A stretch of DNA of 42,120 nucleotides, from NCBI RefSeq assembly GCF_029233945.1, contig NZ_JARGOQ010000008.1, forward strand, positions 1 to 42,120. The letters run 5' to 3'. This DNA is from Sneathiella sp. GTDB lineage: Bacteria; Pseudomonadota; Alphaproteobacteria; Sneathiellales; Sneathiellaceae. The notes under the pieces are model-generated. The model made no database searches, was not told the origin of the DNA, and saw only the letters and a list, made by a program, of their open reading frames with translations. Each line of letters opens with the position of its first letter. Position 1 is the stretch's first letter. The position numbers and the translations under genes are program-made. Below, one piece after another: positions 1-42,120 of the stretch.

Positions 1-242
1 GCCGCGCCCGCATCCATATCCTTGAAGCTGGACGGATCGGGCAGCAGATGGCGAAGCTGCGGGGTGAGATATTGCTCCGCCTCCTCCAGCGGAACGCCGC
101 GCCCGGCCATGACCCGGCCAACGATTTCCGGCACGTCGAGACGCTGCGCGATGGCGAGGCCGAGACGCTCATTCTCGGAGCGCAGCCGCCAGCGCCGGGA
201 CGTCAGCGAATTTTCAACATCCAGAAAGGCCGGCGCATCCAT
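1..242 (-). CDS. recJ: RecJ single-stranded-DNA exonuclease, N-terminal fragment (cut by window edge)
   Basis: Reading the minus strand from an ATG at 242 gives an open frame of about 80 codons that runs off the left edge. It begins MDAPAFLDVENSLTSRRW and continues with a stretch ending in LRHLLPDPSSFKDMD, which is the typical N-terminus of alphaproteobacterial RecJ before the DHH phosphoesterase domain. RecJ degrades single-stranded DNA 5' to 3' in recombination and mismatch repair. The start lies 11 bp after the glpX stop, so it is probably the last gene of the aminotransferase-hom-glpX-recJ operon, an order common in Alphaproteobacteria. The catalytic DHH motifs are outside the window, so activity cannot be judged. 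Confidence 0.85.
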   Translation of the reverse strand, partial: MDAPAFLDVENSLTSRRWRLRSENERLGLAIAQRLDVPEIVGRVMAGRGVPLEEAEQYLTPQLRHLLPDPSSFKDMDAGA

Positions 243-253
243 ATCGGGTCTGC

Positions 254-1213
254 CTATTTGACTTTGTGATCGCCCCGGATATAGCGCACGGTGCCGGAAT
301 AGGACCGCATCACGATGGTTTCCGTATAGACCCGGTCGCCCTTCTGGCGCACGCCTTTCAGCATGGAGCCGTCGGTCACGCCGGTGGCGGCGAAGATGAC
401 TTCCCCGGCGGCGAGTTCCTCAAGGTTATAGACACGGGAGAGGTCGGTGATGCCCCATTTGGCGGCGCGCGCCCTCTCGTCATCATTGCGGAAGACAAGA
501 CGGCCTTGCATCTGCCCGCCGATACAACGGAGCGCGGCCGCGGCGAGAACGCCTTCCGGTGCGCCGCCGGTGCCGACATACATGTCGATCCCGGTATCGG
601 GGTTTGCCGTCGCCATCACACCGGCGACGTCACCGTCGGAGATCAGCTGGATACGGGCGCCGGTTTTACGGATATCGGCGATGATGTCCGCATGGCGCGG
701 CCGATCAAGAACGCAGGCCATGGTCTGGTTGACTGGCACGCCCTTGGCTTTGGCAATCGCGCGGAGATTTTCGCCCGCCCCCTTGTTGATATCGATAATC
801 CCGTCCGGATAGCCACCGCCGACGGCGATCTTTTCCATATAGGTGTCCGGGGCGTTCAGGAAGTTACCGGATTCGGCGAAGGCAATCACGGCCAGCGCAT
901 TCGGCCCGCCCTTCGCGGTGAGTGTCGTGCCTTCCAGCGGATCGAGCGCGATATCGATCTTCGGGCCCTTGCCCGTGCCGACTTCCTCGCCGATATAGAG
1001 CATCGGGGCCTCGTCCCGCTCCCCTTCGCCGATGACGATCCGGCCCTCGATATTGAGCAGGTTGAGCGCGGTGCGCATGGCGTCCACGGCGGCCTGATCG
1101 GCGGCCTTCTCATCACCGAGGCCGACCAGGTTACAGGCGGCGCGCGCGGCGGCTTCGGTCACACGGACGATTTCGAGGGTGAGATTTCTATCCAGACGTG
1201 AGGATTTAGTCAT
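254..1213 (-). CDS. glpX: Class II fructose-1,6-bisphosphatase GlpX
   Basis: 319 residues, the usual GlpX length. It hydrolyses fructose-1,6-bisphosphate to fructose-6-phosphate in gluconeogenesis in the cytoplasm, using divalent metal. The family signatures are clear: IGEGERDEAPM at residues 61-71 and the metal/phosphate motif DPLEGT at 91-96, followed by a GGPNALAVIA stretch. The gene lies 38 bp downstream of hom and 11 bp upstream of recJ on the same strand, an arrangement widely conserved in Alphaproteobacteria. Large open frames on the opposite strand are composition shadows of this GC-rich gene. No key residue appears to be missing. Confidence 0.95.
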   Translation of the reverse strand: MTKSSRLDRNLTLEIVRVTEAAARAACNLVGLGDEKAADQAAVDAMRTALNLLNIEGRIVIGEGERDEAPMLYIGEEVGTGKGPKIDIALDPLEGTTLTAKGGPNALAVIAFAESGNFLNAPDTYMEKIAVGGGYPDGIIDINKGAGENLRAIAKAKGVPVNQTMACVLDRPRHADIIADIRKTGARIQLISDGDVAGVMATANPDTGIDMYVGTGGAPEGVLAAAALRCIGGQMQGRLVFRNDDERARAAKWGITDLSRVYNLEELAAGEVIFAATGVTDGSMLKGVRQKGDRVYTETIVMRSYSGTVRYIRGDHKVK

Positions 1214-1251
1214 GTTTTCTCTTCCATTACTTTAATAAAGCTTACTGTTTT

Positions 1252-2544
1252 TTAAAGCGAGACGATGCGAATCATACGCGGTTTCGCCACACTATGGGTG
1301 AATTTTTCGATTTTTCCAAGGGCGCGCAGCAGGGCCGCCTCCTGCACCTCATGGGTGACGAGGATGACGGAAACCGCCTCCTGCCGGGAGCGGCCGCGCT
1401 GCAGCAGGCTCTCGATGGAAATATTCTCATCGCGGAACACCGCCGACACATCGGCGATCACGCCGGGTTCATCATAGACCGTCAGGCAGACATAATAGGC
1501 GCCCACATGATCGGCGACGGGGACTTTCGGAATCTCCGTCATTTTCGAGACCGGGATGCCGAAGGTCGGCGTATGGCGACCGAGCGCGATATCGACGATA
1601 TCGGCAACCACGGCGGAGGCCGTCGGCCCCTCGCCCGCGCCGCGCCCGACATAGGACGTCTCATCGACAAAATCACCATCGACGACAACCGCGTTAAAAA
1701 CGCCGTTCACATTGGCGATAGTGGTATCGCGCCGGACCATGCAGGGATGGACCCGCTGCTCAATGCCCTTCTCGGTCCGCCGGGCCACGCCGAGCAGACG
1801 AATACGATAGCCAAGCTCGCTCGCCGCCTTGATATCGGCGGCGGTCACGTTGCGGATGCCCTCAATATAGACGCTGGCGAAATCAACCGGGGTGCCGAAG
1901 GCGACACTGGTCAGGATGGCGAGCTTATGCGCCGCATCGACGCCATCGATATCGAAACCGGGATCAGCCTCGGCATAGCCAAGGTCTTGCGCGTCCTTCA
2001 GGATCGCCTCGAACTCGCCGCCGGTCTCCTCCATCTCGGTGAGGATATAGTTGCAGGTGCCGTTCAAGATGCCATAGACGCGGGAGATCGCATTGCCCGC
2101 CAGCCCTTCGCGGAGCGCCTTGATAATCGGGATACCGCCGGCAACTGCCGCCTCATAGGCAAGCTGGGCGTTGTTTTCCTCGGCGAGTTTGGCAAGCGCG
2201 TTGCCATGCTCGGCCAGCAGCGCCTTGTTCGCGGTCACGACCGGCTTGCCGTTCAGGAGGGATTTCACGCAGAGGTCCTTCGCGACGCCATCGCTCCCGC
2301 CGATAAGTTCGAGCACGATATCCACATCCGGATCATCGGCGAGGCTGCGCGCGTCGTCATGCCATGTCAGCCCCTCAAGCGAGACACCCCGGTCTTTGGA
2401 TTTATCGCGCCCGGAAACGGCGGTGACAGTCAGATGCGCGCCGGAGCGCGCCTCCAGCAGATCGCCATGCTCCCGGATAATCTTCAATACGCCCGCGCCG
2501 ACAGTGCCCAGCCCGGCAATCCCTATTTTCACGTTGGTACTCAC
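1252..2544 (-). CDS. hom: Homoserine dehydrogenase
   Basis: 430 residues, typical of the single-function enzyme with a C-terminal ACT domain. It reduces aspartate semialdehyde to homoserine with NAD(P)H, the branch point towards threonine and methionine. The Rossmann motif GLGTVGAGV is at residues 11-19 and the conserved TANKALL segment at about 104-110. The last ~80 residues, from a YYVCLTVYDEPGVIADV stretch, form an ACT regulatory domain, which in this family mediates feedback inhibition by threonine. It starts 2 bp after the stop of the upstream aminotransferase gene, so the two are almost certainly co-transcribed and probably coupled. Its product could feed the sulfhydrylase encoded at 19712. 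Confidence 0.96.
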   Translation of the reverse strand: MSTNVKIGIAGLGTVGAGVLKIIREHGDLLEARSGAHLTVTAVSGRDKSKDRGVSLEGLTWHDDARSLADDPDVDIVLELIGGSDGVAKDLCVKSLLNGKPVVTANKALLAEHGNALAKLAEENNAQLAYEAAVAGGIPIIKALREGLAGNAISRVYGILNGTCNYILTEMEETGGEFEAILKDAQDLGYAEADPGFDIDGVDAAHKLAILTSVAFGTPVDFASVYIEGIRNVTAADIKAASELGYRIRLLGVARRTEKGIEQRVHPCMVRRDTTIANVNGVFNAVVVDGDFVDETSYVGRGAGEGPTASAVVADIVDIALGRHTPTFGIPVSKMTEIPKVPVADHVGAYYVCLTVYDEPGVIADVSAVFRDENISIESLLQRGRSRQEAVSVILVTHEVQEAALLRALGKIEKFTHSVAKPRMIRIVSL

Positions 2545-2546
2545 TT

Positions 2547-3755
2547 TCAGGACGCCTCTTTCCGTCCGAGATGCGCCTCGGCATTGGACATGAATTTCTT
2601 GATATTGCGGCTTGCCTGACGGATCCGCTGCTCATTCTCAACCATGGCGACACGGACGAAATCGTCCCCATGCTCCCCAAAGCCAAGGCCCGGCGCAACA
2701 GCGACTTTCGCTTCCTGCAGGAGGAGTTTGGAGAATTCCAGACTGCCCAGATGCCTGAAGGGTTCCGGGATCGGCGCCCAGGCGAACATGGTCGCATCCG
2801 GTGACGGCACGTCCCAGCCCGCCGCGGCAAAGCCGGAGATCAGCACATCGCGGCGCTGTTTATAAAGCTGGCGGAATTCCTCAACGCAATCCTGCGGACC
2901 GTTCAAGGCCGCCGTCGCCGCCACCTGGATCGGCGTGAAGGCCCCGTAATCGAGATAGGACTTGATCCGCGCGAGCGCGCCGACAAGCCGCTTGTTCCCC
3001 GTCGCAAAGCCCATGCGCCAGCCGGGCATGGAATAGGTTTTCGAGAGCGAGGTGAACTCGACCGCGATATCGCGCGCGCCCTCCACCTGCAGGATCGACG
3101 GCGGCTTCACATCACCGAAGTAAATCTCCGCATAGGCAAGATCGGAGAGGATATACATCCCGTGATCCTTGGCGAATTTCACGACCTCCTTATAGAAATC
3201 GAGATCGACCGTCATCGCCGTCGGGTTGGACGGGAAGTTGAGGATCAGGCAGGTCGGCGTCGGGATGCAATGGCGCACCGCGCGTTCCAGACCGGCGAAG
3301 AAATCAATGCCGGGCCCGACCTCAAAATGGCGGACGACCGCGCCCGCGATGATAAAACCGTACGGGTGGATCGGGTAGCTCGGGTTCGGCGACAGGATCA
3401 CATCGCCCGGCGTGGTGATCGCCATGGCGAGGTTGGCAAGCCCCTCTTTCGAGCCCAAGGTCGCGATGGTTTCCGTCTCCGGGTCGATCTCGACATCGAA
3501 GCGGCGCTTGTAATAGGCGGCGTTGGCGCGGCGCAGGCCCGGGATGCCCCGGCTGGTCGAATAACGATGGGTGCGGCCGTCGCGGGCGGTTTCCACCAGC
3601 TTATCGACAATATGCTGCGGCGTCGGGCTGTCCGGGTTGCCCATGCCGAGATCGATGATATCCTCTCCGGCCGCTCGCGCCGCTGCCTTCATCCGATTGA
3701 CTTCTTCGAAGACATAGGGTGGCAAGCGTTTTATGCGGTGAAAATCCGGATCCAT
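2547..3755 (-). CDS. PLP-dependent class I aminotransferase (AlaC / LL-DAP aminotransferase-like)
   Basis: 402 residues of fold-type I aminotransferase. The PLP-binding lysine is in SLSKTYSMPGWRMGF (Lys239), with LNFPSNPTA near residue 172 and the substrate-arginine region near the C-terminus. It begins MDPDFHRIKRLPPYVFEEVN, the hallmark of proteins annotated variously as alanine transaminase AlaC or LL-diaminopimelate aminotransferase in Alphaproteobacteria. Its position just before hom suggests amino-donor transfer around aspartate-, alanine- or diaminopimelate-family amino acids, but substrate cannot be read from sequence. A good Shine-Dalgarno, AGGAAGAGG, precedes the ATG at 3755. It is probably the first gene of the aminotransferase-hom-glpX-recJ operon. 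Confidence 0.88.
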   Translation of the reverse strand: MDPDFHRIKRLPPYVFEEVNRMKAAARAAGEDIIDLGMGNPDSPTPQHIVDKLVETARDGRTHRYSTSRGIPGLRRANAAYYKRRFDVEIDPETETIATLGSKEGLANLAMAITTPGDVILSPNPSYPIHPYGFIIAGAVVRHFEVGPGIDFFAGLERAVRHCIPTPTCLILNFPSNPTAMTVDLDFYKEVVKFAKDHGMYILSDLAYAEIYFGDVKPPSILQVEGARDIAVEFTSLSKTYSMPGWRMGFATGNKRLVGALARIKSYLDYGAFTPIQVAATAALNGPQDCVEEFRQLYKQRRDVLISGFAAAGWDVPSPDATMFAWAPIPEPFRHLGSLEFSKLLLQEAKVAVAPGLGFGEHGDDFVRVAMVENEQRIRQASRNIKKFMSNAEAHLGRKEAS

Positions 3756-3856
3756 CGGCCTCTTCCTGTTACGTTAATAGGGCGGCTCCCGGCGCGCATT
3801 TCGGGCGATCCGGGTTCCTGGGTTAAATTCTATGCGGGTATTTAAACGACTTTTGG

Positions 3857-5020
3857 TTAATTTAGAAGAAAGATTTCGGCGCGGCGATTCTTTGCTTCCG
3901 CGCTCGGCATCGGCTCGGTGATCATCGGCTTCGTATCGCTGACGGATTCAACCAGCAGATTGGAGGGCTCCACCCCCGCCTTGATGAAATACTCCGCAAT
4001 CGTCGAGGCCCGCGCCTGCGAGGCATTGAGATTGACGATCATATGCTTTTCCTCCGCCATCTGCCGTGTCCGGCTGGAGGCATGGCCCACGATTTTAAGC
4101 GTCCCGCCCGCCGCCATCTGGGTCCGGGCGATGCGGTCGAGCTTGGCTTTATCCGCGGCATTGATCCGGTGGGACCCTTGCGCGAAATAAATTGTCTCGA
4201 TCGGCGAGCTGCCGTCGGAGGCGGCGTAATTCGGAATGACGCGCCCGCCATCATCGGACGGCGGCGTCAGGGTGACCGACCCGTTCGAAGAAGCGGAGGC
4301 GGAGGAAGAAGATGAGGGGGACGGCGCGGCGGTGTCCGTCGCACTGCCTGAAGATCCGCCCGAACTCATCGTATCCGGCAGACGGGTCGCGCTGGAGGCG
4401 GCGAGCTGCTGCTCAAACACGCTTTCAATTGCGGGCTTCCGGGCGGCCTCCCCGCTGATAACCTGTTCGCGGAGGGGGGCTGGCGCCGGCGTTGTGTCCG
4501 GTGCGGCCTCGGCGACAGACGGCGCGGGCAGCGGCGTTTCCGTCACCTCTTCCTGCGCCACCGTGGCAACGACGGGGGCCTCTGCCTCCGCGGTCTTTTC
4601 TTCAACAACTTCCGTGACAGTCTCGGTAACGGTTTCAGACCCCTCTGCCGTCGCCGTTTCGGTCACTTCGGTGACAGTCTCGGTCTTGACTTCGGTCACT
4701 TCCTCGGCCACCGGTTTTGGCGGCGCGGGGAGCGGCGGCTGCAAGGAGGTATCGGCGCGCAGGGTTTCATCGGTATAGCGGGCATTGTCGCGATCGGCGC
4801 GCAACCCTTCCTCGATCTTCTCCGCCTCCGCCAGTGTCGCGACCGTTTCCGGCGCCTCCGGCAGCTTGTTCACATTCGGATATTCCGCCGCCTCCTGTTC
4901 CTCGGTGTTATCCGTGGAGCAGGCGGTTCCCGCCAGCAGCGCGACCAGAAGAACACCTCCCAACAGAAGTCGGGCACCCTTTAAGAACCGATTTTCGAAA
5001 GCGTTTATCGTCATGGTCAT
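3857..5020 (-). CDS. Lipoprotein with low-complexity Thr/Glu/Val linker and OmpA-like domain
   Basis: 387 residues from the ATG at 5020. An upstream in-frame ATG at 5122 would add 34 residues with no signal character and would place the phaC promoter inside the gene, so the shorter form is preferred. Residues 1-36 are a lipoprotein signal ending in lipobox LAGTAC. A long linker follows, rich in TEV/ETV repeats (about residues 105-165), then a Ser-rich stretch. The last ~110 residues form an OmpA-type domain (IETIYFAQGSHRI to NRRAEIFLLN) that normally binds peptidoglycan. The usual GHTD motif reads GHASSR, so the conserved Asp that contacts diaminopimelate is not at its expected place. It probably sits in the outer membrane as an envelope tether. 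The exact role is unknown. Confidence 0.78.
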   Translation of the reverse strand: MTMTINAFENRFLKGARLLLGGVLLVALLAGTACSTDNTEEQEAAEYPNVNKLPEAPETVATLAEAEKIEEGLRADRDNARYTDETLRADTSLQPPLPAPPKPVAEEVTEVKTETVTEVTETATAEGSETVTETVTEVVEEKTAEAEAPVVATVAQEEVTETPLPAPSVAEAAPDTTPAPAPLREQVISGEAARKPAIESVFEQQLAASSATRLPDTMSSGGSSGSATDTAAPSPSSSSSASASSNGSVTLTPPSDDGGRVIPNYAASDGSSPIETIYFAQGSHRINAADKAKLDRIARTQMAAGGTLKIVGHASSRTRQMAEEKHMIVNLNASQARASTIAEYFIKAGVEPSNLLVESVSDTKPMITEPMPSAEAKNRRAEIFLLN

Positions 5021-5072
5021 TGAACTGTCCGTTAAGCCCCGTCCCTCCGCCGGCCGGAGCCCTGCGTTGAGA

Positions 5073-5101
5073 TTGGCAAGTTTTTGATATACTCTTATAA
5101 A
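5073..5101 (+). promoter_or_regulatory. Predicted sigma70-type promoter for phaC
   Basis: TTGGCA at 5073-5078 and TATAAA at 5096-5101 are separated by exactly 17 bp. Transcription would start near 5108, giving a leader of about 130 nt before the phaC ATG at 5238. The site lies in the divergent gap between the OmpA-like lipoprotein gene and phaC. Prediction from pattern only. Confidence 0.5.
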
Positions 5102-5237
5102 AACAACGCTATCATTAAACATATGAGGGAGATTTTCGCAATGTTTTCTGACGATTTCAAGGCATTTGGGGGGAACTGTACCGCCTGAAATCCGTTGGTT
5201 GGCAGAGAAGACAACAACTCAGGGAGAAGAAGCCGAT

Positions 5238-7085
5238 ATGTCGAATAAGGAGCCGCTTGACAGCAGCCAGGAAGCCCTTGAGGCCTCCAAGGAGTTCGCC
5301 GAGAATTTCGCCAAGATTGCGGCGCAAAGCCAGGAGCTTGTCACCGAATTCCTGAACAGCCAGCAGCAGGCCCATATAGACCCGGACCCGGCCCATGTTG
5401 GCAAAACCTTCATGGACTTGATGAACAAGATGATGGCCGATCCCGGCAAGATCATCGAGGCGCAGGCTGCGCTGTGGAAGAATTACATGGATCTCTGGCA
5501 GAACGCGGCGCTGCGCGCGCGCGGGGAGGAGACGAAGCCGCTGGTCACGCCGGAATCAGGCGACAAGCGCTTCAAGTCCGAAGAATGGAGCCAGAACCAG
5601 ATCTTCGACTACATCAAACAATCCTACCTGATGACCGCCAAATGGATCCAGGACACCGTCTCCGATGTCGAGGGGCTGGATAAGCAAACCCAGAAAAAGG
5701 CGGATTTCTACACCAAGCTTTATGTCGATGCGCTCTCGCCAACGAATTTTTTCTGGTCGAACCCGGATGTGCTGAAAAAAACCATGGAGAGCAAGGGCGA
5801 GAATCTTGTCCACGGGCTTGAGAACATGCTCGACGACCTCAAACATGGCAAGGGCCAACTCACCCCGAAAATGACGGACGACACCGCCTTCGAGGTCGGT
5901 CGTAATATTGGCGTGACGCCGGGGAAGGTGATTTTCGAGAATGACCTGATGCAGCTCCTGCAATATGAACCGACCACCGAGATGGTTTATAAAAAGCCGC
6001 TGCTGATCACCCCGCCCTGGATCAACAAATTCTATATCCTCGACCTGAAGTCGGAAAACTCCTTCATCAAATGGTGCACCGAGAAGGGCTATACCGTCTT
6101 CGTTATTTCCTGGGTTAACCCCGATGAGCGCCATGTCGACAAGACATTCGAGAGTTATATGTCCGAGGGGGTCCTCGCGGCCCTTGACGCCATCGAGAAC
6201 ACCACCGGCGAGAAAGAAGTGACGGCGATCGGCTATTGCATCGGTGGGACACTGATGGCCTCCACCCTCGCCTATCTCGCCGCCATTGGCGAAAAGCGGG
6301 TCACCGCCTGCACCTTCTTCGCCGCGCAACTCGATTTCACGGAGGCTGGCGATTTGCTCGTCTTTACCGACGAGGACCATATCAAAATGGTCGAGGAGAA
6401 GATGAAGGACAGCGGCTATCTTGAAGGCAAGGAGATGGCAAATACGTTTAACCTTCTGCGCTCCAACGACCTGATCTGGTCGTTCGTGATCAATAACTAC
6501 CTGCTCGGCAAGTCGCCTTTCCCGTTCGATCTCCTGTACTGGAATTCCGACGCGACCAACATGCCGCACAAGATGCACAGCTTTTACTTACGCAACATGT
6601 ACCAGAAGAACCTGCTGCGGCAGCCGGGCGCCCTCACTTTCGGCGGCCAGCCCATTGATCTTTCCAAAATCGATATCCCGGTTTTTATCCAGGCAAGCAA
6701 GGAAGACCATATTGCGCCATACAAGTCAGTGTTCAAAAACACCGAGTTATTCAGCGGCCCGATCGAATTTATGCTGGCGGGCTCGGGCCATATCGCCGGG
6801 GTGATCAACCATCCGGCGGCGAAAAAGTACCAGCACTGGACGAACACGAAGAAAAAGAAATATGCAACGGCGGAGGAATGGCTTGCCGATGCAACCGAGC
6901 ATGCAGGCTCCTGGTGGCCCCATTGGGACAAGTGGCTCTCCAAAAAATCCGGCCCCAAGGTCCCGGCGCGCGATCCGGCAAAAGGCAAACTCAAACCGAT
7001 CGAGGATGCCCCGGGCAGCTACGTAAAGATCAAGGCCAAGCCCTATGTCAACGGAAATGGCAAGAACGGCAGCGGCGACAAATAA
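5238..7085 (+). CDS. phaC: Class I poly(3-hydroxyalkanoate) synthase PhaC
   Basis: 615 residues, matching class I PhaC. It polymerises (R)-3-hydroxyacyl-CoA into storage polyester at the granule surface. The start is the ATG at 5238 with Shine-Dalgarno AGGGAG at 5221. An upstream in-frame start at 5166 would add 24 residues and lacks a ribosome site. The N-terminal ~200 residues are the variable helical PhaC_N domain. The alpha/beta-hydrolase core carries the lipase-like box GYCIGG with catalytic Cys334. The usual Asp and His partners lie in the ASKEDHIAPYKS and AGSGHIAGVI segments. The C-terminus is Lys-rich and low complexity (KPYVNGNGKNGSGDK). No phasin, phaA/phaB or phaZ is adjacent, so the rest of the pathway must be elsewhere. 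Confidence 0.96.
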   Translation: MSNKEPLDSSQEALEASKEFAENFAKIAAQSQELVTEFLNSQQQAHIDPDPAHVGKTFMDLMNKMMADPGKIIEAQAALWKNYMDLWQNAALRARGEETKPLVTPESGDKRFKSEEWSQNQIFDYIKQSYLMTAKWIQDTVSDVEGLDKQTQKKADFYTKLYVDALSPTNFFWSNPDVLKKTMESKGENLVHGLENMLDDLKHGKGQLTPKMTDDTAFEVGRNIGVTPGKVIFENDLMQLLQYEPTTEMVYKKPLLITPPWINKFYILDLKSENSFIKWCTEKGYTVFVISWVNPDERHVDKTFESYMSEGVLAALDAIENTTGEKEVTAIGYCIGGTLMASTLAYLAAIGEKRVTACTFFAAQLDFTEAGDLLVFTDEDHIKMVEEKMKDSGYLEGKEMANTFNLLRSNDLIWSFVINNYLLGKSPFPFDLLYWNSDATNMPHKMHSFYLRNMYQKNLLRQPGALTFGGQPIDLSKIDIPVFIQASKEDHIAPYKSVFKNTELFSGPIEFMLAGSGHIAGVINHPAAKKYQHWTNTKKKKYATAEEWLADATEHAGSWWPHWDKWLSKKSGPKVPARDPAKGKLKPIEDAPGSYVKIKAKPYVNGNGKNGSGDK

Positions 7086-7104
7086 ATTCTCTTGAATGAA
7101 GGCG

Positions 7105-7124
7105 CGCGACGGTTAGTCGTCGCG
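7105..7124. terminator. Hairpin between convergent phaC and gamma-CA genes
   Basis: CGCGACG at 7105-7111 pairs with CGTCGCG at 7118-7124 around a 6-nt loop, 20 bp after the phaC stop. It overlaps the stop of the convergent gene at 7113. There is no T-run on either strand, so it may end transcription poorly or serve only as an mRNA 3' stem. Confidence 0.3.
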
Positions 7125-7652
7125 ATCCCTCCCGCTTTCCGCGCGGTAGACTTGCGCAAGCTCGGCATAGTGATCTGCTCCGCCCGTGAGATCCGCCTGC
7201 TGTTCGTCGGTCAGCTTGCGAAGGCATTTCGCGGGCGCACCGCCCCAGAGTTCGCCTGACGGCACGCGCTTGCCCGGCGTGACCAGCGCCCCGGCGGCAA
7301 CCATCGCGCCCGTTTCCACCACCACGCCGTCCAGAATGGTCGCGCCCATGCCAACGAAACTGCCATCTTCCAGCGTGCAGCCATGGATCAGACAGTTATG
7401 CCCGACCAGCACATCATCGCCGATCACCGTCGGATGGGTGCCGCCCGAGATATGGATAACCGTGCCGTCCTGAATATTGCTGCGCTTGCCGATCCGGATC
7501 GGACCGACATCGCCGCGGACGACGCAGTTAAACCAGATGCTCGATTTCTCCCCGATCCGGACATCGCCGATCACATCGGCGGAGGGGGCGATAAAGGCAT
7601 CGTCGGCAATCTCGGGCATGGCGCCCTTAAAGGAAATAATATTTTTGGTCAT
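7113..7652 (-). CDS. Gamma-carbonic anhydrase-like hexapeptide-repeat protein
   Basis: 179 residues of left-handed beta-helix, beginning MTKNIISFKG at the ATG at 7652. An upstream in-frame codon at 7721 would add a basic 23-residue stretch overlapping argC and is rejected. Hexapeptide turns run through the sequence, and the metal-site region contains His residues in GTVIHISGGTHP and VLVGHNCLIHGC, as in the YrdA/PaaY/CaiE group of gamma-carbonic anhydrases. Such proteins are cytoplasmic trimers. Many bind zinc or iron, but not all show CO2 hydration. It begins 25 bp after the argC stop on the same strand, so the two are probably co-transcribed. Substrate is not proven by sequence. Confidence 0.88.
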   Translation of the reverse strand: MTKNIISFKGAMPEIADDAFIAPSADVIGDVRIGEKSSIWFNCVVRGDVGPIRIGKRSNIQDGTVIHISGGTHPTVIGDDVLVGHNCLIHGCTLEDGSFVGMGATILDGVVVETGAMVAAGALVTPGKRVPSGELWGGAPAKCLRKLTDEQQADLTGGADHYAELAQVYRAESGRDRDD

Positions 7653-7677
7653 GATTTTCCGTTTCTTTTTGTTGTTG

Positions 7678-8745
7678 TTACGGGAACAGCGGCGCCTGTT
7701 CGAGGCCGAGGGTTTCCTCAAATCCGAACATCAGGTTCATGTTCTGAACCGCCTGCCCGCTGGAGCCTTTCACCAGATTGTCGATGGCCGCGATTACAGT
7801 GGCCCGGCCCTTTATCCGGTCCTCGAACACATTGATCACGCAGTTGTTGGAGCCCCGGACCATCTGCGTCTGCGGGATTGCGCCTTCTTTCAGCAGCCGC
7901 ACGAACGGCTCGCCGTCATAGGTTTTCGCGATTTCAGCGCGCAAATCCTGCGCGGTTTTGCCCTCCGACAGCCGGACATGGGCAGTGATCAGCTCGCCCC
8001 GGCTCATGGGGATAAGATGCGGCACGAAATTAACCCGCATATCTGCCGCCGCCCGGCCGATGGCCTTGGCGACTTCCTGCTCGATCTCCGGCGCGTGCCG
8101 GTGTTTCGCGATGCTGTAGGGGCTGAGACCCTCCCCCGCCTCACTGAAAAGGGTGTTCTGCTTGAGGCCCCGGCCCGCACCCGTGAGGCCGGATTTCGCA
8201 TCGATCACCAGATCATCCGCATCGATCAGCCTTGCCGCCACCAGCGGGAGCAGCGCCAGAAGCACCGCCGTCGGGTAGCAGCCCGGACAGGCCACCAGCC
8301 GCGCCGATTTGATCTTTTCCCGATACAGCTCCGTCAGGCCGTAGACCGCGTCTTTCTGCAGATCCATCGCCCGATGCTCATGGCCGTACCATTCGGCGTA
8401 AGTCGCCGCATCCTCAATCCGGAAATCGGCAGACAGATCGACCACCTTTACATTTTTGGGCAGGGTCGCGATAATTTCCTGCGTCGTGCCGTGGGGCAGA
8501 CCGCAGAAGACCACATCTACGCCGCTCCAGTCCGCGTCCTCCACCGCGATCATGTCAGGCAGGCCATAGCCGCCGAGATGGGGATAGACCTCTTCCACCG
8601 CTTGACCGGCCTTCCGGTCGGCGGTCAGCAGCGTCATCTCGACATTCGGATGCCGGAGCAGGAGCCGCATGGCCTCCGCCCCCGTATAGCCGCTCGCGCC
8701 GAGAATCCCGGCCTTGATTTTCTGTGTTGAATTCGTCATGTCCAT
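7678..8745 (-). CDS. argC: N-acetyl-gamma-glutamyl-phosphate reductase
   Basis: 355 residues. It reduces N-acetylglutamyl-5-phosphate to the semialdehyde with NADPH, the third step of arginine synthesis. The Rossmann motif GASGYTGAE is at residues 16-24. The active-site cysteine lies in ACPGCYPTA (Cys156). The conserved HRHAPEIEQE and NFVPHLIPMSRGE segments are present. The start is the ATG at 8745 or the one two codons later. In many Alphaproteobacteria argC directly follows rpsI. Here rplM-rpsI lies about 8 kb away, and argC instead follows a small unknown gene. The gamma-CA-like gene is downstream. Confidence 0.96.
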   Translation of the reverse strand: MDMTNSTQKIKAGILGASGYTGAEAMRLLLRHPNVEMTLLTADRKAGQAVEEVYPHLGGYGLPDMIAVEDADWSGVDVVFCGLPHGTTQEIIATLPKNVKVVDLSADFRIEDAATYAEWYGHEHRAMDLQKDAVYGLTELYREKIKSARLVACPGCYPTAVLLALLPLVAARLIDADDLVIDAKSGLTGAGRGLKQNTLFSEAGEGLSPYSIAKHRHAPEIEQEVAKAIGRAAADMRVNFVPHLIPMSRGELITAHVRLSEGKTAQDLRAEIAKTYDGEPFVRLLKEGAIPQTQMVRGSNNCVINVFEDRIKGRATVIAAIDNLVKGSSGQAVQNMNLMFGFEETLGLEQAPLFP

Positions 8746-8782
8746 ATTCCGGCGAGAATCGTGCCGGACTCCTTGAAAAGCG

Positions 8783-9115
8783 TTATTTTGTCAGGTAGCT
8801 CTGGTGCTCGCCCCTCAGGGCCTTGTCCGCAAACCAGATCAGCATATTCAGATCGAAAGCCTCCCGGGCTTCCTCGCTTAATCGGAGTCGACCTTTTTTC
8901 AGGCCCGCCAGAATATCCTTGTTCGCCTTTCTAAGGAGTGCGCTGCGCACGGAACTCCGGACGTCGAGCTGATCGCGCATTTCCGCCGCGAGCTCTTCCC
9001 CGGTGAGGCGATGGACATAGTCCTTCACCTTAATCGCGAAACCGCCATCGGCATCGAGAGGGATGCCGAGCGTTTCAATATCGATATCGTCCGCGTTTTT
9101 AATCGGATAATTCAT
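8783..9115 (-). CDS. Small protein of unknown function upstream of argC
   Basis: 110 residues, acidic in the first third and mostly helical afterwards, without signal peptide, membrane segment or cysteine. I do not recognise a family. Visible features are an N-terminal MNYPIKNADDIDIETLGIPLD stretch, a basic KKGRLRLSEEAREAF segment and a C-terminal hydrophobic-aromatic LNMLIWFADKAL helix. It stops 37 bp before the argC ATG on the same strand and is preceded by a plausible ribosome site, so it is probably the first gene of an argC/gamma-CA operon. Codon use resembles its neighbours, supporting a real gene rather than a chance frame. Confidence 0.65.
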   Translation of the reverse strand: MNYPIKNADDIDIETLGIPLDADGGFAIKVKDYVHRLTGEELAAEMRDQLDVRSSVRSALLRKANKDILAGLKKGRLRLSEEAREAFDLNMLIWFADKALRGEHQSYLTK

Positions 9116-9218
9116 TCGCTTAAACCTTATCGCCCGCCATGGCGCGTATCAGCGGCGTTTTTTACATGAAATCCCGCCGATGGCAACGGTTTCTCATAAA
9201 GCGTCTTGTTTTCTCGCC

Positions 9219-9250
9219 ACAAAAAAAGGCGACAAACGCCGCCTTTTCTC
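9219..9250 (-). terminator. Rho-independent terminator of cspA
   Basis: On the minus strand AAAAGGCG pairs with CGCCTTTT (plus positions 9224-9231 and 9240-9247) around an 8-nt loop and runs into seven or more T. It lies 25 bp after the cspA stop. Confidence 0.8.
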
Positions 9251-9271
9251 TATCGTATCGGAACCTTTATC

Positions 9272-9481
9272 TCAGTCCAGCAGCACGAGTTCTTCAGCAG
9301 ATGCCTTGCCATTGCGTCCTTCAACAAGTTCAAACTGAACTTTTGCGTTTTCCTGAAGGGTCGTCAAACCGGCTCGTTCAACAGCCGAAATATGCACGAA
9401 AGCGTCTGACCCGCCATCCTCTGGAGCAATAAAACCATATCCCTTGGTTGGGTTAAACCACTTTACAGTACCTTTTGCCAT
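9272..9481 (-). CDS. cspA: Cold-shock domain protein CspA family
   Basis: 69 residues forming a single cold-shock OB fold. It begins MAKGTVKWF at the ATG at 9481, with Shine-Dalgarno AGGAG a few bases upstream. An in-frame start 6 codons earlier overlaps that site and is rejected. The RNA-binding motifs RNP1 (KGYGFI, residues 13-18) and RNP2 (FVHIS, 28-32) are intact. Such proteins bind single-stranded nucleic acid and melt mRNA structure, at low temperature or in stationary phase. The gene has its own terminator and a long upstream region, so it is probably monocistronic. Confidence 0.95.
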   Translation of the reverse strand: MAKGTVKWFNPTKGYGFIAPEDGGSDAFVHISAVERAGLTTLQENAKVQFELVEGRNGKASAEELVLLD

Positions 9482-9878
9482 GTTTAGTCTCCTGGACACT
9501 CATTCTATATAACAGGTCGATAGCGCTGTCGAAGTGCCCAAATAGCAGCGACAGATCAACCTTGGAAGCAATGTCGCCAGCGGTTAGCATAACCGAAAAA
9601 CAAGGACTCCCGACGACTCGCGTAATTGATAATGTGAGTTTTTGCAAGAAAGATTTCAGGAAAATCAAATTTTTGTGACTCGATTTACAGAACAATGCAA
9701 CACAGTTAGGCAGAGCGCATATTTTCTAGGCAGAATCCAGCCTAAGCGCCATTTTCCACGAATTTTACGGGTATTTCTCGCAACCGCCCCCCGCCCGCTT
9801 TTTTTGAGGCTGACGGACGGCGCAAGGAAGGTTATTCTTTCGCGGCATAATTCATCTGGATAAGGGAGAATTTCGAGG
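9482..9878. other. 397-bp intergenic region between cspA and the first GFA gene
   Basis: No convincing gene. It holds the divergent control regions of cspA (minus) and the GFA gene (plus). A near-perfect 16-bp palindrome, TCGATAGCGCTGTCGA with one G-T mismatch, is at 9517-9532. A possible -10 (TATATA, minus strand) lies at about 9506-9511, with TTCGAC 16 bp further upstream. A second inverted repeat, CGGTTA-gca-TAACCG, is at 9581-9595. A poly-T run near 9798 has no paired stem. The region is more AT-rich than its flanks. Confidence 0.5.
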
Positions 9879-10298
9879 ATGGAAAAAAATGCGGTCAAAC
9901 AGGGCGGCTGCCTCTGCGGCGCGGTCCGGTATGAAATCGATGGGCCGTTGCGCGATATTAGCTCCTGCCATTGCAGTCAGTGCCAGAAATCAAGCGGCCA
10001 TTATTTCGCCGCCACCGCCACGCCAAAGGAACATTTCCACCTGGTCAAGGATGAGGGCCTTAAATGGTATCGCTCATCTGACTTCGCCGAGCGTGGCTTC
10101 TGCGCCGCCTGCGGCGCCAATCTCCTCTGGCGGATGAAGGACGGCAGCCATATCAGCATCCTTGCCGGCAGCCTCGACGGGGATACGGGCCTCAAAACAA
10201 TCCGGCATATTTTTGTCGCCGACAAGAAGGATTATTACGATATCGCCGACGGCGTGCCCCAATATGACAGCTATCCGGAGGAAATGAAAAACGGATAG
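9879..10298 (+). CDS. GFA-family zinc-binding protein (first of tandem pair)
   Basis: 139 residues with the GFA/CENP-V fold, named after glutathione-dependent formaldehyde-activating enzyme. Zinc ligands are visible as GGCLCGAVRYE near the N-terminus, SCHCSQCQKSSG, and FCAACGANL. These correspond to the structural and catalytic Cys sets. Many family members have no proven formaldehyde activity, so only a Zn-dependent, perhaps glutathione-related, function can be proposed. A second GFA gene follows 30 bp downstream, so the two probably form an operon. Confidence 0.85.
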   Translation: MEKNAVKQGGCLCGAVRYEIDGPLRDISSCHCSQCQKSSGHYFAATATPKEHFHLVKDEGLKWYRSSDFAERGFCAACGANLLWRMKDGSHISILAGSLDGDTGLKTIRHIFVADKKDYYDIADGVPQYDSYPEEMKNG

Positions 10299-10328
10299 GC
10301 GCCCCGGACCACAGCAAAGGAAAGACAG

Positions 10329-10805
10329 ATGAAGCTCGACGGTTCCTGCCATTGCGGCGCGGTGACTTTCTCCCTCAACTCCGCCCATCCCTACCCCTTC
10401 AACTATTGTTTCTGCTCGATCTGTCGCAAGACGCAGGGTGGCGGCGGCTTCGCGATCAATCTCGGCGGTGACGCGGCCAGCCTGACGGTCGAGGGGGAGG
10501 AAAATATCACCGTCTATCAGGCGAAACTTGAAGGGGATGCGGGGTTAAGCCCGGCCGAACGGCATTTTTGCAAATCCTGCGGGAGCGCGCTCTGGGTCTA
10601 TGATCCGCGCTGGCCCGAATTGATCCACCCCTTCGCCTCCGCCATTGACAGCAAACTTCCCGCCGCGCCCGAGCGGACCTTCCTCATGGTCGGCTCTAAG
10701 AAGGCGTGGGTGCCGCTGGAGGCCGGTCCGGACGACAAGGTTTTTGACGAATATCCGGACGAATCCATCGCCGACTGGCACCGGAGACTCGACCTTGAAA
10801 GCTAA
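10329..10805 (+). CDS. GFA-family zinc-binding protein (second of tandem pair)
   Basis: 158 residues with the same fold but clearly diverged from its upstream neighbour. Ligand motifs are SCHCGAVTFS at the N-terminus, FCSICRKTQGG, and FCKSCGSALWVYD. The protein is longer in the C-terminal half, ending in EYPDESIADWHRRL. A ribosome site AAGGAAAG precedes the ATG at 10329. The pair probably arose by an old duplication, or the two act on different adducts. No biochemical role can be assigned from sequence. Confidence 0.85.
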   Translation: MKLDGSCHCGAVTFSLNSAHPYPFNYCFCSICRKTQGGGGFAINLGGDAASLTVEGEENITVYQAKLEGDAGLSPAERHFCKSCGSALWVYDPRWPELIHPFASAIDSKLPAAPERTFLMVGSKKAWVPLEAGPDDKVFDEYPDESIADWHRRLDLES

Positions 10806-10891
10806 CGCAAAAGCACCACTATCTTGTCATACTAAATCCACGCGCGACTGATACATCGCGGATCTTCAAGGATAATGGGAAAGATATATTC

Positions 10892-11431
10892 ATGCGTAAA
10901 CTGACATTGCTCCGTCATGCCAAATCAAGCTGGTCCGACCGGGCCAAGGCCGATATTGACCGTCCGCTCACCGCGCGCGGTCGGCGCGGGGCGTTGAAAA
11001 TCGGCACCTATATCGAGAAGAACAAGATCTTTCCCGACCTCATCCTCTGTTCCCCGTCCCGGCGCACCCGCGAGACATTGGCCCAGATCGACCCGTTCCT
11101 GCCCGACGGGACCGAGGTCAAGATTGAAAAATCCATCTATTCCGCGGGCCATGGCGGCGGGCTTGTCTCCTATCTTAAAACCTCCGCGATCGAGGAGGTC
11201 CATGTCATGATCATCGGCCATAACCCGACGATGCAGCAAATGGCCCTCGACCTGGCGGAGCGGACGCCGGAGAATGACTACCAGCTGATCGAGCGGAAAT
11301 ACCCCACCGCCGCCCTGACCCAGATCAAATTCGATATCGACGACTGGCGCGATTTGGGCGGGCGCGGCAAGCTGGTTCATTTCATCACGCCGAAAATGCT
11401 GCCGGGGCCCGATGACGAGGATGAGGAATAA
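10892..11431 (+). CDS. SixA-type histidine phosphatase
   Basis: 179 residues of the histidine phosphatase superfamily. The N-terminal LLRHAKSSW contains the RHG-like catalytic His9 in the RHA form used by SixA. The second histidine is in MIIGHNPTMQ. SixA of E. coli dephosphorylates histidine phosphotransfer domains or PTS components; the target here is unknown. Shine-Dalgarno GGGAAAG precedes the ATG. The C-terminus ends in an acidic PDDEDEE tail. The stop is only 2 bp before the start of the CAT-like gene, so translation is probably coupled. Confidence 0.85.
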   Translation: MRKLTLLRHAKSSWSDRAKADIDRPLTARGRRGALKIGTYIEKNKIFPDLILCSPSRRTRETLAQIDPFLPDGTEVKIEKSIYSAGHGGGLVSYLKTSAIEEVHVMIIGHNPTMQQMALDLAERTPENDYQLIERKYPTAALTQIKFDIDDWRDLGGRGKLVHFITPKMLPGPDDEDEE

Positions 11432-11433
11432 GC

Positions 11434-12075
11434 ATGGGCGAGACGGTGATCGACCTCGCAACCTGGGACCGGCGGGCGCATTATGAGATGTATCGCGCGG
11501 TCGATTTTCCGCATTTCAGCCTGACCGCCCCGCTCATTGTCACGGATCTGCTTGCCACCGCGCGGGAGAAGAAACTCTCCCTCTTTAACGCGATGCTGTT
11601 CTGCATCATCCGCGCCGCCAACGCTGTTCCCGAATTTCGCATCCGCTTTCGCGGGGAGACGGTAGTGCGCCATGATATTGTCCATCCCTCCTTCACCGTG
11701 CTGATTGAGGGCGACCGCTTCGCCTTCTGTCAGGCAAGCTATCATGCGGACTGGGCCCGCTTCGATGCCACCTGCCGCGCGGCGGTCGAGGTGGCGTCGA
11801 AACAGGCCACGCTGGAAAGCGAGACCGAGGGGGAAGACCAGTGGATTTACTTAAGCTGCCTTCCCTGGCTCGATTTCACCTCGATGACCCATCCGCTGGC
11901 GGACAAGGATGACTGCATCCCGCGCATCGCCTGGGGCAAAATCGTCGAGGAGGAGGCACGCGCCCGGGTTTCCGTCAACCTGCAGGCGCATCACGCCATC
12001 ATGGACGGCCTGCATGCGGCCCGTTTCTTTCAGGAATTACAGAAAAATCTCGATGAATTTCAGTCGTCGAGCTGA
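11434..12075 (+). CDS. Chloramphenicol acetyltransferase-like (CAT fold) acyltransferase
   Basis: 213 residues, almost exactly CAT length. The catalytic motif is AHHAIMDGLH with His187 and Asp191, matching HHxxxDG of the CAT/condensation superfamily. Other CAT landmarks align in order: DRRAHYEMY near residue 12, VPEFRIRF near 65, VHPSFTVL near 83 and LPWLDFTSM near 143. Classical CAT enzymes acetylate chloramphenicol from acetyl-CoA. This chromosomal, divergent member could instead act on another small acceptor. It follows the SixA-type gene with a 2-bp gap. Its last 16 bp overlap the end of the convergent PAS gene. GC-rich codon use like its neighbours argues against recent plasmid origin. 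Confidence 0.85.
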   Translation: MGETVIDLATWDRRAHYEMYRAVDFPHFSLTAPLIVTDLLATAREKKLSLFNAMLFCIIRAANAVPEFRIRFRGETVVRHDIVHPSFTVLIEGDRFAFCQASYHADWARFDATCRAAVEVASKQATLESETEGEDQWIYLSCLPWLDFTSMTHPLADKDDCIPRIAWGKIVEEEARARVSVNLQAHHAIMDGLHAARFFQELQKNLDEFQSSS

Positions 12076-12593
12076 ATGAAGATGGTCTGTTCGGCCTCCA
12101 GGGATTTGATCTGGTCTTCCGCAGGCACGCGGAAATTCACATTGTTAAATCCGGAGGAATAAAACACCAGGCGATTGCAGGTTTCGTCCTGATCCAGCAG
12201 CGGGAAGCCAACGGCCACGCTGGTTTCCACCCGCCCGGTCTGGGTAACGCCCATCAGCTTGGAAAACATGCCGCAGGGTTTGGAAACGCATTGATACATC
12301 GCGTTTGCCGCCTGTTCGCGCCGCTCTCCTTTCCAGAAATCCAGAAAGTTCTTTCCCGTTACTTCCATGCCAAACTTATCGACCAGCGCCGTCCCGGCCA
12401 GCCGGTAGATAATCTCGTCCCGCGACATGACCTCATATATGGCAATGCCGGACAGCAACGGCGAAATCCGGGTCGGGTCAAAACTGCTGCGGTGGGGAAC
12501 GGCATGGTCCCGGTCCAGACTGCGCCAGTAATATGCGAATTCTTTTGCGTCCGGCGTCACCCAGTCAATATCATCGAACTTTTCATAGACCAT
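12060..12593 (-). CDS. PAS-domain protein (PAS_5 type)
   Basis: 177 residues. The sequence matches the stand-alone PAS_5 pattern common in Alphaproteobacteria: an N-terminal YYWRSLDRDHAVPHRSSFDP segment, then IAIYEVMSRDEIIYRLAGTALVDKFGMEVTGKNF with sensor-like strands, and a C-terminal strand set. There is no output domain, so it may sense a small ligand or act as a partner. Its 3' end overlaps the end of the convergent CAT-like gene by 16 bp, so opposing transcripts would be complementary there. The start at 12593 is the first ATG and no strong ribosome site is visible. Confidence 0.8.
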   Translation of the reverse strand: MVYEKFDDIDWVTPDAKEFAYYWRSLDRDHAVPHRSSFDPTRISPLLSGIAIYEVMSRDEIIYRLAGTALVDKFGMEVTGKNFLDFWKGERREQAANAMYQCVSKPCGMFSKLMGVTQTGRVETSVAVGFPLLDQDETCNRLVFYSSGFNNVNFRVPAEDQIKSLEAEQTIFIQLDD

Positions 12594-12791
12594 ATTTTCA
12601 CAAATCCCTGTAGTCCCTGATTATTATATGACCAGTTCCGGCAAAACGAACCAATTATTATTTATCTTTCGTTATAGGCGGCGGGCAATATACTCATTTA
12701 TTTGGTGCATGCCAATACTCATTCTTCACGCCCCACGAGTTTTATAAATTTTGAACAAAAACCGGCCTTTGCTTCCCCCTTTTCATCACTA

Positions 12792-13577
12792 TTATTTCGA
12801 CGTGCTGCTGTAGCTCACGCCCATGCCGGCGCGGACATCATTCTGGATGCCATATTGCGCGATCGGATAGCGCAAGCCATTCTTCGAGAGCGCCGCCAGC
12901 CCCTCGACCACCTTGGGCAGGTACGCGGGCGGAATGGCCATCAAGAGTTCATCCTCCAGCACGCCCCCATAGCGCCGCTCGGCAAAACAGGGCAGCGACA
13001 GGCTCGGTTCCCCCGTGGAGAGCGCGCGCCCCCAGCTATCGGCGCAGGAGGATTCGCCCACAACCGAGAAATCGAGCTTCTTATAGCCCGCCCATTGCAG
13101 GCCATTGATGAAGATGATCATCTGCGCCGGGGTCGCGTAAATCAGGCAGATATCCGGCGGGTTCAGCCGTTTTGAGGCGAGCGGAGAGACCGCCATCGCC
13201 TGGAACTGCCCGGACGGCACGACGGTCATGGCCGACTGATGATTGCGCGCATCCTCCGGCGTTTCATACCAGACGCCGGCATAGCGTTCGCCCTTGTGCC
13301 ATTCCTCATCCTGCGGGTGCAGCCCCATCACCGCGCCGCATTGCGCACCGACGAAATCATCCGCCGTCGCCCCCACGGTCCAGCCAAGGCGGGCGGCCTG
13401 CCCGACGATCTGATCCGCCGTATGGATGGAACCGGGCCGCCGGATCTTCTCCACCGCCTCCATCTCCTCTTTCGTCTCGAACAGCTTCATGCCGATCGGC
13501 GTCGCACGGATACGCAGATATTTATTCAGGCCATCGAGAATGGCATCCCAGTCGTAATATTCGTCGAGCTTTGTCAA
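12792..13577 (-). CDS. DUF169 family protein
   Basis: 261 residues from a TTG start at 13577, preceded by Shine-Dalgarno GGGAGAG at 5-6 nt spacing. An in-frame ATG at 13631 would add 18 residues and lacks such a site. It begins (M)TKLDEYYDWDAILDGLNKYL, then RATPIGMKLFE, typical of DUF169 proteins. Several Cys residues (GAQCGAV, DICLIY, ESSCADSWG, LPCFAERR) are spaced as in the family and might bind a metal or cluster, but function is unknown. The gene stands alone between AT-richer gaps at 12594-12791 and 13578-13872. Confidence 0.82.
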   Translation of the reverse strand: MTKLDEYYDWDAILDGLNKYLRIRATPIGMKLFETKEEMEAVEKIRRPGSIHTADQIVGQAARLGWTVGATADDFVGAQCGAVMGLHPQDEEWHKGERYAGVWYETPEDARNHQSAMTVVPSGQFQAMAVSPLASKRLNPPDICLIYATPAQMIIFINGLQWAGYKKLDFSVVGESSCADSWGRALSTGEPSLSLPCFAERRYGGVLEDELLMAIPPAYLPKVVEGLAALSKNGLRYPIAQYGIQNDVRAGMGVSYSSTSK

Positions 13578-13872
13578 TTTTTCTCTCCCGTTCTTTTTCC
13601 CAAGCGTGATATGAAAGCCAAAGGCCGCCATTCACTCCGTCATTTGCGGAATTGGAGCCCGAATAACGGCCGCCGTAATTATTTTGTATATTTTGGCGCC
13701 CGTCAGGCTCTAATATCGACTACAATACCGGCAAGATGTGGAATGATCCAGATCAATAACGCAGGGCCGAGTCGATGCGGCGGCGGCGAAATTCGCGGCG
13801 GACCCCCTATTGAATTCCCGACGCAATGCGCAATCTAGTTAAAGATGCTCCTGCCCCTTAAGAGACATATAA

Positions 13873-14853
13873 ATGACGACAAAACCCTATCACCACGACC
13901 CGGACGGCGGCTTTCGCAACCCGGAGGGAAGCCCCAACCGCCGCATCGGCAAGCGCGGAATGCTCAGCTTTATCACCCGGCAGCTCCGACCGAGAGCCGC
14001 GCCCGAAGTGCCGGACGGCCATGTGCTGGACCGCACCGCCGTCGATGCGGGAATTCTCGCGGGCGGGAACCCGAGCGTGACCTGGCTCGGCCATGCGGCC
14101 TTTATTGTGCGGACCGGCGGCAAGGTCATCCTGACCGATCCGTATCTGTCGGAGCGGGCGGGCCCCGCGCCTCTCGGCCCGAAGCGGTATGTTCCGCCTG
14201 CGCTTGCCGCACATGAGCTGCCGAAGGCCGATGTGATGCTGGTCAGCCATAATCATTATGACCATCTCGACGCCGGTGTGCTCGCCGCCTATCCGCACAA
14301 GGACCATACGCAGGTTGTCGTCCCCCTCGGCCTCAAGCGTTTTTTCACCCGGCGCGGCTTCAAAAAGGTGGTCGAGATGGACTGGTGGCAAAGCTGGTCC
14401 GAAGACGGCCTCACCATCACGACGCTGCCCGCCGTGCATTCGTCGGGGCGCGGCCTGCATGACCAGAAGAAGACGCTCTGGGCGAGCTTCGGCATCAAGA
14501 CGGCGGCGGAGAATGTCTGGTTTTCGGGCGATACCGCCCATGGCGACATCTTCAGGGAGATCGGCACACGGCACGCGCCGTTCGATCTCGCCCTCGTCGG
14601 CATCGGTGCCTATGAGCCGCGGGAGATTATGAAGGCGGTCCATGCGACGCCGGAAGACGCCATCCAGATCGCCCGGGATATCGGCGCAAAACGCGCGCTT
14701 GGCATGCATTGGGGCACGATCATGCTCACGCCGGAGGACCCGTTCGAGGCCCCGGCCCGCTTCCGCCAGGCCGCCATCGACCAGGGCTACGGCGCGGAGA
14801 ACGCCCTGATCCTCAAAATCGGCGAGACGCGATCCTTAACCGACGCCGCGTAA
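13873..14853 (+). CDS. Metallo-beta-lactamase fold hydrolase, NAPE-PLD-like
   Basis: 326 residues. The metal motif SHNHYDHLD is at residues 125-133 and WLGHAAFIV at about 71-79. Later ligands are in LPAVHSSGRG, SGDTAHGD and MHWGT. This set and the YDHLD form match bacterial relatives of N-acyl-phosphatidylethanolamine phospholipase D and UlaG-type hydrolases. A lipid or phosphodiester substrate is plausible but unproven. It ends 2 bp from the stop of the convergent fatty-acid desaturase, which hints at lipid metabolism in the neighbourhood though the genes are on opposite strands. Confidence 0.85.
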   Translation: MTTKPYHHDPDGGFRNPEGSPNRRIGKRGMLSFITRQLRPRAAPEVPDGHVLDRTAVDAGILAGGNPSVTWLGHAAFIVRTGGKVILTDPYLSERAGPAPLGPKRYVPPALAAHELPKADVMLVSHNHYDHLDAGVLAAYPHKDHTQVVVPLGLKRFFTRRGFKKVVEMDWWQSWSEDGLTITTLPAVHSSGRGLHDQKKTLWASFGIKTAAENVWFSGDTAHGDIFREIGTRHAPFDLALVGIGAYEPREIMKAVHATPEDAIQIARDIGAKRALGMHWGTIMLTPEDPFEAPARFRQAAIDQGYGAENALILKIGETRSLTDAA

Positions 14854-14855
14854 GC

Positions 14856-15749
14856 TCAGCGCGCGAGATGCCGCAAATATTTGCGGTGAAAGGCGATATA
14901 GCCCGTTTCCGTCACTTTAAGGTGCGGCCGCGTCAGGAAATGCAGATTTTCGAGGGCGTGAAACGGCACCGCCGGAAAGGCATGATGCTCCGCATGGAAG
15001 GGCATGTTCCAGGCGAGTTTGCGCACGAGGCGGTTGGTGAGCGTCGTGCGGGTATTCTCGAAAATATTCGGGACCGAAGGGCAGTTCCCATGCTCGGCGA
15101 GTAGAAAGAGCCGCAAGAAAGGCTGGCCGAGAACCGAAGGGATTATCCAGACATAGAGAAGAAGCGCGGAGCCCGCCGCGACCGACCCGACAAACAGCGC
15201 CGCGTAAATCAGGAGCATCCCTTGCGCCTCCCGCCGGATCGCCGCCCGGCCATGGGCGGGCACGAAGGCGTCCTCGATGCGGCCCGTCGCGTTCTTGACA
15301 AGGGTTTTCACATGCGACACCCAGATCGGGAGGCCGGACACATGCCAGAGATATTGCGGCAGCGTCGTGATTTGCGGCGCGTGCAGCTCCGGGTCGCGCG
15401 TCGGGTCCTGCGTGAAGCGGTGATGCTCGATATGAAAATAGCGGAACCACTCCGCCGGCAGGACAGTCGCGACGCCGCAAATCGAACTCACCGCCTTGTT
15501 GAGCCACAGGCTTTTGAACGCCGTGCGGTGGGAGGTTTCATGTAGCGCCGGGAACAGAAAGACAATGAGTATCCCCTGCGGCAGCATCAACAACGGCCAG
15601 CCCGGCCCCTTGAGGGCGATCAGCCCGCCGATCAGCAATATCAGCCCCACATGCCCCGCGAGATGCAGGAGGCCCCGCGCGTCCGAGCGCCGCGTCAGCA
15701 TTTCCCGCTGCCCCCTTGTCAGGGATTTGATAAAATCACGACTTTCCAT
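14856..15749 (-). CDS. Membrane fatty-acid desaturase
   Basis: 297 residues. Three histidine boxes of the diiron membrane desaturases are present: HETSH at 70-74, HIEHH at 106-110 and HAEHH at 252-256. Hydrophobic segments lie at about residues 30-65, 82-96 and 178-206, giving the usual four-helix topology with the boxes on the cytoplasmic side. It could desaturate or hydroxylate an acyl chain or a carotenoid-like lipid; regiochemistry cannot be read. Its 5' end lies 77 bp from the divergent toxin gene. No ribosome site is obvious before the ATG at 15749. Confidence 0.88.
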   Translation of the reverse strand: MESRDFIKSLTRGQREMLTRRSDARGLLHLAGHVGLILLIGGLIALKGPGWPLLMLPQGILIVFLFPALHETSHRTAFKSLWLNKAVSSICGVATVLPAEWFRYFHIEHHRFTQDPTRDPELHAPQITTLPQYLWHVSGLPIWVSHVKTLVKNATGRIEDAFVPAHGRAAIRREAQGMLLIYAALFVGSVAAGSALLLYVWIIPSVLGQPFLRLFLLAEHGNCPSVPNIFENTRTTLTNRLVRKLAWNMPFHAEHHAFPAVPFHALENLHFLTRPHLKVTETGYIAFHRKYLRHLAR

Positions 15750-15791
15750 GGGGAGAGTTTAGGGGAGATAGTGATATTTTGAAACATTCGC

Positions 15792-15819
15792 TTGACATAT
15801 TCCTTCAAAGGAATAATAT
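15792..15819 (+). promoter_or_regulatory. Toxin-antitoxin promoter with embedded operator
   Basis: TTGACA at 15792-15797 and TAATAT at 15814-15819 are 16 bp apart. Between them lies an 18-bp perfect inverted repeat, TATTCCTT-CA-AAGGAATA (15798-15815), overlapping the first two bases of the -10. This is the expected place for autorepression by the HTH antitoxin. The predicted transcription start is near 15826-15827, at the ATG of the toxin gene. Confidence 0.7.
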
Positions 15820-15826
15820 TCCCTTC

Positions 15827-16177
15827 ATGGCATGGGATGTTGAATACACTGATGAGTTCGGTGACTGGTGGGACAACATTAATGGGTCAGAGCAAGAAGA
15901 TATCGCCGCCAGTGTAAGACTTCTTGAAGAACGCGGGCCGCAATTGCCTCACCCCTACTCCAGCGGGATTGAAGGATCAAGGCACAGTCATATGCGTGAG
16001 CTTCGCATTCAGAGCCACGGACATCCGATTAGGGTGTTCTATGCCTTCAACCCCGAACGTACGGCAATCTTGCTGATAGGGGGCGACAAAACCGGAGATG
16101 ATCGTTTCTACGAAAAGATGATCCCGATTGCAGATGATCTCTATGATGTGCATCTGCAGGAATTGAAAGGAGAATAA
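15827..16177 (+). CDS. HigB/Gp49-like toxin (RelE/ParE superfamily)
   Basis: 116 residues from the ATG at 15827. A TTG at 15779 in frame would include the promoter and is rejected. The protein carries the phage-derived Gp49-like pattern: MAWDVEYTDEFGDWW, then a basic MRELRIQSHGHPIRVFYAF core and ILLIGGDKTGDDRFYEKMIP. Related toxins cleave mRNA on the ribosome. No ribosome site is correctly spaced from this ATG, and the predicted transcript starts at or next to it, so the mRNA may be leaderless. The antitoxin follows after 4 bp. Composition is more AT-rich than the flanks, suggesting transfer. Confidence 0.88.
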   Translation: MAWDVEYTDEFGDWWDNINGSEQEDIAASVRLLEERGPQLPHPYSSGIEGSRHSHMRELRIQSHGHPIRVFYAFNPERTAILLIGGDKTGDDRFYEKMIPIADDLYDVHLQELKGE

Positions 16178-16181
16178 ACCA

Positions 16182-16547
16182 ATGGCTGGACGACACAAGT
16201 TTTCAGAGCTGCGTGCCCGCATGAGCCCGGAGTCGCAAGCGCGCGCTGACGAAAAATCCGCAAAACTCGAGATGGAAATGAACCTCTCAGAGCTTCGTAG
16301 AGCGATGCAGCTTTCCCAGGAGGAAATTGCCGCGATCCTGCATGTTGGCCAAGGCTCTGTCGCGAAGATGGAGAAACGCGCGGACATGCTGGTAGGTACA
16401 CTTCGCCGATTTATTCAAGCCATGGGCGGTGATCTTGAACTGATTGCCCGTTTTCCGAACCACTCTGTAAAGATCGAGAATTTTTCCAGTTTGTCTAAGC
16501 CAGCAAATGAAGTTGAGCCTTCCAACGCCCATCAAGCCGCTTCCTGA
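16182..16547 (+). CDS. HigA-type HTH antitoxin (XRE family)
   Basis: 121 residues. An XRE helix-turn-helix occupies about residues 36-68 (LSELRRAMQLSQEEIAAIL, then QGSVAKMEKR). It ends with the ALGGDLELIA-like segment MGGDLELIARFPN common in antitoxins of this group. Shine-Dalgarno AAGGAGAA lies just before the ATG within the end of the toxin gene. It should neutralise the upstream toxin and repress the promoter at 15792-15819. The toxin-first order is typical of HigBA-like pairs. The C-terminal ~25 residues are disordered and Ser/Asn-rich. Confidence 0.88.
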   Translation: MAGRHKFSELRARMSPESQARADEKSAKLEMEMNLSELRRAMQLSQEEIAAILHVGQGSVAKMEKRADMLVGTLRRFIQAMGGDLELIARFPNHSVKIENFSSLSKPANEVEPSNAHQAAS

Positions 16548-16576
16548 TAAAATCGCTCGGCGCCATGCTCGATCCA

Positions 16577-16612
16577 ACAAAAAAGGGCCCGCCGAAGCGA
16601 GCCCTTTTCTTT
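16577..16612. terminator. Bidirectional terminator between higA-like gene and rpsI
   Basis: AAAAGGGC at 16581-16588 pairs with GCCCTTTT at 16601-16608. T-runs follow on the plus strand (TTTTCTTTCT) and on the minus strand (six T). It can end the toxin-antitoxin transcript and the rplM-rpsI transcript. Confidence 0.8.
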
Positions 16613-16632
16613 CTCGTATATAGCTCTCGCGA

Positions 16633-17172
16633 TTAACGCTTGGAGAACTGGAAGCTCCGGCGGGCTTTCGCGCGGCCGTATTTTTTCCGTTCCACAACGC
16701 GGCTGTCGCGGGTGAGGAAGCCTTCGGCTTTCAGTGCCGCGCGCAAGGCCGGCTCATAAGCGGTCAATGCTTTCGAGATACCGTGGCGCACCGCACCGGC
16801 CTGGCCGGAGAGACCCCCGCCCTTTACCGTGCAGATCACGTCGAACTGGCCAACGCGGTCGGTCACCTCGAACGGCTGCAGCAGGATCATGCGGAGCACG
16901 GGGCGCGCAAAATAGACTTCCTGATCGCGGCCGTTGACGGTGAACTTGCCGGAGCCGGGTTTGATCCAGACGCGGGCAATGGCGTTTTTCCGCTTGCCGG
17001 TCGCGTAGGAACGGCCGAGGCTGTCAATCACCGGATCGGCGTGGACAACTTCGATAACCTCGGCGGCCTCGATCACTTCGACGCCGTCTTCGGCGGCCGG
17101 GGCACCGGCATCCTTGGCGGCGCCTTCCGTCAGGTCTTTCAAATCTTCAAGGGAGTTTGCTTCATCGGCCAT
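16633..17172 (-). CDS. rpsI: 30S ribosomal protein S9
   Basis: 179 residues. The S9 core begins near residue 52 ([18 protein letters not shown]) and ends with the conserved RRSFQFSKR tail, whose terminal Lys-Arg reaches the ribosomal P site. The first ~50 residues form an acidic Glu/Ala/Asp extension, common in alphaproteobacterial S9. Other signatures are GKFTVNGR and [18 protein letters not shown]. It starts 2 bp after the rplM stop, so the two are co-transcribed, as nearly everywhere in bacteria. Confidence 0.97.
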
Positions 17173-17174
17173 AC

Positions 17175-17639
17175 TCAGGCGCTCCTTACGTTCTTGGCGT
17201 TCATCGACGCAACATCAACCACTTCGGGGTTCTGCGCCGCATGCGGATGTTCGGAACCGGCATAGACGCGCAGGTTGCTGAACTGCTCCCGCCCCAATGC
17301 GCCGCGCGGGATCATCCGCTCAACGGCCTTCAGGATCAGCCGTTCCGGATGCGCGCTTCCCAGCGTTTTTTCCGCTGTCCGGCTCTTGATGCCGCCCGGA
17401 TAACCGGTATGCCAGTAGAACACCTTGTCGGTCAGCTTCTTGCCGGTCAGGGCGACTTTTTCCGCATTGATGACAATGACATTGTCGCCGCAATCGATAT
17501 GGGGCGTGTACATGGGTTTATGCTTGCCGCGCAGGCGGGTCGCAATAATCGAGGCAAGACGACCGAGAACGAGCCCTTCAGCATCGATCAGCAGCCATTT
17601 CTTCTCCACCTCGGATGGTTTCGCAGAATAGGTTTTCAT
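17175..17639 (-). CDS. rplM: 50S ribosomal protein L13
   Basis: 154 residues, standard length. The start [20 protein letters not shown] and the internal [18 protein letters not shown] and [11 protein letters not shown] segments identify L13. It binds 23S rRNA early in large-subunit assembly. In E. coli, L13 represses its own rplM-rpsI mRNA through the leader. A promoter and a leader hairpin upstream of this gene are described separately. It heads the rplM-rpsI operon; argC, its frequent third partner in this class, is not adjacent. Confidence 0.97.
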
Positions 17640-17682
17640 TTTAACTCAAGCCTTCGCATAAAAGCGTGCCACAACAAATAAA

Positions 17683-17698
17683 GGGAGCGTTTGCTCCC
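17683..17698 (-). promoter_or_regulatory. Stem-loop in the rplM leader
   Basis: On the minus strand GGGAGC pairs with GCTCCC around a 4-nt AAAC loop, followed by TTTATTT. It begins about 6 nt after the predicted transcription start near 17704 and ends 44 nt before the rplM ATG. It could be a 5'-end stabiliser, a weak attenuator or an L13-binding element. Confidence 0.5.
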
Positions 17699-17710
17699 GA
17701 TCTGGTGGCG

Positions 17711-17739
17711 GGTATATGCTCACTTTCACCCCAAGTCAA
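17711..17739 (-). promoter_or_regulatory. Predicted promoter of rplM-rpsI
   Basis: Minus-strand TTGACT (plus 17734-17739) and TATACC (plus 17711-17716) are separated by 17 bp. Transcription would begin near 17704, giving a 65-nt leader. This is the best sigma70-like match upstream of rplM. Confidence 0.6.
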
Positions 17740-17771
17740 CCGAAATAGCGTTGTATTTTCATTAATTTATG

Positions 17772-17795
17772 TTTGTGGTATTATAATACCGCAAA
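17772..17795. promoter_or_regulatory. 24-bp palindrome upstream of the rplM promoter
   Basis: A perfect 14-bp palindrome, GGTATTATAATACC (17777-17790), is extended to TTTG/CAAA at the outer edges with one mismatched pair. It lies about 32 bp upstream of the rplM -35 and 32 bp beyond the stop of the thioesterase gene. It may be a regulator site. No T-run makes it a normal terminator. Confidence 0.45.
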
Positions 17796-17827
17796 ATCAG
17801 CCCCATGTCTGCAGAACCGGTTCAAGA

Positions 17828-18247
17828 TCACCTTTTCGGCGGAATGGCATAGGTCGCGGTGACATGGGCGACGGGATCATCGGGATCGCCCGCATAGAGG
17901 CTGAATTCCCCGACAGCCAAGGTTTTACCAAGCTTGAGCAGCCGCCCCTTCGCCACCATCTCCCCCGGTTCGGGCTTGCGCAGGAAGTTGATATTGAGGC
18001 TGGTGGTCACCGCGAGCGCGACCGGCCCGATCTGGGCGAGCAGCAGCAGATACATCCCCGCATCGGCCAGTTCCATCATCGTCGGGCCCGAAACCGTGCC
18101 GCCCGGGCGCAGATGCCGCTCCCGCGTTGTCATGCGGATCTCGATCGTTTCATCATCCACATGCGCGACCTTCAGCCCGAGATGATCGACCTGCGGGAAA
18201 TGTTCCCGGTTGAAGGTTTCCAGCATTTCGGCGGTCATAACAGGCAT
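17828..18247 (-). CDS. PaaI-type hotdog-fold thioesterase
   Basis: 139 residues of the hotdog fold. The family pattern is visible in RHLRPGGTVSGPTMMELADAGMYLLLL and in the TTSLNINFLRKPEPGEMVAKGRLLKLGKTLAVGEFSLY strand set. PaaI-group enzymes hydrolyse acyl-CoA thioesters. Substrate is not evident. A strong Shine-Dalgarno AAGGAGGAG precedes the ATG at 18247. It lies upstream of rplM on the same strand but 188 bp away, with a separate rplM promoter between. It is divergent from an enoyl-CoA hydratase-like gene, with which it may share acyl-CoA substrates. Confidence 0.88.
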   Translation of the reverse strand: MPVMTAEMLETFNREHFPQVDHLGLKVAHVDDETIEIRMTTRERHLRPGGTVSGPTMMELADAGMYLLLLAQIGPVALAVTTSLNINFLRKPEPGEMVAKGRLLKLGKTLAVGEFSLYAGDPDDPVAHVTATYAIPPKR

Positions 18248-18406
18248 GGGCGGTTTCTCCTCCTTGTGATGCGGGCAAGATAATCGCCCTCCCCCGCCGC
18301 CGCAAGCCCTTCGCGAAACGGTCAGAAAATTACCGCTATGGCATTGATCCGCCGCGAGAAAGGATTATGGTATCTGTCAAAAGACGAATTTACGAGGAAT
18401 GACCGA

Positions 18407-19213
18407 ATGTCTGGCAGAGAAATAACGAACAAGGACAATGAAGACATCATCCGGTTCAATGTGGCGGATCATATCGCCACGATAACGCTCAACGATCCGA
18501 CGAGCCGCAACTCCCTGTCGCGCAAGATGATGGGACGGATGCAGGAGTTGCTGGACGAGATTGCGGCGTCAACGGACATTCATGTCGTCATTATCGAGGC
18601 AACGGGCCCGGTTTTCAGTTCCGGGCATAACCTGAAGGAAGTCATCGCCTCCCATGACGAGGGGACGGTCGGCGATCTCCTAAAACAATGCAGCACCATG
18701 ATGCAGGGCGTCGTGACCCTGCCGCAGCCGGTGATCGCCCGCATCGATGGCGCGGTGACGGCGGCGGGGACGCAGCTTGTCGCCTCCTGCGATTTGGCCT
18801 ACGCATCGGAAACATCGAAATTCGCCACCTCGGGCGTTAACTTCGGGCTGTTCTGCTCCACCCCCATGGTCGCCCTCAGCCGTAATGTCGCGCCGAAACA
18901 GGCGATGGAAATGCTGGTCAGCGGAGACTTTATCGACGCGGCGCGTGCGGTGGAAATCGGCCTGATCAATGCCGCCCTGCCCGACGGCGAACTGGACAAT
19001 CATCTGCAGGCCATGGCGAAGAATATCGCCTCGAAATCGCCGCTGGTCCTGAAACTCGGTAAATCGGCCTTTTACAAACAGCTCAACATGCCCCTTGATG
19101 AAGCCTATAAATTCACCTCCGGTGTTATGCAGGAAAACATCGCCTCCGAGGATGGGCAGGAAGGCATGACCGCCTTCAAGGAGAAGCGCGCGCCGGTCTG
19201 GCGGGGAAAATAG
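18407..19213 (+). CDS. Enoyl-CoA hydratase/isomerase family protein (ECHDC3-like)
   Basis: 268 residues from the ATG at 18407, which has Shine-Dalgarno GAGGA. An in-frame ATG at 18338 would add 23 residues without a family match. The crotonase fold is clear: DHIATITLNDPTSRNSLSRKM, then the oxyanion-hole segment GPVFSSGHNLKE and a DGAVTAAGTQLVASCDLAYAS stretch. The alanine-rich second hole and lack of the usual catalytic Glu pair make plain hydratase activity uncertain. It resembles proteins called enoyl-CoA hydratase domain-containing 3. The CoA-binding gene starts 5 bp downstream, so the genes form an operon with the sulfhydrylase. Confidence 0.87.
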   Translation: MSGREITNKDNEDIIRFNVADHIATITLNDPTSRNSLSRKMMGRMQELLDEIAASTDIHVVIIEATGPVFSSGHNLKEVIASHDEGTVGDLLKQCSTMMQGVVTLPQPVIARIDGAVTAAGTQLVASCDLAYASETSKFATSGVNFGLFCSTPMVALSRNVAPKQAMEMLVSGDFIDAARAVEIGLINAALPDGELDNHLQAMAKNIASKSPLVLKLGKSAFYKQLNMPLDEAYKFTSGVMQENIASEDGQEGMTAFKEKRAPVWRGK

Positions 19214-19218
19214 GCTCC

Positions 19219-19710
19219 ATGGATCACGATGCTTACGCCGATGAGTATATCGCCGGCATCCTCAATGACGTGAAGACCATCGCCGTGGTCGGCGCGAGCA
19301 GCAACCCCGCGCGCCCGAGCTACTACGTCATGAAATATCTGAAGCGCAAAGGATATCGCTGTATCCCGGTCAATCCCGGCATTGCGGGGCAGGAACTGCT
19401 GGGCGAGATGGCCTATGCCTCCCTCTCCGATATCCCCGTGCCCATCGATATGGTCGATTGCTTCCGCGCCAGCGAGGCCATTCCGCCGATTGTGGACGAG
19501 GCGATCAAGATCGGCGCGAAGGTCATCTGGATGCAGCTGGGTGTCCGCCACGACGACGCGGCGAAGGTGGCGGAGGCCGCCGGGCTTAAAGTCGTGATGA
19601 ACCGCTGCCCCAAAATAGAATTCGGCCGCCTGTCCGGGGAAATCGCCTTTATGGGCGGCCGATCCGGCGTTATTTCATCAAAAAGATCAAAACTAGTAGG
19701 GAAAAAATAA
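19219..19710 (+). CDS. CoA-binding domain protein (YccU-like)
   Basis: 163 residues with a Rossmann-type CoA-binding fold like the N-terminal domain of succinyl-CoA synthetase alpha. The nucleotide loop is IAVVGASSNPARPSYYVMKYL near residue 20. VIWMQLGVRHDDAA and NRCPKIEF follow the YccU pattern. The exact role is not known for this family; it may bind CoA or an acyl-CoA as a sensor. It sits 5 bp after the hydratase-like gene and 1 bp before the sulfhydrylase start, which points to one transcript and coupled translation. Confidence 0.88.
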   Translation: MDHDAYADEYIAGILNDVKTIAVVGASSNPARPSYYVMKYLKRKGYRCIPVNPGIAGQELLGEMAYASLSDIPVPIDMVDCFRASEAIPPIVDEAIKIGAKVIWMQLGVRHDDAAKVAEAAGLKVVMNRCPKIEFGRLSGEIAFMGGRSGVISSKRSKLVGKK

Positions 19711-19711
19711 C

Positions 19712-20989
19712 ATGAGCACCCCAAAATTCGAGACTCTCTCCATTCATGCCGGCGCGGCACCGGACCCGACCACCGGCGCGCGGGTGACCCCCATCTACCA
19801 GACCGCATCCTATGTGTTCGATGATGTCGATCACGCGGCGGAGCTTTTCAATCTTCAGGCGTTTGGCAATATCTATACCCGCCTGACCAACCCGACCACC
19901 GCCGTATTGGAAGAGCGGGTGGCAACGCTGGAAGGCGGCGCGACGGGCCTTGCGGTGGCGTCCGGCCATGCGGCGCAGATGATCGTCTTTCACACGCTGA
20001 TGGAAAATGGCGATGATTTCCTCGCGTCCACCAAGCTCTATGGCGGCTCGATCACCCAGTTCGGCCAGTCCTTCAAGAAGTTCGGCTGGAACGCCATCTT
20101 CGTCGATCCGACGGATCCGGAGGATTTCAAAAAGGCGCTGACGCCGAAATGCAAGGGCATCTTTATCGAGAGCCTTGCCAATCCCGGCGGCGTGATGACG
20201 GATATCGAGGCCATCGCCAAGATCGCCCATGACGCGGGCATCCCGCTCATCGTTGATAACACGCTGGCGACGCCCTACCATTGCCGCCCGTTCGAATGGG
20301 GCGCGGATATCGTTGTCCATTCGGCGACGAAATTCCTCGGTGGGCACGGCAACTCCATCGGCGGGCTGATCATCGATAGCGGCAAGTTCGACTGGAGCGC
20401 ATCGGACAAATTCCCGACCCTGAGCCAGCCGAACCCGTCCTATCACGGCCTCAAATTCCATGAGACCTTCGGCGAGCTTGGCTTCGGTATTGCCTGCCGG
20501 GCCCTGGGCCTGCGCGATCTTGGCCCTGCCCTCTCCCCGTTTAATGCCTTCCTCATCCAGACCGGGATTGAGACCCTGCCGCTCCGCATGGAACGGCATA
20601 GCGCCAACGCACTCAAGGTCGCGGAGTATTTAAAGGGCCATGACAAGGTGAGCTGGGTGTCCTACGCGGGCCTCAAGGGCGATCCCTATTATGATCTCGG
20701 CCAGAAATATCTGAATGGCGGTGCCGGTGCGGTGCTGACCTTCGGCATCAAGGGCGGCTATGACGCAGGCGTCAAGATGGTCGAAAAGGTGGAGCTGTTC
20801 TCGCATCTCGCCAATATCGGCGATACGCGGAGCCTGATCATCCATCCGAGTTCCACCACCCATCGCCAGCTCGATGAGAAACAGCAGGTCGCCGCGGGCG
20901 CCGGGCCGGACGTTGTCCGCCTCTCCGTCGGGATCGAGAATGTTAGCGATATCATCGCCGATCTGGAACAGGCCCTCGCCGCCAGCTAA
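19712..20989 (+). CDS. O-acetylhomoserine sulfhydrylase-type Cys/Met metabolism PLP enzyme
   Basis: 425 residues of the Cys/Met metabolism PLP family. The start FETLSIHAGAAPDPTTGARVTPIYQTA and the lysine motif VVHSATKFLGGHGNSIGG (PLP-binding Lys) fit O-acetylhomoserine aminocarboxypropyltransferase (MetY type), about 425 residues long. MetY makes homocysteine from O-acetylhomoserine and sulfide. A MetZ-like O-succinylhomoserine enzyme is less likely because of length. The ATG is 1 bp after the CoA-binding gene. Homoserine for the pathway can come from hom at 1252. No S-box or SAM riboswitch is seen upstream. Confidence 0.9.
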   Translation: MSTPKFETLSIHAGAAPDPTTGARVTPIYQTASYVFDDVDHAAELFNLQAFGNIYTRLTNPTTAVLEERVATLEGGATGLAVASGHAAQMIVFHTLMENGDDFLASTKLYGGSITQFGQSFKKFGWNAIFVDPTDPEDFKKALTPKCKGIFIESLANPGGVMTDIEAIAKIAHDAGIPLIVDNTLATPYHCRPFEWGADIVVHSATKFLGGHGNSIGGLIIDSGKFDWSASDKFPTLSQPNPSYHGLKFHETFGELGFGIACRALGLRDLGPALSPFNAFLIQTGIETLPLRMERHSANALKVAEYLKGHDKVSWVSYAGLKGDPYYDLGQKYLNGGAGAVLTFGIKGGYDAGVKMVEKVELFSHLANIGDTRSLIIHPSSTTHRQLDEKQQVAAGAGPDVVRLSVGIENVSDIIADLEQALAAS

Positions 20990-20992
20990 CCG

Positions 20993-21373
20993 CTATCCCT
21001 CATAAACGGATAGCTCTATCAGGTTGAGATCGGGGTCGCGCACGTAAAGAGACGTGATCGACCCCCTCGCCCCTGTCCGCGTGACCGGACCTTCCAGAAT
21101 ATCGATGCCCGCCGCGTCCAGCCGGGCCTGCATGTCGCCGAGTTCCCCCTCGATAATAAAGCACAGATCCGCCGTGCCGGGTTTCGCCAGATGCGCCTTC
21201 GGCTCGAACTCGTGACCGGCCAGATGCAGGTTGATTTTGGACGACCCGAACGTCACTGCGCGCCGCCCTTCACCAAATTCCTCATAAGTCATTCCCAATA
21301 TTTTACAGTAAAATACCTTCGTTCGCTCAATATCTGCGACAGTTAAAACTAAATGATCCAGATTTTTAATCAT
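20993..21373 (-). CDS. VOC / glyoxalase-fold protein
   Basis: 126 residues with the vicinal oxygen chelate fold: MIKNLDHLVLTVADIERTKVFYCKILGM at the N-terminus (His7 as probable metal ligand), INLHLAGHE in the middle and LYVRDPDLNLIELSVYEG at the C-terminus (metal Glu). Two beta-alpha-beta-beta-beta modules are present, as in glyoxalase I-like and fosfomycin-resistance-like proteins. Substrate is unknown. It ends 3 bp from the sulfhydrylase stop on the opposite strand and is divergent from the curli-like operon. The first ~30 codons are more AT-rich than the rest. Confidence 0.85.
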   Translation of the reverse strand: MIKNLDHLVLTVADIERTKVFYCKILGMTYEEFGEGRRAVTFGSSKINLHLAGHEFEPKAHLAKPGTADLCFIIEGELGDMQARLDAAGIDILEGPVTRTGARGSITSLYVRDPDLNLIELSVYEG

Positions 21374-21435
21374 ATTTATTTCTCTATTTATAGTATTTTT
21401 ATTATTGAAACAGACTTAATTCGGCACCAGTTAAG

Positions 21436-21450
21436 TAAATAATTTATTTA
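21436..21450. promoter_or_regulatory. AT-rich inverted repeat before the curli-like operon
   Basis: TAAATAA and TTATTTA flank a single T, forming a perfect 15-bp inverted repeat. It ends 3 bp before the Shine-Dalgarno AAGG and 13 bp before the ATG at 21464. The whole 90-bp divergent gap to the VOC gene is AT-rich. The repeat could be an operator or a local mRNA hairpin. Confidence 0.4.
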
Positions 21451-21463
21451 TTAAGGAAAAACT

Positions 21464-21892
21464 ATGAAGTATTCATTCATCGCTGCCTCAATTCTATTAT
21501 TTACTTTACCGGCAATCGCAACCGCCAGGGACGGCACGGCCACGGCGGCGGCGAACTGGAACGACAGCACCCACTTCCAGACATCCTATGACATCCTGAC
21601 CAAGTCTGCCATCGCCGAACTGATCGAGAAGAAGGAAGGCGGCTTCTACGACGGCTGGAACCAGTACAACAGCTACATCACCAATATCGGCGCGCAGACG
21701 ACCACCATCGGTTCGCAGACGGTTTTCACCGACAGTAACCTGGACAATGTCTTTGTCACCCCGGTCAACTGCGGGGAGATCGTCAGCTCTACGTCGGTCG
21801 ATTCACCGGCGACAAACGAAGATTCCACCAATATATCCTCCACCATAGGTGCGCCATGCCAGGTACAGGTGAATAATGCAAGCAATCCTTAA
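21464..21892 (+). CDS. Secreted small protein, possible HfaA/curlin-type subunit
   Basis: 142 residues. A signal peptide is visible: MKYS, then a hydrophobic core and a likely cleavage after AIATA near residue 21. The mature part has AANWNDSTHFQTSYD, then an Asn/Thr/Ser/Val-rich region with GSQTVFTDSNLDNVFVTPVNCGEI, which resembles the beta-strand repeat style of curlin and HfaA proteins. Two Cys residues (VNCGE and APCQV) could form a disulfide. Its last 17 bp overlap the CsgG-like gene, so translation is coupled. I assign it as a substrate candidate of that secretion pore by context and style, not by a firm family match. Confidence 0.6.
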   Translation: MKYSFIAASILLFTLPAIATARDGTATAAANWNDSTHFQTSYDILTKSAIAELIEKKEGGFYDGWNQYNSYITNIGAQTTTIGSQTVFTDSNLDNVFVTPVNCGEIVSSTSVDSPATNEDSTNISSTIGAPCQVQVNNASNP

Positions 21893-22664
21893 ATCCCTAT
21901 TATTACTGCCGGTTTTTTTGACCGGCTGCATCGCGACAAGCAGTGAGAATGTGGCGTTGCCCAGCGGGCCTCCGGTTCAGACCTTGAGAACGCCCTATGA
22001 CACACTTGTCGCCTGCGTCGCGGAGAAGAGCAAATTGCGCGGCGTCTGGGCCGTCGGCGAAATTACCGACGCCACCGGCAAGTTCAGCGCGGAATTTTCC
22101 GGCACGGGACGATATGTCACGCAAGGCGCCGGGGACATGATGCTGACCACGCTGGTTCAGGCGAAGGCGGAATCCATCGTCAACCGCCGCGATCCCCGAC
22201 CGATCATCACCGAAATCCAGCTTGGCCTTCGCGATGCGCGGCAGTTTGTCCTGATGGATTACTATATTACCGGTTCCATCAATACGCTTGATTTCATTCC
22301 CGGCGCGGCGGCGGAACTGACCATTGCCGGGATCGGCCCGCGCTATCGGCAGAACCGCGCCATTGTCGGGCTGGATCTGCATCTGACCAATGCGCGCACC
22401 TCCGAAGTGCTGGCGGCGGTCAATATCTCGAAGCAGATCTTCGCCGATGAGGCCGGCTTCGGGATCGGGCGCTTCTTCGGGGATACGCTGGTCGATCTCG
22501 ATATCAGCGGCCAGAACCGCGAGCCGCTCCAACTCTCCTTGCGGTCCATGCTCCAGTTTGGTCTCTATGAAATGCTGTCGGAGCTCAATCCCGACCTGCG
22601 GAAGAACTGCCAGCAAATCGTCGACAGCGTTGAAGGCGTCGAAGACATTCCATCAAACAGCTAA
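21876..22664 (+). CDS. CsgG/HfaB-type outer-membrane secretion lipoprotein
   Basis: 262 residues. A lipoprotein signal ends in lipobox LTGC (Cys18). The CsgG core is recognisable: DYYITGSI at 128-135, a GIGPRYRQ segment at 152-159, the strand run TNARTSEVLAAVNISKQIFADEAG at 171-194, and REPLQLSLRSMLQFGL near 215-230. In E. coli CsgG these align with YFLTGSI, GIGADTQYQ, VNTSKTILSYEVQAG and NEPVMLCLMSAIETG. CsgG forms a nonameric pore that exports curli subunits; HfaB of Caulobacter anchors the holdfast. It lies between two secreted proteins, which are likely substrates. The start at 21876 has CAGGTG as ribosome site inside the upstream gene. Confidence 0.85.
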   Translation: MQAILKSLLLLPVFLTGCIATSSENVALPSGPPVQTLRTPYDTLVACVAEKSKLRGVWAVGEITDATGKFSAEFSGTGRYVTQGAGDMMLTTLVQAKAESIVNRRDPRPIITEIQLGLRDARQFVLMDYYITGSINTLDFIPGAAAELTIAGIGPRYRQNRAIVGLDLHLTNARTSEVLAAVNISKQIFADEAGFGIGRFFGDTLVDLDISGQNREPLQLSLRSMLQFGLYEMLSELNPDLRKNCQQIVDSVEGVEDIPSNS

Positions 22665-22737
22665 ATAGAAAAACTGAATGTCACCAACAGGCGATGCGTC
22701 CATTTCTTTCAATCCATTTCAGACAAAGGATATTATC

Positions 22738-23367
22738 ATGAAAAAACTTACCGTAAGCGCGATTGCCCTGGCCATGCTCGCCACACCGGCGATGGCGGGC
22801 TGGAACGGCCCCTCCTCCGGTGGCGGCGGGGGCGGCGCAGGCGCAGGCAACCCCGATCTATCGGTCGACAGCAATGGAGTTTTCTCGAGCGTCAGTGGCA
22901 ATGGCGGCACCGTCACCGTTGGGGGCAGCAACTCCGTTAATCTGGCAAGCATCAATACTGGAAATGCTCTTTCGGTACAGAATATCAATGATTCCCTGCT
23001 TCTTGTGAATCCGTTGAAGGCCGATCCGGACGGTGGAGCCTCTAACCCGTTCAACGTTTCCAATATTATGGCATACAGCCACTTCCAGACGACGAGCTTC
23101 AACTTTAATAAATTGAGCGGAGACGACACCAATCCCGATGCACCCGCTGTTAATGTCGAAGTTATCGCCATCGCTGCCGCTGGAGCCGGTGCCGATACGG
23201 GGTCGTCATCTCCCATCAGTGGACATTTTAACCCGGGGCCTGTCCTGCCCAGCTCCCCCTCTGCTGAAGCAGGTGCGGTCGCGGGCGTGGGCGTGGGCGT
23301 CTCAATCAACAGCTCGCCCGTAGAGGTCGTTCCGGACGACACGCCTCCCCCCAGCCCTGAGAATTAA
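22738..23367 (+). CDS. Secreted Gly/Asn/Ser-rich protein, candidate curli-like export substrate
   Basis: 209 residues from the ATG at 22738, with Shine-Dalgarno AAAGGA. An in-frame ATG at 22678 would bury the signal peptide. Signal MKKLTVSAIALAMLATPAMA cleaves after residue 20. A glycine-rich run (GPSSGGGGGGAGAG) follows, then an Asn/Ser/Val-rich part with NGGTVTVGGSNSVNLAS and a low-complexity Ala/Gly/Pro/Ser-rich C-terminus ending PPPSPEN. No Cys is present. This composition fits a surface or amyloid-type component exported by the upstream CsgG-like pore, 73 bp away. I know no named family for it. Confidence 0.65.
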   Translation: MKKLTVSAIALAMLATPAMAGWNGPSSGGGGGGAGAGNPDLSVDSNGVFSSVSGNGGTVTVGGSNSVNLASINTGNALSVQNINDSLLLVNPLKADPDGGASNPFNVSNIMAYSHFQTTSFNFNKLSGDDTNPDAPAVNVEVIAIAAAGAGADTGSSSPISGHFNPGPVLPSSPSAEAGAVAGVGVGVSINSSPVEVVPDDTPPPSPEN

Positions 23368-23418
23368 GGCGGGCATGCGCCCCCCGTGATCCGTCTGGTG
23401 CGGGAGCAGCCTCTATCG

Positions 23419-23445
23419 CCGGTCAGCTTATTGCTGGCCGGTTTT
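23419..23445 (+). terminator. Rho-independent terminator of the curli-like operon
   Basis: CCGGTCAGC at 23419-23427 pairs with GCTGGCCGG at 23433-23441 (one wobble) around a 5-nt TTATT loop and ends in TTTT. It lies 51 bp after the last secreted-protein gene and overlaps the stop of the convergent ctaA. Confidence 0.75.
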
Positions 23446-24511
23446 ATCCTGCCCGCTCCGCCCGGAGTTCATGCAAGGTGAAGAGCGCGGCAGCGAGGAC
23501 CAGCATGCCGCCCGCCTGATGCGCCGCGCCGAGGGCGACCGGCACCACATGGAGCAGCGTGACAATGCCAAGGAATACCTGCGCAAGGACGAGGCTGACC
23601 GTCCAGGAAATGCCGAGACGGAGGCGACGAGAGAGCCCCCCGCTCCGGCTCACCAGATAGAGCCAGATGGCGGCGAGCGCGATGGCATAGCCGACCATCC
23701 GATGGACAAACTGCACCGTCCCCGGATTTTCAAGAAAGTTGTGATAGAGCGGCTGCAGATAGAGGAAATCCTCGGGCACGAACCGCCCGCCCATCAGCGG
23801 CCAGTCCGTATAGACAAAGCCCGCGTTGAGCCCGGCAACAAAGCCGCCGATGATAATCTGCAGCGCGATCAGGAACAGGAGTGCATATCCCGTCCGCCGC
23901 AGCATCGCGGTCGCCGGCATGGCCCTTTGCAGGGCGGGTCGGGTGAGATCGAAGATTGTCCAGAGCAGCACCGAGAAAATCAGGCTGGCAAGCGCGAGAT
24001 GCGCCGTCAGGCGGTAATGGCTGACGTCCGGCTGATCGACCAGGCCGCTTTTGACCATAAACCAGCCCATGCCGCCCTGCGCCGCGCCGAGCAGGAAGAG
24101 AACTCCAAGCCGGGGCGCCATTTGCCTCGGAATTTTTCGGAACAACAGCAGCAGCACGAAGGGCACAAAGAACGCGAGGCCGATAATGCGGCCCAGCACC
24201 CGATGGGCAAACTCGAAGGCGTAAATCCCCTGAAATTCGGAAAGGGTCATGCCGTGATTGATTTTCTGATATTCGGGGAACGCCTTGTAGCGCTCAAACT
24301 CGGCCATCCAGGCCTCACCACTCAGCGGCGGTAGCCAGCCCGTCACCGGCTTCCAGTCGGTCATCGACAGGCCCGAATTGGTCAGCCGCGTGACCCCGCC
24401 CAGCACGATCATCGCAAACACCAGCAGCGCCACCAGCGCCAGCCAGCCAATCACCAGTTTGCGGCCATCGCGCGCGCCCACGGCCCCGTTATCCTGAATA
24501 TCCGTTATCAT
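23444..24511 (-). CDS. ctaA: Haem A synthase CtaA/Cox15
   Basis: 355 residues from the ATG at 24511; a TTG start 6 codons earlier is possible. It converts haem O to haem A for cytochrome oxidase. Eight hydrophobic helices are visible. The four haem-ligand histidines lie in FAHRVLG, YRLTAHLA, FVHRMVGY and AAHQAGG. VLGGVTRLTNSGLSMTDWKP near residue 40 is the Cox15-type signature of Alphaproteobacteria (type 2, one polypeptide of internal duplicated halves). It stands alone here, away from the cox operon. Confidence 0.93.
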   Translation of the reverse strand: MITDIQDNGAVGARDGRKLVIGWLALVALLVFAMIVLGGVTRLTNSGLSMTDWKPVTGWLPPLSGEAWMAEFERYKAFPEYQKINHGMTLSEFQGIYAFEFAHRVLGRIIGLAFFVPFVLLLLFRKIPRQMAPRLGVLFLLGAAQGGMGWFMVKSGLVDQPDVSHYRLTAHLALASLIFSVLLWTIFDLTRPALQRAMPATAMLRRTGYALLFLIALQIIIGGFVAGLNAGFVYTDWPLMGGRFVPEDFLYLQPLYHNFLENPGTVQFVHRMVGYAIALAAIWLYLVSRSGGLSRRLRLGISWTVSLVLAQVFLGIVTLLHVVPVALGAAHQAGGMLVLAAALFTLHELRAERAG

Positions 24512-24562
24512 GGCCGCAACATAGCCCAATTCCGACCAAAAGCAATATAGTGCAAGGGGTGT

Positions 24563-24602
24563 TGCGGCACTCCGCCGCAGGGGGCAGGCCGGTCGCCTGC
24601 GG
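24563..24602. repeat. Two adjacent hairpins at the left edge of the AT-rich insert
   Basis: TGCGGC-actcc-GCCGCA (24563-24579) is followed by GCAGG-ccggtcg-CCTGC. Both are GC-rich and lack a T-run. They lie between ctaA and the AT-rich segment that begins near 24605. They could be a boundary relic or a repetitive palindromic element; only one copy of each was noticed in the window. Confidence 0.3.
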
Positions 24603-24698
24603 GATTAATTGACTCGCGAAATTAGCAGCCTAAACTTCTCTTAATAAAGTTGTAAGAATTCTCAATTGGTGAAAATATAACTTTCAACTAGATAGAAC

Positions 24699-25217
24699 TT
24701 AGTCCACCCAACTTAAGAAATAGGATTTGGTTAGCTGGCTATACTTCTCGTCAAATTTCTCTTGGGCATCAAAAAACTCTGACGTTGCTTCGACGAATTT
24801 CTTCGCATCTCCAGGATTCAAAAATCGGTTTATTGCATCATTAAGTGATGTAATGGCATTAGAATATCTATCATACTCAGGCTTTAACCCCGGAACATCA
24901 TCGGCAACTTTCTGAGCATATGAAAACAAAGCTTTAAGTGTTTTTTGTAAATCTTCAACTTGTCTAGTTGTATATTCCGGTTTCTTGCCGACCGCAACAT
25001 CGGCAAAGGGCTGCAATTTCTGAAAAGCATCGATCGCCGTTTCTTTCGCCTTTTCATATCTTGCTGAAATTTCGGTCTTGTTATCAGATCTAAAAGAACT
25101 GAAATCGGCAACAAAAAATCCAATAATTGAACCTATAACGGCACCTGCGATAGTTAAAACTATTGCATACCTCTCCCATATAGGCCGTGATTTTTCAATG
25201 TTGCCGATCGACATCAT
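24699..25217 (-). CDS. Small membrane protein with helical tail (second gene of AT-rich pair), unknown
   Basis: 172 residues, not a recognised family. One membrane helix at about residues 17-37 (YAIVLTIAGAVIGSIIGFFV) follows a short charged N-terminus. The remaining ~130 residues are charged and predicted helical, rich in Lys/Glu/Asp/Phe, with coiled-coil-like spacing and no Cys. Four bases (ATGA) overlap the end of the upstream gene, so the two are coupled. The DNA is far more AT-rich than its flanks. It may anchor or partner the larger protein in the membrane. Function unknown. Confidence 0.7.
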   Translation of the reverse strand: MMSIGNIEKSRPIWERYAIVLTIAGAVIGSIIGFFVADFSSFRSDNKTEISARYEKAKETAIDAFQKLQPFADVAVGKKPEYTTRQVEDLQKTLKALFSYAQKVADDVPGLKPEYDRYSNAITSLNDAINRFLNPGDAKKFVEATSEFFDAQEKFDEKYSQLTKSYFLSWVD

Positions 25218-26341
25218 TTAACCTTAGTAACGGTGACATTTGTTTCAAGTCCGGTTTCTTCAGCAGCGCTTTTAAAAATCTCGCATGCTTCTTGCCACCT
25301 ATCTAACCCAAGAAGGTTTAATTGTTCTATAACAGAAGTATGAACCTCAGCAACGCATTCATTATCAGCTGGACCCGAACTATTAATAACTGCAAGGTTG
25401 CCATTTTCTGCTAAAGACACCGCATCAGGCCCAACACTCATTGCTAAGCCCAGCAAAGCTACGGTTGTGAGAGGTATTATATAGGAAGAAGATAAGCTTA
25501 TCCAACCCGGAGAGTTAATATTAGACTTAAAATTTGGCGAAAAATCTCCCAAATCTGCGAATGCCGCCTCTTTAATAGAAGCAACGTTACCTGTTTTGCT
25601 AATACTGATATTTCCCGTATTTAACGCAACAAAGTTAAGGAATGCGATTATCCTTAAATCATCTGTCGTATCATAGCTTTCGGAAGTCACTCTTAATTTT
25701 GCGTGATTATTTCCGCCAACAGTGTAATTCCCATAAGCTAGTCTATAGAAAAATTCAGCTTCTGATTTTCCAAGAAGAACCAACATATTCGGCTTGGCAA
25801 TTATATCTTGAACATGACTGGGAAGCGCTCGTTTTTCAATTTCGCTAAGCACTTTAATTTTTCTTGTCGGTATACTGTATTTTTCAAAATACTTCTCAAA
25901 TTTTTCATTTTGAAAGTCTTCTGGATCTCCAATTGGTTCCGCTATTAAAGTTTGTTTAGCAAAAGCACCTGGAGGAATAACAAGCAAATCTGTTTGCTGC
26001 ATTTCTTCAAAGTAACCTTTCAAAACAGCGAGCAGTTGGCCTTTACTCCTAGCATTTCCAAAGCTTTTATAGCTGTTAATTGAGTCGCTTGGTCGATCTT
26101 TATTTTTACGACCCTCATTTAGCCACTTTCTTATTGCGATAGATTTTTTTAATCGTAAATCCAGATTTGGCTGATTAGAGATTACCCTTCCTGGTATTAG
26201 GTCCACTCCCGGCATTTCGGGGCCAACAACAAAATTCGCTAAAAATTCATCATATAGCCTGTATCCTTTGCCGGGCCTTGCTAGATAAACTTTATGGTCA
26301 TTTTCCAATATTCGCGTATTTAAATCGACCTTACAAACCAT
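25214..26341 (-). CDS. Unknown protein with N-terminal PUA/Mrr-N-like module and membrane helix
   Basis: 375 residues. Residues 17-195 resemble the N-terminal module found before Mrr-type endonuclease domains in restriction-like proteins: VYLARPGKGYRLYDEFLANFVVG (17-40), SKGQLLAVLKGYFEEMQQTDLLVIPP (99-124) and RKIKVLSEIEKRALPSHV (160-177). Those proteins continue into a nuclease domain. Here I see none; instead a hydrophobic helix lies at about 285-303 and a Ser/Asn-rich tail with two Cys follows. It shares a 4-bp ATGA overlap with the downstream membrane gene. Low GC and position beside tRNA-Pro suggest acquisition. A defence or sensing function is my inference; homology is from memory of pattern. 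Confidence 0.65.
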   Translation of the reverse strand: MVCKVDLNTRILENDHKVYLARPGKGYRLYDEFLANFVVGPEMPGVDLIPGRVISNQPNLDLRLKKSIAIRKWLNEGRKNKDRPSDSINSYKSFGNARSKGQLLAVLKGYFEEMQQTDLLVIPPGAFAKQTLIAEPIGDPEDFQNEKFEKYFEKYSIPTRKIKVLSEIEKRALPSHVQDIIAKPNMLVLLGKSEAEFFYRLAYGNYTVGGNNHAKLRVTSESYDTTDDLRIIAFLNFVALNTGNISISKTGNVASIKEAAFADLGDFSPNFKSNINSPGWISLSSSYIIPLTTVALLGLAMSVGPDAVSLAENGNLAVINSSGPADNECVAEVHTSVIEQLNLLGLDRWQEACEIFKSAAEETGLETNVTVTKVK

Positions 26342-26460
26342 CTTTCACCCTCAAATTTATCCGCCCTCAAAGCAACTGCTATCGTACATTAGAAAAAAAG
26401 AAACTCAAAACAAACGAGAATAAAAATTTAGATAAATCACCTATGCTATGCACTTAACAC

Positions 26461-26498
26461 TAAAAAAGCCCCGAAACCGTGTGGTTTCGAGGCTTCTC
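26461..26498 (-). terminator. Rho-independent terminator after tRNA-Pro
   Basis: On the minus strand AAGCC-T-CGAAACC pairs with GGTTTCG-G-GGCTT around a 4-nt ACAC loop (one G-T pair) and runs into six T. It begins 3 bp after the tRNA 3' CCA. Confidence 0.85.
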
Positions 26499-26500
26499 AT

Positions 26501-26577
26501 TGGTCGGGCAGAGAGGATTCGAACCTCCGACCCCTTCGCCCCCAGCGAAGTGCGCTACCAGGCTGCGCTACTGCCCG
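26501..26577 (-). tRNA. tRNA-Pro (anticodon GGG)
   Basis: 77 nt including encoded CCA. The acceptor CGGGCAG pairs with CTGCCCG. The D arm (GCGC...GCGC), the anticodon stem CTTCG/CGAAG with loop CTGGGGG, and the T arm GGAGG-TTCGAAT-CCTCT are all intact. Anticodon GGG reads CCC/CCU proline codons. It lies downstream of the MerR-type gene on the same strand. The AT-rich two-gene insert lies beyond its 3' end, the usual side for tRNA-targeted integration. Confidence 0.95.
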
Positions 26578-26711
26578 CCAGATCCTGGCGACCGGGCCGT
26601 ATTTCGAGCCCAAGGCTGGCGCACTATACTGACGCCCGCGCGCGATGGCAACGCCCGTTATGGCACCAAACCCACTTTTTTCAGGCCCGCAAAATTCCTC
26701 AAAGAGAATGC

Positions 26712-27158
26712 CTAGGTGAGCATCTCTTTCAGCTCTTTCAGATCGCTCAACACCCCGCGCAGCTGCGCCTTCGCATCGCCCGAGAGAGGCGCGCTCCCGC
26801 CGCCATCGCTTCCCGCCTGGGCAAGCGCCGGGTTCCCCTCGGCGCGCGCGGCGGAGACCATGGCGTCCACATTATCGATGCGACCGCCCTGCTCCTTGAG
26901 AAGTTTCTGCGCGCCGCGAATCGTAAAGCCATGCTTGTAGAGAAGATCGCGGATGCCCCGGATCAGCTCCACATCGGAGGGCCGGTAATAGCGCCGCCCG
27001 CCGCCGCGTTTCAGCGGCTTGACAACCTTGAACTTCGTCTCCCAGAAGCGCAGGACATGCTGCGGTACTTCCAGCTCCGCCGAGACTTCGCTGATGGTAC
27101 GGAAAGCGTCGGGCGATTTTTGCAGTTTCTGTGCTTCTCTCGCCACCTTATGCGCCAC
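26712..27158 (-). CDS. MerR-family transcriptional regulator
   Basis: 148 residues from a GTG at 27158, with Shine-Dalgarno AAGGG inside the end of ihfA. The MerR winged helix-turn-helix covers about residues 20-90: [25 protein letters not shown], then [25 protein letters not shown]. The C-terminal part has no Cys-rich metal site and ends in a short helix, [15 protein letters not shown], probably for dimerisation. It overlaps ihfA by 11 bp, an arrangement conserved in Alphaproteobacteria. Target genes are not known from sequence. Confidence 0.9.
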
Positions 27159-27453
27159 CGTTGCCCTTATTGATCTTGTCCTTCAGCACGTGGGACGCGC
27201 GAAAGACGAGCACCCGGCGCGGGTTGATCGGCACTTCCTCCCCCGTTTTCGGGTTGCGGCCGATCCGTCCGGTTTTCTGCCGCACCTGCAGGCTGCCGAA
27301 GGAAGAAATCTTTACAGTCTCGCCGGCGACAAGCCGGTCTGAAATTTCCGACAGAATAGCCTCGACATGATCCGCGGATTCATTGCGCGACAGGCCGACC
27401 TGCTGATAAACAGCTTCTGCTAAATTTGCTCTGGTTAAAGTATTTTTCGTCAT
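27148..27453 (-). CDS. ihfA: Integration host factor alpha subunit
   Basis: 101 residues of the HU/IHF family. The DNA-bending arm region [17 protein letters not shown] is characteristic of IHF-alpha (RNPKTGE and the P at the arm tip). The start [26 protein letters not shown] matches alphaproteobacterial IhfA. With IHF-beta it bends DNA at promoters and recombination sites. It lies downstream of fabH and overlaps the MerR gene by 11 bp, the usual order plsX-fabH-ihfA-merR. The 185-bp gap to fabH suggests its own promoter. Confidence 0.95.
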
Positions 27454-27638
27454 GATATCACCCCATTAGACTATACAGGATTATCAATGCGGCGGGTCTC
27501 GTCAATCATAAAGGTGTAATTTTCGGCTGTTATCCGCCGAAAAGCCCTATTTTTGGCAAAAAGACGCGATAACTGATTGAAATTGATCGCGGTTTTGACG
27601 GTCTGAGGAAGTTGCCGGAAAAGAGATTCGCGCGCAGC

Positions 27639-28610
27639 TTACCAGCGCACCAGCGCCGAACCCCAGGTAAAGCCGCCGCCCATGGCCTCCAGCAAGAGCA
27701 GGTCGCCCCGCTTGATGCGCCCGTCGCGCACCGCCTCGTCCAGGGCGAGCGGAACAGATGCGGCGGAAGTATTGCCGTGTTTATCGACAGTTAGGACAAC
27801 TTTCTCAGGATCGAGTTTAAGTTTACGCCCCGTCCCGTCGATAATCCGCTTGTTCGCCTGATGCGGCACCAGCCAGTCAATATCGTCCGTCGTCAGGCCG
27901 GTCGCCGCCATCGCCTCATGAACGACGCTGGCAAGATTGTTGACCGCATGGCGGAACACCTCCCGCCCCTCCATCCGGAGATAGCCGGTCGTCTGGGTCG
28001 AGGACGGGCCGCCATCGACATAGAGAAGATCGTGTTTTTCGCCGTCCGAATGCAGATGGCTGGTAAGAATACCGCGATCGTCGGATGTGCCCGCGCCCTC
28101 TTCCGCCTCCAGGATAACGGCGCCCGCGCCGTCGGCAAAAAGCACGCAGGTCGTGCGGTCTTCCCAGTCGAGAATGCGCGAGAAAGTCTCCGCGCCGATG
28201 ACCAGCGCGCGGGACACCTGGCCCGATTTCACAAAATTATCCGCCGTCGCCAACGCGTAGAGGAAACCTGTACAGACAGCCTGGATATCAAAGGCAAAGC
28301 CCCCGGTCATACCGAGGTTCTTCTGCACCACCGTCGCGGTCGCGGGGAAGGTTTCGTCCGGCGTCGCGGTGGCAAGCACGATCAGGTCAATGTCGTCGGG
28401 TTTGAGCCCCGCCATCTCCAGCGCCGCCTTCGCCGCATGGGTCGCGAGATCGGAGGTTAGCTCCCCCTCCGCCGCGATATGCCGTTGCCTGATGCCGGAC
28501 CGGGCGACAATCCATTCATCCGTCGTGTCCACCATCTGGGAAAGTTCGTCATTCGTAAGAATACGTTTGGGAAGGTAGGACCCGGTGGCGGTAATAACTG
28601 AGCGACGCAT
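27639..28610 (-). CDS. fabH: Beta-ketoacyl-ACP synthase III
   Basis: 323 residues. It starts fatty-acid synthesis by condensing acetyl-CoA with malonyl-ACP. The catalytic Cys113 is in QAVCTGF. The His and Asn of the active site are in VPHQANKRI and HGNTSAAS. The N-terminal [13 protein letters not shown] and [14 protein letters not shown] segments are typical of FabH. It begins 12 bp after plsX on the same strand, so both lipid genes are co-transcribed with the upstream rpmF/yceD group. Confidence 0.97.
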
Positions 28611-28622
28611 GTACTTCCTGTT

Positions 28623-29768
28623 CTATCCGGCATCTTCAACGGTGCCGGAGGCTTGATCTGTGTTCTTGATGGGCCGGGATGCCGAAGTGGCGGATTGCTG
28701 TTCTTCCTCATCCTCGTCAGGCGTGGCTGTATTATTACTCATTTTTGCAGCCATATCAAAGGTCTCGAAATTATTGCGCATTTTATCGATCATGTCATCG
28801 GAAACCATCTCAACGGCCACCCCGATGGCATTGGCGAAGCCCATCGCGTCGGTGCCGCCATGGCTTTTCACGCAAAGACCGTTGAGGCCGAGAAGAACGC
28901 CGCCGTTATACATGCGCGGATCCAGCCGCTCTTTCAGGACATTCAGGCCGCCGCGCGAGAATATATAGCCGATGCGGGCGAGAAGGGAGCTTCGAAAGCC
29001 CGCGCGGAGGAAATCGGTAAACAGCCGCACCACCCCTTCGGCAGTCTTCAGCGCCACATTGCCGGTAAATCCGTCGGTGACAATCACATCGACGACACCG
29101 CGGGTAATATCGTCGCCTTCGACAAAACCCTGATATTCAAAGGGCGGATGCTCGATGGATTTAAGGCGCTCCCCCGCTTCCTTGATGGTATCGTTACCTT
29201 TAAGTTCCTCGATCCCGACATTGAGAAGGGCAACGCGCGGCGGCACACGGCCCAGCACGGCGCGAGCAAACTCGGCCCCCATAAAGGCGAATTGCACGAG
29301 GTTATCGGCGTCGCATTCGACATTGGCGCCGAGGTCGAGCATGACCGTCTCCCCCCGAGGAGAGGGCAGCACGGACGCAATCGCCGGCCGGTCGATCCCC
29401 GCCATCATCCGGAGCGAGACTTTCGCCATCGCCATCAGCGCGCCGGTATTGCCCGCCGAGACAATCGCCCCGGCCTCGCCCGAACGCACGGAATCGATCG
29501 CAAGACGCATGCTGCTCTTGCGGCCCTTGCGCAGCGCCTGACTTGGTTTGTCTTCGGATTTGACAGCCTCATCCGTGTGGCGCAGCTCGCAAGCGGCGCG
29601 CACCCCGGGATAGGCCTTCAGGAGCGGTTCCAGCCGCGCCTCATCGCCGAACAGAAGGAAACGGGCCTTGGGAAACTGCACACGGACAATGTCGATGCCC
29701 TTAATCACGATGTCGGGAGCATCATCCCCCCCCATCGCATCAAGAGCAATGACAATATTCTCAGGCAT
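28623..29768 (-). CDS. plsX: Phosphate acyltransferase PlsX
   Basis: 381 residues. PlsX converts acyl-ACP to acyl-phosphate at the membrane surface for phospholipid synthesis. The N-terminal IVIALDAMGGDDAPDIVIKG and later GAIVSAGNTGALMA and NVGIEELKGN stretches are family signatures. The C-terminal ~35 residues are a Ser/Glu-rich tail beyond the conserved core. It lies 41 bp after rpmF and 12 bp before fabH, the standard rpmF-plsX-fabH order. Confidence 0.96.
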   Translation of the reverse strand: MPENIVIALDAMGGDDAPDIVIKGIDIVRVQFPKARFLLFGDEARLEPLLKAYPGVRAACELRHTDEAVKSEDKPSQALRKGRKSSMRLAIDSVRSGEAGAIVSAGNTGALMAMAKVSLRMMAGIDRPAIASVLPSPRGETVMLDLGANVECDADNLVQFAFMGAEFARAVLGRVPPRVALLNVGIEELKGNDTIKEAGERLKSIEHPPFEYQGFVEGDDITRGVVDVIVTDGFTGNVALKTAEGVVRLFTDFLRAGFRSSLLARIGYIFSRGGLNVLKERLDPRMYNGGVLLGLNGLCVKSHGGTDAMGFANAIGVAVEMVSDDMIDKMRNNFETFDMAAKMSNNTATPDEDEEEQQSATSASRPIKNTDQASGTVEDAG

Positions 29769-29809
29769 ATTTCTGTCCGGTCCCGGCCATCCTAATCAGC
29801 AAACGCCGA

Positions 29810-29995
29810 TTAGAGGATGTCGCTCGTTTCCAGAATTTCGCGGTCGCCATAATGGCCACAAGAACCGCAAATATGGTGGGCGCGCTTCATTTCGCCGCAA
29901 TTCGGGCATTCCTGTGTCTGCGTGCCGACAAGCGCATCATGCGACCGGCGCATGTTACGTTTGGATTTGGTGGTCTTTCTCTTTGGTACTGCCAT
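29810..29995 (-). CDS. rpmF: 50S ribosomal protein L32
   Basis: 61 residues, beginning [20 protein letters not shown], the typical L32 start. It keeps the zinc-binding cysteines CPNCG and CGSCG, so it is the C+ form that can bind zinc. It is located between yceD/DUF177 (84 bp upstream) and plsX, as in many bacteria. Confidence 0.96.
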
Positions 29996-30079
29996 TTTTC
30001 CAGTCTCTCACTTCAGATGCCCTTACGTCAGGGCGACAATATAAATTACATCGATATGAGATAGCGTTATGCCTTCATA

Positions 30080-30637
30080 TCACTTCTTGCTCATCAAGTC
30101 CTTCAAATTTGCAAAGGGTTGGTGTGTCCCCTGCTCCTTCTTCACCTGATCCATGTCTAAATCTTCTTCTTCCACCGGCTCCGGCAGGCCCGCCCGCCGC
30201 GGATAGGGCTCCAGCGCCAGCGCAACCTGTTCCGACACCATGGCCAGCAGATCAATCCGGCCCCCGACGATCAATTCCGGCGGGTCCGGCTCTTCCAGCC
30301 CGACAACCTTGTCCAGATCCTCAATCTCGAGATCTTCCGGATCGAAGGTGTAGAACACCGTAAATTCCTCGTCAATCGCCTGCTCCACCGGGTCCAGCGA
30401 CACGACACAGGCCTGAACCGCCGTCGCCCGAAGCCGCCCGGTCACCACCACCTGGCCATTTTTACCCTGGCGAACCAGCGATCCGCTTGCCTTAACACCG
30501 GAAAGCGCCAGAATATCCAGCGACGTTACAATCGCCTCGCACTCCGCCTCGGTCACCTGAATATCGAAGTTCATGGGCTCCCGCCCGAGACGCTCGACAT
30601 TGATCAACCGAGCGGTTTTACCCCCGGCACCCTTCAT
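30080..30637 (-). CDS. DUF177 / YceD family protein
   Basis: 185 residues from the ATG at 30637, with GGAAA as ribosome site. An in-frame ATG at 30670 adds 11 residues and is less likely. The YceD pattern is present: FDIQVTEAECEAIVTSLDILALSGV, then VVVTGRLRATAVQACVVSLDPVEQAIDEEFTVFY and a C-terminal acidic region ending FANLKDLMSKK. YceD homologues affect 23S rRNA metabolism in bacteria and plants. It precedes rpmF on the same strand, the universal yceD-rpmF pairing. Confidence 0.9.
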   Translation of the reverse strand: MKGAGGKTARLINVERLGREPMNFDIQVTEAECEAIVTSLDILALSGVKASGSLVRQGKNGQVVVTGRLRATAVQACVVSLDPVEQAIDEEFTVFYTFDPEDLEIEDLDKVVGLEEPDPPELIVGGRIDLLAMVSEQVALALEPYPRRAGLPEPVEEEDLDMDQVKKEQGTHQPFANLKDLMSKK

Positions 30638-30819
30638 GGCGACATTTCCTTCCAAAACCAGCCCATGCATAACCGACCGGCGTCATTCCGTCGGGCATGT
30701 GATTCGAAGGCGCGAAAATACTGGTTTCGATGCATATGGTCAACGGATTTTGTTATTTCCCGAAAATGGCGTGTTCCCGCCCGCGAAACAAGAAGAAAAT
30801 TCAATAAAATCAATGCCGG

Positions 30820-31365
30820 CTACCGGGGCAAAAACCCGCCGAAATCCGCGCGTCCCTGCATCAGCGCATCGACCCCCTGCCCTTTGAGTCGCATATCCGC
30901 GGCGCGCATATAGCCCGCGAGCGCCGCCACGGCCTCCGCCGGGACATCCTCAACCGTGCCGTAATGGTTCCGGAGGAGTGCCTCCTCCAGCGTTTCCGCC
31001 CCCTCCCCGTCGAGGGCAGAATCATACGCCGCGACACGGCCATAGAAGGCCTTGGCCATTTTCTTGATATGCTTGCCGACGCTGAGATCGCCGATACCGA
31101 TTTCGCGCAAAGATTGGTCCATATCCGCGAACATCTCGTCGAACAGCGCCTGGGAGAGCTTTTGCGCCTGCTTTCCCTCCCCCTTCAACTGACGCATGAT
31201 CAGGAAGGCATGAAGCGAAATCATCTCAAACCGGCCGTCAACCGTGTCAGGGACCGCCGCCACCTCGTAAAAGGCGGGGATGCGCGACTGGCGGACGATT
31301 TCCGCATAAAGATCCGCCGCCGGACCTTCCAGCGGATTGCGGCGAAAGAAATTTGCTAGCCCCAC
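30820..31365 (-). CDS. Ubiquinol-cytochrome c chaperone (CBP3/UQCC1 family)
   Basis: 181 residues. The family pattern FYEVAAVPDTVDGRFEMISLHAFLIMRQLK, then SQALFDEMFADMDQSLREIGIGDLSVGKHIKKMAKAFYGR, is typical of bacterial relatives of yeast Cbp3, which helps cytochrome b assemble into the bc1 complex. It precedes the yceD gene on the same strand by 182 bp and is divergent from bamE, a layout conserved in Alphaproteobacteria. The ORF has no signal peptide, in keeping with a cytoplasmic assembly factor. Confidence 0.9.
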   Translation of the reverse strand: MGLANFFRRNPLEGPAADLYAEIVRQSRIPAFYEVAAVPDTVDGRFEMISLHAFLIMRQLKGEGKQAQKLSQALFDEMFADMDQSLREIGIGDLSVGKHIKKMAKAFYGRVAAYDSALDGEGAETLEEALLRNHYGTVEDVPAEAVAALAGYMRAADMRLKGQGVDALMQGRADFGGFLPR

Positions 31366-31435
31366 GCGATTCCTCCCGCTAATCCGGCATATATTCGCTT
31401 TTTCATCACCATCGCCGCCGCGCCCTCAAGAAAAT

Positions 31436-31466
31436 TTGACATTTGCCGAGCGGCAAGCCATTTATT
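31436..31466 (+). promoter_or_regulatory. Possible bamE promoter
   Basis: A consensus -35, TTGACA, is at 31436-31441. The best -10-like hexamers (ATTTAT at 31460 or TTTATT at 31461) are 18-19 bp downstream, slightly long. It lies about 65 bp before the bamE ATG in the divergent gap. Confidence 0.35.
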
Positions 31467-31528
31467 ACCCTTGAGTTACGCATTTCACGGCGTTTAGTCA
31501 ACTGAAAGCCACGCCGGAGCAAGGAACC

Positions 31529-31978
31529 ATGAAACGATTGAAGACCGGGCTTTCCATTGCCGTTGTCGGCCTCGCGCTCACCGCCTGTGAGCCGATCAAG
31601 ACAAATCAGGGCTATCGCCTCGACCCTGAACAGCTCGCCCAGATCGAAGCGGGCGTGACCAACAAGGATTCGGTGCAGGCCATCATGGGCTCCCCCTCCA
31701 GCATCGCCACCTTCCAGACCGAAGGCGATGCCTGGTACTATATCAGCAGCAAGACGGAACATCTCGCCTTCTTCGCCAAGGAAGTGACCGAACGCGACAT
31801 TGTGATCGTCAAGTTCGACATCAATGACGTGGTCGCCGAGGTCAAGGACCTGAATAAGGAAGACGGGCAGGAGATTGAGGTTGTCGAGCGGGAAACCCCG
31901 ACCGGCGGACGCAAGCTTGGCCTGCTGGAACAGCTGTTTGGCAACCTTGGCCGGTTCAACAGCTCTGGCGAGCAATAA
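31529..31978 (+). CDS. bamE: Outer-membrane assembly lipoprotein BamE (SmpA/OmlA)
   Basis: 149 residues. The lipoprotein signal ends in lipobox ALTAC near residue 20. The SmpA/OmlA core follows: GYRLDPEQLAQIEAGVTNKDSVQAIMGSPS, then WYYISSKTEHLAFF. BamE is a small part of the beta-barrel assembly machine at the outer membrane. A Gly/Arg/Leu-rich C-terminus of about 25 residues is beyond the core. Ribosome site AAGGA precedes the ATG. It is divergent from the bc1 chaperone gene and followed by a strong terminator. Confidence 0.92.
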   Translation: MKRLKTGLSIAVVGLALTACEPIKTNQGYRLDPEQLAQIEAGVTNKDSVQAIMGSPSSIATFQTEGDAWYYISSKTEHLAFFAKEVTERDIVIVKFDINDVVAEVKDLNKEDGQEIEVVERETPTGGRKLGLLEQLFGNLGRFNSSGEQ

Positions 31979-32010
31979 CGCCGCCCGTCCCGCTTTTACC
32001 TTTACGCGCA

Positions 32011-32046
32011 TGAAAAAACCCCCGGCCGGAACCGGGGGTTTTCTTT
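32011..32046 (+). terminator. Strong terminator after bamE, facing hppA
   Basis: AAAACCCCCGG at 32015-32025 pairs perfectly with CCGGGGGTTTT at 32032-32042 around a 6-nt loop, and TTTTCTTTT follows. It sits between convergent bamE and hppA and can also stop hppA transcripts, since A-runs precede the stem. Confidence 0.88.
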
Positions 32047-32066
32047 TGGGCTTTGACTGCTCTGGC

Positions 32067-34172
32067 TTAGTGCGCCATCGCCGCCAGCAACAGAAGCGCG
32101 ATGATGTTCGTGATCTTGATCATCGGGTTGACCGCCGGACCGGCCGTATCCTTGTAGGGATCGCCAACCGTATCGCCGGTCACCGCCGCCGCATGGGCAT
32201 CCGTGCCCTTGCCGCCGTGATTGCCATCTTCAATATATTTCTTGGCGTTATCCCAGGCACCGCCGCCCGCCGTCATGGAGACAGCGACGAAGAGACCGGT
32301 GATAATCACGCCCAGAAGCATGGCGCCAAGGGTTGCGAACGCGGCTGATTTATCCGCAATAAGCAGTATCACGAAGAAGACAACGATCGGCGCCAGAAGC
32401 GGCAGCAAGGACGGAATGATCATTTCCTTGATCGCCGCCTTGGTCAGCAAGTCCACCGCGCGCCCGTAATCGGGCTTGCCGGTGCCTTCCATGATGCCGG
32501 GGATTTCCTTGAACTGCCGACGCACTTCACGCACGACGGAACCCGCCGCACGGCCCACGGCCATCATGCCCATGGCCCCGAACAGATAGGGCAATAATCC
32601 ACCCAGGATCAGGCCAACAACGATATAGGGGTTTTGCAGGCTGAAATTGAGGGTGACGCCCTGGAAGAACGGAAACTCAGTCGGGGTCGCCAGACTGATG
32701 AAATGCTTGAGATCCTCCGTATAGGCGGCAAACAGCACCAGCGCGCCAAGACCGGCGGAACCGATTGCATAGCCCTTGGTGACAGCCTTCGTCGTATTGC
32801 CAACGGCATCAAGCGCGTCCGTGGTTTTGCGGACTTCCTCGTCCATCTCCGCCATTTCCGCGATACCGCCGGCGTTGTCCGTGACTGGACCATAGGCATC
32901 GAGCGCGACGATCATCCCGGCCAGCGCCAGCATCGTTGTCACCGCAATGGCAATGCCAAACAGCGCCGCCAGATTATAGGACACGATGATACCGGCACAG
33001 ATGATAATTGCCGGAACCGCCGTCGCTTCCATCGAGACCGCAAGGCCCTGAATGACGTTGGTGCCGTGACCGGTTTCAGACGCGGCCGCAATGCTGCGCA
33101 CCGGACGGTATTCGGTCGAGGTGTAATATTCCGTGATCCAGATCAACAGACCCGTCACCACGAGACCAACCAGACCGCAGAAGAACAGGCTCATTCCCGT
33201 GAACTCTTTCTCACCAATCGTATAGACAGTGTCCATGCCGATGGTAAAGGAAGTGACTGGCCAAAGCGCGATCGCGGAGAGGACTGTCGTCACCAGGAAG
33301 CCCTTGTACAGCGCCCCCATGATGCTGTTATTGGCCCCAAGCTTGACGAAGAACGTCCCGACGATGGACGTCAGGATACAAACCGCACCGATCATCAGCG
33401 GATAGCTCATCAAGGCGACATCATTCGCGAAATAGATGGAGCCCAGAACCATGGTCGCAACCACGGTCACCGCATAGGTTTCAAAGAGGTCGGCGGCCAT
33501 ACCGGCGCAGTCACCGACATTGTCGCCCACGTTATCGGCGATAACCGCCGGGTTGCGAGGATCATCCTCGGGGATACCCGCCTCGACCTTACCGACGAGG
33601 TCGGCGCCGACATCGGCGCCCTTGGTGAAGATACCACCGCCCAGCCGGGCGAAGATGGAAATCAGGGAGGCGCCCAGGCTGAGGGCGACAAGGCTGTTGA
33701 CCATATCCCGGCCGTCAACGCCGGTGCTTGTCAGATAAGCGTAGTAGCCGGCAACCGCCAGCAAGGCGAGGCCGACAACCAACATACCCGTGATCGCGCC
33801 CGCCTTGAAGGAAACGTCAAGACCGTCGCTCAGGCTCTTGGAGGCGGCAGCGGCGGTGCGGACGTTGGCCCGGACAGACACATGCATGCCAATAAAGCCC
33901 GCCGCGCCGGACAGAACCGCGCCGATGAGGAAGCCAATGGCGACCTTGAGGCCAAAAATAAAGAACAGGATAACAAATATGACGATCCCCACGAGACCGA
34001 TGGTCATATACTGGCGGTTCAGATAGGCAGACGCCCCTTCCTGAATCGCGGCCGAAATCTGCTGCATTTTCTCCGTTCCGGCATCACGCGAAAGAACCGA
34101 CCTGCCGGCATACACACCGTAGCCCAAGGCTATCAGTCCGCAGACAATCGGAATCCATAATTCTACTGACAT
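32067..34172 (-). CDS. hppA: Membrane H+-translocating pyrophosphatase (K+-independent type)
   Basis: 701 residues with about 16 membrane helices. It couples pyrophosphate hydrolysis to proton pumping. Substrate-binding motifs are [11 protein letters not shown] at 187-197 and [12 protein letters not shown] at 211-222, with a second Asp-rich site, [16 protein letters not shown], near 425-440. GNTTK places Lys462 where K+-dependent enzymes have Ala, so it is predicted K+-independent, and proton rather than sodium pumping is likely. It is divergent from the soluble pyrophosphatase ppa, 295 bp away. Confidence 0.96.
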
Positions 34173-34196
34173 TCTTTCATCCCCATCAAAGTTACG

Positions 34197-34219
34197 AAAA
34201 GGCCATCAACGGGATGGCC
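34197..34219 (-). promoter_or_regulatory. Terminator-like hairpin in the hppA leader
   Basis: On the minus strand GGCCATC pairs with GATGGCC around a 5-nt loop and is followed by TTTT, 24 bp before the hppA ATG. A good -10 (TATACT, plus 34258-34263) would start transcription near 34251, placing this hairpin inside the leader. It is a possible attenuator; no strong -35 was found. Confidence 0.4.
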
Positions 34220-34467
34220 TCATTTTATTGTTCATTGTTGCGCTAAGCTTCCCCCCAAGTATAAAACCTGGCTATCTCAAGCTTCAGTCGGGCCGTAGAA
34301 TGCCAGATTAGCTTATTTTTCGCAAGCTATTGGAATTGCCTAATTTAGCGCACCCTTTCCAAGCATTTTTTCATATGCATTTTGAACGAATTTTTTTGAT
34401 TAGCCGGTGGCAAAATCTTCCGGAACATGCTATCGCAGCGCCAGTATTTCCCAGGAGACGATGAGTC

Positions 34468-34983
34468 ATGGATCTTTCAAAAATTCCGGCGGGCAAGGAT
34501 GTGCCGTGGGACGTCAATGTCGTGATTGAAATCCCTCTTGGCGGTGTCCCCGTCAAATATGAGGTGGACAAGGAAAGCGGCGCCATGTTCGTCGACCGGT
34601 TCCTGCATACGGCGATGTTCTATCCGTGCAACTACGGCTTCATTCCGCAGACCCTCGCCGATGATGGCGATCCGGTGGATGTTCTGGTGGCCGGGCCCAT
34701 TCCGGTCATGCCCGGCGCCGTCATCCGCGCCCGTCCCGTTGGCGTGCTGATCATGGAGGACGAGGCCGGGCAGGACGAGAAAATCCTGAGCGTGCCGGTG
34801 GATGAGCTGCACCCCTATTATTCCAATATCAACGACTACACCGATCTGCGCGGCATCCTGCTCGACCAGATTTCCCACTTCTTTGAGCATTACAAGGATC
34901 TGGAAGAAGATAAATGGGTCCGCATCAAGCGCTGGGGCGACGCCGAGGAAGCCGCGGAGATGATCCGCAAATCCATCGTCTGA
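34468..34983 (+). CDS. ppa: Soluble inorganic pyrophosphatase (family I)
   Basis: 171 residues, typical of bacterial family I enzymes. The signature DGDPVDVLV, with the metal-binding aspartates, is at about residue 70. VVIEIPLGGVPVKYEVDKESG and FYPCNYGFIPQTL are also conserved. It hydrolyses cytoplasmic PPi to phosphate. Ribosome site AGGAG precedes the ATG. Its divergence from the pumping pyrophosphatase hppA places both main PPi-removal routes at one locus, probably sharing the 295-bp control region. Confidence 0.97.
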   Translation: MDLSKIPAGKDVPWDVNVVIEIPLGGVPVKYEVDKESGAMFVDRFLHTAMFYPCNYGFIPQTLADDGDPVDVLVAGPIPVMPGAVIRARPVGVLIMEDEAGQDEKILSVPVDELHPYYSNINDYTDLRGILLDQISHFFEHYKDLEEDKWVRIKRWGDAEEAAEMIRKSIV

Positions 34984-35004
34984 GTTGGCAGCCAGGAGAA
35001 TGCA

Positions 35005-35029
35005 AGGCGGGTTTCGGCCCGCCTTTTTT
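35005..35029 (+). terminator. Rho-independent terminator of ppa
   Basis: GGCGGG at 35006-35011 pairs with CCCGCC at 35018-35023 around TTTCGG and ends in six T. It lies 22 bp after the ppa stop; the last two T overlap the stop of the convergent MFS gene. Confidence 0.88.
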
Positions 35030-36221
35030 ATGCCGCAGGCGCCCGCCGCCGCTGGCTGCGCATGCTCCAGAGCGCGAGCAGGATGACGAAACCGAGCAGC
35101 GGCAGAGCGCCGAGATTGACTACGTCCCAGCCGAAACGCTCCTGCAGCTGACCGCTCATCAAGGACGCGGTCGCCACGGTGCCGAACACCAGAAAATCAT
35201 TCAACCCCTGCACCTTCGCCGTCTCGGACGGGCGGTAGGTCGTCGCGACCAGCGTCGTGCCCCCGATAAACATGAAGTTCCACGAGAGGCCGAGCAGGAC
35301 CAGCGCGATATAGAAATTCGCAAGCTCCAGCCCCATAAGAGAGACGGTCACGCTTCCCAAGCCCAGCAGCGCGCCCAAAATGATGATCTTATACTCCCCA
35401 TAGCGGGAGATCAGCGAGCCGGTAAAAAAGCTCGGGCCGAACATGGCGACCACATGCCAGCTGATGACGTTGAAGGAATCGCTCGGCTGATGGCCGCAGC
35501 CGACCATGGCAAGCGGCGTCGCCGTCATCACCAGGCTCATCACGCCATAGCCGATCATGGCGCTCAATACGGCGACGATGAAAGTCGGCTGCCGGACAAT
35601 CTCCGACAAGGGGCGCTGCGCCGTCTCATGATCGGGGATAACCATCTTCGGGATCTTGACGAAGCTCAGGAAAATCAGCGCGAGGAGGCCCAGAATGATA
35701 ATCGAGAGGTAAGAGCCGAGATACAGGAACGGCGCAAACAAATCCTTGCTGTGGCTGGCGATCTGGGGCCCGAGAAATCCGGCGATCACGCCGCCCGCCA
35801 GCACATAGGAAACGGCCTTGCTTCTGTTCTTGTTGCCCGCGATATCGATCGCGGCAAAGCGATAATAATTGCCGAAGGCCGTTGACATGCCGACAAAGAT
35901 CGCGCCGAACGCAAACAGCCAGAAGCTGGCAACCCAGATCGCGTAGCTGCAGATCGCCGCGCCGGAGATGCCGATCAACACGCCAGCGAGAAAGCCCGGC
36001 TTGCGGCCGACCCGCCGCATAAAGAGGGAGGCCGGAATGGTGGCAAGCGCCGTTCCCGTCACCACCGCCGTCACCGGCAGGGTCGCGAGCGACTTATCGT
36101 CACCGAGCAGGACGAGGCTGGCAAGCGCCGCCGAGGATATCATGATGGAGGTGGTGCTGTTCATCAGCGCCTGACACCCGGACATCAATAAAATACTCAG
36201 TTTGGTCCGGCGGTCCATCAT
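35028..36221 (-). CDS. MFS transporter (12 helices)
   Basis: 397 residues. About 12 hydrophobic helices are visible, and the MFS loop-2 motif appears as SLFMRRVGRKPGFLAGVLIG after helix 2, with the matching RYGEYKIIILGALLGL after helix 8. N-terminal MMDRRTKLSILLMSGCQALM and a short central loop resemble small-molecule efflux or uptake carriers of unknown substrate. It starts 40 bp after the DUF4865 gene on the same strand, suggesting a two-gene operon. Confidence 0.88.
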   Translation of the reverse strand: MMDRRTKLSILLMSGCQALMNSTTSIMISSAALASLVLLGDDKSLATLPVTAVVTGTALATIPASLFMRRVGRKPGFLAGVLIGISGAAICSYAIWVASFWLFAFGAIFVGMSTAFGNYYRFAAIDIAGNKNRSKAVSYVLAGGVIAGFLGPQIASHSKDLFAPFLYLGSYLSIIILGLLALIFLSFVKIPKMVIPDHETAQRPLSEIVRQPTFIVAVLSAMIGYGVMSLVMTATPLAMVGCGHQPSDSFNVISWHVVAMFGPSFFTGSLISRYGEYKIIILGALLGLGSVTVSLMGLELANFYIALVLLGLSWNFMFIGGTTLVATTYRPSETAKVQGLNDFLVFGTVATASLMSGQLQERFGWDVVNLGALPLLGFVILLALWSMRSQRRRAPAA

Positions 36222-36261
36222 GTTCCCGTCCTTCTTGTTGAATATGTGTTAGGCGCGTTGC

Positions 36262-36822
36262 TTATGCGGCGCCCCGCATTTGCCGATAGCTTTCCAGAAC
36301 CTCATAATCACTGACGCAATCCGCCTTGACGGGCACTGCCTGCTCCCGCGACTGCCAGAGGCTGTAGAGGCCCTTCTCCCATCGATCCGGATCCAGCAGG
36401 ACCATATGCGCATAAAGCCCCGGCGTCTTCAGAAGACTTTGGTGATCCGCCTTCTCCTTCTCCATCAGCGCGCCGACCGGATGGGCGGAAGACACCTTGT
36501 CCACGGCGCTGCACATATAGGTCGGGTTTTCCCTGGCCGGGCCATAGTCAAACGCGACCACCTGCCAGCTGCGGACACGCGGACGGCCGAAAGTGGCGGT
36601 CACGCCATTGAACAGATTGTTGAGAAGGAATTCCTGGGCGAACTGGGCGTTCTCCCAGATGTAGAAGGGCGCATAGACACGCTCTTCGGAATCATACAGG
36701 TAAAATTTGTGGCGCAGCCCCGGACAACCATCGAACAGCTGACTTCTGGACGCCACATGCTGATGTATTTGCGTATCGTCAAAGTCCTGTGGCAAGCGCA
36801 CCATATATTGCATCGCCAGCAT
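36262..36822 (-). CDS. DUF4865 family protein
   Basis: 186 residues from the ATG at 36822, with Shine-Dalgarno GGGAGAG. Upstream in-frame ATGs up to 36900 cover the control region and are rejected. The DUF4865 pattern is clear: MLAMQYMVRLPQDFDDTQI, then LFDGCPGLRHKFYLYD and YAPFYIWENAQFAQEFL. Members often accompany oxidoreductases and transporters. Function is unknown, though the fold resembles small monooxygenase-like dimers. It heads an operon with the MFS gene. Confidence 0.82.
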   Translation of the reverse strand: MLAMQYMVRLPQDFDDTQIHQHVASRSQLFDGCPGLRHKFYLYDSEERVYAPFYIWENAQFAQEFLLNNLFNGVTATFGRPRVRSWQVVAFDYGPARENPTYMCSAVDKVSSAHPVGALMEKEKADHQSLLKTPGLYAHMVLLDPDRWEKGLYSLWQSREQAVPVKADCVSDYEVLESYRQMRGAA

Positions 36823-36838
36823 ACATCTCTCCCGAATG

Positions 36839-36914
36839 TACATAAAAATTTCGTGGAATATGTCAAGAATATGACACAAAGACAACCCACACAAATGCAT
36901 AGCTATTATGCATT
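36839..36914 (-). promoter_or_regulatory. Promoter and inverted repeats before DUF4865-MFS
   Basis: Minus-strand TTGACA (plus 36861-36866) and TATGTA (plus 36839-36844) are 16 bp apart. TGTCA-N6-TGACA (36861-36876) overlaps the -35. A second inverted repeat, AATGCATA-gctat-TATGCATT, is at 36894-36914, close after the thiL stop. Both look like regulator sites, but no regulator gene is adjacent. Confidence 0.5.
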
Positions 36915-36928
36915 GTCACCAAAACAGT

Positions 36929-37927
36929 TCAAAAATGCTGCCATCCGCGCGCGGTGAGCGGCATATCCGAGCCGTCTTCCCGTTTCACCCGCACCCCTTC
37001 GCCCGCGACCATTTCCCCGACGATGGTAAGTTTCACCCCGCCCTCTTTCGCGAGTTTGACCAGATCATCACGCCGCGCCGATGGCAGGGTGAAGGCAAGC
37101 TCATAGTCATCGCCGCCGGTCAAGATAGCCTCGATCAGGTTTTTACCGGATTGCAGCGCCGCCTCCGCCGCATCGGAAAGCGGGACTTTTTCCCAGTCGA
37201 TCACCGCGCCCAATCCCGATTCCTCCGTAAGATGGCCGATATCGGCGATCAGCCCGTCAGAGATATCGATACAGCTTGTCGCCCGGCCGACCAGTGCCTG
37301 CCCAAGCGCAAGGCGCGGCTCCGGCAGCTGATAGCGGTCGATCAAATATTCCTCATCCGTCGTATCGAGATCGGAGAGTTCCTCCCGCGCCGCGAGAAGG
37401 CCGAGGGCCCCGTCGCCAATCGTGCCGGAGACCACGATCAAATCTCCCTCCTCTGCCCCATTCCGGCGGAGCGCTTTATCCGTCGCCACCTCCCCAATGG
37501 CGGTCAGCGACAGCGACAGCGGCCCCGGCGTGCGCACCGTATCCCCGCCCATCAGCCCGATCGCGAACTCCACCTGATCCAGGGCAAGACCATCGGCGAA
37601 GTCCTCTATCCAGGATCGCGGGAGATCTTCCGGCCAGAACGTCGCGAGGAAGTAGCCGACCGGGGCCGCCCCCATCGCCGCAAGGTCGGAAAGATTGACC
37701 CGGAGCAGCTTGCGCGCGATATCACCGGGCAGGTCTGAATCAAAAAAATGCACGCCCGCGACCATCGCGTCCTTGGTCAGCACAAGGTCCTTTCCCTTGG
37801 ACGGGGTGAGGACCGCCGCATCGTCGGTCAGGCCGAGCGCGGCGGGTGTATCCGCGGCAAGGGGTTTCAATATCCTGTCGATCAGCGCGAATTCACCTTC
37901 CCCGGTATCTCGCGTATCGTTTGACAT
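36929..37927 (-). CDS. thiL: Thiamine-monophosphate kinase
   Basis: 332 residues. ThiL phosphorylates thiamine monophosphate to the active pyrophosphate with ATP. The N-terminal GEFALIDRILKPL and LGLTDDAAVL followed by KDLVLTKDAMVAGVHF are the metal- and ATP-binding signatures. ISDGLIADIGHL and GGDDYELAFTLP are also typical. The start is 1 bp after the nusB stop, so it is the last gene of the nrdR-rib-nusB-thiL run. Confidence 0.95.
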   Translation of the reverse strand: MSNDTRDTGEGEFALIDRILKPLAADTPAALGLTDDAAVLTPSKGKDLVLTKDAMVAGVHFFDSDLPGDIARKLLRVNLSDLAAMGAAPVGYFLATFWPEDLPRSWIEDFADGLALDQVEFAIGLMGGDTVRTPGPLSLSLTAIGEVATDKALRRNGAEEGDLIVVSGTIGDGALGLLAAREELSDLDTTDEEYLIDRYQLPEPRLALGQALVGRATSCIDISDGLIADIGHLTEESGLGAVIDWEKVPLSDAAEAALQSGKNLIEAILTGGDDYELAFTLPSARRDDLVKLAKEGGVKLTIVGEMVAGEGVRVKREDGSDMPLTARGWQHF

Positions 37928-37928
37928 G

Positions 37929-38408
37929 TCAGTCGAATTCGCCGGCGCGCAGCTCTTTCGCGATCTTGTCCAGCACGCCGTTGACCAGCGCCGGTTCCTT
38001 GCCCGTGAAGAAGGTCCGCGCGATGCCGATATATTCCTTGATCAGCACTTTCGCGGGCATATCGACGCGGGCGAGAAATTCATAGGTCGCGGCGCGCAAC
38101 AGGCAGAGCAGCACAACCTCCAGCCGGGCCGTCGTCCGGTCTTTCTCAAGACGATCGCCGATCAGCTTGTCGATCTCTTCCTGCCGGTCCTTGGTGTTGA
38201 GCACGATATCCTCAAAGAGCGGCTTGTCGCTGTCCTTGAACTGGTCGCCATCAAGCTCCGCCCCGACGCGATGCTGCAGGAATTCCTCCACCACCTCGCG
38301 GGCGGTACGGTTGTCATGCTCCATCTGGTAAAGCGCCTGCACCGCATTCAGCCGGGCAAGGGTGCGTCGGCTGTGCTTATCGCCGCGTTTTTCACTGCGC
38401 GCGTTCAT
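37929..38408 (-). CDS. nusB: Transcription antitermination protein NusB
   Basis: 159 residues, with an RRTLARLNAVQALYQMEHDN start after a basic leader and the conserved helical core ending in INEYIEIA-like KEYIGIARTFF and PALVNGVLDKIAKEL. With NusE (S10) it binds boxA RNA for rRNA antitermination. Its ATG overlaps the ribH stop by 4 bp, so translation is coupled. The ribH-nusB-thiL order is typical of Proteobacteria. Confidence 0.96.
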   Translation of the reverse strand: MNARSEKRGDKHSRRTLARLNAVQALYQMEHDNRTAREVVEEFLQHRVGAELDGDQFKDSDKPLFEDIVLNTKDRQEEIDKLIGDRLEKDRTTARLEVVLLCLLRAATYEFLARVDMPAKVLIKEYIGIARTFFTGKEPALVNGVLDKIAKELRAGEFD

Positions 38409-38869
38409 CGAGGGAACATTCCGAATTTTTCCTTGATTTTGAGCATCTGAAGCGCCGCTTCCGCCGCGCCGCCGCCTTTGTTCTTGTCACTTTTGCGGGC
38501 GCGGGCCCAGGCCTGCTCGTCATTCTCGCATGTGATGATACCATTGCCAACGGCGATGCAATAATCCGTCGAGATATCCATCAGCGCCCGCGCGCTTTCC
38601 TCCGACACCGTATCATAATGGGAGGTCTCCCCTCGGATCACACAGCCGAGTGCGACATAGGCATCATAGCGCCGCCGTCCACCCATAAACTCCATCGACT
38701 TGATGGCGAAGCGGATCGCCGCCGGAATCTCAAGGCAGCCCGGCACCTGCACGGTTTCATAAGTCGCGCCCGCCGCGTCCAGCACCTCTTTCGCCCCATT
38801 GAGCAGCGCATCGGAGATATCGCGGTAAAAATCCGCCTCGACGATCAGCACATGTATATCACTGCTCAT
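38405..38869 (-). CDS. ribH: 6,7-dimethyl-8-ribityllumazine synthase
   Basis: 154 residues. RibH joins 5-amino-6-ribitylaminouracil with 3,4-dihydroxy-2-butanone 4-phosphate to make lumazine. Motifs are VQVPGCLEIPAAIRFA in the N-terminal half and VALGCVIRGETSHYDTVSEES in the centre, with the catalytic His in the latter. It starts 3 bp after ribBX and overlaps nusB by 4 bp. Confidence 0.96.
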   Translation of the reverse strand: MSSDIHVLIVEADFYRDISDALLNGAKEVLDAAGATYETVQVPGCLEIPAAIRFAIKSMEFMGGRRRYDAYVALGCVIRGETSHYDTVSEESARALMDISTDYCIAVGNGIITCENDEQAWARARKSDKNKGGGAAEAALQMLKIKEKFGMFPR

Positions 38870-38872
38870 GGC

Positions 38873-39985
38873 TTAACCCTTCTGCTCGATCAGGCGGGTT
38901 TCCGTGATCGCGAGGCCATAGCCATCAAGGCCGACAACCGTCCGCGTATGATTGGAGAGCAGGATCATGTTCTTGATCCCGAGATCGATGAGGATCTGCG
39001 CGCCAATGCCGTAATCGCGGAGCTCATGCTGCTCTTTCAGCGGCTCGCCAAGCTTGCGGCGCACCCGGTCGGAAAGCGCCATCGCCCGCGGCTCGCGGAT
39101 GAGGACGACAACGCCCTTGCCCGCCGCGTTAATCTGTTCCATCGCGCTATGCAGGGTATCGGGGTTTTCGTCAATCTCACCGAGGACATCGCCGAGCAGG
39201 TTCAGCGCATGCATCCGCACCAGCACCGGATCGTCGCCAGCGACATCGCCTTTGACCAGCGCCACATGCTCCGCATATTCAGGCCGGTTGGAGAAGACAA
39301 TCATCTTCCAGTCGCCGCCATATTTGCTGGAGATATCGGCCTCGACCTCCCGTGTGATCAGGCTGTCATGGCGGCGGCGATAGGCGATCAGGTCCGCAAT
39401 CGTGCCGACTTTAAGCCCGTGGAACTGCGCGAATTTCACCAGGTCCGGCAGGCGCGCCATGGTTCCGTCGTCATTCATGATCTCGCAGATGACCCCGGCG
39501 GGCTGTAGCCCGGCAAGACGGGAAATATCAACCGCCGCCTCCGTATGACCGGCGCGGCGCAAGACCCCGCCTTCGCGGGCGACCAGCGGAAAGACATGGC
39601 CCGGCGAGACAATATCCTGCGCGTTCTTGGTCGGATCGATGGCAACGGCGACCGTATGAGCGCGATCGGCGGCGGAAATACCGGTGGTGACGCCTTCCCT
39701 CGCCTCGATCGAAACCGTGAAATTGGTTGTCAGGCGGGAGGCGTTATCCTGCGCCATCAGCGGCAGGCCGAGATGGTTGATCCGCTCTTCCGACATGGAA
39801 AGACAGATCAGGCCCCGACCGAACTTGGCCATGAAATTGATCACATCCGGGGTCGCCATCTGCGCCGGGATCACCAGATCGCCTTCATTCTCCCGGTCCT
39901 CCGCATCGACAAGCACGAACATCTTGCCATTGCGGGCATCTTCAATGATTTCCTCTGTTGAGGAGAGGTATTCTTTATAGCTCAT
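38873..39985 (-). CDS. DHBP synthase fused to degenerate GTP cyclohydrolase II domain (RibBX type)
   Basis: 370 residues. The N-terminal RibB domain is intact (DRENEGD at 30-36 and RAGHTEA at 144-150) and makes 3,4-dihydroxy-2-butanone 4-phosphate. The C-terminal RibA-like domain (about 210-370) keeps the fold: [14 protein letters not shown] at 255-268 and DYGIGAQIL at 324-332. It lacks the zinc Cys triplet; the expected Cys positions are Leu, Gly and Asn-Pro. It also lacks the REGRG-like catalytic loop, reading REPRAMA at 297-303. Therefore GTP cyclohydrolase II activity is predicted absent, as in proteins called RibBX. It overlaps ribE by 4 bp. Confidence 0.9.
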
Positions 39986-40578
39986 TTTTTCTTGTTTACC
40001 TCAGTCATGCGGGCGACATAGCGCGCCAGTACATCGATTTCGAAATTGATCCGTCGCCCCACGGACAGCGCGCCAAAGGTGGTATGTTCCTGCGTGTGCG
40101 GGATGATATTCACGGTGAAATGATCGTCACCGACCTCATTCACGGTGAGGGAGACGCCATCAAGACAGATGGAGCCTTTCGCCGCGACGAGCCCCGCGAA
40201 TTTTTCCGGCAGGGAGAAAACCAGCTTCGTTGAATCGCCGACGCTTTCCATAAACAGCAGCGAGACCACGGCATCGACATGACCCGTGACCACATGACCG
40301 CCGAGTTCATCGCCGATTTTGAGCGCCCGCTCCAGATTGACCGCCGTGCCCTCTATCCAGTCGCCAAGATTGGTGCAGGAGAGAGTCTCGTCGGACGCAT
40401 CGACGGCGAACCATCCCTCCCCCTTCTCGACCACCGTGAGGCACGGGCCGGAGCAGGCGATGGACGCACCAATATCAATCGTATCCGTGTCGTAGGAGGT
40501 GTCGATTTCAAATCGGGTGTCGCCGAGTTTCTCGATGGCGCGAACCCGTCCGACATCTGTAATTATGCCTGTAAACAT
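39982..40578 (-). CDS. ribE: Riboflavin synthase alpha subunit
   Basis: 198 residues with two tandem lumazine-binding repeats. The start MFTGIITDVGRVRAIEKLGDTRFEI and the second repeat GHVVTGHVDAVVSLL are typical. It dismutates two lumazine molecules to riboflavin plus the pyrimidine precursor. The gene ends with 4 bp of overlap with ribBX and starts 5 bp after ribD. Confidence 0.95.
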   Translation of the reverse strand: MFTGIITDVGRVRAIEKLGDTRFEIDTSYDTDTIDIGASIACSGPCLTVVEKGEGWFAVDASDETLSCTNLGDWIEGTAVNLERALKIGDELGGHVVTGHVDAVVSLLFMESVGDSTKLVFSLPEKFAGLVAAKGSICLDGVSLTVNEVGDDHFTVNIIPHTQEHTTFGALSVGRRINFEIDVLARYVARMTEVNKKK

Positions 40579-40583
40579 ACCGT

Positions 40584-41699
40584 TCAGTTCCGAAGAAAAT
40601 AACTTTCCAATAAATCATCGCCCAGCCGACGTTCCTCGATCAGGTGAAGTTCCGGCGCCTCGCTGATCCGTTCCAGCCCGATGGATTCAAGGGCGGGAAT
40701 ACCATCCCCGCCGATAATCCGGCCCGCGCGAAACCACATCAGGCGATCCGCCAACTCATCTTTTATCAGCGTTGCCAGAAGATGGGAACCACCCTCGACA
40801 AGTATTCGCGTTATTCCGCGTTTCGCGAGCATCTCAAGACCGAGCGTCATGTCGGGAAGGCCCGAGGCATTGGCCGTCACCTCGATCACCTGAACGCCGA
40901 GGTCCTCGAATGCCTGCAAGCGATCCTTGTCATTGCCCGGCACGGTCAGAATCCAGAGCGGCACTTCTTTCGCCTTCGCCACCAGCTTGGAGGTAAGCGG
41001 CAACCGCAGGCGCGAATCCGCGACGATGCGAATGGGGGACTGTTTTTCGAGGCCGTCAATGCGGCAGGTGAGATCCGGGTTATCGACCAGCGCCGTGCCG
41101 ACACCGATTAGAATCGCATCATTCTGGGCGCGCAGCATATGTCCATAGCGTCGCGCCGCCGGTCCCGTGATCCATTTGCTGTCGCCGGTGGTGGTAGCGA
41201 TCCGGCCATCCAAACTCGTCGCCATTTTCAGGGTGACGAGTGGACGACCGTGCAGCCGCGTGGTGAGAAAGCCCGCGTTCAGCTCCGCCGCTTCATTGGC
41301 GAGCAGGCCTTCGACAACCTCGATCCCGGCCTTCTGTAAAATATCGATGCCGCCGCCGTTGACCCGTTCATCCGGATCGCGCAGCGCAACGACAACGCGC
41401 CCCACGCCCGCCTCGACCAGCGCCTCCGCACAGGGGCCGGTCTGGCCGTGATGCGCGCAAGGCTCCAGCGTGACATAAACGATTGCGCCCTTGGCCTCCA
41501 CCCCGGCCATCTCCAGCGCCATGGTCTCCGCATGGGGACGGCCGCCATCCTGGGTCCAGCCGCGACCCACGACCTTCCCGCCCTGGACAATCACGCAGCC
41601 GACCGCCGGATTGGGCGCGACCCGGCCAAGGCCGCGCGCGGCAAGGCGCAGGGCCGCCCGCATATGAAATTCATCGCGTTGGGGGCTAGAGGCTGTCAT
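40584..41699 (-). CDS. ribD: Bifunctional riboflavin deaminase/reductase
   Basis: 371 residues. The N-terminal cytidine deaminase-like domain has zinc ligands HAE (His56) and PCAHHGQTGPC (Cys81, Cys90). The C-terminal domain is an NADPH-dependent reductase, with RPLVTLKMATSLDGRIAT and GVGTALVDNPDLTCR as markers. It performs the second and third steps from GTP in riboflavin synthesis. It lies 33 bp after nrdR, the common alphaproteobacterial order. Confidence 0.96.
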   Translation of the reverse strand: MTASSPQRDEFHMRAALRLAARGLGRVAPNPAVGCVIVQGGKVVGRGWTQDGGRPHAETMALEMAGVEAKGAIVYVTLEPCAHHGQTGPCAEALVEAGVGRVVVALRDPDERVNGGGIDILQKAGIEVVEGLLANEAAELNAGFLTTRLHGRPLVTLKMATSLDGRIATTTGDSKWITGPAARRYGHMLRAQNDAILIGVGTALVDNPDLTCRIDGLEKQSPIRIVADSRLRLPLTSKLVAKAKEVPLWILTVPGNDKDRLQAFEDLGVQVIEVTANASGLPDMTLGLEMLAKRGITRILVEGGSHLLATLIKDELADRLMWFRAGRIIGGDGIPALESIGLERISEAPELHLIEERRLGDDLLESYFLRN

Positions 41700-41732
41700 G
41701 GGGTCCGGCGTTTCTGGAGGCGGAGTTCAGCG

Positions 41733-42120
41733 TCAGCTTGTGACGTTGGTGCTGAGCTCGCCGATAAATTCTTCAAAATCCTTCGCCTCCCGGAAGTCCT
41801 TATAAACGGAGGCGAAGCGCACATAGGAGACACTATCGAGGGCCGCCAGCCCTTCCATCACCAGCTCGCCGATCTTGTCCGACGGGATTTCCTGATCGCC
41901 GCTGCTTTCCAGCTGTCGGACGATGCCGTTGATCATGCGATCAATGCGGTCCGGATCGACGGGGCGCTTGCGGGTCGCGATACTGACAGAGCGTTCCAGC
42001 TTCTCGCGCTCGAACGGCGTTCGCTGACCGTCCTTTTTAACCACCGTCAGTTCGCGCAGTTGCACCCGCTCAAACGTGGTGAAACGGGCACCGCAAGTTG
42101 CACAGGCCCGCCGCCGCCGG
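41733..42120 (-). CDS. nrdR: NrdR transcriptional repressor, C-terminal part (cut by window edge)
   Basis: Minus-strand frame open to the window edge. The visible part includes [26 protein letters not shown], the second half of the N-terminal zinc ribbon, then the ATP-cone from [14 protein letters not shown] through [14 protein letters not shown]. NrdR represses ribonucleotide reductase genes when bound to ATP/dATP. The start and the first two zinc cysteines are outside the window. Confidence 0.93.

Follow-up and report, generated by a model that had tools for sequence, protein, structure and literature searches.

We sought to identify the function of two overlapping genes, here called A and B, that lie in an AT-rich stretch beside a tRNA gene in Sneathiella sp. 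The window is the whole stretch of DNA that was analysed, 42,120 nucleotides of contig NZ_JARGOQ010000008.1. A first-pass annotation had described A as a module like that preceding Mrr-type nuclease domains, set on a membrane anchor and coupled to a small membrane protein, and had proposed a new phage-defence or stress system. The question that this locus raises is what a nucleic-acid reader would do at the membrane if no nuclease is attached to it.

The gene pair occupies a variable slot of the genus

Two open reading frames of 375 and 172 residues, joined by a 4-bp ATGA overlap, were found exactly at the coordinates first noted for them (Table 1). Judged by their homologues, A and B are real genes, because these show the same gene order. 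The DNA had been called more AT-rich than its flanks, and the GC content is indeed 0.37-0.41 over the A/B stretch against 0.57-0.62 on both sides, an outlier as judged against the window only. As had also been noted, the pair lies on the 3' side of a tRNA gene; it shares the strand of tRNA-Pro(ggg) and sits just past the tRNA terminator hairpin, which we read directly from the sequence at ~26464-26493, between the tRNA and the pair. The left neighbour of the cassette is ctaA (COX15-CtaA), and a MerR-type gene lies beyond the tRNA on the right. A promoter scan returned sites no more often than shuffled sequences did.

Table 1. Features of the A/B locus, in window positions.
Feature	Position	Strand	Basis or remark
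Accessory cassette between ctaA and tRNA-Pro	24584..26458	not assigned	Congener flank alignments, low GC
Protein B gene	24699..25217	(-)	172 aa; ORF, hydropathy, homology to other Bs
Protein A gene	25214..26341	(-)	375 aa; ORF, same-order homologues, conservation
ATGA stop-start overlap of A and B	25214..25217	(-)	
C-terminal tail of A with C329 and C353	25217..25429	(-)	Predicted outside the cytoplasm
Predicted membrane helix, A residues ~287-304	25430..25483	(-)	Hydropathy
Middle module ending in conserved INSPG motif, A residues ~205-286	25484..25729	(-)	Common to phage family
PUA-like (YTH/EVE/Mrr-N type) domain, A residues ~13-204	25730..26305	(-)	hhalign and VIA-align
tRNA-Pro(ggg), landmark flanking the variable slot	26501..26577	(-)	

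Flank alignments placed the right edge of the cassette at 26458 in nine congener genomes. Five genomes put the left edge at 24583-24585, and two that have the first 55 bp in common put it at ~24640. A search for flanking att-type repeats around the cassette found none. The source genome (3.6 Mb, from an order represented by just 26 searched genomes) is the one carrier of A among 25 congeners, itself counted among the 25. The interval between ctaA and tRNA-Pro is empty (about 60-115 bp) in four congeners and filled in others by different, mostly GC-poor cargo. This alternative cargo includes a PD40 lipoprotein, HicB-type antitoxin genes, a pentapeptide-repeat protein, a DUF2971 protein and putative ThiM-like and TetR-like genes (named by sequence reading alone), among others. 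A ~45-bp stretch (window 24598-24643) recurs beside different cargo, in genome G389 about 860 bp further in, and this recurrence suggests stepwise insertion into the slot. Elsewhere in the window, a CsgG-family lipoprotein gene (PF03783; 21876-22664) is followed by a gene for a small, secreted protein rich in glycine that has no Pfam match (22678-23367), possibly a curli-like or holdfast-anchor locus.

B follows A in distant alphaproteobacterial relatives

Sequence scans of A and B from the window against Pfam, PADLOC, PHROGs, NCBIfam and PDB gave nothing significant; in PADLOC-DB 2.0.0, A had no match and the best for B was at E 0.025. No Pfam, NCBIfam or PADLOC family covers the A/B pair, and exact-peptide scans of the genome and viral collections returned no relatives. 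With tblastn, relatives of A were detected on two plasmids, one from Thioclava and a 6.3-kb one from Methylobacterium; whole-genome search added genome G283 and a lone N-terminal A fragment in G095. A degenerate DNA pattern matched every alphaproteobacterial A then known and no shuffle. Tightened for a collection scan of about 85,000 species genomes, which put the Methylobacterium copy outside its reach, the pattern found A in Aquicoccus, Novispirillum, Pseudooceanicola and a Rhodobacteraceae MAG. In the MAG, a contig break divides the A gene, and the second contig has the end of A together with B. Full-length identity of the relatives to A from the window is about 20-27%.

The co-occurrence survey called for at the outset gave a uniform result: B stands directly after A in 8/8 full-length alphaproteobacterial loci, two of them plasmids. 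The ATGA overlap is present in 5/7 contiguous A-B pairs, and the other two have a gap of 1-2 bp. Across the class, A occurs in 3 of 385 sampled genomes, and B is convincingly found only beside full-length A. Orphan B candidates in two genomes were weak matches (E 5e-5 and 1e-4) within long unrelated frames and were not counted; a match in G156 (E 0.009) lies antisense to a long repetitive ORF and was dropped. The copy in G095 (L065 / L003 1498-2052) is a lone reader of ~185 aa with no middle module, helix or B and with an unrelated frame after it, a candidate for either a fragment or a free-standing reader.

The A/B pair is a mobile cassette, as seen in its presence in one of 25 congeners, the empty or otherwise occupied slot, the two plasmids, the 3/385 class genomes and the tRNA neighbours, which also stand beside the pairs in Novispirillum and Pseudooceanicola. 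The patchy congeners and swapped slot cargo place it in a variable island, as the first-pass annotation had supposed, and not in a fixed housekeeping context. Two small overlapping genes on mobile DNA, the 6.3-kb plasmid included, could also form a toxin-antitoxin or addiction module, in which A would check a toxic membrane protein B and the pair would stabilise plasmids, islands and prophages; HicB antitoxin genes occupy the same slot in congeners. We consider such a module unlikely, since A, which is large and predicted to be membrane-anchored, does not resemble typical antitoxins, the phage family (see below) retains A without an evident B, and neither protein matches a known toxin-antitoxin family.

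Protein A opens with a PUA-like domain

In hhalign, the first 215 residues of the A family aligned with the N-terminal module of Mrr-type endonucleases at 95.5% (E 1.4e-8), the module profile having been built from three Mrr_cat proteins of the same class. All 13 controls, winged-helix or other N-termini of Mrr_cat proteins, stayed below 1% against the A family. The phage family (phrog_10226 relatives) aligned with the same Mrr-type module at 98.3%. A first structure model of A (mean pLDDT 42.7) gave meaningless matches and was set aside. The improved model, for which phage rows were added to the input and the tail was trimmed, covers residues 1-288 at a mean pLDDT of 56, with the reader domain mostly at about 60-78 and loops below 50. 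Foldseek matches of this model were rich in YTH domains, no single E-value being significant. On realignment with VIA-align 2, the best 40 rows were all PUA-like, with Z 5.5-8.8 over residues 13-204, and the unrelated rows that came next had Z <=3.4. By fold, Z was 6.8-8.8 for YTH, 7.0 for VcaM4I, 7.0 for PH1033-type, 6.1 for ASCH, 5.5 for THYN1 and about 5.5-6 for EVE. Because the step in Z is clear and the profile evidence is independent, we regard the assignment of the predicted N-terminal domain to the PUA-like fold as secure, based on a model of mediocre confidence together with an independent profile match. The Mrr-N-like opening module proposed in the first-pass annotation, with a PUA/EVE-like fold expected over residues 17-195, is therefore upheld.

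The likeness to EVE is at the level of the fold: the A family against 25 EVE proteins reached 1% in hhalign, and no A member matched Pfam EVE (PF01878) above the family cut-off. The Trp of the Mrr-type IGW motif is missing in all nine alphaproteobacterial A rows, which have Pro, Leu or Ala instead; two further aromatics, Y19 and W73, are mostly retained. This Trp is a possible pocket aromatic and not a defining feature of the PUA-like superfamily, so that its loss concerns the ligand and not the fold. Since it is replaced throughout the A family, the ligand of A may differ from that of Mrr-type modules, and a modified base as ligand is uncertain.

Fusions of a PUA-like reader to a nuclease are familiar from modification-dependent restriction (Bell et al. 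2020, PMC7641849), and YTH-like domains occur in CoCoNuT type IV systems too (PMC11090510). The EVE/YTH-domain restriction proteins (PMC7641849; VcaM4I) have the PUA-like fold in common with A, but carry a nuclease where A has a membrane module. The Mrr-type (type IV) endonucleases have a homologous N-terminal module and differ in their Mrr_cat nuclease and IGW Trp, whereas A has the middle module, the membrane helix and partner B. No A member matched a nuclease family, Mrr_cat (PD-(D/E)XK) included; the nuclease had been thought replaced by a helix near residue 290, and a hydrophobic stretch does lie there, at residues 286-304. The relationship to Mrr-type enzymes would also be explained if A were a decayed restriction enzyme that had lost its nuclease. 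We rejected this reading as very improbable, because decay would not conserve the architecture of A and a constant B: the conservation of this layout among Alphaproteobacteria, at about 25% identity, and as far as the SPG motif among Firmicutes phages largely refutes decay, and B is present at every full-length alphaproteobacterial locus.

Predicted membrane helices in A and B

Between the reader and the membrane helix, A has a middle module predicted, at low confidence in the structure model, as strand-strand-helix-strand. Hydropathy of the A helix is 1.65 in the window and 1.7-2.6 in five of the six other full-length members; the helix was undetected in G283. The tail beyond it keeps C329 in 7/7 and C353 in 6/7 members that have the tail region, the seventh having a Cys one residue later, and the fragment of A from the Rhodobacteraceae MAG has both cysteines. 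B had been described as a membrane protein with a long charged helical tail, and this description stands, with a predicted N-terminal membrane helix (hydrophobic at residues 18-36) followed by a long charged helical domain. B is far more divergent than A across the alphaproteobacterial loci; B from the window aligned with the profile of the other Bs at 91.6% in hhalign (E 8e-7). Family scans showed no homology of B to a known pore or effector.

Charged residues precede the B helix and an acidic stretch follows the A helix. These charges, read directly from the sequence, suggest that the tails of both proteins are periplasmic. Such tails, with two conserved cysteines in A, would also suit an envelope or stress sensor useful without phage, in which the cysteine tail and a coiled coil would let A and B sense the state of the periplasm. 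We hold this to be about as unlikely as an addiction module, since the pair is rare, patchy and mobile and its relatives occur in Firmicutes prophages, whose hosts have no comparable periplasm.

Phage relatives lie between repressor and integrase

A from the window matched a protein of an L. sakei prophage at E 2e-3. This L. sakei relative matched phrog_10226 at 1.3e-25, and three alphaproteobacterial As did so at 1e-4 to 2e-3. Further phage relatives were found in elements of S. pseudintermedius, L. delbrueckii, S. agalactiae and L. brevis. The A family aligned with the phage family at 98.7% in hhalign (E 2.3e-16) over 242 columns, comprising the reader, the middle module and the SPG motif. 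In 5/5 distinct Firmicutes elements (SP120 was left out as a repeat of SP276), the phage gene shares the strand of the lysogeny genes and has the integrase on one side and the repressor, or its ImmA-like neighbour, on the other. The phrog_10226 proteins differ from A in that no B partner and no Cys tail are evident, and two of the five have no clear membrane helix. In lactococcal phages, the interval between repressor and integrase includes proven superinfection-exclusion genes, commonly membrane-associated (PMC7693887).

If the family regulated lysogeny or the very mobile element that carries it, as a reader tethered to the membrane that recognises DNA or RNA of that element and was co-opted later, then the position of the phage relatives within the lysogeny module would be expected. 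The alphaproteobacterial pairs stand alone, however, with no adjoining repressor or prophage genes, and we consider this origin improbable, slightly more so than the envelope sensor.

Defence neighbours and a proposed membrane-tethered reader

We surveyed the proximity of the pair to known defence genes, as had been advised at the start. About 5-10 kb from A and B, the Thioclava plasmid encodes a CBASS cyclase (683 bits), an IetA-like ATPase and a SAVED-HNH effector (445 bits); in G283 the RosmerTA genes RmrT and RmrA lie about 3-5 kb upstream of the pair. As a simple count, defence genes within about 10 kb in 2/8 loci are suggestive. The A/B family is accessory and mobile, and it includes members close to defence genes and others in the immunity slots of prophages. 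Near CBASS on the same Thioclava plasmid are three large adjacent hypothetical genes (L141 23062-28423; 661, 492 and 634 aa) without a PADLOC match. In G283, a GC-poor gene for a 196-aa predicted membrane protein (L064 8501-9091), with no Pfam or PADLOC match, lies between a transposase and the A/B pair.

The CBASS and RosmerTA neighbours, the repressor-integrase slot in five prophages and the cargo slot of the genus with its HicB, pentapeptide-repeat and DUF2971 genes together argue for a defence role. From this gene context we infer that the pair would be a mobile two-gene anti-phage cassette with a membrane-tethered nucleic-acid reader, a reading to which we give slightly better than even chances. 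In the scheme that we favour, a reader plus a membrane effector, A would be anchored in the inner membrane with its PUA-like reader on the cytoplasmic side. The reader would bind phage DNA or RNA as this enters the cell or replicates, recognising a modified base or some other feature, and a signal would pass from it to the A tail and B by way of the middle module and helix. B would then block DNA entry (superinfection exclusion, Kiwa/Sie-like) or damage the membrane (abortive infection, Rex-like). That A senses and B acts in this detailed order is a tentative proposal, which may well prove wrong.

Both outcomes have parallels among known systems. Kiwa (KwaA/KwaB) likewise has two genes, a membrane component and nucleic-acid binding proposed at the membrane, its membrane complex bringing a DNA binder to injecting DNA (review PMC12904381); the difference is that in A the predicted reader would itself be membrane-anchored. 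In RexAB, a sensor activates a membrane effector (PMC12894663), and the pair shares with lambda RexAB and P. putida RexABpp (PMC12894663) the proposed logic of reader and membrane effector as well as prophage carriage beside the repressor. RexB, however, is polytopic (4 TM in P. putida) and RexA cytosolic, whereas B has one predicted helix. Family scans of PADLOC, Pfam and NCBIfam gave no match of A or B to KwaA/KwaB or RexA/RexB.

In a literature coverage that was incomplete, we found no description of a PUA-like reader joined to a membrane module and paired with a second membrane protein, and no paper naming the A or B proteins. It is possible, if doubtful, that the family represents a new immunity class, present both in prophages of Firmicutes and in islands of Alphaproteobacteria, whose YTH/EVE-type domain would read phage nucleic acid at the membrane and signal across it to a dedicated partner, with no cutting of DNA. 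Modified-DNA readers are known mainly as nuclease guides; if the proposal is true, a nuclease-free, membrane-wired reader with a fixed partner would be another route from base recognition to immunity, and phrog_10226, an unnamed phage family in the repressor-integrase slot, would gain a testable function. The phrog_10226 proteins of staphylococcal, streptococcal and lactobacillar prophages are good candidates for prophage-encoded superinfection immunity by themselves.
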